Source: Hirudo medicinalis (Eukaryota; Annelida; Clitellata; Hirudinida; Hirudinidae). Taken from it: a stretch of 64,000 nucleotides of DNA. The notes under the pieces were generated by a model. It was not told the DNA's origin, made no database searches, and saw only the letters and a list, made by a program, of their open reading frames with translations. This document shows, one piece after another, positions 1 to 64,000 of the stretch; the stretch's first letter is position 1, and each line of letters opens with the position of its first letter. Position numbers and translations under genes: made by a program. The DNA lies in assembly GCA_011800805.1 (NCBI GenBank), contig MPNW01000008.1:123406-187405 (forward strand), in the 5' to 3' direction.

Positions 1-622
1 TGTTGCAATGGGATATTTTGGATACATTTTTCAATTCGATCAATTCAAATGCAAGATGGCTTACTCCCGTACCATCTCGTGGAATGTTTAATAGACAAAC
101 AGGGCATGTAAAGTGATCAGATTCTTCCTTGTTCCCGATGTTACTTACTTTAGAACTAATTTTGAAACAATTTTCATCTTCCAAGCGTGTGGACCACTCC
201 CCAACTAAAACACACGGCGAAAATTTTCCATTAAAAGCTCTCGATGCAAAGTGAAGGGAAGAATTTCTCGAGTTACATCCCTGAAAATCTCGATCGAAAG
301 GAGTGTTGAGTGACTGAAGTTCGTTTAAAGCATTTCCTGAAACTAACATCGATCCAAAACGTGACTCCTCGTTAACGACATCATTCGCTGAAGCGCCAAT
401 TATTTCAATTCTCGCTTTGGAGACAATCGAAAGGGAGCTTTTTGCAAGCAGTTGAAGTTCTCGATCGCAACTTTCTGCGATATCTTTGTTCCAAAAAGAG
501 TCACAAAGATGGCTCCTCTTTCTGCCGTTGCAATCTAAAAATTCATGTTTCAATTTCTCTTTACTGTTTCTCGACAAAAATGCGTCAAAATATAATTGTA
601 TTTTTGGATTAGGAGGAGTCAT
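1..622 (-). CDS. 5' part of unidentified protein gene (runs off left edge)
   Basis: Reading the minus strand from the ATG at 622 gives an uninterrupted frame of 207 codons to the window edge, unusual in such AT-rich DNA. The protein starts MTPPNPKIQLYFDAF and is rich in Ser, Asn and charged residues. Near the edge it contains HFTCPVCLLNIP followed by SHLAFELIEL. The CxxC plus a later His recalls half of a UBZ4-type or other small zinc finger, but the closing Cys/His is not seen. The ATG is preceded by a likely 5' UTR with a possible acceptor (AATCAG) near 678. It is divergent from HADHB with about 875 bp between the start codons. I do not recognise the family. The open frame is observed; its being a gene is inferred. 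Confidence 0.55.
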   Translation of the reverse strand, partial: MTPPNPKIQLYFDAFLSRNSKEKLKHEFLDCNGRKRSHLCDSFWNKDIAESCDRELQLLAKSSLSIVSKARIEIIGASANDVVNEESRFGSMLVSGNALNELQSLNTPFDRDFQGCNSRNSSLHFASRAFNGKFSPCVLVGEWSTRLEDENCFKISSKVSNIGNKEESDHFTCPVCLLNIPRDGTGVSHLAFELIELKNVSKISHCN

Positions 623-1496
623 TGCAACTAAATATCTTGGGACGTTTCTTTTTGTATGTAGTGATGTAGCACCTGATTGGAATAGAAAGCTTTATTTGTA
701 TTTTCAGCAGCCTTGTTATACTGCAATATCGATAAACATTTATTTGACTTAGAGCTATAATTGTATTAATTCGTTGAATCAATTACTTTAAATAGTGTCA
801 ATATTAAAAGACCATCATAATATTACGATGATTATTGACATCTCAAACCTCACGAAAATTGACGCAATAAATTCTCGAGTCAGGTTCCCTTCCATTTATA
901 GACGTTGGAGGTTCTCTCCTTTCCCTGTGCATCTCTCCCACCTTTTTCCATTCACGTGGATCATGTTTAGTTTTGAAAGGAATTTTCGTCAATTTCTCCA
1001 ACTTAGACCATATATATCACCGCAACCAATCAATTTGGTAACATTAGGGGTGATCATTATCTTCTGATTCCCGTAAAATGGGTTTGATAATCTTTACGAT
1101 TTCATTACACGCTAATAATGAGTCAATTAGGATTAGATCAATTAGATTCCTGACTTTAGTGACTTTGATCATTATCCACCAAGTTCTTTCATCAACGTGC
1201 CTCTAAAGTTATTTATAATATCTTTTTTAAATCAGTTTGTACTTGATTTACTTGTCGTTATGCTTATATTTTATTTAAGTTAGTGATTGTAAATTGTCGC
1301 TTTTGATCCTTCACTTTTTTCGAATAAATTATTTAATCATAACGGTTTATTAATATTTAGTTTATTAACTTTATAATGATGAAGTTTAGTTTTTCGAATG
1401 AATTTTTACAGCTGTTCTCAATACTCACTTGGTAAATAGATTTCGTTTGGTTCAGTATCTGGGATTGTTTTGTAGGTTTCTGCCGCCGGCCTCAAA
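623..1496. other. Intergenic spacer between divergent genes
   Basis: AT-rich DNA between the start codon of the left-edge minus gene and the HADHB start. It must hold both promoters. No conserved element, repeat or RNA gene is recognised; short open frames here have no protein-like composition. Confidence 0.5.
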
Positions 1497-4400
1497 ATGT
1501 CTCTAATATTTAGCTGCAATAGAAACTTACTACCTATTTTAAGAACAGCAAGTAAATTAGGTTAATTTAATTCATTCTATACATATGTTCTTTCAAATTC
1601 CACCACATTTATTTGCATAGTTGCTTCTATGATATTTGATTGAAAAATAGGAGATTGTGTCGCGCTTTATTCTTTTTTTAAGCAACTAACAAAGCTTAAA
1701 AATGAGTCATGTATTATAACTACTTCATCTTGGTGGTTATTGCTAAATTGGATTACAATTAACTGTACTATAATCAAACCTAAATTTTGTTTCCAGATTT
1801 TCATTCAACCCTAAGATCCTTTTTTAATGTCAGAAAAGTCTTTGCCTCCACATCTACACGCAGGGTAAACATGAGGATTGCAATGGTCATTAATTTTAAT
1901 CCAACTGAATTGATATTGAAGGGAATGAAATGTTAAAAATTCAAGACTTTGCATTGATGATATTATAAAAAAATTGCCATCAAAATAATTGTCTATGTAA
2001 TAAAATTAATGATTGTTCATATTTATTATTTTGAATCATTTATTATTATTATTATTATTATTATTTGTGACCAAGACTAACAATAATCTTAAATCAACTA
2101 ATAATAATAGTTAATTTATATGGTGCCATAAATATGTGGGATATTGAATAATCCTAGCAAAATACTAACTTAGCTTGTCACGAATCACTATTGAACTATT
2201 GAACTATTTAACAAATTCATCAACAGATGTGAAAAGGAGAGGTTTGGGAAAGCCAGGAATGAAGAACATTGTCCTTGTTGATGGAGTGAGGACACCGTTT
2301 CTGCAATCTGGCAGTGATTACAAAGATGTTATGGCTCATGACCTGGCCAGGACTGCTCTTTTGTCAGTCATTATAATCAATAGCTCACAATTGACATAAG
2401 TTACCATTAATTGTCAAGGATAACAGGCAAATTTGTTGTCATTACATTGTCATATATTTCTCTTTTAGGGGTCTCTTAAGAAGGACCAGTGTGCCTACAG
2501 GTGATCCTCATTTGATTAATTAATTACATTTGTTTATTGTAATTTATTAGTGAAAATATAATATTGTGATGATATAATTTATGTAGTATATAAAGTAGAA
2601 AAATCTTTTACTGCCAGATTCAATTGGTCACATAGTTATGGGTACTGTTATTCAAGAGGTGAGGACCAGCAACATTGCCAGGGAAGTGAGTAAACAAAGT
2701 TATGTTAAAAGCTAGATTTGTAGTTATATTATTGGAGATCATCATTTGGAAATGTTGCATTTCTCCCTTCCTCCCTTGAAGACTTTGAAATCAGCTTTCA
2801 TCAAAAACCATGGCACCAATTCTAGATACTAATTTACTGCTATAACTTGCTCACATTTTCAGGCAGCTTTAGGGGCTGGCTTTCCACTTGATATTCCTGC
2901 CCACACAGTTGCCCAGGCCTGTATCTCTTCCAATCAGGCAATTACCAGTGGTAGGACCATTTTAACCCATGTGATAATTTAGTTTATTGGAAATTATACA
3001 TTTTAATATTTCTGAAGCTATAGTATATGTAGCTTCAATTTTTAGTTTTCCCATTCAAATAACATTAAAAGTGTTTGACTTGGGATAAATCGTATCTTTA
3101 TCATTGCTGTAGCTATAGGTATGGTTGCTTCTGGTTACTGTGATGGAGCTATAGCAGGCGGAGTTGAGTTGATGTCCGACGTCCCGATAAGGTTCTCTCG
3201 CAAGATGCGCAAAGCCATGCTTTCTCTGAACAAGGCCAAATCACTAAGAACTAAGTTTCCTCTGTTTTTACAATTACTCAATCCGCTCAATTGGGGTCCT
3301 GAGGTCGGCAATATACAATTTTCTCATAATTCAATGTGCAATGTTAACACTACTTTCTTTATTTGTCCGATGCTACGTTTTGCTTTAGCTACCAGCTGTT
3401 GCCGAGTTTACGACCAACGAGACCATGGGTCACAGTGCCGACAGATTGTGCGCTGCATTCCAAGTATCAAGAAGAGAACAGGTTGGAAATCATCAAATCA
3501 CGTACCTCCATTTGTATTGCTTCAACTTAGTCACTGTTATACATGTTGGCTTTTAAATTCAGGATGAATATGCTCTAAGATCCCACACTCTGGCTAAGAA
3601 TGCCACAGACAAGAAGCTCTTAGCTGATCTTTTGACTTACAAAGTGCCTAACCGACCGGTCCCTGTATCTGTTGATAATGGCATTCGACCTTCCTCCCTT
3701 GAAAAAATGTCTTCTCTCAAACCAGCTTTCATCAAAAACTATGGCACCATAACAGCAGCCAATGCTTCATTTTTGGTAGTTAACAATGTTAATTATTAGA
3801 AATTTTTGTTTTAAAACTGTTTAGTCAGTTATTGTTTTTAGAGAGGATTTTATACCTATATAATTTTGATTTACCTACATAATTTGATTTCATTCTACTT
3901 AGATAATAATATTAACAAAATTGTTAAGTGATGTGAATTCAATGTGATAATGATAATAATAATATTGATAAAATATAATACCACAAAAAAACGTTCAAAA
4001 ATCATAATGGTTCCACAGCATTAGTTGCTTATCCAAATTGAAATTACTATCACATTTCCAACCTTGAAGACAGATGGAGCATCTGCATGCCTCATAATGT
4101 CTGAAGAGAGGGCTCTTCAGCTAGGGATGAGGCCTAAAGCTTATCTTCGAGATTTCATCTATGTGTCCCAGGATCCCAAAGATCAATTGCTGCTCGGGTG
4201 AGAGTTCTCAGATGAACCTTGAAACATATGGAACTTTTAACCAATTCAATTACTTCTTACCAGCATTCAACTATTATTATGGTACATTTATGAAGTGCAA
4301 CATGCACAGTGCATGCCATATGCATTTTGATTTACCGCTTATCTAGTGCTTTTGTGGCGACACAAGCTGGATTGCTCGGCATGACTTTGTATCTTTATAT

Positions 4401-5261
4401 AGCCTGCACGAACTCAGCCCTTCGAGATCTAATCCCCAAAGAAGTTTTTTTCCTACAGAAGTTTCCTAGTTACTTCCAATTAACTCTGTGTTGTTGAAAG
4501 ATTGGCTCATAGTTTATTTGTGGGTTTATTTTCGTTTGACAGTCCGGCATATGGAATTCCAAAGCTGTTGAAGAAGGTTGGACTGCAACTGAATGACATA
4601 GATGTTTTTGAGCTACATGAAGCTTTTGCAGTAAGTTATTACTATTCATGTAACAACTTCTTTGAATGGACCATTATGCTGCAAAATGATTCCTTATTTA
4701 TCTAAAGGGTCAGGTCCTGGCCAATCTGAAGGCACTTGATTCTGATTTTTTTGCTAAAAACTACATGAATCTACCACAGAAGGTGAGGCTGATTCATTTT
4801 GTTAACATCACTTCCTTTCTTGATGTCGTTGAATTGCGGCTTTGGCGAAACTGATATCTAAAACCACTGTACGGAGCTCAGGCTTTAGCCTAACAGACTA
4901 TTGTGACTTTTATCTAACTCATTACTCAATGGGCCTACAGTTTGGAGCTCCACCAATGGAAAAGATCAACGCATGGGGTGGCTCACTCTCTATCGGCCAT
5001 CCCTTTGGTGCTACAGGTGTAAGACTTGTCACCACAGCAGCAAACAGACTTATAAAAGAGGACAAGCAATTTGGTCTTGTAGCAGCCTGTGCCGCTGGAG
5101 GACTGGTTGGCCAATTAACTTTCACATTTTCATTTGCTAACAACTTATTGTTTGCCACAATACTTATTTACTTTTTCTATCTTAAGATACAGCATTTCAT
5201 GAAGCTCAAATTCTTTTTCCAGGGTCATGCAATGATTGTTGAGAGGTATCCTTTGGCATGA
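1497..5261 (+). CDS. HADHB: Trifunctional enzyme subunit beta (3-ketoacyl-CoA thiolase), mitochondrial
   Basis: Last step of mitochondrial long-chain fatty acid beta-oxidation: thiolysis of 3-ketoacyl-CoA, in complex with HADHA on the inner membrane. Exons: 1497-1560, 2227-2362, 2469-2500, 2618-2685, 2863-2950, 3119-3303, 3389-3481, 3563-3775, 4070-4197, 4543-4630, 4708-4782, 4941-5105, 5223-5261; these sum to 458 codons (457 aa; human is about 474). The N-terminus [16 protein letters not shown] is a plausible import presequence. Thiolase landmarks are all present: VDGVRTPF, acylated Cys in [32 protein letters not shown] and the second catalytic Cys in CAAGGLGHAM. Exon 1 joins directly to 2227 in phase 1; a possible extra exon at 1797-1864 would break the frame. 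The gene is convergent with DDX41 (350 bp between stops). Confidence 0.95.
2041..2066. repeat. (ATT)n microsatellite in HADHB intron 1
   Basis: Perfect ATT repeats of about eight units. Confidence 0.9.
2766..2825 (+). repeat. Diverged duplicate of part of HADHB exon 8, inside intron 4
   Basis: About 60 bp in the intron before exon 5 (2686-2862) resembles codons of the exon 3563-3775. CCTTCCTCCCTTGAA and CAGCTTTCATCAAAAAC, then ATGGCACCA, occur in the same order as at about 3690-3750. The copy lacks an internal stretch and has no matching splice sites, so it looks like a dead partial exon duplication. Confidence 0.7.
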
Positions 5262-5610
5262 AGTTGCAAGATCAGACATTCCATTGACTTAATGGTAATA
5301 CATTCGTGATCATCCTTCGGTTCATTTTATTTTGTAGCAATTCAGAAAAATGAAGAAATTCAGTTTATGTTGCATCTTTTTGGAGAATATTTAATAATCC
5401 TAAATTGCCATCAATAGTTTTGTTTACTTAATTTTATTTTCTGAAGTCAATTTGCCAAATTAAGCAGCATTTGACATCTTCAAAGATTCTTGTATGGTCT
5501 TAAGCTTGTCATTGTAAATGATTTGGTTTATCAACAAGACCAATCATCCCCTGTCAATCAACCAAGCCTGTTCATTGACGCAGTCTTTATCGTTCTTTGA
5601 TGAGTCTGCA
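5262..5610. other. Convergent 3' flanks of HADHB and DDX41
   Basis: AT-rich DNA of about 350 bp holding both 3' UTRs. The minus strand carries AATAAA-type poly(A) signals (tttatt on plus near 5323 and 5433) that could serve DDX41. No gene is seen. Confidence 0.5.
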
Positions 5611-11176
<5,566 letters not shown>

Positions 11177-11689
11177 AACTTTAGACGAATGGATCTCTAC
11201 GCAGAGATGCCCGAAGTTAACAGTATAATTCAAAGTTTAAAAGTGAAACGAATTCAAATAGTTACACCAATTAAACCAATAACTAATAAATATTAATTTT
11301 TTAAAGTATTCATAATTTATTAAATAAATTATAAAGTATTTTAACATTTTAAAATGTTGTGAAATAGATAATTACTCCAGCTGACATTTAGTTATAAAGC
11401 TTGTAAACGACGAAGTAGGGTCTACGCGAATTGTTTACATGCCTCAAATTTTATTTACGTATTCATTTTGAAGATTGGTGTGACATTTGTGGCAGTTCCC
11501 GGCAGTCAGATGGTGGGTCATTTTATTTTTGAACGTATAAAGCGGAATTTATCAACGCATTAAGTTGAGCAGTAAGAGCCTAAGTACATCTGAAAAAGAG
11601 GGATTTGGGGATAATTAAAATAGAAGCAACAAGTCGTTCAGACAATGTACAGAGGCAGGAAAGAAGGCGAATAAAGTGTAGTGAATGAT

Positions 11690-12150
11690 TAAAAGGATCA
11701 TAATAGAGAGAAGGATGTCATCTTGAGACTGTTTAAATCACTGGTGAGTCTCCATCTACAATATTGTGTCTGTATCTATCTGTGTTTTAAAAAAAGGTAT
11801 TGAAATGTTAGAGAAAGTGCGTAAAACAGCAATGAAAATGATAAGCGAATTTAGGGATGCAAGCTATGAGGAGAGTTTCAGAAGAAAAAAAATAACCATG
11901 CTAAAAAAAATGCACCAGAGGAGACATCATAGAAACAGACAAAGTTACTGATAAAGTGGACATGGATCCAGGCTGGAGGCTGTCAGATGTAAGAACAAGG
12001 GAACACCACAATAAAGAAACCAACAGGAAATTTTGGAAGTAAGTTCTTTAGTGCTAGAGTGGTTGAAAGCTGGGATAAGCTCAAGGCACAAGCATTGAAA
12101 ACCAGAAGTGTGGAGGAATTCAAGGCTTGTCTAGAGTCTGAAGACTAGTG
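11690..12150 (+). mobile_element. Non-LTR retrotransposon (LINE) 3' fragment, degraded
   Basis: Translated pieces in shifting frames match the end of a CR1/L2-like reverse transcriptase ORF: KDVILRLFKSLVSLHLQYC, then IEMLEKVRKTAMKMI, YEESFRRKKITML, and the terminal block FFSARVVESWDKLKAQ...SVEEFK ending at a stop near 12148. Frameshifts and stops show it is dead. It lies between DDX41 and GCC2, within about 250 bp of the GCC2 start. Confidence 0.75.
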
Positions 12151-12397
12151 TAGAAGATAATGTGATGTGGATTCTTCTATACAATGTTTAAGGACCACTA
12201 TAATTAATTAAGTTAACACACTTAAATTTGCTGACAGAGATCCAAACCAAAATAAATTTCTAATAGTGTAATTGTGATGAGATGTAGGCTTTAGATAGGT
12301 TTAAATCAGATCAATGTGCTGCTGCCAGCAACAGGGCTAGTTTGTTAAAATTGTTTTTGAACTTATACATGTTTAGTCAAAGAAGCCCGAGCACAAT

Positions 12398-15300
12398 ATG
12401 TCTATGTCTAACGTTGAGGATGCAAAAAGCACATCAAAGGTTGGCTGGTTTTCAGAGACTTCATATTTGTAATTTATTGTGCATGAATAGATGATAAATT
12501 GCCATACTCATGACCTTAAAATCAATAGTTAGAATCTCTTACAAGAGAGGAATTGACCAAGTTCATCAAGAAGCAAATGCTTGCAAACCAACGGTTCAAG
12601 GCAAAATGTGAAGGTGAATTGATCAATTGAGTTTATTTTTTAAAATTAACTTCAAAATGTCTTTTGGATAATGCTCCTAGTATTTACAACAATATCATTA
12701 ACCCAATATGAAGCTGTTTTAGAATTAGACCATGACAATATTTTCAGAACTTACTAAAGAGAATGAATCACTAAAGATAAAGATTGATGACAATACCAAA
12801 GTTAGTAAGTTCTGAAAAATATTTTTTTGTAATGTGACTAAATGAATTCCTTTGAATGGATTTCGTGATTGAATGTTTGAAATGTATTGTGATTTAAGTG
12901 CTTGAAGTGCATGATTGACGATTTCTAATTAGCAATATTATTATTCAATATTATTATTGTGGCAATGACTAAGTTGCAGATATGTTCACAACTTGATATC
13001 ATTTCTACTGCAGTGTATGAATTCAGGGGACATGATTTCGGGAGCCACCCACCAATCACTTGTAGAAGAGATAAACACTGTTGTTCAAAAGAATAAAGTA
13101 AGAATATTACAATGTAATTTTAACCCCCCCAATCTCTTGATCATTTATAGGTCATCCCTGAGCATTAGATTCGGGAATGTTAAACAATTTATACAATGCA
13201 ATTTCTTGTAAAAAAAAAACTTTTTAGTGAGCCTGGTTGTGAACATGGACCAGTTCAAATGTTTCTTTATTGTTCAATGCAGGAATGAAACAATGTGAGC
13301 CAGAACTATGTTTCTAGTCCTAACACAATATTGAATGTTTTTTAACAGATTCTTGAAAATCAGCTATCCATAATGGCTTCTGCTAGAGACAATCTAATGG
13401 AAGAGATGAATATTCTCAGGAATGCTGGTGCCAAACATCTAGTAGACTTAGAAGATGAGAAGAGTTCTAAATCACAGCTTGAAGAAAAATTGTTGGAGTG
13501 GGAAAAGATGATGAAGATGCTAGAGAAGGAAAGGAATGATGCTAAGCACCACCTGGATAATGTCCATAGGTCTTACCAGATAAATGCTGAAATTGTGGAG
13601 GACATAATAAGGAATGTTGAATCTGTGACTTCTGATCTTGATACAGTTTCAGAGATCAGCTTCTCCAATCATAGAAAGTATACCTGGCATAATCACACTG
13701 TTGTTGGAGAGGAGCAAGTTGATGTCCATTCAGAATGTATCCAGATGGAGCAAAATCTTATAAAGAGGTTGGACTATCTTAGCTCCATAACTGCTAGTCT
13801 TGTGTTTGAGAGAGATGAAATTAAAGAGAAAATCCAGCATATCATATCTAAAATTGTGAGACCTGAACCTCTTAGGACACACAGAAGTGAGATTGAAGAC
13901 AAACTTCTTATGTTTGAATCCAGTGCCTCCTTACTTGAAACTCTGAGCAAAATTGAAGCTTCTATGGAGGAATTGAAAAATCACTCACTTGAAGCAAATA
14001 GGCTTAATTCTGTAAATGAAAACTTGGGTGAATTCGACAACATTATTCGTTCTAATCACGGCAACGAGTCAGACGCCGATGCATGCCTGCCTTACACGGA
14101 ACATGTCCAGGAGGAAATTAAACAAAAAATTAATCCAAGCTTCAAATGTCTCACAGTTATTTGTGAAACACTATCTGATTCAGAAATTATGGAAGGAAAT
14201 GAGTCTCAAACAACAGAATTGGAATCTTCAGAAGCATCACTAAAATCTACTAGATTGGAACTGGAGTACTTAAAACATGAATTAGAAGTTGCAAAATTAG
14301 AATTAAGTTCAACCACAACAAAATTGGAGGCTGCAAAGAGTGAATTTAACTCAAAAGAAGCTGGTTTAAACTCAATCAATGATGAGATGAAATCTTTAAA
14401 AATAGAACTTGAGTCCATTCAGCTTAGAATAATTGATTTAAAGAATAACGAGGATGTGACAAAATCTGACAAAGAAGGATCAAAAGATATCGAAGCTGAA
14501 ATGAAATTGGCTTCAACTATGTCAAATACAGAATTAGGATTGCCTCAGGCTAATAAAACTGCATCAACAGAAAAGCAAGACAAAGTGACAAAATCTAGGT
14601 TTGATTCAGAGTTTAGTTGTCAAGCAATTAAAATGGAGCATGACAACTTGCAGATGATCATGAAAGAGGAATCTAAAGAGATGCTGAAACAGATGGAATT
14701 GAAGGAACAACATCTGAGTGACATAGGAGGAGACATTGAAATATCAAAGATTCAAAATGATGATGAAATTTCTAATCTAAATCTTCAACTAAGGGAGAAA
14801 GAGAAAAGAGAGATGAAGATGAAACAGTTAATTCTTAAAAATAGAAAAGAGATTGCTGACCTCAGAAGTGAGGTTGGTGGCCTTCGCTAGCTACGTAAAT
14901 TCTTGAATACCATTAGTTTCCACTTTCAAGATATGCATGATGAACTTTTTCAAAATGTTATTACTGTTTTTTTTTTAGCTTGAAGCGGCCTTTAGGGAAC
15001 TGAATCTGCTTAGATTGGAAACACTTAATAAAAAAGCTAGTGATCAGAAATTGTCATTCCTTTACCAGGTTAGATTGTCAGGTGTACTTTGGATTTGGGA
15101 ATAGACTTGCCAGTCATTTTATATTATATTTTTGTCAACCACAAATAACTGTACATAACATGGGCATCAATCACTCATTCGTGGGATTCATGTTCAAAAG
15201 TCTCTTTAGATCTTAGGAATGTATCAGTTTTATTAATATGTTAAGCATTTTATGCAGGCTTTAACTAGATTCAAAATTTATGTTCATAATTAGAGGTATT

Positions 15301-17411
15301 AAGGAATTTGACATAAAATTTCTGTTATAAAAACTGATATTGACCAACCATTACCTTAGAATTTGCAGGCAGAATATGAGAAGATAGAATCAAGATTTGA
15401 TGTTGAGAAGTCGGCAAATTGCGATCATCAGAAGTTGATTGGTCAGCTGAGCTCTGAACTTTGTCAAGCAAAGATAAAATCTTCAGAGGATACAGAAGAA
15501 ATTAACAAACTCAGGGGAGAATTGCAGAGAAGGGAAAGAATGGAACAAATCCTAGAGGAAGCAAAGATGCAAACTGAGAAAGAGATCCAGGCAGGAAAGA
15601 TACAGCAGGATGTCATCTGTAGGGAGAAAATTTTGTTGGAATCCAGAGTGATGCATTTGGAAGGCCAATTGAAACAAGCTCATGAGGAGCACCACTTGCA
15701 GTTGATGAAATTAGAGCAAGAAATCAAAATGAAAACAGATGAGCTGGATAGTGTCAGGAAGGATGCCCAACATTCCCAGTTGATGAACCTTGAGATAGCT
15801 GACTATGAAAGGAGTGTGAAGTCATTGAATTTAGCTTTAGAGGAAAAAGAAGTCAAGCTAAAGTTATCCCAAGAAGAATTACAACATGCAAAACAACAGA
15901 AACATGCCACTGAGAAACTACTGGAGGCATCTGAGAATCAATTCAGGCAATCAGAAGAGCAATGTTCAAAGTTGAAACAAATGCTTCTCAAGTCTAAGAA
16001 AGATCTTACAGATGTCAGAAAGCAGGAAAGTGATAGGGCTAACAGTGAATCACAACTTAGAACACAAAATGAGATGCTTGTGCAACTCACAGAGGAGCAA
16101 AAGCTAAAAATAGCTGAACTAAATTCAGAAAGTCGTCAGCTTTTTGAGAGGCTTGCCGTGACCTTGGAAAGTCACCAAAGGAGTACCTCATTGATGGAAG
16201 CAAAACTGTACAATCAACAAAGAGAGATGGATTTAAACAAACTGGCATTAGAAAATTTGCAGATTGATTATGACAGCTACAAGGCAAGGGTTCACAGTGT
16301 TCTTAAGGTTAAGAAGAGCAATGATTTTGACAAATCAGCTTTTGAAGATGAAAGAAAGGAAAAAGAAGTCTTAGAGAAGACTAACAAACAATTGAAAGCA
16401 GAAATTTTAGATTTAAGTGGTCAGCTTTCTTGTGCAATGGCAGAAAATGAGCAACTGAGGGATGAACACGATAAGATGATGAAGAAGCTTGCTTTAATGA
16501 AGGATGACTACGATGCTGCAGAAGCTGCATGGAAGGAAAAGCTTGAAAAACATACTTTGAATCATTCTGATGAGTTGGCAAGACAATCAGACACCATTCA
16601 AGAGCTAATGAAGCAGAATGAGATTGTTGCTCAAACCTTCAAAGAACAGCATGCTCGTGTCGTTGAATCATTGAGAAACCAACTTGACAGGGCACAATCT
16701 GAAGTTGACAATTGTCGCACAAGGTTACAGAATTTGAACCCTTCTCCAGCATCTATTTCAAAATCACAGTCACCCAGCAGCACTATAAATACAACTCTCA
16801 TCCCATTGGATGGAACACCAGAAGAAAGGCAGGCTGCTGAGGGCTCAGAATACAGTGATGATGTTCATCATTCCGTGAAAATGATAGGTTGTTCGCCTGG
16901 TCCTCTTCAGAGTTCTGTATATAAATCCACCTTTATTCCACTTGAAGTACTCCTTTCTGGCCATTCTAACGTCCCCTCAGAATCAGATGAACATTTTTCT
17001 AAAGATGAGAAGGAAGATAAGTCTTTGAGTTCATCACTGCAAGCTTCTCAGAGACAGGGTGTTCATCTAAGGCAGCTACTTAATGAGAGTGAGGCCACAG
17101 TTTTACGCCTTACAGAGCAGGCGAGCATTCTCAAGGCTGAGATACGAAGATTGGAGAGAAATCAAGAGAGACAGTCATCTGTGTCTAACATGGAATATCT
17201 CAAGAACATAGTATACAAATTCATGACATTGAAGAATGCTGAAGAGAGGCTTCAACTTGTACCTGTTATGCAAACAATGCTCAAATTTTCACCTGAGGAA
17301 AAAGAAAGAATATGCTCTATAGCTAATGGTGATGAATCCAATAGGATAGAACCACCGGGCTGGGGATCATACATGAAATGGTTTGATGTAATGACACCAC
17401 CAAAACTATGA
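12398..17411 (+). CDS. GCC2: GRIP and coiled-coil domain protein 2 (golgin GCC185)
   Basis: Long coiled-coil tether of the trans-Golgi network, recruited by Arl/Rab GTPases through a C-terminal GRIP domain. Exons: 12398-12439, 12529-12613, 12748-12800, 13014-13097, 13349-14872, 14979-15068, 15369-17411; sum 1307 codons (1306 aa; human about 1684). The N-terminal block KLESLTREELTKFIKKQM matches the conserved GCC2 start. Heptad-rich sequence fills the middle, and SQLMNLEIADYE is a GCC2 signature. A Ser/Pro-rich break (about residues 1085-1165) precedes SEIRRLERNQER and the GRIP domain, about residues 1235-1290 (MEYLKNIVYKF, TMLKFSPEE, GWGSYMKWF). The two long exons are typical. It is convergent with the CIAO2A-like gene (530 bp between stops). 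Poly(A) signals (aataaa) lie near 17704 and 17814. Confidence 0.93.
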
Positions 17412-17940
17412 ATAATGGTCAACACTAACTTCAGCCTTGGGAACTACTTTGTGAGCATTTGCCTCTTCTACTACATACCAATACTTGCAATTTTTTTCCA
17501 TTCTGGGATTATAATTCTTAATGAAATGAGACTTATGCTTTTTGTTACATTAGTAATTGGAAAAATTAGCTAATCTGGTTTGCCTTAAGACCTCTTAATT
17601 CTCTGCACAAGAGCTCATTTTGTCCATCACTCACTTGAAGCATTCCATGTTGAGGACATTAAATTGTTTGTTTTTTTTTTTTCTTATAAATTGTGGATTT
17701 GTGAATAAAGACCAGTGGTCAATTTGGTTTTAGCATGAAAAGCCTGGACAAAGATGTCATTGCACAAACATGTGGCTATTAGTGTAAATCAGTGCAAATG
17801 TCTGTAACCATAAAAATAAAACAGGCAACATTCCAAACTCTTTCCATAAGACATAATAATAATTCTAATCCTTTACAAATTCTCAAAATAGGAGTCTAAA
17901 ACAGTCATTGACATGCTATTGCTGCATGCAAAATAAGGTG
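17412..17940. other. Convergent 3' flanks of GCC2 and the CIAO2A-like gene
   Basis: 3' UTR-like DNA with a T-rich run near 17670 and two aataaa hexamers on plus. No additional gene is recognised. Confidence 0.5.
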
Positions 17941-19324
17941 TTATGAATCTTTCAGGCATCTCTGGACAAGATCCTTGAGCTTGTGGTTCTCCATTGCTGC
18001 AGCTGTTCTCTCCTTGTCTTGGATCTGTTTGCTGACTAATGTAATGACAAGAAAACCAAGACCTTAGTAGTTGGCTGCACTTTACAATTTTTTACTTATT
18101 CTAGCAATTGCTATAGTAATGGCCTGCACAGTAACAACCAAGTATGTAAATTGATACATGCCTGACCTCAGCATTGAATTGCACGACGCTTGAGTGCCAC
18201 CCAAACTAAGTCAAAGTCTTAACAAAAATCAATAAACAAGGTAAATTATAAAACTTGAGTATGTAAGACCCAATAGTGAATGACACCTACTCTCTTTATC
18301 TGTTACATGGCTCCCTTCCTTAACTCTCACATTGATCTAGAAGAGTTAAAAGTTAGAATGATGTATGGTGTAAAGATAATTGAATCCTAGATTTGTAGTG
18401 CTAGAATGATCTCCCACCTTGCAATGCTTTGGAAGGCACTCTTTTAGCTTGAACATTAAGCATAAGCCTGTGAGAGTCAAAATAAATCAAAATGTGACAT
18501 CTCTTGATAGATTGAAACCTAAAGCAAATCTTCAATTTATAACAATGATTGGAAGTATTTGGGTCAAGATGCTGTTACCAAATTCTTAAATTAAAAATTT
18601 TAACTAATTTAGATGCTTTAAGACTGAAATCATATTTATTGATAAATTAGACAATTTTCATAATTCCTTGGGTATAGAAAGGTATATCAATTATAGACGC
18701 TCTCACCAATTACTGAGGCTAAATGGCAATTGGGCAATGTGGGTGTGAAAGTAACTTGGATCTCAATGAGTTTTGAAGGTAACGGATGGATTACAATATC
18801 TTCTTCACATATGATTTCCAGATCTTCCAAAGTGCAAAATTTCTCTGGGTCTTTTATACCCTTGCAGAGATCTGAAAATCAAATAATTAATGGTAATCTT
18901 AAAACCAGTTCCACAAATGCAGTTCCACAACAGCCTATCAAGACATTTAGCTCGAAAGTGCTGATCAGGTTAAACAGTCTGGCAGTAATTCTAACATTTT
19001 CAGGGAGAGTGTAGAAATAATGTTTCAATTGAGTGATTCAAGAAAGTGGCTTTTGCGTTAGTTTTATAGTTTTATAGTGTTATCGTTTAAAACTGTATTT
19101 ACTTTCCCACAGTAATTTATGTTATATGGAATGACTTCATACTGCATGTCATGATATAAATATGCACTATATAGTTACATGTACATAAAATTCGTGTGTA
19201 ATGAGTTTAGCCACACAAGCCCTTTATTGAAGTTATAGGCGTGAAGCAAACCGTAAACGGTTTCCACGAGTTGTTGGATCGCATCCGCATCGTATTCGAG
19301 CAGCTTAGAGACGTCAGCAGCCAT
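17941..19324 (-). CDS. CIAO2A: Cytosolic iron-sulfur assembly component 2A-like (FAM96A, MIP18 family)
   Basis: MIP18-family (DUF59) adaptor of the cytosolic Fe-S targeting machinery; the 2A form is linked to IRP1 maturation. Exons on minus, 5' to 3': 19324-19252, 18871-18707, 18467-18418, 18336-18291, 18035-17941; sum 143 codons (142 aa). All five are too small to show as long open frames, but they chain in phase. Seen: ETVYDLCKGIKDPEKF, FTPTLPNCHLASVIG with the conserved Cys, GLCLMFKLKECLP, EGSHVTDKEISKQ and DKERTAAAMENHKL. The pattern GLCL...CLP and AAAMEN fits CIAO2A better than CIAO2B. The N-terminus lacks the longer leader of the human protein. Junctions were chosen because each restores the family sequence. 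Confidence 0.9.
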
Positions 19325-21104
19325 ACAACTTTCGTTACTTCAAATCAAACTCATCTGAGCAGTAAATAGGGCACAAACACCAAGCACTACATTCACGTGA
19401 ACGACGCGAAAATATAAACAAGGTGTGCCAACTAGAATTATATAAGCTGGGCGATCAACTCTATCGCTAGGCTTTTTGACAGCAACCGGTCCAATGAATT
19501 GTTTACAGTCTCACAAGGGGTCCTAGAGAAATTCCCACTGGAATTGGAAAGACACCACCTTCAATAACTGCAAGTCGTCTTGTTAATTGCGGCGCTCACT
19601 GAACACCATCATGAGTACAGGTACAGCTCCTCTTACCCATTCAATCATTGCCGACTATTTTCATCGACATTTCATTTCAAAGATTGAAAAAGTGCGTGAT
19701 AAGGTCGTTATGTACTCCGTCTCCATCTTTTCAGGCCATATTACCCGTCCGTGTCAGTCGATTAGCTTCATATACTCTACGAAACAAAGTGCCTGCTTGA
19801 TTCTATGCCAACCTAGCTCCTGAAAAATATCTGCAATCATTGCACCTATCCTTCGGCTGATTTTAGATTTATGTTCATGCTACGGGATTCTTCATGGCCC
19901 TGGGTCTTTGTATTTAACTCAACGTTAAAGAGCAACAGAAACACAAACTTTATTATAACAACTCTTTGAAACAGAAGAACGCGATTATAACTCAATGGAA
20001 CTTGGAAACCACACGAGAACTCAACGTACCACCACACTCCCCAGAGCCCGTGTGTGTGTGTGTGTGTGTTTAATTAACGTCCATTTCATAACTAGATGTA
20101 TCCCCAGAGCCCTGAAATCAAACCCTTATATACGAAACCAGTCCCATCTGGATCAGTAATGTACCGCACATCGCAACACCTCCCCGTGCAATTGCTCCGA
20201 TCTTCGAGGAAGTGTTATCGGCTCCTCTAGACGAGGATCAGGATCAGGTGTTTGTGTTTGTAAACGCTGAAATTAAGTTATCTATTACGCAACGAATTTG
20301 CTGAAAATATGACATATCAGTACCAGCAAGACCAACTTGGAGACTCTTCAACCTCATTTAGACATGTCTTTCAACTAATTTTAAATAATATATAATAACT
20401 TGACTAATCATTGTAAGTAAAAGCGTTAAATATTCAAATTTGTTTCCACTTCAAGTGGTTGTAAGAGTTTACGAACGTTGATCACAATTAATCCGTTTGA
20501 AATAATAAAACGATGATATCACTATAAATATTAAACATTTTTAATATAAGCAGGTGTACAACGAATGTCCATACGACCACCGTAGCTGTTTTCCAGACAA
20601 AGCTCTAGCAGCATGAATGTGCAGTACAGTGCAAGGGAGAGTGCTCTCAAGATATTTCGAAATTATTGCTTTAAAATCATCCAATTTTTTAATGGGTTCA
20701 CACACTTTTACTTAAACTTGTGATCAGACTCCGCTCAGAATTTATGAGTTGTCAGTTTGTATAAATTGAATTTATGAGGGTGCATGCGTCGGTTTATGAA
20801 TGAATTAGATTCATCAGATCGACCTGCTGGCCGGCAAATGCTGAGCGGTCATTTTCCAAAAGTTTCGGAATAATATTTTAGAGGCACAGTTCGAGAGATT
20901 TGTCGAAGATAATTTAGACCTAATAATAAATAACGATGTAATGACGTTTTAAAATTATTTAATTTGGAAGAATTACCTGACATCGCTTTCTGTAAATTAC
21001 TTTTGTTGAACTATTTAACAATACTCTAAATTTGGATGAGTTTCAATACCTAATTCCAAGTCACTTTTAAGTTTCCTGGATTTGAGCGGGACTGAACAAG
21101 GACG
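19325..21104. other. Intergenic region between CIAO2A-like gene and nicotinic receptor gene
   Basis: About 1.8 kb between divergent start codons. It contains a (GT)n tract at 20050-20069. There are no coding exons I can support; the short open frames near 19600 and 19900 have no recognisable features. It presumably holds the two promoters. Confidence 0.5.
20050..20069. repeat. (GT)n microsatellite
   Basis: Ten GT dinucleotides upstream of the nicotinic receptor gene. Confidence 0.9.
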
Positions 21105-24100
21105 ATGATTCTGACCCTGACATTGGACATGTTTGTGTTAATTCTGTTAAGGAACACTTTAGGAAGCCCCGATTCAAAGAGATTGTACGATGACCTGCTG
21201 AAGAAGAGCGGTTACAACAAACTGATTCGACCAGTAGGAAATAACTCGGACACACTGACCGTGAAGATCGGTTTGAGATTATCTCAGATCATTGATGTAG
21301 TTAGTTTTCAAAGAGTTTCGTTTCGCATCTAACCTGCCCGAATTCTGAAATCATAATTAGGTTAACCTCTTACAGGATGAAAAAAACCAGATCATGACAA
21401 CAAATGTGTGGCTAGACCAGGTTTGTGTTAAATGATAGCATTGCCTACAATGATAAACTTTAGTGGAACAAATTGATTGGTTATGTTACTATAAAATAAT
21501 GACAAGGTACTCATAATCAATTTATTACACCTATAGTTTCGCTAATTTCATAATTTATTAGCAATGGTTCGATTATCGTCTTACTTGGCATGCAGAAGAA
21601 TATGGAGGAGCAGACAGGCTATTTGTTCCCTCAGATGAAATATGGCTGCCCGACATAGTACTCTATAACAGGTCGTATATACATATAAGCACCCTCTAAT
21701 TAGCAATAAAAATAATCCGAAAGGTTTACTAATGCTTAACTTTCCAAAACCTTAACCAAATTCCAAAGTATTTTGTTTGATCGTAGTCAATTATTCATAA
21801 AATGATTTCTTTAAAAAGTTGCTCAATTACCATTTAAGCATAATGTTTTTGTTACCCTGTTATTTTATTGCAGCGCTGACGGAAATTTTACAGTTAAATT
21901 GATGACAAAGGCCACCATTTACTCCAATGGCCTCGTTATGTGGAAACCGCCGGCTGTCTACAAGAGCCTGTGTTTTATTGATGTTGAATTTTTCCCTTTC
22001 GACGAACAGTCTTGCACTCTCAAAATAGGTTCGTGGACCTACGACGGTTATTCGGTTGATATACGGCACAAGGATCTTCCTCTTTCCAACAACCCTTTAG
22101 ACGTGGTCGATCAAGGCATCGACTTGAGCGATTATTGCAAGAGTACAGAATGGGACCTACTGGCAGTCCCCGCTAAGAAATTTGTCAAATATTATCCGTG
22201 CTGCGAAGAGCCCTATCCGGATATTAAGTTTAATATCACTATAAGGTAATGACACTTACTTACATAACAACAGTTTAGAATGTAAGTTAAGATATTTAAC
22301 TTTGTCTTTAAGATATAAAGATTATTAATTTATTTTATTTCTGACAAATTTAATGGTCTCTAGCACAAATTTTCATCTGTAAATGAAATTAAACAATGAA
22401 CAACAAATTAAAGCGATAAAGAGACAACTTCGAGGTGTAGCATATAATCATTCATTTAATGACAAGACGTTTGCTAAGATTATTAATTTAGCAATTATTC
22501 TTAATATTACACAATTATCGTAATATAACAGCTATTATACTTATAGTTAATTTTACAATAATTAACACCGACCAACCGGGTTTCATAGCGCCTTCTTCAA
22601 GAGAAGCTTCCCCTAGTTTTGAAGTTTTATTGTAACTTGCCTCTCTAATCACATCGGATTCATTATCATTTCAATGAAAAGTATAACCAATGGTATCCTA
22701 GAGTAGCCATTAAATTATTTTATAATAATAATTATTATTATTAATTGCGAATGTTGCTTGAGTTATAAGAGCCAAAGTCCATCATCGTATGAATTATTAT
22801 GTTCTCAGGAGAAAAACATTGTTCTACACCGTCAATCTGATCCTGCCATGTGTTGCCATATGTTCTGTGACCTTGCTGGTTTTCTATATTCCAGCCAGTT
22901 CGGGCGAAAAGATAACCATGGGAATAACCATCCTCAACTCTCTCAATATCTTCCTTCTTCTTGTTGCTGAAATAAATCCGCCCACTTCACTGGCCACGCC
23001 CCTCATCGGAAAATACCTTTTGTTCACAATGGTGTTGGTGACGTGCTCCATCATCGTGACGGTTTTTGTGTTGAATATCCACTTCCGTTCGCCATCGACG
23101 CACGTTATGTCTCCATGGATACGGGAATTATTCTTAAATGTCCTTCCGAGGTTGCTCCTCATGAGGCAGGTTGGTTGAGATGATTCTGTCTTGATGACGT
23201 TATTTTTACTTTTACATTAAACTTTAAACTTTAAAATTGAAACCTCATGTATCTGGTCTCCAAAGTTACAAACTTGTCGATGATTTCATAAAAAAAAAAT
23301 CAATATCTTTCACTATATCGCTTTCAATTGATAATATTTTAAGGTCAAAAGGCATTGACCGTCCCAGTTTAGATCGCAAGCAATTCTTTTTTTTAAGAGA
23401 CATTTTATATAACAAAATACCTTAAATCCAGAAAACAAACTAAAATAAAATAACTTAAGGGTCAGCATTTAGGAAGCGCATGCTTCAGTTTTTTATAAGT
23501 TTGAGTTTTGATTAGCATGATTCAGAAAAAAAATCATGAGATATAATTGCAGGCATGGGTGAGAGGATGGGGAGATATTCTAAGATAAGTCTAATTAATC
23601 CACGAATTTCTAAATATCAAATACAAATAATGACTCCGGCTTCGTCGAGATCAATTACAAGCTCACTTCGGATAACTCATTTTAATAAGTAGTCAATGTT
23701 TAAATAACACCAGTAGTCGAAAACAGAATCTTGGCTTGAACCGCTTCAAACATATAATATAACATAACATAACATTTATTTCTGGAGGTTTAAGTAGACT
23801 AATGTCTGTGTGATAAACCACTCCTATTTAATTCAATATCCAAATTTCGATGGTTCTTTTTTAAATATTATAATAGGTCCACCGAATCTGAATATATATT
23901 GTCTCCTCAACAAGCTTGTTCCACAGATTAATTTCTCTCGTGAAGTAAATATTCTTCAGAGTACCCGTTGCTTTCCTACATAGCTTACATTCATCCTTGT
24001 TGTGAAACTGCTTTTGGTGGCCAAAGAAATGTTTAGGCGGTAAATTTTCTCTTCCTGTAATTATCTTGAAAGTTTCTATGAGATCACCTCTGCTTCTCCT

Positions 24101-24530
24101 TATTTCTAGATTTGTTAATTTGCACCTTCTTAATCTCTCCTCACAACTAAAATTTCTTAGACCCCTAATCATCCTTGTTGCTCTTCTCTGCATCCTTTCC
24201 AATGTTTCAATGTCCTTCTTTAAGAGGGAGTTCCATACTTGTATGCAGTACTTCAAATGGGGTCTCACAAATGCCTTATACAACTTTAATGTGATGCTTT
24301 CTGACCACTGTCGTCTTTATCATACGTAATGCCCTCTCTAATTTGCTCTCTTACCAGCTTCTGCTCATTGTTTCGTTGATTTTCAGTCAGTTATCAGAAG
24401 ACCCATCTTGCGTCAGTTGAAGACCCACCCGTTAACATTAAACCGAGAACCAAGGCGTCTCTGACGCTATGCTTATGGCGCCATATTATTATTATTATTA
24501 TTGTTGTTGTTGTTGTTGTCGTCGTCGTCG

Positions 24531-24576
<46 letters not shown>

Positions 24577-26105
24577 TATTATTTTTATTATTATTATTAT
24601 TTTCCACTCTTGTGCACAATCACTCCTACATCTCTTTCTTGTTCTGACAGGTTTAACACTTGTCGCCCAAATTCATATTCTACCATCCTATTTCTACTCT
24701 GAGCACCAAGTTCGCATTAAATAGCATCTGCCATTCCTGTGACCACTTATATAATTTATTTAAATCTGCCCGAAATTCATCGACATTCATTTTTTACTAA
24801 CTTTCCTGTTGCTTTTTGTGTCATCTGCGAATTTAGATATTTTAGATGATATTCCACCATCAAGATCATTAATGCAGACACAACAAATTATTTGCTACTT
24901 CTTTGATGGCTCTGTTCAGAATACACCGAAGCAGTGTGCCTCTTGCTTTGCGTGAGTCCAGCTTCCCTTTATCGATCGCTTGTCATCGTCTTCTTGGACC
25001 TTAATCTTCTATGCACTGAATTTCCATGTTGGTATGATTTAAGCGCTTTTTAAGAGTTTATCAAATATATGCTCTTCTATGTGCAAGCGCTTTCCAAAGG
25101 AAAGCTGAGATGGCGTACCTGCTTTCCTTCATTGGCTGATCTTTTTTGTGTATTATTTTATGGGGTTGTGCTGATCAAAATAAGTTTGACATAAACTAAC
25201 TCCTTTTTAATCACTATGAACAAATTTTAAGTTAAGGCAAGCTAGCCATTTAAGTGAACAATTAATGTGGAATGTTAATATTTTAAGTTAGCTATTTGTA
25301 AACATTCCCGTTAAGCAGGTTCAGACGAAGATATTAAAAGTCAATGTGAGGACGGAATTCGGAAGCGAATATAGAGATTCATTTCATCTAAGCGCCGGAG
25401 AAAACATTTTCAACCAATCCAGGCGTCAAACCGAATCTCACTCCAAAATCGAAAAAGTCGATAGAGGCATCGGTTTTGAACGCATAACTAGAGAATTGTC
25501 TCGTAAGTTTCTTTTCAATAAATGCTCATTTATTAATATTATTCATTATATAATAAATATTCCTATCAAGTTGAAATTGCTCCGAATATATGTTATATTT
25601 ATCGAAGCTTTCCAAGATTTCTATTTCCAGCGAGTAGATTTGCCACCATAGTAACTCCATCAAGACCTGGCCTATTCGCTTCACCGCAGCAAGATATTGG
25701 AAATAACTCTTTCCAATCGCTTCCGTCGTTTGGTATTTCCTGCCAGCAACCACTCGTGGAAAATGCTATGCTCGGCGTCAATTTCATTTCAGACCACGTA
25801 AAGCAACAGGATGATTTTCAACGGGTAAACATTTGCGGTACATAATGTGGAAATTCTAGGGTCTTTTGCTGTATTTGTTAATTGAATGTTAATGCATTAT
25901 TTTAAAATTCACTATCATTGAAAACTATAACAGGACTGCATTTCTACAGATAAAACACGACTGGCAATATGTTGCAATGGTTCTTGATAGACTTTTCCTG
26001 TGGGTTTTCACAGCTGCATGTCTGGTCGGAACATTCGGCATAATAGTTCAAGCTCCAACTCTCTACGACTACAGAACTCCCCTATTTACGTCAAGATGCA
26101 CTTAA
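21105..26105 (+). CDS. Nicotinic acetylcholine receptor alpha subunit, alpha7-like, with polar pore substitutions
   Basis: Pentameric ligand-gated cation channel subunit of the plasma membrane. Exons: 21105-21299, 21376-21420, 21562-21671, 21874-22245, 22809-23169, 25319-25502, 25631-25824, 25951-26105; about 538 aa. The 45- and 110-bp exons match alpha7 gene structure. Signal peptide ([15 protein letters not shown]), loop D VWLDQQW, loop [10 protein letters not shown], Cys-loop C150-C164 (13 residues between), loop B GSWTYDG and loop [12 protein letters not shown] with the vicinal Cys226-Cys227 of an alpha subunit. M1-M3 lie in exon 5; the intracellular loop spans exons 6-7; M4 is in exon 8. 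M2 reads [19 protein letters not shown]: Glu at -1' and 20' predict cation selectivity, but the conserved Leu at 9' is Asn (residue 284) and 12' is Asn (287). Intron 5 holds a LINE copy. Confidence 0.93.
23860..24960 (-). mobile_element. Degraded LINE (CR1-like reverse transcriptase) in nAChR intron 5
   Basis: On the minus strand, broken frames give [20 protein letters not shown] (RT active-site FADD) near 24800-24870, [11 protein letters not shown] near 24740, and then an intact 140-codon frame 24283-23861 with [45 protein letters not shown] and [12 protein letters not shown]. These are the thumb and C-terminal blocks of a CR1/L2-type ORF2. A compound triplet tract interrupts it at 24485-24600. 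It lies antisense to the host gene. Confidence 0.8.
24485..24600. repeat. Compound trinucleotide microsatellite
   Basis: Successive runs of (ATT/TTA)n, (TTG)n, (TCG)n, (TCA)n and again (TTA)n. Each block differs by one base from the next, as expected of a microsatellite evolving by point mutation and slippage. It generates homopolymer frames that are not genes. Confidence 0.9.
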
Positions 26106-26435
26106 ATTTGGAAGTCAAATTATGAATCGAATCTTAACGTTCGTCAATGGTTTCAATCGTGATTTTACGAATAAAATATTAACTTATTTTGAAGACAAAA
26201 TAAAACTCGTCACCTATACTACAAAAATGTATTTTACATATTAATTAAAGATGTTCTTAGTTGAAATGTGAAAAGGTTGGTATGCTAGATATAAATAGGT
26301 ATAATAACACATTTTATTTTATGGAGCGCTGCAAATTAGATATGTTTTAAAAAGATATGTTTCGACTGACCGTATGACACATTTGGCGGTATCTCGAAAT
26401 TAGTTCTGCCGGCATATAATTGGGTTTTGTTTTGA
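26106..26435. other. Spacer between nAChR and STN1
   Basis: AT-rich 330 bp, with the receptor 3' UTR and the STN1 promoter expected here. An aataaa hexamer lies near 26172 and another (aataaaa) near 26196. Nothing else is recognised. Confidence 0.5.
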
Positions 26436-29232
26436 ATGGATATTCAATGCGAAGCTGGATTGGAGGGCGATTTGGTTTGCTTTGTTAAAAAGTTCACCAT
26501 TTATAATGCGATGCTTTTTATAAGAGATCTCCATCGAATTACGAAATGGAGAGGTTGAATTTGTTGTGTTTTTGTGAAATCGAATATCAGATAAGCCAAA
26601 GAATCTTAAAATCTTAAAATACATGCATTCGAAAGACAATGGTGTCATAATAACAAGTAATAAAAATTATTTGCTAACATCTGCTCAGGGATCTGCATAT
26701 AAATGACTGATTATTTGTGATTGAATGCTGTATATTTTGCAGGCATCTTGTTCCACAAATTTCTGCCTGTCAAACGTTTTACGGTTATAGGGATTGTCAC
26801 TAGTGTATGTAGAAGAGAAAAAGTTATGTTTTTGAAAGGTCTGCATCAAATACCATTATTTTCAATATTTTTGTGCTTCAATTGTCACTTTTTATTCCAT
26901 TTTCAGTTGATGATGGCACAGCCTCCATTCAGTGTGTCTTCTTTCTCGAAGATTACAGGAGAGAACATATAAATGAACACAAGTGGACAGGTTGGTCACT
27001 TGCATTATCTCCTTTTCATTTTGAGTTATGTTGTGTTTCAAAATTTAAAAAACAAAACATTCTTAAATTGATTTGATCTACATTTTAAAAGCTACTGGTG
27101 AGATGCTATATATGCTTACAAACTTTCCAGTGCATTAAGTGTTTTGTACTTTAGTGTTTTAAACTTAAAGTCACCAACGTTTTTGTTATTGTTTTCATAG
27201 TTCAACTTCCTAAAGGTTGGACTTTAACAACTATCTAAACTATTAAATTTCAGAGGACTTCAAGCAGAAGAAATGCCTAAGGTCAATGGTGGAGAGATTA
27301 AATACATCCATGATATCTGGAGGTCATGCAAAGGAAGTAGAATTGGGGTCACTCATTCACCTGAGAGGAGACTTGAGACATTCCAATGGCCAAGCAGAAC
27401 TCATTTGCAAAAAATTTAGTATGTTGGACATTTCTGTGGATGGCTAAAATATTAGTTAAGACAAGTACTGTTTAAATTATGTTCTGGTATCACCAAACCT
27501 ATGCTGCATATGTTTGAAATATTCTGCCAGCTTATAAATGACTTGAAAACCCTCTTTCTCGACTCTAGAAGAGATGCTGGACAGAGTACCCATAACACCA
27601 ACAGTGCCATGCAAATATTATTATTATTATTGTTGTTATTTTACTGCTGTTGTTATTATTTTTTAACCATTTATTTTCTGGACCGTAAAATAATCACAAT
27701 AAAGATAAAACTTGATCCAAATATTTAAAGTCTTCCGTCACGGCTCAAGACGACCACAAAATTTTATTGCGCTACTTGATTTAATTTTCCTCGGCAGGGG
27801 AGCTCGATCCAAATGATGAAGCATTGTACAAACTGCTAAGATTGCAGCTTTACAAGAGAATATATGATGTAAAATTTAACTGGTATCAGCTCTTCCTGGA
27901 GTTTTTTAAGGCAGGTTCTAAAATTACTTATTTTTTTTGGCTGGTTTATTTGTATTTATGGAAATGAATTATTCAACAATTCAGGGTTATTCATGTTTTT
28001 TTACTTAGTCGGTAAAGAGTAACGTTAGGCCAAATGCCAGAAAAAAATTTAAGGCAGAAAGTAGGATCATGAAGATGTTAAAAGTCATTGAATGACTGCT
28101 TAGTTAAAATGGTAGAGGCTTCATTGAAGCTTAATCATATTGCAGGAAATTAAGTGAGTATTAAAGCAATAATTTTGTCCTATTACAAATCAGGGAAACC
28201 CTGGGATCTGGGCAGTGAGATTTCTTCGCAAAAGGAAGCAGTCTTGCTTCACTAAACAAGATCTTGTCAATCTCAAATCAAAAGTCCTCGACGAATCCGT
28301 GAGCACTACATGCTTGGGCCACTTTTTTTTAATAATACTTATTCTATAAATGTTCGCTTTGTGCCAAGCTATTACTGAATAGAAGTGTCCAATAGTTCAA
28401 TATTGCATGGCAATTATTACTCTTGATTCGATCTCCTTCAGCTCATTGATGTAGCACTCAAGGACATGAGACATGCTGGCTTTATGTATAAGAAGGAGGG
28501 AACAGCATCCATCTTTCAGGTTATTACTATGTTATTGATATGTATGATCGTTACAAAATTTATATGATTTGCTGTCAATTTCTTTGTTGCTGGGATTTTT
28601 TGTATTGATATAGTATTTTATGGCCAGATTGTTGAATGTGACAAGGAGCTACAAGAGCTTGTCTTCAATTTTTTGCAAGAAGAATCAGAGAAAAGTTTGA
28701 ATTCTGTTGCGAATCATTATGATTGTGCCATCCTTTCTTTTATTAATATGTGTTACATTAATATTGTTATGTTAATTATGTTATGTGTATTATTAGGGTA
28801 ATTTATATTTTGGTATTATGAATGGATTAAAATTGTTCTTGAATATTTGAGGTCATCCATGATGTCTTGAAAGGGCTTTTAGATATATTAAACCTCTTTG
28901 CTGCATAGAACGTTTAAGCAATAAATCAGGGGAGTCGACCTACTATTTGAAATTAACCAACATTTTATTACTTATAGACAGTGTGTTTACTCAATGTAGA
29001 TGATATTGCACAAGTTATTAATCAGCTTGTTAATCTTCAATATATCGGTTAATGTTACTTAAAGTAATTTGAAAACACAGCAGACGGCACCAGTGCGAAG
29101 AGCGTGTATACTCACATGAAGCCGGAATTTCCTGACATTGGCTTGGATCACGTCAATCTTTGTCTCAAAGTTTTGGATTGTAGAAGTGACGTTTGTGCCA
29201 CAGGAGATAAAGGACACTTTAGAGTAGTGTAG
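26436..29232 (+). CDS. STN1: CST complex subunit STN1 (OBFC1)
   Basis: OB-fold protein of the CTC1-STN1-TEN1 complex, which promotes C-strand fill-in at telomeres and restart of DNA synthesis. Exons: 26436-26553, 26743-26838, 26907-26990, 27254-27418, 27798-about 27910, 28194-28298, 28442-28519, 28628-about 28705, 28978-29047, 29081-29232; about 350 aa (human 368). OB fold: KRFTVIGIVTSVCRRE, VDDGTASIQCVFF, LGSLIHLRGDLR. Then RELDPNDEALYKLLR with LYKRIYDVKF matches the post-OB segment. Winged helix 1: LKDMRHAGFMYKKEG, SIFQIVECDKELQELV. Winged helix 2: DDIAQVINQLVNLQYI, ending LKVLDCRSDVCATGDKGHF. Two junctions are unsure: exon 5/6 needs either a GC donor at 27911 or an acceptor 22 bp downstream; the exon 8 donor is weak. 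Confidence 0.85.
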
Positions 29233-29461
29233 AAACTATGGACTTTATGTTGCTGGCTGAAAGAGTGTTTGATTAATTCTCCAGGAATAAGTATCACAAA
29301 CTTTAGTCTTAAATACTGGAAATTCTTCGAATTAAAATATTATTCATGACTTTGACTACATAATTATCGTTATTAACTTCGTCAGTGTCAGCGTATTATC
29401 GCTCATATTAGACGTCAACATTTACTCGATTGCGAGCGTTCGTTTAGTAGTGAAGTAAGAA

Positions 29462-30610
29462 ATGCTGTTGGGCAGTAAAGTGTTGTCTTTCGGGGATGTC
29501 GCATTTGGGAGGTGCAATTTGTTTTGCAGGACCTATGCCAGACAAATAGAAAAAGGTGACCAAATTGTGTTTCCGCACGCTCGTAGTCTGACAAAATGTC
29601 AAGCTTATGTTCTGCGGGAAAACTCAATATATAGGAATTTTTTGCTATTGACAAGAAGAGTTGACGTAAAATTACACGTCCAGTAGCTCAATACTGTTGA
29701 ATTGCCAAACTGATTAGGAAATAAATGTGATGAACTTAAGGAGCAGTTACCAGCTGTGTTAATCATTTGTGTTTAAACCATTTACCAGGGAGATTGCAGC
29801 ATAGGAAGCAAAGAGAGCCCAATCTATTTGATAACCTAACTGAATTCGAAAAGCAAAACCTTTTGACAACAGCTGAAGAAACAGAAAATCTACAAGAAAA
29901 ATTGAGATCTACTTTGAAAGCAAAGATGACTCTTGAAGAAAGACTGAGGTACAGCACTTTGCACTAACTCTGAAAGTTTGTTTATCTTAAATATTCTAAC
30001 AAGATTATCATTGTTTTCTTTAATAAGAGCTCAGCAAGGTGCAAAGGAATGGCTGAAAATGAAGATCATTGAACGAAAACACTTCAAGAAAGAACAAGAA
30101 ATAAATTTGCTGACCTATGATGCCAAAGAACAAATCAGATACTTGAATGGAGAATATCCAGAGGAGTGGACACCAGAAAGGATTTCAAAGAGCTTTCCGA
30201 TCAGTGTTGAAGGAGTAAGAAAGGTAACGGAAACACATTGCTTGATCTCATCATAAAATCATTGGCTAGAATTGTTTTCTCATCCCCAGCTTCTGAAGTC
30301 CAAATGCCGTGTAACTACCCTAGAACAAGTTCAGAATCATGACAAAAATGTCATTAAACATTGGGAGCAACTTGACAAAGCAATGGCCTCAAAAATAACA
30401 TCAAGGTACCTCCCTTCATCCAAAGGAAATTCACCAAGTAAGGAGGTCATCCATAGGCTGGCTGGAGTGAATCCAAATCTCCCTGGCCCTGCCAGACTGT
30501 CAGAAAAGTACAAAGTAGAGCAACGGGATGATTTCGATATCCCAAAAGGAAAGTTTGAATCAGTCATCACAAGACACTTGAAATTGGGAAAGATGAAACC
30601 AAATAAATAA
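29462..30610 (+). CDS. NGRN: Neugrin, mitochondrial
   Basis: In mammals neugrin belongs to a mitochondrial module with RPUSD4 and others that supports 16S rRNA and intramitochondrial translation. Exons: 29462-29555, 29789-29948, 30028-30223, 30290-30610; sum 257 codons (256 aa). The N-terminus is basic and lacks acidic residues around RCNLFCRTYARQ, a plausible import signal. The family core is clear: EQIRYLNGEYPEEWTPERIS followed by FPISVEGVRKLLKSK, the helix-turn-helix-like segment shared by neugrin proteins. A Lys-rich coiled stretch precedes it. The start is 230 bp after the STN1 stop on the same strand, and the gene is convergent with the DNAJC17-like gene. Confidence 0.9.
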
Positions 30611-30906
30611 TAAATACGAGCTTGATCACTTTTGATTTCTATTCTTATACTGAATTCCGCACGACAAATTACTCCGCTTTGGTAGCCAAATAATTTTAAA
30701 TTTACTGGGAGTTAAAATTGGTCCTAATCAATGAAGAATGTAACAATCACTTATCTGAATGATTTAGAATCTGTGTGGACACAATAAATTGGGCTTAATT
30801 AGATTTAATGAAAACCACTTTATTAAAATTAAAACATCTTAAATCAGAATAAATGGCCATTAAAGTTATTTTCACAATTGCCTAATTTGGTGAATTACTC
30901 TCAGAT

Positions 30907-31959
30907 TCAATCGTTTGGGGCATTGTATTTGACTCGCTCACTTGGCCAAAGCCTGACAACGAATCCGCCATAGACAACTTCTTCATTACCCTTGAGTCTG
31001 ATTTCGGGCGGAAGAGCAAATGTCGCTGCACATGCGAAAATAGTGTCCGTCCCGTGTGGATAGACATACTTTATGGGTAGCCCAGTTTCTTCATCAATTT
31101 CTCCTGGTTTGCAATCAGACTTTTCAGAAGCCTTGTTGAAATCAGTGGATAAATCTGGGTTTATGCCATACTTTCTCAAAAGATCATCAAAGGAAATTTC
31201 TTTGGGATCAGTTCTTCCATGAACATTTTCAGCTGTAGACGTTTCGCCAAGCTCAAAAGAAAGTTTTGTCAAGAGAGGATGCGATTGTTTTCCTGTTTCT
31301 GTGGTGGATAACACTGCAGATTCCTTTGTGGCAAAGTTGATTAAATACAGACCTTGCTTCTTTTTGGATTTCACCACATGGAGAATTTCACCAAATTTAG
31401 AAAAAATTTCTTTTATCTCTTCTTCGCTATAAGCAGGCTCAATGCCTTTCTTGTTGGTCTTCCAAGAAACTTTGATGCTGTATCCATCACTGCCACTAGG
31501 TACAGAACAAAATCTCTTTGCTTGCTTTTCCCTTTCCAATTCCTCTTCACGCAATTTCCGCCTTCCTTCCTCACGCATCCATTGAATCAGAGATTCTTTC
31601 TCTCTTCTCTGTCGTTCTTCTTGCTCTTTTTTTTCCAGATATTCCTTGTTCTTCTGCTCGCTTTTTTTCTTGAAATGTTGGGTCTTGGCATCCATCTCAC
31701 GTAGCCTCTTCTCGTTCCTCTCCATGGCCCTTAGTTTTTGGTCATACTCTCCTTTTTTGGTTATGTTGGTAAGGGTCTCACAAACTTTTTGCAGTTTTTG
31801 AAAATTCTCGGCGGCATCCTTTTTACCTGGATTTTTGTCCGGATGAAGTTTGAGAGCCAATTTCTTGTAAGCTTTTTTTACTTCTGCCTCAGTGGCATAT
31901 TTTTGAAGGCCTAGGTAGCCGTAAAGTTCTATGCCAGAAATGTTAATGGATGATGTCAT
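30907..31959 (-). CDS. DNAJC17: DnaJ homologue subfamily C member 17-like, intronless
   Basis: Nuclear J-domain protein linked to splicing in human and yeast (Cwf23). One uninterrupted exon of 350 aa, starting at the ATG at 31959. The J domain occupies about residues 10-75 with HPD at 39-41 (KLHPDKNPGK). A Lys/Glu-rich helix follows (about 80-165), then an RRM-like domain (about 175-245: SIKVSWKTNKKG, EIFSKFGEILHVV, GLYLINFATKESA). This order is diagnostic. The last 80-90 residues (DEETGLPIKYVYP, FACAATFALPPE, VRLWPSERVKYN) are not part of the vertebrate protein as I know it. Being the only intronless multi-domain gene here, it may be a retrocopy that became fixed. Confidence 0.88.
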   Translation of the reverse strand: MTSSINISGIELYGYLGLQKYATEAEVKKAYKKLALKLHPDKNPGKKDAAENFQKLQKVCETLTNITKKGEYDQKLRAMERNEKRLREMDAKTQHFKKKSEQKNKEYLEKKEQEERQRREKESLIQWMREEGRRKLREEELEREKQAKRFCSVPSGSDGYSIKVSWKTNKKGIEPAYSEEEIKEIFSKFGEILHVVKSKKKQGLYLINFATKESAVLSTTETGKQSHPLLTKLSFELGETSTAENVHGRTDPKEISFDDLLRKYGINPDLSTDFNKASEKSDCKPGEIDEETGLPIKYVYPHGTDTIFACAATFALPPEIRLKGNEEVVYGGFVVRLWPSERVKYNAPND

Positions 31960-33877
31960 TTTTAACAAATTTCCAGACTGCTTATTAAAATAGATCACCA
32001 AGATCGTTTTTTAAAAATTCTTTCGGGTACTAAATTTGGTCCCTATTGTAAATACGCCCTGCACATTTCTAGTCTCAAAAGATACTGAAGATGAAATTTT
32101 ATTTAATTAGTTTGTATTATATTTAATTTGTATTAATTTTACTATCTAAATAACTCAGCGCTGCCCTGCATAATTAAAAATAATCTAGGAAATTATTAAA
32201 TTCAAGCAATAAAAAAAATTAAACCCGATAGTTTAATATTTACCGCGCCGGATTTACCCAGTTGGAGGCCCACAAGATCCTACACCAATCCTGTTGCCCC
32301 TCTGACAAGCAAAAAAAGGTTTCTTTGGTTGATGGAGGCCACCTGTGCAGTGGCACATCCGGACCCGGCGAACCATGCCTAAATCCCGCATATCCACTTG
32401 CACGCACTTGCTACAGTACATTATCATCATGACCTATATCGGATAACGATAATAACGATTCAGAGTTTAATTAGAGTGGCGTTTGTTCAAACAGAACTTC
32501 AAGACCACTTAATGTAGAGGGAAGAGGAAAGTTTTTAGGGCGGAGTAAAACTCAACTGGATCGGTGTTTGTAATCGAAGGGGGGAGTCTATTCCAGATCT
32601 GCGAGCCAACAACGTCTATAGACTTGCCATTCGGTATCGCATGTCGGGCAGATGATTTGAAGATGGAGCCCCTGGTTGCTGATCTGAGCCCGCACCAGGA
32701 ATATGTGCGGTGCGGGTGAAAGTCAGGTATGACGGTGCTTGACTTAGGAGAGACTTGAAAACGAGTGAAAAGATTTTGTACTCAATTATTTGGCGAAAAT
32801 GTGGAGATCATGAAGAAGAGGAGTGATCACGTTTTCTTTTGCTGTTTATGGTTGTAGCGGCAGCGTTGATGACACGCTAAAGATGCTCGAGGCGGCAGGT
32901 AGGTAAACCGACCAGAGTTGAATTGGCTAACGTCCGAATAATCAAGTTAATGTATAAATAGGTTGCACAGATACATATTTGACGTACCCAAAATTCATTT
33001 ATAAGATTTACTTGTAACTAAATTTCTCGTTTAGCTAATGGTAGCAAATAGACGGAAGCGCGTTAGGTAATTGGCGGTTCCAAGCTTATTTACTCAGCGC
33101 AACACAATTTTCTTGAGTTCTTATTGACCATAAATAATATGAACAATGGCACTGGTTTAACTACCAATATTAATCCACAAAACTTTGGTCATTCATAGTT
33201 CATAAACTATGAATCCCATACTTTCGTTGATATCAAATATAGAAATAAATAAATCAAAGAAATCATAGTGAAAACGAGGTTAGAATAAAAATATCGAAAC
33301 TCAATGTTTGTGCCAAGGCCAAAATTTTAGGACATAACTATTCCTGTCATGGTCAAAACTTAATAATGTGCATTTGTGGTTCCAAGGTACTTTCTACTTA
33401 GAGCAACTTTTAGCACCTAAATTGATTTTAACTCAAAGCATATAAACCTATCCTGCAAAATGCTGGATAGTCTTTCAAAAACAGTCAAGATATGAGTTAA
33501 GTCAAATATTAATAATAAATGAGCACGAACTACCAATATGAGATTTTCTGGTGCTGCATCCCATTTGAGAGAGCTTAATTAGGTTGTCCATGTGTTGGTG
33601 CGGTGGGAGCAAAAAATAGCAGCAAGATAAAGCATGAAATACTTCTGAATAACACCTTCTGAAAGAATTCTAAGTGAATGAGATACAAAAACATAAACGT
33701 ACCTAGAATTGCTTTTTTGCCAATTTTTTCTAAGATGCCAAATTTACGAAGTTCACAAAGTTATGCATTTGAAAAGGATTTTAAAGGATTTGAAACTGGG
33801 AAAGTGGTGCACTGACATGATATGCATAACAATATTCAGTATTGTAACCCACAAAATAAACAAGCACCAGGAAATGA
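31960..33877. other. Spacer between DNAJC17-like and COLGALT genes
   Basis: About 1.9 kb. The part at 32240-32900 is less AT-rich and carries a LINE tail; the rest is AT-rich without supported exons. Confidence 0.5.
32510..32760 (-). mobile_element. LINE ORF2 C-terminal fragment
   Basis: Minus-strand translation gives YSWCGLRSATRGSIFKSSA, then GSQIWNRLPPSITNTDPVE, FYSALKTFLF and a stop near 32513. The block xIWNxLPxxI...FxxxLKxxL is the conserved C-terminus of many LINE reverse-transcriptase ORFs. It appears to be a different subfamily from the copies at 11.7, 24 and 41.9 kb, whose tails read differently. Confidence 0.65.
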
Positions 33878-36800
33878 TCAGAGTTCAACTTTTTGTCCAT
33901 CAAGGGATGGAAGCTGGCCCATGTCACCCCTACGACTGGCCTTGTTTGGAATCAATTCATCAAGAGTACTTGATTCCTCAGTATCGGTAAAATAGCCGGG
34001 CTCCCCGGTGTAGAGAGTGGGTTCTATCAGTAGAGGACGTGAGGAGATGGCCACCAAATTGCGAGAGTTGAAATGAATCTTCCAATCATCCCTGTTCACG
34101 ATGAAATGTCAAAATCTAAATCTCATTAGTTGACTACAGAACAGGATCATCATAAATAAGAACACCAAGTACATTGCTTTCATTTTCTTGTGGTATTGGC
34201 AATAACACAAGAAACTATAAACACAGAAACCATCATTAATTGCAATTAAGTTATGATGCATTGATGTTTTGCACCTCATCCCTTGTCTTTGACTTATAAA
34301 TATCTGGAGTCCATCAACATTTTAATTTTTCCCTCCTGAGAATTCTTAAGATGATTAATTTTTCACTCAATGAATTTTCCAGATACCCTCCAATCTTCAA
34401 TGTCATCACTTGTTTCCTGATGCTTTTCAATCTTCAAATCCAATTCACTTTGTATTGGTACCATCTCTACTGTAACAAGTGTTACAAAAGTATTTGGCAT
34501 TTGGGGTGCATTAATCCCCTAGGTATATGGTGATTTAAGGGTTAAATGTTTCCAAATTTCACTAATTTAGCTATTTCGTCTGGAGTGAAAGCTTTTTATT
34601 TGTACACTCATTATTTATAGGTCATCTATAAGTGGTATCATAACTCTCAGGTGTATGTATTAATTTATGTATTACCTGAAGTACTTTTTATCATTGGTTT
34701 AACAACTTAATGTACCAAGCTAACAATTGCCATAATTATCTTGGATACCTTGGATGTCTATCAAACATGATGGGTATGTACTCATCAACTGGAACCATCT
34801 TCTTCAGTGGATCTTCCTGTATAAGTTTCCAGGCACCAGAGTAAGTGAGGGCATAGCCAATGGTCCAGTAGGAGTAGAGGGGCCACACAAGATTATTTGA
34901 GTCACTAACAGGAGGTTCCTCATTTTCATAAAGCTTTTTTCTTCCAATATACCTGAAGTGTTACGTTATATTTGAGAGTCAAACATTGAAGTTTAGGAAA
35001 TCATTACATTATAACTGCTGTAGTGGTGTAATAGTTAGGATAATTATTAATTATTGTAATACAATATTAAGTATCTTATATATATATATATATATATATG
35101 TGCTGTTACCTCTAAAGAATGTTTTATTAAGTTAAACATTCCTCTCCCAAGTTGGCCACTCAAACTTCCTATAGTTTAGTTGTAGACAATAAACGAACAT
35201 AGCAGTAAGGATACAACAATAACCATCATCAATATTACACTTACATGAGATCCCAAGCCAGTTCCATATCTTTAAGTTCTTCCATAAGCACTTTTAACTT
35301 CTCTCTGAAGTAGATATGAAATCTAACATCATCCTCGAAGACGATCACGCGTGACAGCTGCCTGGAGAGGACCTGGTTGGATGATGGATTGCGACATAGT
35401 GGTGGCTTAGCAATTATAGCTACGAGATTATAATTTCACAGGCAATTACAGCTAGGATGTCATCTACATTAATGGTGGTAGTTAGAAAATACAATAATTT
35501 TTGTTAATATTTAATTCCACATACTTCAGCATAAAAAGCTACATTTAATACTTTCTTGTAGGAGCTATGAGTTTTTTTTTAAATGTACAATTACCTATAC
35601 CATCTCTTTTCCTTTTGTTTTGTAATCATAGATTTATCCATCCATCCATCCAACCACCCATCCATCCATCTATCCATTAATGGAAAGCTTTTTATTTGAT
35701 AATGTCCCCTTGATTTTCATTCTGCTAATTTATTCTTGCTAATAAATACTGTTTGGGAAGGTGAAAATTAAATATAAGAAGTGTCCACTGACATCGAGCC
35801 AAATGAAATAGTGACTGAGAAAACAGCCAATTTCTCCGAGGGTCATGGTGCGCCTGAAATGGAATATCGTTTGTATGTCACAAAATTTTGAGACTTAATC
35901 TCTTGATCTTAATTTTGCAAAACAATGTCAAAGATAGAAATAAAGTAAATATTGCATAAATAGCAGCATTGTGCTATTTGAGTAATCAGTATTTATTATC
36001 TTTTTAAAAATCGCTTGGCTGAAAGTCAGTGTTTCCAATCTTAACCTTAAATGTTCTGATAACACAATAAAGGATCGAAGCAGCTGTCCACTTACGTCCC
36101 GTGGAAAGGGTCGGCGTATGAAGACGCGACTTTGACATTGAGAGATTTGAGATACGATTGGTTCAGGAGCCTGTCGAACAAATGTTTAGGAGATTATAAA
36201 GTGGGATAAATGGTGAATTAAAATAAGATAAATTATACATTAAGTAAGGTTTAATTATACTTAAATATTAAATTAAGTTAAATATACATAGACTTACTTG
36301 CCATCAACTGCATCAACAATAGTAGCATTTATGCCTAACTCCCTGAAGCAAGCCACCATTTTAGCCCTCCTTTCCGGTCTACGAACCAAGTTTATCATGT
36401 AGATCTGTCATAATATTTCGTTTGACATGAACAATCACATAAGATGTAACAAATATAAATAGGTCATTTTTTATAAATTGTTTAAATGATTTGTACTATC
36501 CTTTTGTTATCTATTTCATCTGACCTCATCAAATCCAAGTTTATCTGGAGTCCTTGTTGACAGGTGAACGTAGGGAAGTTTTTCGAGCGGAATATCAAAA
36601 ACTGCAAGATGTATTGATAATTTGGTAACTTAATACATTAATCAACCACAAGTGATAAAGAGCTCTTTGGCCGTCATAATTTCCCAATCTTCATCATTAC
36701 ATTGCATACGAATGTTCATTGCATCACCACTACTCACCAATGCACTCCATCTTCATGTGAACAAATTGTTCTCTTTCTTGATCTAGAGTGTGCTGGGATT

Positions 36801-38957
36801 CCATGGGCAAAAGCATTAATCCATAGTCGTGCTCATTGCTTATAAACATTGGAACATTTTCTCCCTTGGCGTTGTAAGCAAATATTATGATGTCGTCTAT
36901 CGGACCTCTGTAATCCATGGGAGGAGGATCGTAAGCCAGGCCCTTGGTCAGCGGGTTGCGGATTTCTACGAGGAATGTCGAGTGGACCACGGGCACTTGG
37001 AAAACTCCTAGTTTTTCTCGGTTCCTGACTTCTGCATAATCTTGGGACCTTCTGTAGTAGCCCTAAAAGTTTTGTAATATAATTTCACAGCTGCTGTTTA
37101 AGAGTAAAATGACTAAATCAAACTATGACTAAAAGTGACTTCAAAATCATTCGGTTGACACAAAGCGATTCCTTTTATTTATAAACTTTTCATCATCAAA
37201 GGTAGGCAAAATAAGATGTGAACACTCACGTCTTCCCCCATGGCTCCCCAAAAATTAGAGTAATGTTCAGAGGCTGTTACGTTGAGTAGTGGTGCAATGA
37301 CAGGCCTGAGTTGAAAAAGATTTCATCAACTCCTTGCTTCAATCCTCATTATTTGCTAATTATAAAGCAACATCAAATATCTATTATCAAATGTATATTA
37401 ATTCTTAATGATCCACCTTATAATTATGTTAATATCTATTAATTATTGCATTAAATAACAATAAATTAATTTGTTTAAAAGTCTACAAATTTCCCATTAC
37501 TTCATCAGAATTATGATATAACCATGTAGTTTATAGATTGTTAGTGTTATCATACTCACTTGCCATGACCAATGAGGATCTTGAGTGTTTGATTATTCAA
37601 CAAGAAGTTGTCACAATCAATGAACTAGGGAATCAAAAATGAAAAGATATAGTCATACCAAGGGAGAATACCAAAGCAAAGTTAATATTAAAATTAATTT
37701 AATTAACAGAATTTATATTAACAAACTTCTAAGGTTTTAGATGTAGTTATTTTTAGGCAAATGTATGTACTTTCATAAAGAGCCAATTTTTGAACAAACT
37801 GAGCTGACATTTAATTGAGCTAATATTCAAAAATAATCACTTGACATAAATGTTTATCTGGTTTTACTATGTAGTTCTGTAAGTGCAGGTTCCCTACATA
37901 AATAATTTGAATTTGAAACTCTCTTTATGAGCTTGTCATCTTCATTGTCATCTTGGTTGGGCCTTTTTCAATTTAACTAAGTACAATAGACTTGTAAATA
38001 AAATGGCTAACAAGTGCCTGCTGTCTAATACACCTCATGTTGACTAAGAAGACAAGTAACTAAGCCTAATAACATTTCTTAAAGAAATAGATTAGTAACA
38101 TTCAAAATAACAACAAAATCTATGAAAAATCTTTTACCAGCAAGTAGTCTGCCCAGCTATTTCGAGCATTGTTTAGAGCGTCTTGTCTCAGTCTCAAGAT
38201 ATTTTTGACTCTCTTTTTTGACCAATCAAAAGGACCTTCTGCATCTGAGTAACCTAATAGGAGAAGGGTATTCCAAATAAAACCAAACTTAACATAAAGA
38301 GCTTTAATAATATGGAGCTTAGGTTGTCTTTTTTATGTCAAAATATCTTTGAGTCTAAATGTAATTTAAAATATTTTGATCCATTGAAAATATGTTTAAC
38401 AAAAACTCATGAAAATTAATTTAACTCATATTAAACATCAGAACACATATTTAAAGATGTTATATAATATTCTAACTTGTCTCTGAATTGTCATCAGAGA
38501 ATTCAACTGAGCTGTACTTATTATAAACCTGTCCTAGCCACTCCCTCACAATGGATACTGATTTGTCAACATTATGGTCACTTCTGATCCTAGAAGACAG
38601 AGGTGTGCAAGAGTTTGCATTAAGAATATTTTATTCTTAAATAAATTTAGTCACATATTAATTTATCATTTTAATACAAATTAATTTTGCTTACATGTAA
38701 GTATTAAGTGCAGATATCACAACTTACCAGAGTTTAATTCGTTCCTTGGGATAATCCAATTTCTCTAAATGGTTGAGAAAATAGGGCAAAGTGTGCGCTT
38801 TGTTCCTAACAAGAATTGCAACCATGACGCTCGGAGCAATGCTGGTAGAAGGCCAAATGTTCTCAACATGGCCTATCTCTTCACATTTAAGATAAACTGG
38901 CAAGGAAACAATTGCAAATAATAAAACAATGATCAGAGGAGTATGCATTGAAGTCAT
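33878..38957 (-). CDS. COLGALT1: Procollagen galactosyltransferase (GT25 family)
   Basis: ER-lumen enzyme that adds galactose to hydroxylysine of collagen. Exons on minus, 5' to 3': 38957-38728, 38589-38477, 38253-38138, 37624-37560, 37305-37230, 37062-36738, 36601-36525, 36404-36298, 36170-36096, 35853-35793, 35372-35245, 34952-34749, 34091-33878; sum 597 codons (596 aa; human 622). Signal peptide MTSMHTPLIIVLLFAIVSLP. First glycosyltransferase half: SVMVAILVRNKAHTLPYFL, DHNVDKS, FIDCDNF (DxD), FQVPVVHSTFL. GT25 half: DKLGFDEIYMINLVRRPERR, VDAVDGK, GEIGCFLSHYFIW, IVFEDDVRF, YIGRKK, YSYWTIGYAL, VPVDEYIPIMFDRHP. The C-terminus KVEL is a KDEL-like ER-retrieval signal. The orthologue could equally be called COLGALT2; one gene predating the vertebrate split is likely. 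Confidence 0.95.
35078..35099. repeat. (TA)n microsatellite in a COLGALT intron
   Basis: Eleven TA dinucleotides in the intron between exons 34749-34952 and 35245-35372. Confidence 0.9.
35636..35677. repeat. (ATCC)n imperfect tetranucleotide repeat in a COLGALT intron
   Basis: About ten units of ATCC with a few substitutions, between exons 35245-35372 and 35793-35853. Confidence 0.9.
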
Positions 38958-39503
38958 TGCTAGCTTTAAAGAAGATTCTTTGTTCTGTAATCCTTTCGAA
39001 TCTCTAATTGATGATAGTTAATAAGAACATCGAATCATTTGCCTAATTGCTACGTGGAAGTTCTGCTATGGCATGGGAGATGCTAACTTTGTCGGTGCCT
39101 GTCGAACTCAACGTTCAACTTCATCAGCAATGAGCAATTTGGGAAGACGGAGCTAAAATAATTAAAATACATCAAAAAACAATGCAATGCTAGTTAACGC
39201 ATAACATTAAGCTGAAGTAGTGTTCATTTTTCTATAATATATTTTGTCCAACGCAAAAACACATGTATGTTGTATTGAATATACTAGTAGTACCAAATAT
39301 ATGTGTAACCATTGATTTATAGCAACAAAATATTCATGATTATATAAATTAAGCGCTTTTTATGCAGCCTTTGCGCCTATGTTTTTGTTTGAAATTTGAA
39401 ACTTTGTTCTGGGGCCGTGTTAGCGATCAGGTGAAATCTAATTAAGCGTTAAAAAGTTATGACAAATTCATATTGGCGTTAAAGTTGCCTATAAACGGTT
39501 AAA
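38958..39503. promoter_or_regulatory. Shared divergent promoter region of COLGALT and the CM1 gene
   Basis: The start codons of the two genes lie 546 bp apart, head to head. No TATA consensus is assigned. Position alone supports promoter function; possible shared control is an inference. Confidence 0.45.
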
Positions 39504-42500
39504 ATGTCCGATAAGAAGAACGATTCTAGCGATTTCTCTTTGGATGCGTCTGATGCTGATGCCAATCAGAGGTCTATTAATTTTTGCTACGATCATCGTT
39601 ATCATTTGTTAAAATATGAGTACTCGAGGTAATATAATGATATAAATGATGTAATATTATTACATTACATGTAACTCTTACATATCGATGTCAAGTTTTA
39701 CTTTAATTAGCTTCGAATGAGTTTCTAATTTGTTGCATTTGACATGACCTCTTCTAGATCAAATTCCATTGAGATGTCGGATCCAGCAACTCAATTCCAT
39801 GTCCGTGGAAATATGGGTATTGTGATTTGTTATTGGTTAAAAACACTTGTTAAGGACCAATATATTGTTGTAAAGATTGTCAAGTGCAATCACAAATGAC
39901 TTTTTTGACTTTATTTTTTGTTGTTGTCTGCTGAAATATTGTATTTAATAAGTTACTTAACTATAAGTGCAGTGGTGGTCTGATGATTTTAATGCTTGAT
40001 GCAGCAATGTGTGATTAAACTAATGTTTCTTCTAATTGAATGCTTAAGAAGGCTCCGGTAGTGGCCAAACTACCCCTGTCAGAGCTAGAACAATGAAGGA
40101 GTATGATCAGGTGGGTTAATAAACACATGCTTAGTAGGGTTAAGTATATGATGAAAATTTTAGGAGCTAAAATAATGTTAGTATATTTTAGAATTTGTGA
40201 GTAAATTTATAATTCATTTACATTGTGATTGTAAAACCATAAGTCACATCTTGGATGTTGATATTATTATTTAGAATGCAGTTGAGAATACTTAGTTAGA
40301 CATAAGAATTAAGGCCTATCAGTCGTTCGACGAGAAGATGTAACGTAACGTTTTTACATAATTGTCAATCTGATTGAATGTCTTCATTTCAAAAGGAGAT
40401 TTGCAATCCATGATGCTTGTTGCAATCTACTTCGTTCGTTCATGCCGATATAATATTATTAATACATTATTTTAATTTTTATCTTGCAATTATATTTAAT
40501 GACGTGATTTCCTAAACTCGAATGAGCAGCAGGTAACCAGCCTGCAAAAGGAGAACTTCAACTTGAAGTTGAGAATTTATTTTCTGGAGGAGAATGCCAG
40601 GAAGAGATTTGGGGATTCCAAGGATGATGTTTATCAACTGGTGAACTGATGAAGCATTTTATTCTGAATTTAATTAGCAGCGAAAGTGGAAAATAATTAT
40701 CGTTGTTATTTCTATTCTTGTAGAACATTGAACTGAAAGTAGAAGTCGAGAGTCTAAGAAAAGAACTTCAAGACAAAGATGTTCTTTTGAAGAAGGCTTC
40801 GTCAGTTGCTCGATGAATTTATTGTTGATATTATTGGCTTTGATATGCTGCAAAAGAAAGACGACATTGCAATAAGATGCTAAGCGTGATTTTTGTTGGA
40901 TCAGGTCAGCTCTGGATAGCCTGTCGACCAATCACGAAGCAGAAGTAAGGGCCGTGCGAGAAAGGCTAGAGTACGGCTGGAAATCGGAGGTCGAGCGCCT
41001 GAGAGAGGAATTAAGTCTTCTTAAAGAGCTTTTCAATAATAAAGAGGAGGTTGGTAATCACTAACAACTTATAGGGGGAAATGAAATGTCACAGTAATAA
41101 TTATAATAACATCAATCCATCAAACAAACTTTTTTTTAGGAGATGGAAAGAGCAAATGAGAGCCTGTTGAAGGCCAACGAAAGAATATCGGAGCTCGTCC
41201 ACATCAAGGAACAGCTAAGTAAAGAGAAGGACAAAGTGATAGAGGATGCTAAAGAGATGTCAAAGCAGAAGCTTGAGTTGGATCTCATAGACTTTAGCCT
41301 GTCAGAGAAGAATTCTTTGATCTTGGAAGAGCAGGTAATAATGGTGATGCTTGTGATTATGGTTATGATGAGGATGATATCATTATTATGTGGCAAGCAT
41401 TGTCAGGCTTAAGAAGTCTTGTTTGTCCATTATCATCTTCATTTTTGTTATTATTCATTTATTGAAATTAAATTATTGTCCCAACAAGATTATAGTGAGG
41501 ATATGTAGCTGATTAGCTGATTGATGAAAGCAAATACAATATATATTGTATCAAAACTCAACAAAATCAACAGATCCAAACATATTTCCCAAAATTAAGC
41601 TGAACACTAAACTCGACCACTCGTCCAACAAAATATTAAAACTTAAAATATTGGATTTGCACATCCGATTGTGGCAAAACGTTCTGATCTATTGCAACTC
41701 CGTTTCAAAAAGTGCCCTGCAGTCCTTTTGAGATAGTCTGGTGGCACATGTCCTATCATGTCCTCAAGTAAGAGCATCTGGCCAGAGAGGGATGGAGTTA
41801 TTCCTCCACCATCCCTGATAACATCTGGCACAACATCATCAAATTGTCTCCTTTTTGCCTTAAGGCTAAAGAAGGGAGGCATAGCTGCTTCAGCCTATCT
41901 TCATGGCTTAATCCCTTGCAGGATGGCAGCAATTTGGCTGCTCTTCTTCATACTTTCTCAATTTCAGTTTTTCAAACAAGCCCCTTCTATAAGGACTTGA
42001 ACAGCATCTTCCAACTGCGATTATACCAGTGATATGCATAAAAAACACCATATATAAGTTTTTCAAACTTTCTTGCTGTGATTCCAGGTGTTGAGTTGAC
42101 TTTCTATGTTCTCATTACTGTGTGCTCTTTCAAGTATAATCAAAATCGATGCTGAAATCAGAGGAGGAGTTGTTTATCGGAACCTCATTAGCAGTGCATT
42201 CGACACCTGACAATTTATTCGTTCATGGTGCTGTCCGTCAACCTTTACATGATGACATTTGTTTGTATTATGTTGTATGTTAGACATTTGTTTATATTAC
42301 ATTGTATGTTAGAATCATAGAAAGTTATTATGTTGTTGTTTCATTCTGGGTTGTCTGCTCAAAGGTTGCTGAATATGAAGATGAATTGGACAAGAAAAAC
42401 AAGTGGGTAGAACGTTTTCTTAAAATTTACACCAGTTAAAAATATGATTTCAGGTTTTGTTTAAAAAGGTCTGTTTTTTATTTGTTTATATTATTACACT

Positions 42501-45500
42501 AATTTGTTTCTTTCAATTGTAGATTGATAGAGCAATTGAGATGTGCACTTAAAGTGAAGGATGTTCTCATAGAGCAGGTGGAATCTGAGAAAAATGAGGT
42601 CGAGTCAAAGTTCAAGGATATATCCAGGATGAAAGGCAGTGATGATGAGGTGGTTCATTCTCTAAATTATAAATAACTTGTGCTTGTTATGACGTTGGTC
42701 AAGAACGTCTTGTATGTCCTAATATGTAGGATTGTTAAATACTTAAGATTGGTTGGCATTTGCTCATTTTTTGAACAATTCTTTTATTGTTCTCCAGAGT
42801 CTCACACGACACACTTGCAATACTAGTGAAGAAGATATTGCTGATCTAAAAGTTAATGAAGAATGTCAGGATGAAGATAAACTAATGATCATCAACAGGA
42901 ACTGTTCCGACCATCGGGAGAAACTCATGTTGGAGAACTATGTTGAGAAGTTGTCCAATCATTTGAAGGAGAGAGAAGGTGCAATCAGAAAGAATGAAAA
43001 GACTATCAAAGGTCTTGAAGACAAGTGCTTCTCTCTCTTGCAGATTATTGAAGAGTTGAAAGATGGAAAAAATGAGGAAAATGCAGATGACTATGAAGAT
43101 TATGATGGTGCTTACGATCAGCACAGTGAGGGCTTGAAAAGCAGCTGGAGTCATTTGTACAAGGGAGAAGATGAAGCTAGAGAAGAAGACAGTGAGAGAG
43201 ACTCAGATTCTAGAGATTTCAATGACATTTCTCATCTTCAGTTCAAGGATGTTGGAAGAATGACATATGGTGATCATTCTCTTGACAGTAGCAGGCAGTC
43301 CTCAGCCAACAATCCAAATCATCTCAATGTTTTCAAAGTTGCCAGAAAATCAAAGAGACTTGAAAAAGAAAATATGAACCTAAAGGACAGGCTGTGGACA
43401 ATAGAGCAACAGTTTCATGAGTGGAAGAGTGATGAGAAAGCAATTCACTTGGAGAAACAGAGAATGTTAAAGGATGAATTGGAAAAGACCATAGAAGCAA
43501 AAGATAATTTAGAGGAGCAGTGCTCTGAACTGGAAGAGGAACTTTTTAGAATCAAAAAGCACTTTGATGAATTTGGATCGTTCATTGTTGACTTTGATGC
43601 TGCACCTCAGGATTCGCATAATGATTCAGCAGTAAGTCAATCTACACCAGACTTCATGGATAGGCTGACTGGTCTTCGAGAGGTGTTTGTCAAGCAAGAA
43701 AAGCTACTAAAAGACAGGCAGGAGGATATATCTGCTCTTCAAGCAAAGAATGTTGAATATCAAGAAGCTCTAGTTAAACAGATGGAAGATTCAGATGAAT
43801 TGAGGAAGTTGATGGAGGAAAAAATAAAATCTTTGAATGATGAAGATAAGGTTAAGTCCACATTTCTGGCTGAGCTGGACAAACTAAAGCTGGAATTGTT
43901 GGAGAAAGACAAAGAACTTCAGGAAGCAAACAATCTTTCAAAATTTGAAAAAGATTCCCTCACCTCAAGATGCAAGGAGATTGAAGCCATAAACTTGCAG
44001 CTCAATGACAATTTAATTGAGACCAAGCTGGCAAATGAAGCTCTTTTGAAAAAGCTTTCTACCAGTGATGCCTTGGGCCAGCAGTTGAATAGTCTCCTCA
44101 AGGAAGGAGGTGAGATCACTAGGCAGCTTAATACCAAAGCTGAGCACCTGAGTCAAACTAATGAAGATCTCTTGTTGAAGCTGGAACGAAAATCTAGTAG
44201 TTTGAGTGCATATGACGAAGAAATCAAAGACCTGAAGAAGAAAATAACTGAGAAGGAATTGATGATTGATTGTCTCAATACAGAATTAGCTGATAGCAAG
44301 AATCTCTCCAGTGATCTTGAAAAAAAATTGGCTGATCACAATAATCTCATTACTTCTTATGAATGCAGGATCTCTAGGCAGGAAATTCTAATCAAAGAAC
44401 TTAATGAGAAGCTCTCAAACATGTGCTTGGATCTCAGGGGCATGACCCAAGACAATAGTGAAATGAAATCATCCAAATTTTTACAGCAATTGGATGGAAT
44501 GTCCAGTATGGAATTGGAAAAGATGTTTCACAAGAAAGAGCAGTTACTGGATTTGATGCACAAGAAGCGTTCCTCTGCCATCAAATTTTCAGAAAGGGAT
44601 GATTTGGTTGGGCAATGGAGTGAACTTGTATGCAATATTGAGAAGGAATGGAGAAGGGAGCTTAAAGAAATCAAGGTGTTGGAAGATAAGTGGCATGTCA
44701 GTATTGGAAAATGTTTTAATGTATTTTAATTTAATGCTTTGAAGGAGCTTTTCTTATGCAGGTAATTATTTGGTAACAAATGTTAATTTAGTTATATTTT
44801 GTGTAACTGGTGCAGGTGGATTTAGTCAGACCTAGGTTATTCTGTTATATACAATTAGTGTACTTACTCCCACTTGTACTTGAGCTTTGAATGCTTGCAT
44901 TTGTATTTGTACTTCTGACTAAGAAACTTAAGTTCTTAACACAGATCTGGATTTAACAGTTATTAGTGAGGCGTTGTTGATTTTCAGGTGATGTTAATTG
45001 AACATCAGGCCTTGATGAATGAAAAGAGCTTGATCGAGTCTAAGATGGAGCGTGAGATCAACAAGCGGGATGCCGTTATAAAGGTACTTTGTAGACGCGA
45101 ATTACGCTGTTCCCTAAGTGTCATTAACTTGGTTAATACTAGCTTATACGCGGAATAGAATTTCACAAATAATTTAATTATTCTTGATTTGACAGGATCT
45201 TAAGGTAAATTTTGCACTATTGGTTTCTGAGTTAAACCTGGGTGGTGCACCACAGCTTACTGCCGATCTGGGGAATGTTAGTTAACCACGAAAAATGTGG
45301 AATCAAAATGCTTTTTAACTGGGTTTATTTTGCACAGAAAACGTCGAAAAGAAACTTGGAAGGTCTTGAAAGTATCAGCGGGGGCTTGGGGATTGCGTCT
45401 GAAGCCGAAGTGGAGGTGGTGTCGAGAGGTAAGACGAGCGGAGTAAGAATATGAAGTGGGATTTCTTATTCCTCCTTTGTTCATAGGTGGCGGAGTGTTA

Positions 45501-48500
45501 TTTCGAACTTGATTTTAATTTGTAGATGGCGCGTTAGTAGCGTTAGATTGGCCATTAGTAGCATCCGGGCAATTTTGTTTACTTTCGGCAAGCGGGATAT
45601 TTTAAATAGCTCCTACGCAACCCAACTTTGCGTCTGACCATTAGGATTTTTTTAATTATTTAAAACTTCGATTTCAAGGATATACGGGACCTGGAGAACA
45701 GCCGGCGAGGTCTAAGTTTGTTGCGTTGAAATCTTTTCATGACACTGACTCAATGGATAACTCGGACGACCCAGCACGCAAAGCTATCGACCGATATCGC
45801 TCTTATGGCTCGAGTCAGGCTTCACACGAAGAATTCAAGACACTTCATCTTACTTCAACTAACACCAGCTTGCCATTACATTTGGAGTCGAGATTTGAGA
45901 ACAAAATGAATCATGAAGACTCAAATGAGAGTGAAGAAGCTTGTCAATTAAGGGCTTCGTTGTCTGTAGCATTGAATCAGCTTGACGATGCTTGTCAGAA
46001 AATAAGAAATGAGACCTTTGAGAAGCCAGAATTAATTGAATTGCTTGAGAGCATGAAAAGCAGTCTTCTTGAAATAGCTGCAATTCGGCAACTTAAAAAG
46101 GATGCTGGACAGCAAATACATTCAATTTGCCAGGGCTCCATCTTAAATAGACTGGAAAATGAAGTTAGCATAAAGCAAAAGGATGTAGATAAGAGTTCTA
46201 GCTGTGGAGGCAATAACAGCCAGTTAGTGGACACAAATTCTTTGAAGTCAAAGATGTTAGAGATTCAGAAAGAGCTCGATAATGCCAATGATGTTATACA
46301 TCATCTGAAAGAACAGATAAAATTGAACACAGAAGCATCTGAAGTCTCTGGCAAGATGAAATTCAATCCAGAGTTAATTGTCCGTCTAGTTGGGAAAATA
46401 AACACTTTAAAGCAGCAAATGCAAACCGACAACAAACTGTCGACCGAAGATGGCATACCTTCCAAGGGAACTAAACAGCCAGAAGATTCCAAATCACCAA
46501 TTTTAAGAGATGGAGGATCTCACTTAGGCCGTCCTTCCGTCCTGGGTTCCGAGAGTGCAAGAGGATCGATGGCCAGTTCTTTAGACGTGGCTTCTATGAC
46601 CCCACTGATTGAAACTCGTCTCAAGAACACAAGAGCCTTTGAGAAGCTCAGGGAGGAGATATCTCATCTGAGACAGAATTTTAGATACAGGCTTGGAAGG
46701 TCTAATAGGCCCAGCTTTGGCCGTCTCAGCGAACTATACATTGGTTCCCAAATTGCGGGGTCGAGTTTCCCTATTGGCTCGAACAGGGCTACTGCTGACG
46801 AGTCCTTGAGAGAACTGGATTTTTCACGCTCCTCTCTTGTGCCAGACTTTGATTCCACCCATTTAGATGAGTCTCATTTCACAGAAGGCAGACTAGACTT
46901 GATGTCACTCGAGGGTCGTGAAATATTTCTCTCGGACATGTTGGCCGAAAGCGAAGGAAGGTGTCGCATCATGAGAGACAGGCTAGAGGAGCTGTTAGTC
47001 TTTCTCAGGAGTCTCCTGGAAGCTAGGAAGGACAAATATACCCTGCCAGATGAGGAGGTTTCAAAGATGTCAGAGTGCCTTAATGAGACTGTAGGATTGC
47101 TGGAAAATGTTTCTCGTTGGTTTGAAGGTACGCAAATAAATTATTTTAAAAATTAAAATAGATTATTTTAACATTATTTTAATAACATTATTACTTTATA
47201 AATTTCATAAAATTATTTATCTGATTCAGAACAAGATGGAATCATGGATGCTTCCCTGAATATCGAAGGAGCCAATCAGATGACGAGGTTTTCTTTGGTC
47301 GGACAAACGTCCCTTCTGATTGGCAGGACCTCTCTTGCGCAAGTCGCAGAGCTCGACGAGGATGCAGGAGAGAAATGTAGCAATATGCTTGAAAGAACTG
47401 GCAAAGATGAGACTAAATCTGCCAAAGAAGATAAGGAAACTTCAAGGTTTGTCAGTTAATGCCCCTCAATGTGCTGCTCTTTATCTGTAATACAATTTCT
47501 TTATATATGCAAGCTGTCTTGCGTTCCTTCATGCACTGCAACAAAGCCTTTGGGAAGGAGCACTATGTAATGGTTAACAATAAGCGACTATGTTGCTATG
47601 CATGTGGCACTTTATTAATGAACTACAATTTCTGTTCTGAGTTTGGTGTTTTCATTAATGCTTGGTAATCGAAGTCTTGATTAAAATGTCTTCCATCGAC
47701 AGCTCGGATTTGTCGCAAGCCTCGCAAATTGTGAAAGAAAGTGGTTTTTTGTCAAAAGAGTCGTCCGAACTTCACGATCAGCTGCAGAGTTCTGAATCTA
47801 TCATAAAGGACCTGCAGTCTCAACTTTCTGCTTATCAAGAAAGATGTGACGCACTAACAGAGAAGCTCATAGATGCGGAGAAAATGAGGGAAAATCTAGA
47901 AGTCGAGCTGGATGGCCTAAGGAGGACATGCAATGAGAATTATGCAGCTGATGCTGATCAGAAACTAACTGAATTCAATTCACAAATCAGTACCATCAAG
48001 CAAGAAATTTCTCTGAGAGATGACAAAATAGAGGAATTACTTAAAATCCAGAAACTTATGGAACAATCTCAGCTGGACATGACTCTGGAAATAGAAAGTT
48101 TGAGACAATGTACAGCTCAAGTTCAAAAAGAAAATGAATCACTAAAATTTCAAAATGATGCACTGGCAGAGACTGTGGTGCACTCAGAATCACTCATTCC
48201 AGGTTTCCAAAAGCAGGTGGATGAATTGAAGAGGACCAATGGTGAGCTAACTAAGGATCTTGATAGGAGCAAGAGAAAGGAATCTCAGATGACACAATTG
48301 GAAAAAACTATTATTGAAAAAGAAGATGAAATTAGTCAAAAAAAGGTTCTAATTTCCTACCTTACAGAGCAAGTTGAAACACTGAAGGATGAGCTTCAAG
48401 AAGCTAAGGAAACAGATGGTGAAACTATTTCTCAGTTGGAACTTGAAATAGAAAAGATTCAATTTGATCTGACCATTGCAAGAAATGACTCTGATAGCAA

Positions 48501-51313
48501 GGGCTCCAGGCTTGACAGCATGACTGAGGCTCTTGAGAGAAGCAGAGATTCGTCTTTGAAACTTGAAGGTAGATGTCAGGGCCTTGCTTCCGATCTTGAG
48601 CAGCTGCATGTCCAAGTGAGTTCCCTGGAAAGGGAGTTGCAGGAAAAACTAAGGAAGTTGGTCGAGGCTGAGAGAAGGGCTGTGGAATTCCAGTCAAGAT
48701 ACGAAGATTTACAGCACAAATTTGATGTCCTCCAACTCGAAAAGGATTCTTTAGAAAAGCTTCTCATAGCCGAGCGACGGGCAATCAATTCGGCTCTTTC
48801 GGGCGGCACGATTAGTGTTAACCAGAATTCTTCGTCTCATCCTGACAAAGCAAAATCTGACAGTCTCCTCATATCTCCTGTTGAGGTTTTATCAAACTTG
48901 GAAACGTTTCAGAAGAAAGAGTCAAAGCAGGCAGTGAATTTTGAACCAGATGATCAGATACAATCACTTCATTATTTGTCTTCTCCTAAAAGTTCCTCAT
49001 GCTCTGGGTGCATCCTCCTCAGAGATGAGTTGACCTTGTTGATTGAAGAGCGAGACACCCTGTCTAGAAAAGTCATTGAGCTGTCTAGTAAAGGCTCCAT
49101 CTTGACCTATGAAGTCATTAGTGCCCATGGGAATAGCAAGTACCATAGTAGCTTTGGAAGGGAGGCTGCATGTGGCAACATAAAGTGTCAAGAGAAAATA
49201 AATTATCTCGAGAGCTACATTCGGGAACTCAAAGAAATCATCGACAGAAATGAGAAGGCCGCGTCCGAGCTGCGAGATCAGATCCACAGGTGAGTGATGA
49301 ATAAATCTGCCTAAAATGTTGCATTTATAGTAAATTTACATTTAATCCTGATGTCTGATGTCATTCAATAATTTTTTATCACAATTAGAAATTCTCTAGA
49401 GCCATAAAAATTTGTTGTGTGTAAAATTCAATTCCATATTTCAACTTGTTGTATTAAATGTTGTGTTGTAATTGTTGTTGTGCTAGCCATTTCATTATTG
49501 CAAAGCTGGTTTTTAAGGGTCTTTTGTTCTCTAGGATGAATGTGGAAATCAAGCAGAAGAAGCTGATTATCAGCAAATTGGACTCAAAGTGTCTCGAACT
49601 TCAATCTTCTCTCAAAGAGATAACTCTACATACTGATCAAAAATCAGTTGCTGAAGCATTGAGCCATGGTACTACCACTCTTAATGAATATCGGCGATTG
49701 GTCGATACGTTAAAGATAGAGATCAACATACTGAAGGAGAGACAGGCAAGTGGAGTTTCTCCTCCTGATGCAGAGGCAGTCCTTCCTGAAGTGTCTGATG
49801 ATAAGGAGAATCTGAAATTAGGTTCTTCAAATGATGTTGTCTTTTGTCAAGATGATTTTAAACTACCTCCATTCCACTGTTATCATGTGGACATTAATTA
49901 TGATTGATCTAAATAAATTCAGGCTCATCTCTATGAGGATTGCAGGAATAATTATAAATTTAAAAATATTTAGTTGTGTATTCTCAGGTGGTTATTTTGG
50001 CTTATATGCACTTTTTTGATTGCCTAGATTAATGTCATAATATCATCGACTTAATTAAACTATTGACTTAGTTTTTGGTCAATTGTGCAACAGGTGATCC
50101 CAGGACCAAATCTTTATCAGAAGATGTTGGAGCTCAAGACTCTGCCTTCCAAGTGGAACTGGTGAGAAAGGAGCTTGAAAGACTAGTGGTGAGCAATGCT
50201 AACCTCAGGAATCAACTGGAAGGAATTTCCAACAATTCTGCTGAAGGTATGCTAAGCCTTAGTGAAGATATCATAAGAAATGAAGATCAGTTTCTTTATT
50301 GTTCTTATTAAGGTTCTCCAGAAATTATGTTTGATTTATGCTTATTTTCCCTTTTGAATGATTTTGTACCTCTCTTTATAACAAGTATGCATTCCTCTCT
50401 TCAGTCCTTTGACCATAAACAGTGACTGACCTTTTTCTTTCACTTACATTTCAAATCAGATAAATTTCTCTTTTCAATAATGACTTGATTTTGCTCACCA
50501 GTAACTCATCAACCTAATATTTTTTTTTTGAGGTACTTCTTGCGACCATTCCGGCTTTATCAAAGAGGTTAGAAGGTTTTTTTTTCTTGTTTGAGAGACT
50601 ATAAATAAATAAATCTCAGAATCCATCATATTTCACACGTTAAACAACGTGTCTGGGAAACTAACAAACCCATTAGCATTTAACTCGCTTACTCTGTTTC
50701 TTTGCACTTCAACATGTTCCCGCTGTATAGGTATACGAAACAAGTGCACGTTAACCCAGCGGGTTGTGTTCCCTTAGGCAGCTGCATAGGAGAGTTGTCG
50801 AGTGTTGCGTTCGCAACCCTGCATCCTTGGGAAAGGGTGCTACATGCATGGCCGAACAGTTGCAGTGTCTCCACATCCAACTCTGATGCAGTGTCAAAAC
50901 TTCAGTTATATTTGAATACCTAACTAATAACTTATACCTAACTAGACACATAAGTGAACAGTTATCGACATTTCTGCGACCACTTGACATTGCGTTCATT
51001 CAGATTGAGCGACTTAAAAGACAGGTTGTGGACTTGAAGCAGTTGCCAGGCAATGGTCAACCACCTGCCAAGAAGGTTTCTGTGCACACAATAAAGAACA
51101 AGATCAACCCATCAGCTGTCATTGAACAGAGTACGTACTTTATCTTTAGATGTTCAAAATTAGCCGTGTCTCAAATTTTATGTTGTTATAAATAAATTTC
51201 CAGTTAACAAAACAAGGAAGGTGCTCGCCCAGACAACTCTGAATCTCGACCTGGCACGCCACGCAGAAAAGTCAGAGCCCGGCACTGTGCCCAGCAATAC
51301 TCAAAATTGCTAA
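39504..51313 (+). CDS. CDK5RAP2: CM1-motif centrosomal protein (CDK5RAP2 / PDE4DIP / centrosomin homologue)
   Basis: Scaffold that recruits gamma-tubulin complexes to centrosomes or Golgi through CM1. Exons: 39504-39628, 39758-39816, 40049-40110, 40530-40640, 40724-40800, 40906-41049, 41140-41334, 42365-42402, 42523-42649, 42798-44696, 44988-45083, 45196-45204, 45338-45428, 45679-47127, 47230-47446, 47703-49289, 49535-49821, 50094-50246, 50533-50567, 51004-51130, 51204-51313; about 2332 aa. CM1 (about residues 75-130) is near identical to the family: RTMKEYDQ, LQKENFNLKLRIYFLEE, then NIELKVEVESLRKELQ. The rest is acidic coiled coil with Ser-rich breaks. I do not see a clear CM2. Size fits myomegalin (PDE4DIP) as well as CDK5RAP2, which arose from one ancestral gene. 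All phases agree, including a 9-nt microexon. Exon ends at 49821 and 50567 are less certain. Confidence 0.9.
41620..42110 (-). mobile_element. LINE reverse-transcriptase fragment in CM1-gene intron 7
   Basis: Minus-strand frames give RRAAKLLPSCKGLSHEDRLK, QLCLPSLALRQKGD, MLCQMLSG, typical of the CR1/L2 thumb region (QRRATKL...L..YE.RL..L.LP.L..RR.RGD). Stops and frameshifts show decay. The remainder of the 1-kb intron (41335-42364) holds no exon I can support. Confidence 0.7.
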
Positions 51314-53027
51314 CGGCCAAAACCTTCCCCAGAGTGAATTTACGTTAACCAATCAAATTACAGAGCTAAAGGTCTTTAATATGTTTTGTTGCCACATGTG
51401 TTCTGATTTTAAACATTTCACTTTTGCTATTTCCATTTGCTTTTGTTTTCTGCATAAATCGATCCCCGAACGTCGAGTCTTGTCGGACAGTTGATAAACA
51501 GTCTGGTAGCTTAGGTCGGTCTCCCCTGAAGTCTGCGACAGCTCCGAGCAAACGGAGATTTCCGTTTTCCCGACCGAATGTCGCTGCGGTCGAGGAACGC
51601 AACCCCTTTTGATTATTAGGTTCCAGGTGATCTATCATCCACGGTTTATTCAGGATGACCACATTTCAATGGGCAATGGCGTCGTCATCGTAACATTTGG
51701 TTGAAAACAGGAGTTCCCTAAGTTGGCCAGGTGACCCAAGAACAATGACCTAGACAAGTCAAACGCGCGTCGGGCGAGAGTAACGCGGAGCGCGGCAACA
51801 AGCATGTGTCGATACACTATAGTAAATGACTAAACCCGACCGCCGCTGAACTGGACGAAGATCTGGAAGATAAAGTGATGCCAGCGAAGCATCGTAGCGG
51901 GCGACCATGCAATCACGATCACTTATCATGAATCGATCAGTAAGTAACTAAATCGCGGACGACGGATTTATGATTGCTAATGGTCAAGAATATGCCTCTA
52001 GCACCATGCAGTTCCTGGAATCCAATTAAAAGAGGTATCAGTGACCGGAAGCCTAAATAAGATAGAACAGTTAAGGCAAGAAGAGCCAGCACGAAGTCAG
52101 CATCGATTTTAAAATCCTCGCCAGTTCTAAACGAGCTCTTAATTGCCGTGCTCTCTTAAGCCGGCAAGGTGTCATCGTCGACAGATCGTGACGTACAACC
52201 GTGATATAAATAATACTGCAAAAAAATTAAACGATAATGTTGGAGGAAACAAATGAAGGGATGGTCAAGCAGGCATGGAGAAGCAGGAACGCCTTCAAAA
52301 GGAAGTGACATAGGCAGTGACCATACTGGGGACAATTAACTTTAGAAGGTGCTTTCAGTAGCACTGACGGCAAACATGACGTGTCAAGGGAAGAAACAAG
52401 AGAAGCCAGAAACAACATTTTAGAGCAATTTTGGATGAGAGCAAAGACCTTGCCGTGACTTTTATACGAAGGAGGGAATCCCGGTCTAAAAATATCTCCG
52501 TCGAGCCGACCTAGTGAAGAGCTAAGCAAACAGAGCGTGACAACTATGCAGAGAGCAATAAGGAGATGGAATCAGAATCGGACGCCCATCGGAAAGCGTG
52601 TCTCCGACGAGGTGTTTCGTAATAAGACATTTTCGTCAGGCTCAATCAGTGATGCTTTTCAGCGATAGTCAGGCCGAAGTAATCGAATGACGAACTGACG
52701 ACAACCACGTTAGCGACAGCAACCACAAACAATAACGAGTGCGTTTAAAATACAACCAAAAATTCAATAGCAGGCCACCAATCCCAGCACAGAATCGACG
52801 ACGACCGAACGGTCGAGCGCCCGACAGACCGGTCTTTCATAAATACTCGAAAGATGTCCTTAATTGGCTCGGGAGAACGATTGATTCTACTCCGACGACT
52901 CTCGGCGTAAAAGAAACCGCGCGACGATGCCACAAGAATTACAACGATGAGGTCGCTATTAAAACAAAACGAATCTCGGACAAAACGCAAAACGACTGCG
53001 GCTATTGTCGCGACGAGCGCTCCGGAT
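51314..53027. other. Convergent 3' region between the CM1 gene and IRS; probably a long IRS 3' UTR
   Basis: About 1.7 kb with visibly more G+C and CpG than the rest of the window, continuous in composition with the last IRS exon. A minus-strand AATAAA (tttatt at 51645-51650) could end a 1.4-kb IRS 3' UTR. Several open frames of 80-170 codons occur on both strands but have no domain, no splice logic and low-complexity composition, so I do not call them genes. Confidence 0.45.
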
Positions 53028-55790
53028 TCAAGAGAACCTGTCGCACGGCGAAAACGACATCGTCATGTACTCGCCAGGTGTCGTCATCGGGGAAGCGAGG
53101 TTAGAGATTGTGGTCGTGCTGAAGTTGTTCCGAGAGGTGACGGACGAGACCGAAGAACTGGAGCAGGACGAAGCCGACGAAAGCACTCCGAACGAGCAGT
53201 CGCAAGGAACCGCAGGAGCGGAGGTCCTATCGAACGACATTTCCATGTAGCGTTCGTTACTCCCGTCGACGCTTTTGGCGGGTGCAGAGAGCAAACAAAT
53301 CGCTCCCGTCAAAACGCCACCGTCGCCTGCGGCCGCAGCGTCGACGTCGGCATTCGACGCCCGGGTCGAGGTCGGAATCCGAGCGGCTTTTCCCAGGCTC
53401 ATGTCAAGGTAATCGGTGAAGTGCTGAGGATTCAGTTGGATCCTCTTAAAACCCTCGGTCATGTCTAAATACGGCTCGTCCTCGAAGACTTTCTTATCGT
53501 CTGATCCTAGCTGCCGGAGTTCAGAGTCGGCCACGAATCCGTGCATCTTCATGTAGCCATTCTCGAGAGCTTCGCGACAGCAACGATTACGAACGGCCAG
53601 ATTTTTCTGGTCGCCGGTGAGAGCGCGCGGCCTGGGTTGACAGCAGGGAACGGGTCTCGAGGGCATCATGGATCCGTCGATCGTGGGCAGCCTCTCCCTC
53701 TTCTGGGAGTGATCGTGGTCGCTGGAGTCGAGGACCACGTGATGGAGAAGGTGCTGATAGTTGGTGAGCGGGTTGGACCTGAATATCTTCCCTCCCACGG
53801 GCTGCTAAAGGAAGAATGAAACGTACGAATGAAGAAATTGAGACTCAATCGGACTCATCTTCTTGAATCTAATTTAAACTGGATTTGCAAATTTCAACGT
53901 TGTTATCACCGGCCTAGCAATCATTATGTTATTCAATCACGTCGTCGTCGAAACAACCGATCAGAAATTTGACTAAATCCCATTTCGCATCAAATGTCTT
54001 TCAGATAGGCCAAGGTCCTAAGTACCACAGCACGAGTATAAATAAGTAAGACTAGCTGTTTGTACAAACTATTCTTCTTGCATCATGCTCTGAAGGTCAA
54101 GAATTCAAATCCATTTACAAATCTCTTAGTAGTTTATGACATTCTACTGCTATTAGTTTAAAGCAGCAATTTATCTGGTTGACAGATGATGTTGGGCATT
54201 TTTGCCACTACACCTTTGTTAATCCATAGTAGCTCACCTTTGGGGTCATGACCTTGTTCTTAATGTGGCAACTGGCTCTTTTACAAAGTCCTGCGGCCAA
54301 ATGTTTACTCTTGCCGGGTTTCTCAAAATCGAGAGGAGCGTAGAAGACCTTTCGCGAGCTGCTGGAGTTGAGAGCCTCGCAGTAGAAACAGCCCTCCTTA
54401 TATGGAGGAGGATCTTGCAGAGCTGTTACACAGAACGGCATTAATAATTAAATTCAAGTATTATAATCCACTCACGCTATTGGATCAAATATCCGGCCAA
54501 TGCAGGCCCGATCCCAAAAGTATTAGCACCATTATACCTAAATCGACTGCCTCCGAATGCATTGCAACCCCTTGAAGATCCTCGTTCGTCTCCTGACCTT
54601 CGCCCTCATTTTTGAGATGAGGAGCACTGGAGCATCTTTCAGAGTCCTTGGATGCTTGACTGAAGTGATGTTGATGATGCTGGACATTCTTCAAATATTC
54701 GGCCTTATTGCCCACTGAGGAAGTCCTCAGTAGGTCTGCCAGATCGAGATCAGTCTGTTTGAATCCATCCATGAAGAAGTAGGGGGCATGGAGGCCCATG
54801 GCTTCCTCTTTGGCTGAAGTGCTCTGGAGATCAATCTTGACTGAAAGAATGGGAGAATAAATGTAAGATTATTATAATCTTCATTGTTACACACAATTCC
54901 TTCACGAGCAAGCCCTTTAAATATGAATGGACAAATTACTTTAAGCATTACATAAATGCATAGATCAATATCCAAATAATGTTAATGAAAAACTAATACA
55001 AAAAAAATTTGCCCCAAGAATAACTTAATCCAATCCACAACTTTATTTTCAAACAACAATGAACATGTCACCAAAAATAACAAGAACGAATATGCTACCA
55101 AAAATAATATTACTTATTCTAAACTGATAAACTGATGTCTTGCATCAACCACATTGCACAAATGGTAATCAAAATGAATACTCTCAATAATGACGTTGCC
55201 AATCGTATTTTTATTTCTTTGTTTAACTAGTTCCTGGTGATTTGTCGATTTGTTAGCGGGGTCAATCCGGCAACAGAAGCATGCGCGCACGCACTTCCGC
55301 AAGCTCGGTCGTCACTTAGCAAAGCTAGTGGAAGTCGAAGAGAACTACCATCGCAATGTCATCCTGCTTTCTTGAATGAAACAACATCTGCTAACCTGGA
55401 AAGAGTATGGAAGACAACGAGGATTTGTTGACAGAGGATGGGAGACTGCTTCCAGAGGATCTCAGGGAACTCACGGAACTTGAACTCGTGGTTCGACCTA
55501 GAGGTCGCATCGTCGGTAATATCGGAGTTTTACTCGAATATATTGAAAGTATTAATTAAAAATATTAATACATTATGATAATAATCTATCAGAGCCACTT
55601 TGACATTTTCAAACTATTCTTTGGATCAACTTTATTAATTAGATCAATTAGGCCTATTAATTATATTAAAGAATACCAACCTCCAGGCATGTTGGGGAAA
55701 ACAGAGTCACTGCAAGCATCAGCTACCACAGTGGCAGTAGATGAAGCTAAAAAGTGAGGGAGTTAATTATTAAGATGATGATTATTATTA

Positions 55791-55826
<36 letters not shown>

Positions 55827-56504
55827 TGTTATTATGCAATATTAACATCAAATAGCCTTAACAATTATTATTAATTTACAATATATTCAATAAATAAAAA
55901 CAATAATGACTAGGCTCGTTATATTAACTCACTGCTCGTGCTACTGGTGGACAGTACGCTGGACCTGAATTACAATTGAAAATTGAAATTTATTTTTGTA
56001 ATAATCAAAAGGCTGGATTGAAAGAACAGCATTTCCATTTTGAAAAATGATTTTAAAAAGTTCTAAATTAAAACATTAATATCGTGAATCCGTAAATGTG
56101 ATTTAACACGAAGTGCCTCAAAAAAGATGAGAAACGCAAATATAGAATAACGAACATTTCAAACCTTTTGGAGCCTTTGCTGCCCACGGTAACAGTCTTC
56201 CTGCAGAAATTTAATTTGGTAATCATCGTGTGGGCTGTGATGAATCGAGATGAAAGTGGAGGTGGCGATGATAACGATCGCAACTAAACCGACCTGCCGG
56301 GGCCAACCATGGTCTGGCTTCTCGGACGCCCTCCAGGACCGCAGTCGTTCATGCGGCTGTAACATCAATTGCGGCAATGATCAATGATCGATGATCGATG
56401 ATCGATGATCAATACCAAGAAAGATGGGTTCGATAGCAATAGCGAGAAGAATGCACATCAACAACGATGATGAAACAATAACGACAAGCAAACAAATTAA
56501 CGGC

Positions 56505-56541
<37 letters not shown>

Positions 56542-59318
56542 GAGAGGAAGATAGTAAATTGGATGATATCAATTAGACAAAGAATTGGGTCGCAAACAAA
56601 CTCACAAACAAACTCACAAACAACACGTTGCAGGCAGCCTCCAGCCTGGGTACATTATGTAGGCCGTGAATGGTGTTTAGAAAAATAAGTGAGAGTGAGA
56701 TGATAAGGAGGAGGAGAGGACAACAATGGTTGAAGATATAATAACAACTGATCACAGTACTTCATAAAATTTGTTACTTCACTAATAACTGTTTGCAACA
56801 ATAGAACGTACGACGCGATAAAAAAAAATCCGTTTAAAATCAACTAGTCGTGTTTTGAGTGCAATGCGTTACTGCTCGCATTCTAAATAACCATTTAACA
56901 TTTATAAACATTGAATAACCATAATGCTGTCAAAGCACACCTTCCCAAACAAGTACATTAATGCAACCAGTTCAGTCAAGATCACCCAACATCAAAGGAG
57001 GCAAGGAACTGACAGACCAACCCATTAGGGTGAATTGGTGTTTTGGTGAACAAAAGCCATAATTAAGGGTGGCATGAGTCATTGAAGAAAACATCAAGGA
57101 ATAATCATGAGGAAGTATACAACGAGCAAACAAGAAGATACCTGAAGACGTGCATGTGTATGTTGCTGGCTATGATGGGGTCGTCCACCTCGATCCACAG
57201 CTGACCTTCGCCTATGGAGGAGCTCGTGCCCAGTTCCAAGAAGAACAAGTCCTTTGTGTCGCCCAACTTCCGAATGCTTTCGAGCTAGAGGAACGGACGA
57301 CGGGCGGATAGATAAATTGATTTATTTATTTATTAATTAATTAATTAGAACAAAAAGTTGAAAGAGATGAAATGGCTAGTTAAATCTAGCAACTTGTCGT
57401 GCCAGATTTGCCGACTTCTAAAAGGAATCAGGGTTAGTTTGGTATTAGGGATAATATTTTACATAACACGATAATATTTTATATAACACGATAATATTTT
57501 ATATAACACGATAATATTTTATATAACACGATAATATTTTACACCTGACAACCAAAGGTTAGCTGAAATAACTACTGATTGTATCAAATGATATTTATGA
57601 ACATTCTTGATTGTTTGCAAATTGATCTTAGATTTGTAACACATATGATCGATTAAATTCGTCCAACTGTGCATCAAATCAGGTGATTTCTCGAGCAAAC
57701 CATCAACTCCACGCTCAAACACCACAATTTCACTGTCCTTAACATTCTCTGATCCAATTGAGCACAAATCATGTACAACATCGTCACAACCGTGATTGAC
57801 ATCGGTTCTGCCATGACAACAACCACAACAGCAACAAATCAACTCCTACTCACTGCAAACTCAAATCCCTGTGAACAGTTTCCTTCTCCAATGAGGTTAA
57901 TGCTTTTGTGGCTCAGGCAGAATCTGTACTTGCCTGGTTTGATCTTCCTGCAACTACCGTTGCTCTTCTTCATCACACGAACATCCCAACTGAACTCTGA
58001 TTGGTGAGCAGATAAAACCACTTATTTACAATTACTAATTGAAACGTGGAGAAAATGTGAATCATTAAATACTGCTGACAAAAACTTCTATAGGTAACTA
58101 AGCATGACATCCAAACAACTCCACCTACCAAAGTTGTCCTGATCTGTGAGTGTCTTGTCTTCCTGGCTCTTGTTCTTGAGCTGCAGGAGATTGCTCAACC
58201 ACTCGTTTTTTTCGGCCTCGCTGGAGCAGCCTATCCTGAAGGCATCCTTTTTGGTGTAGATATGGATGACTTCGGAACCGCCCGAAGAGAGGGACGGACC
58301 CCTGCCGTTGGTGGAACCGTCGGTGATGTTGAGACAGTCTCTCAAGAGGATGGAACGCCTGGGTTTTCCGGGAGCGGCCAGGAATTTGGCCTCATCCTGA
58401 AAGTACTCCAGCCTGGCTGGATTGCTCTTATCCACTTCATCTCTAAGAACAAAGAATTTTTTCTTCTTGGTCTGGAATGGATCAATTGCAATCAATTTAT
58501 AAATTTTAATTAATTTGTGATTCTCCAGCTGACGAAAATGCATGCATCCCAGTCAACGGTCGACCTACCGATTCACTTTACAAGAAAATTACGACTCGTA
58601 ATTTAACGTCAGAACAAACAATGCAGCTGTCGCACGAGCTTAAGTGTTACAACTCGAGTGGAACGATTTTTCAAAACGAAAGGATAAAACAATAAGTCAC
58701 AATAGTTTGTAAACAAGCTTAAAATGGTTAGATAAAGTGTGAAGGCGATATTGGCTTTCGTGTCAAGAATATGTTGCGAGGTTTCATTGGGTTGTTTGTT
58801 GAAACTTTACTGCTATTTCAAGAGCTTGAAATGTGGAATCTGAAGACATCTCAATGTTTAATGTTGATGAAATGTGGAATCTGAAGATATCTAAATGTTT
58901 AATGTTGATGAAACGGCCACTGCTATTATTACTATTATATTCAAAATGAATAATGATGCTTTTTTCAATCCAAAAATCAGCTTTACCAGCGCCCAACAAA
59001 CGTACCAAAACAAATTGTCACAAACTGAACAATTCCCCAACAGATTGGATCAACGATGGACCGAATTAAAGAAGAGTTCACGGCTTTCTTAATTAATCAT
59101 CGCGTTGACATCGAGATCAGATAGAGTGAGACTTTCAAAGAATTTAAATGCTCAGGAGTATAAAGTTCACAGGACATAAGACAAAACAACTCTTAAGTTA
59201 TTGCAGCAGAAACAACAACAACATTAACATGCTAACAGCAAAATAATTATTAACAGAAGTCATTTTATTCTTATATCAAGCATAAATAGCCATCTTGGCA
59301 TTCAGAACAACTTGTCCC

Positions 59319-59354
<36 letters not shown>

Positions 59355-60449
59355 TTCATAATCTCCACCATTACCAGTCTATTACTAACATATTTTACAG
59401 TCTGCAAATACGATGCGACTGATAAAAATGTTATGAACTTTATTTTATTGGGCCTCCTCTTACAAGCTGGAAAAAGGTCCAACCAATAAAACATGTCCAG
59501 GATAAGATAGTCCTTAGACATAAGTTAGTAGTAATAAAAGAAATTGCAAAATTTAAAGTCTATTTTGGTCAATAGTAAAAATGTTCTTTTTAAGGCCTTT
59601 AAGAAAGCAACCAGATAAAGTGACATATGGCCTGATATCATGAGTTTTGATGCCCTGTGATAATCCCGGCAATACCGAAATAAAGTGCCAAAAAATTAAA
59701 GACAGAATATCTTTCAGAGTGACCTACGTGTTTAGCTATCACGGTCGTAATTAATGTGAAATTAGTTCAATAATAATAATATAATCATGCCATTTAGCAA
59801 CATAAAAGATTTAAGCGATTAGATACATTATCAATAATAATAAGACAATGAGCACTAATCAATAACAAAGAGCCATGAGAAAATGAAAAGGAAAGGTTGG
59901 GCTGTACAAATTTTAAGACCTGCTTGAATCAGGGCTTGCTATAAGAAAATTACTGTAGGGCCAACCAGAATTTTGGAAATTGTGATCATTACTAAAACAG
60001 GCACAAACTGTGCATAGAAGCAAGATTTCAAAAGTAAGAACATCTAACATTGAGAGATGATAAAAACAATCCCAGAACTTTGAGAGCTTGTAATGACCAA
60101 ATGAACAAAGTAAAATTGCCAGGCATATTTGAAAACACAAGGAATAAATCCATAAAACAATATTAAACATATCCTAGTAATTGTAGCAATAAACTAATTG
60201 ATTAATATAAATAAAATATTAAATGCACAACAGTGCATTGACAAATATTTTGATGCTTGTCATACAACATCCCATGTCATAGCCATGTCATGGCTACTAT
60301 GTCATCCCTGATGACATATTTTCAAATCATCATAAAATGAATAAAATTATTAAAAAAAAACAAATGCAATGCTGATATTCCACCTTGAGTTTAGTAAGAA
60401 CTCCTTTCCTTTTAATGTCATCTGGTGGCTTAACGTTAAGGGCAGCCAT
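53028..60449 (-). CDS. IRS: Insulin receptor substrate (IRS / chico homologue)
   Basis: Cytosolic docking protein phosphorylated by insulin/IGF receptors; phospho-YxxM sites bind the PI3K regulatory subunit. Exons on minus, 5' to 3': 60449-60384, 58471-58129, 57996-57854, 57284-57142, 56356-56294, 56200-56165, 55964-55933, 54840-54538, 54422-54238, 53804-53028; sum 697 codons (696 aa). PH domain about residues 14-125: GVLTKLKTKKKKFFVLRDE, ARLEYFQDEAKF, ILLRDCLNI, AEKNEWLSNL. PTB domain about 137-235: FSWDVRVMKK, GKYRFCLSHKSINLI, SIRKLGDTKDLFFLELG, GEGQLWIEVDD. Then GRPRSQTMVG, as after the PTB of IRS1. YxxM motifs: YFFM 296, YMKM 522, YLDM 550, YLDM 570, YMEM 624, YMTM 684. The first intron is 1.9 kb. 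The small middle exons are supported by phase rather than homology. Confidence 0.93.
55407..55757 (+). CDS. Small protein gene nested antisense in an IRS intron
   Basis: Plus-strand ATG at 55407 opens 36 codons starting MEDNEDLLTEDGRL, followed by LPEDLRELTELELVV and RPRGRIV, then a GT donor after 55515. A good acceptor (ACCTCCAG) at 55686 gives an in-phase second exon that ends with a TGA at 55755-55757: 59 aa in total. The acidic, Leu-rich helical start is protein-like and unlike the surrounding AT-rich intron. The stop overlaps AAGTGAGG, so a further donor at 55754 and more exons are possible, but none is found in the next 4 kb. It sits between IRS exons 55933-55964 and 54538-54840. Family unknown. 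Confidence 0.45.
55782..55822. repeat. (ATT)n microsatellite in an IRS intron
   Basis: Thirteen or so ATT units, just downstream of the nested small gene. Confidence 0.85.
56384..56416. repeat. (ATGATCG)n short tandem repeat in an IRS intron
   Basis: About four to five units of the 7-mer atgatcg; each unit contains the palindrome cgatcg or gatc, so the tract can form small hairpins. Confidence 0.85.
56507..56541. repeat. (CAT)n microsatellite in an IRS intron
   Basis: About eleven perfect CAT units between IRS exons 56294-56356 and 57142-57284. Confidence 0.9.
57451..57543. repeat. 20-bp minisatellite in an IRS intron
   Basis: About 4.6 near-perfect tandem copies of ataatattttayataacacg, in the intron between exons 57142-57284 and 57854-57996. 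Copies 2-4 are identical, indicating recent amplification. Confidence 0.95.
58827..58908. repeat. 41-bp tandem duplication in IRS intron 1
   Basis: Two adjacent copies of a unit starting tgaaatgtggaatctgaaga and ending gtttaatgttga differ at two positions. No coding role. Confidence 0.95.
59321..59353. repeat. (ATT)n microsatellite in IRS intron 1
   Basis: About eleven ATT units. Confidence 0.9.
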
Positions 60450-61815
60450 GATTCGCTTTGGTCGAAATCTTCTGCAGGGTTCGAAAATGCTTTTCAAAAA
60501 TTCACATCGAATACTTCCAGAGTGATCGTCTAGAAGCTTATGTTGACGTGTGAAATGACAAAATAAATTCTAAAGGTACTCCGATTTTACTTTCCAGGTA
60601 CGATGTCAAGGAACAAGACTTTTAGAGCTCGCGAACGAACGACATTAGCGGCTGACGACGAAGTCAACGACGATCGACGACTAGATGGAAATATTCTTAA
60701 CGAGAAACCAGCAACTGCTTAGTTGTCTCTAGCGGTAGTACCGATCGTCGGTGATGATGACGATCGCAGTTGTTTATACCCGGAGCAAATCACGCAACAC
60801 TGCGCCTGCAGTGTTTTCATTCAGTTTAAAAACGTCTCAATCTGTTCTCTGCTGATTTTACGCGTCTGACCAAAAATAGTCTCACGCAATAATATTATCC
60901 ACGAGCAAGGCACGGATAAAAAAAAAACATAAGACAACCCTTTTCGTCAAAATAATCACGAGTATCTGTTCACAGAGCAATTAAGTCGCCACTAATTAAG
61001 TGGAACCAATCTTTTCCGGACACTCAGACACGAGTTTACTAGTTTACTTACTTAAAAAACACCATTCAGTGTCATAACGCGAACACGCGAGTTCTAAAAA
61101 CGAATTTATACAATCCAGTCCCCGGCAGCTGGCAGTTCAATCGGTCAGTCGACTTTAAATGCAGCAAGAGTCCTTCTTTCGCGGACTCAACTCGAAATAC
61201 TGATACAATACCGACTTCTAGAGACACGCAGGCACGAATTTTTTGCCTGACTGCCTACGCCGTCTCCTCCGTTAATCAAAAGATATTCAAACGAAGAGTG
61301 CAGTTCGCAAGCACGCAACCTAAAAATAATTCTCCCCGATTCCTTCCTCCTTTCTCGCCAGTGACATACATTCGAACAGCAGATAGCAAAGAGATGGTGA
61401 TAATAACAACAACAATGATTGTTCTAGTGCAGATAGTGTGAGGCTTTGCGTCGACATACCCGTCTGGTCTATTCTCTGCCCGACCCGACAGATGCTAGCT
61501 AGTAAACAACTTCTGCGCATGAGCCTTTTAATTATTCATTGATTTGTTTTTTTCGTAGATTTTTAAAAACATACTGAAAATAACTAAATATATATTCATT
61601 ATTTTAATAATCTATTTAAAATGCAGCCTAGCTGCTTATTTTTCATTTGCAAAGCCTACATTGTTTTCGAAATCTAGAAAATAAACAATATCAAAACTAA
61701 AAATAGAACGCAAGTTGTTTACGCCGATGGCCATTTCAGGAGAATTTTCATTAACGAAGATTTATAACATATATAATATATTTTTATAAATAATGTCTAC
61801 TAAAATGTAGTGTGC
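60450..61815. other. IRS upstream region
   Basis: About 1.4 kb upstream of the IRS start codon. It should hold the IRS promoter and 5' UTR. CpG-containing stretches occur at 60.6-60.8 and 61.1-61.3 kb. A 66-codon minus frame at 61320-61520 lacks any recognisable feature and I do not call it. Confidence 0.4.
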
Positions 61816-62181
61816 TTAGATAAATAACATCAAATAATGATTCCAAAAGCGGCAATATTTCGCTCTAGGTCGTCGGGTCAAGGTAACTTTCACCTCGTTA
61901 ATATTCAAGAGAGCATAAACATGGGTGTCTGCTTCATTAATCATAAGTTGAAAACAACGTAATTTGTAAAGGTCAGCGACCTCCATACAAAATAATACAT
62001 TATAATGCTTGGCGCTGCTTTTTGTTATTGTAACTTTATCGATATTAACGTTTTTCGGATTTTCTGGTTTTCCTTGCAGTTGGCTCATTAGTGATTTGGT
62101 TGCGCCTACTCCACATCTCCCCTCATTTATAACATTAAATTCTAGTAAACAAAAATAAAAAAGCGTTGTTATAGTTTTCAC
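61816..62181 (-). CDS. Hypothetical 121-aa protein with signal-peptide-like start
   Basis: A single open frame of 121 codons in AT-rich DNA. The N-terminus MKTITTLFYFCLLEF is a fair signal peptide. The remainder is mixed polar sequence (VTITKSSAKHYNVLF, ADTHVYALLNINEVKV) with a few Cys residues and no domain I know. Its start codon is only 25 bp from the oppositely oriented candidate exon at 62207, so at most one may be real, or the two share a promoter. Confidence 0.35.
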   Translation of the reverse strand: MKTITTLFYFCLLEFNVINEGRCGVGATKSLMSQLQGKPENPKNVNIDKVTITKSSAKHYNVLFCMEVADLYKLRCFQLMINEADTHVYALLNINEVKVTLTRRPRAKYCRFWNHYLMLFI

Positions 62182-62206
62182 GTATCTATTTTACTGGCGC
62201 AGCAAT

Positions 62207-62280
62207 ATGATGGAACAACTCAGCGAAAACAAATCGAACCTCATAAATGTGATCACTAATTACGCGCCTAATTTTCCGAC
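62207..62280 (+). CDS. Candidate first coding exon of an unidentified gene
   Basis: ATG-ATG opens 24 codons (MMEQLSENKSNLINVITNYA) and ends at AC followed by GTAAGC, a good donor. The protein-like composition and donor suggest a first exon, but no continuing exon is found before the right edge. The rest of the gene could lie beyond 64000. Confidence 0.35.
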
Positions 62281-62772
62281 GTAAGCCCTGCATTCCTGTT
62301 TATTATATTTTTATTTACAAACATTTTCTTTACACAGTCTTACTGCTTATCACCTACATAATACTCTGCTGTTTCTTAATTAAGTTGGACAAGTTAACAC
62401 ACAAACATAGTGTCAAGACCGTATTCGAACATGCTCTCGATCGATTTAATGACAGATGTGAAGTTAGTGTTGGCGCAGGCAGCTCACACGTGGGACTCAC
62501 AAATGTTTTATTCCGTGACATCGGAGAAAAAACAGAAAGGTCATAAATAAGATTGAAGCTAGAATAGCCATTACAAATTAGTAAATCATCAGACCTCTCT
62601 ATGTAGTATATTCGCTAAAAGTCGAGGGGCAGACCACGGCAAATGAGAAACAAAAGGAGAAACACCCTTGTAACAAAATTCAATCAACAATTAGCTTGCA
62701 TTTAAAAAATATGGGACAAAGTCATTATCACGAACACAGAACCATCTCTAAACGTTCCAACGACATTTGATG

Positions 62773-63129
62773 TTATTTCTTATTGCTGAATATTTTTGAT
62801 CGTCCACGTTCGCTAGATTTCTTCTCAGATTTGGATTTGAATTTGTTGTCTAGGAGCTCACCAGGATGGGTGGTTACTAACAGCATTAACATAAAGCATA
62901 AACACCTCATCACACAAAACGTTAAATTATACAATAAATACAAAGCTGCTGTTTTATCCAAATAAACATTTAAATAACAGCGGAGTATGGAGTAAGAACC
63001 ACTTCTAATTACCGGACAGAACCAAAGCACTAACCCAACGCTATCGACGTAAACATCGCTAATAATAGAATTACGACGAATACTCTGAATAGACGGAGAG
63101 GAATCTCCGAAAACAACAACGTTTTGCAT
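62773..63129 (-). CDS. Hypothetical 118-aa protein
   Basis: An open frame on minus with a hydrophobic middle (AALYLLYNLTFCVM, CLCFMLMLLV) and a very basic tail (KSKSEKKSSERGRSKIF). It might be a small membrane protein, or two exons with an open intron: a GTTAGT donor lies near 63030 and an AG near 62883, although their phases do not agree. No family recognised. Confidence 0.3.
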   Translation of the reverse strand: MQNVVVFGDSSPSIQSIRRNSIISDVYVDSVGLVLWFCPVIRSGSYSILRCYLNVYLDKTAALYLLYNLTFCVMRCLCFMLMLLVTTHPGELLDNKFKSKSEKKSSERGRSKIFSNKK

Positions 63130-64000
63130 CGATCTGACAAGACGCCATTTTGAACTTTTAGCTGCAACGTTAACATTTAAGCCTTTAAAAGGAGGCAGGT
63201 TAACCCAGCGAGGCCTCAGAACACACTAATCGTTTACCTCGAGATAGCCAATAAGGCCTTGCTTAATTGATGAAAATTTTAGTGGTACAAGTGATGCAGA
63301 AAAGTCTTCGAAAACGGACTACGGAGAATTCCGCTTCTTGCGATGGCAGCACGATTTCGAACCACGTTTAGTTGCGGAAGTACCGTGTCAGTCTAGTTGT
63401 GTAATGGGCGCTAATGTGCACTACCGCTATTCAGAATGCTGCTATCAAGAGAGCCCTTGTCACCCAAGACATTGAGCTTAGGATATGAACGAAAAAGCCA
63501 ACAATCCCCATTAAGTCAATTAAACAAAAATTGATCAAAATTAAACGTTCTCAAATGATTAAATGACTCGCACAAATTGTAAAATGTACGAAACTGAAGC
63601 AACTCTTTTGTTTTCTCTTCCCAGTTATACAAAAGAACAATAAATTATGTGACAGCGCTAGACTGTCACGGCTCTTTTAAGATGGAAATGCGGATGAATG
63701 GGTAGGGCTTAAGATGTCAGAATGTCGAGTTGTTGTTGAATGGTCTCTAGCTATAAACAAAGCAAATGAATGAAAATTAATTAGAAGAATAGGTAATGTT
63801 TTGTTAATAAATAATTTCTAAACCATCACCAATGAAAGAAGTTTATACTATGAGTTCTCAGAAGAGACCAAACTCATACCAAATTAGCTAACATCCACAA
63901 AGTAAACAACAGGGCAATGAAGCAACTAACTGAAAATTACAAAAGCAATAATTTCTATTTGGATGGCTTGAAGTAATTCTCAAAGCATAAATATGATCCA
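63130..64000. other. Right-edge non-coding stretch
   Basis: AT-rich DNA with no supported exon, RNA gene or repeat. Confidence 0.4.

Follow-up and report, generated by a model that had tools for sequence, protein, structure and literature searches.

The leucine ring at position 9' of the second membrane helix (M2) is a textbook gate element of nicotinic acetylcholine receptors, and it is known mostly from laboratory mutants. The M2 positions that face the pore are 2', 6', 9', 13', 16'/17' and 20'; position 12' is next to 9', one helical turn above it. Modelling of alpha7 identified the hydrophobic rings as 9', 13' and 16' (PMC4514475, accessible part). The alpha7 L9'T mutant showed greater acetylcholine potency and less desensitisation, with spontaneous openings reported, and a substitution at 22' of alpha7 altered the action of some allosteric drugs (both from the accessible part of PMC4548482). 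In muscle receptors, mutations at 13' were found to lead to spontaneous openings and slow channels (PMC5029940, accessible part). In the leech, the accessible part of the central nervous system transcriptome paper lists 14 nicotinic contigs, of which nAChR6 was the top-expressed in the section 'Receptor RNA-seq counts' (PMC6054404).

The nAChR6 gene of Hirudo medicinalis was located in the window, which here means the whole stretch of DNA that was analysed (64,000 nucleotides, C8:123406-187405, where C8 is the contig carrying it). The coding span at 21105..26106 (+), stop codon included, consists of eight exons encoding 538 amino acids: 21105-21299, 21376-21420, 21562-21671, 21874-22245, 22809-23169, 25319-25502, 25631-25824 and 25950-26106. 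All seven introns are bounded by GT after the exon and AG before the next, and the exon 1 donor was picked from its resemblance to other receptors. Exon 4 (21874..22245) encodes the Cys-loop, the loop B Trp and the loop C vicinal Cys of the ligand-binding domain, and the open frame 21815-22249 in this region matched Pfam Neur_chan_LBD at 119.6 bits. Exon 5 (22809..23169) encodes the helices M1 to M3 and the first part of the M3-M4 loop, and the open frame 22762-23178 matched Neur_chan_memb at 145.3 bits. The last exon (25950..26106) encodes M4 and the C-terminal tail; positions 196-232 of PF02932 were matched in this region at C8:149337-149447 (window 25932-26042). Within intron 5, a LINE-like open frame of 151 amino acids without a Pfam match was observed on the opposite strand (23861-24316, -), which we take to resemble the terminal part of a LINE reverse transcriptase.

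The predicted product was identical to 'Putative nicotinic acetylcholine receptor 6' of Hirudo verbana (P0001) at 536 of 538 residues, the differences being confined to residues 9 and 411. Pfam coverage of P0001 was nearly complete, with scores of 255 bits for PF02931 and 217.1 bits for PF02932 (positions 2-216 of 216 and 1-232 of 233, respectively). P0001 was equated with accession MG973304 by matching name and number in the accessible part of PMC6054404.

The Cys-loop begins at residue 150 and contains two Cys with 13 residues between them. The vicinal Cys 226-227 of loop C lie in YYPCCEEPY, which begins at residue 223, and the aromatic residues of the acetylcholine site were found in the motifs of loops A-D (W in NVWLD, Y in DIVLYN and W in GSWTYDG). 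The inner end of M2 is Gly-Glu-Lys with Glu at -1', which together with Glu 20' gives the signature of cation selectivity. The Cys-loop, vicinal Cys, aromatic box and both Glu claimed in the first-pass annotation of this DNA were thus all present. Judged from its sequence, the gene encodes an alpha-type nicotinic subunit predicted to be acetylcholine-gated and cation-conducting.

The M2 helix reads K0-ITMGITIL-N9-SL-N12-IFLLLVA-E20-I-N22. The usual nicotinic gate has a hydrophobic residue (Leu, Ile or Val) at 9', and nAChR6 has Asn there (residue 284, codon AAC, 22936..22938, +). The residue at 12' is also Asn (residue 287, codon AAT, 22945..22947, +), and both codons were re-read as the first-pass annotation had reported them, in the exon that has AG before it and GT after it. 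A further Asn, at 22' on the outer end of M2 (22975..22977, +), had been overlooked.

Compared with described receptors, the same three Asn occur in both nAChR6 (P0001) and nAChR4 (P0008) of H. verbana. The alpha1-like subunits of lophotrochozoans and arthropods (Owenia P0012, Lineus P0021 and Octopus P0034) are 55-60% identical to the leech subunit over near full length and share its domains and vicinal Cys type. In contrast, their M2 has the motif ILLSLTVF, and Leu, Thr and Ile stand at 9', 12' and 22', where the leech has Asn. The pore series of Owenia P0012 is T-S-L-V-L/L-E and that of the leech is T-T-N-I-L/L-E. The insect alpha4-like subunits (Tribolium alpha4, P0011) are likewise altered at the two positions, with Ile 9' and His 12' seen in 22 of the 252 listed homologues. 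They differ from the Asn-9' type, however, in that 9' is still hydrophobic and in that they form a separate branch. Among solved structures, the human alpha4beta2 receptor 8ssz (8ssz_A) was the best match both by sequence (445.8 bits) and by the fold of the AlphaFold model, and it has Leu 9' and Thr 12' in the alignments shown, where the leech has Asn at both. A search of solved structures with the M2-M3 piece matched 73 chains, with Leu at 9' in 5/5 of the alignments displayed. The alpha7 laboratory mutant L247T (L9'T) resembles the leech subunit in its polar 9', but the residue is Thr and 12' and 22' are unaltered.

Sequencing, assembly or editing error, or an alternative exon restoring Leu 9', could in principle account for the Asn pair. 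Nothing was found in favour of this explanation, whose probability we consider close to negligible. The deposited H. verbana sequence is an independent record and has Asn, not Leu, at 9' and again Asn at 12', and two leech paralogues and 54 further listed homologues besides P0001, P0008 among them, agree with it. A-to-I editing is unable to convert an Asn codon to a Leu codon under the genetic code. No second M1-M3 exon that might replace 22809-23169 was found in introns 4, 5 and 6 or the plus-strand flanks by motif scan, nor by a Pfam search of the genome. The reading of the Asn pair as an artefact or as the mark of a dying gene was rejected, being contradicted by a subfamily in which the polar mid-pore is conserved.

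The two paralogues carry the M2 motif ILNSLN at C392:206158-206862 and C494:17284-18195; the genome searches covered 133 Mb, and the locus numbers that they give are lower bounds. The C494 protein was identical to H. verbana nAChR4 (P0008) over the compared region. Across the 23 M2 codons, 14 silent and 0 replacement differences were found between the window gene and the C392 gene, compared to 9 silent and 2 replacement differences between the window gene and C494, and 14 silent and 2 replacement differences between C392 and C494. In 48 genomic M2 sequences of cation and anion types, 9' was Leu in 38, Asn in 3, Val in 2 and Met in 1; the other 4 (2 Ile and 2 Phe) were doubtful and were taken as intron read-through or uncertain matches.

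To place these genes in the wider family, 252 homologues were collected from three protein searches (the best 120 matches of each), a sample that is biased to Asn-type likeness and whose shares differ from those of the whole family. Position 9' was Leu in 146, Asn in 56, Ile in 26 and Val in 24 of them, the three hydrophobic residues together making up 196/252. The first-pass annotation had described Leu 9' as kept almost throughout the Cys-loop family; Leu was indeed the commonest residue, but Ile or Val occupied 9' in 50/252 listed homologues. The loop C vicinal Cys was found in all 56 listed Asn-9' proteins (46 by pattern and 10 by reading). Species names were attached to 6/56, namely two proteins of Hirudo verbana, two of Helobdella robusta and one each of Paralvinella palmiformis and Ridgeia piscesae, all annelids, and the other 50 carried no species name. 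Lineages were checked for Hirudo, Ridgeia, Paralvinella and Owenia. Four listed proteins of Owenia fusiformis and one of Dimorphilus had Leu 9' with Thr 12'. No Capitella-named protein was among the matches listed, an absence that is weak evidence. On the question of whether Asn 9' is fixed in relatives, it was present throughout a whole subfamily. Taken from these sequences, Asn 9'/12' is a trait of a conserved subfamily, so far from named annelids only, and is accompanied by Asn 22'.

Asn 22' was found in 56/56 and Asn 12' in 55/56 of the listed Asn-9' proteins. The single exception at 12' was P0238, which has Leu 12'; strict co-occurrence of Asn 9' and Asn 12', which had held in 36/36 proteins of a smaller listed set, was rejected on that account. 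The constancy of the companion residues, like the strong conservation of M2 among the leech paralogues, fits a compensated gate, in which Asn 9' and Asn 12' would hydrogen-bond along or between adjacent M2 helices and form a closed polar ring, with near-normal gating and altered selectivity, conductance or drug block. Full compensation is the main rival to altered gating, and we give it an appreciable probability that stays clearly below even. P0238, which lacks Asn 12', counts against it, as does the phylogeny.

The trees were built without M2 plus two further columns (0' to 24'), keeping the trait itself from grouping the sequences. The Asn-9' proteins formed one branch in both a 103-row tree (38/38, SH-aLRT 99) and a 96-row tree (58/58, SH-aLRT 98), both being quick searches without bootstrap in which several rows were less than half filled. 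A single branch points to one origin, and therefore the pairing of Asn 9' with Asn 12' represents one event and not repeated covariation. P0152 was the deepest Asn-9' protein in both trees. P0156 has L9', T12' and N22', and P0153 has V9', T12' and N22'; these two were sister to the Asn-9' branch with weak support (82) in the 96-row tree and merely a pair within a wider group in the 103-row tree. This placement hints that Asn 22' arose before Asn 9', and the two proteins may be stepping stones towards the Asn-9' type.

The reading that we favour, at somewhat better than an even chance, is that nAChR6 binds acetylcholine as a functional alpha-type subunit of a cation-selective receptor, and belongs to an Asn-9' subfamily, so far from named annelids only, with a shortened hydrophobic gate. 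The pore-facing series would be T2', T6', N9', I13', L16'/L17' and E20', so that the hydrophobic girdle would be without its lower ring and the gate would be left on 13'/16'/17'. The closed state would then be destabilised relative to the usual one, giving high acetylcholine sensitivity and slow desensitisation. The companion Asn at 12' and 22' may moderate this destabilisation, a ring of Asn 9'-Asn 12' hydrogen bonds is possible, and the size of the effect would be expected to rise with the number of Asn-9' subunits per pentamer. The AlphaFold model of the single subunit was moderate (mean pLDDT 68, pTM 0.53) and placed M2 in one helix at residues 272-296; it is silent on the closed pore because it holds only one subunit and is of moderate quality.

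Against the altered-gate reading, the mutant evidence concerns Thr at 9', not Asn, and comes without companion changes at 12' and 22'. In addition, P0238 indicates that Asn 12' is not strictly required, and long conservation fits a fully compensated polar gate equally. The conservation of the subfamily, together with the reported abundance of nAChR6, speaks against a pore that simply leaks or is broken. The physiology proposed in the first-pass annotation (altered gating, spontaneous opening or a partner role) is inferred from mutants of other receptors, and its interpretation as a whole is partly supported.

Since the leech has three alpha subunits with Asn 9', a pure Asn-9' receptor is possible. 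Alternatively, Asn-9' subunits might serve chiefly in pentamers shared with Leu-9' subunits, tuning sensitivity and being inactive alone; the analysis gave no sign of an obligate partner role. Many Leu-9' subunits of the genome, including those on C248 and C198, which are without vicinal Cys, are potential partners for such an arrangement. We nevertheless regard it as improbable, since the vicinal Cys in every listed Asn-9' protein and the three such leech genes allow pure pentamers. A bolder proposal, which is tentative and rather doubtful, is that a good part of annelid fast cholinergic signalling runs on all-Asn-9' alpha pentamers (in Hirudo, built from nAChR6, nAChR4 and the product of the C392 gene) with a polar mid-pore, closed via an Asn 9'-Asn 12' ring and/or a gate at 13'-17'. 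If this is true, a stable closed nicotinic channel is possible without the 9' hydrophobic girdle. With a natural, conserved Asn-9' subunit in an animal whose neurons are identified and easily recorded, the idea of a hydrophobic gate can be tested directly on a channel shaped by evolution. The questions are whether the gate is shifted, whether it is compensated, or whether the animal responds to tonic acetylcholine through a receptor that is sensitised and slow to desensitise.

The subunit sequences are already public, and we found no paper remarking on the Asn 9'/12' polar pore, in a literature whose coverage was thin for subscription journals. The accessible part of PMC6054404 holds no comment on the pore residues of nAChR6, and no remark on Asn 9'/12' was found with the terms searched in the accessible parts of two evolutionary surveys (PMC6896357 and PMC4795631) or in that of PMC10338036, a paper on Alvinella receptors that drew on sequences from Hirudo and Helobdella. 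A literature search for the string ILNSLN gave a single, unrelated match, and one for long-lasting nicotinic responses or desensitisation in leech neurons gave no usable result.

Other unusual M2 residues were observed in the leech genome. The anion-type signature Pro-Ala-Lys (PPESPAK, PPETPAK), not Gly-Glu-Lys, was present in nicotinic-like subunits at C515:93222-93815 (-), C515:89200-89508 (-) and C494:62937-63347 (-) (loci L002, L003, L007, L064 and L069). These presumably resemble the molluscan acetylcholine-gated chloride channels, and their sequences make them candidates for the leech inhibitory acetylcholine response. Arg 12' beside Leu 9', with Gln for Glu at -1', was found at C14:117356-117685 (-), C209:126016-126468 (+) and C228:5606-5968 (-), a second unusual charge close to the gate. 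Lys 20' (SKLLPP, SKILPP) was found at C201:6118-7605 (+), C41:428510-429670 (-) and C857:33537-34007 (+); Lys 20' also occurs in the human beta2 chain (SKIVPP), and these leech genes probably encode ordinary non-alpha subunits.

Elsewhere in the window, Pfam matches identified a thiolase C-terminal piece (4833-5261, +), pieces of a DEAD-box helicase (6148-6624 and 7848-8222, -), a golgin with GRIP and Rab_bind domains (15360-17411, +) and a DnaJ plus RRM protein (30907-32010, -). An open frame at 53028-53804 (-) contains several YxxM motifs and is without a Pfam match, and a PH domain (27.5 bits) was found upstream of it on the same strand at 58088-58552 (-); together the two are like an insulin receptor substrate, as we take them to be.
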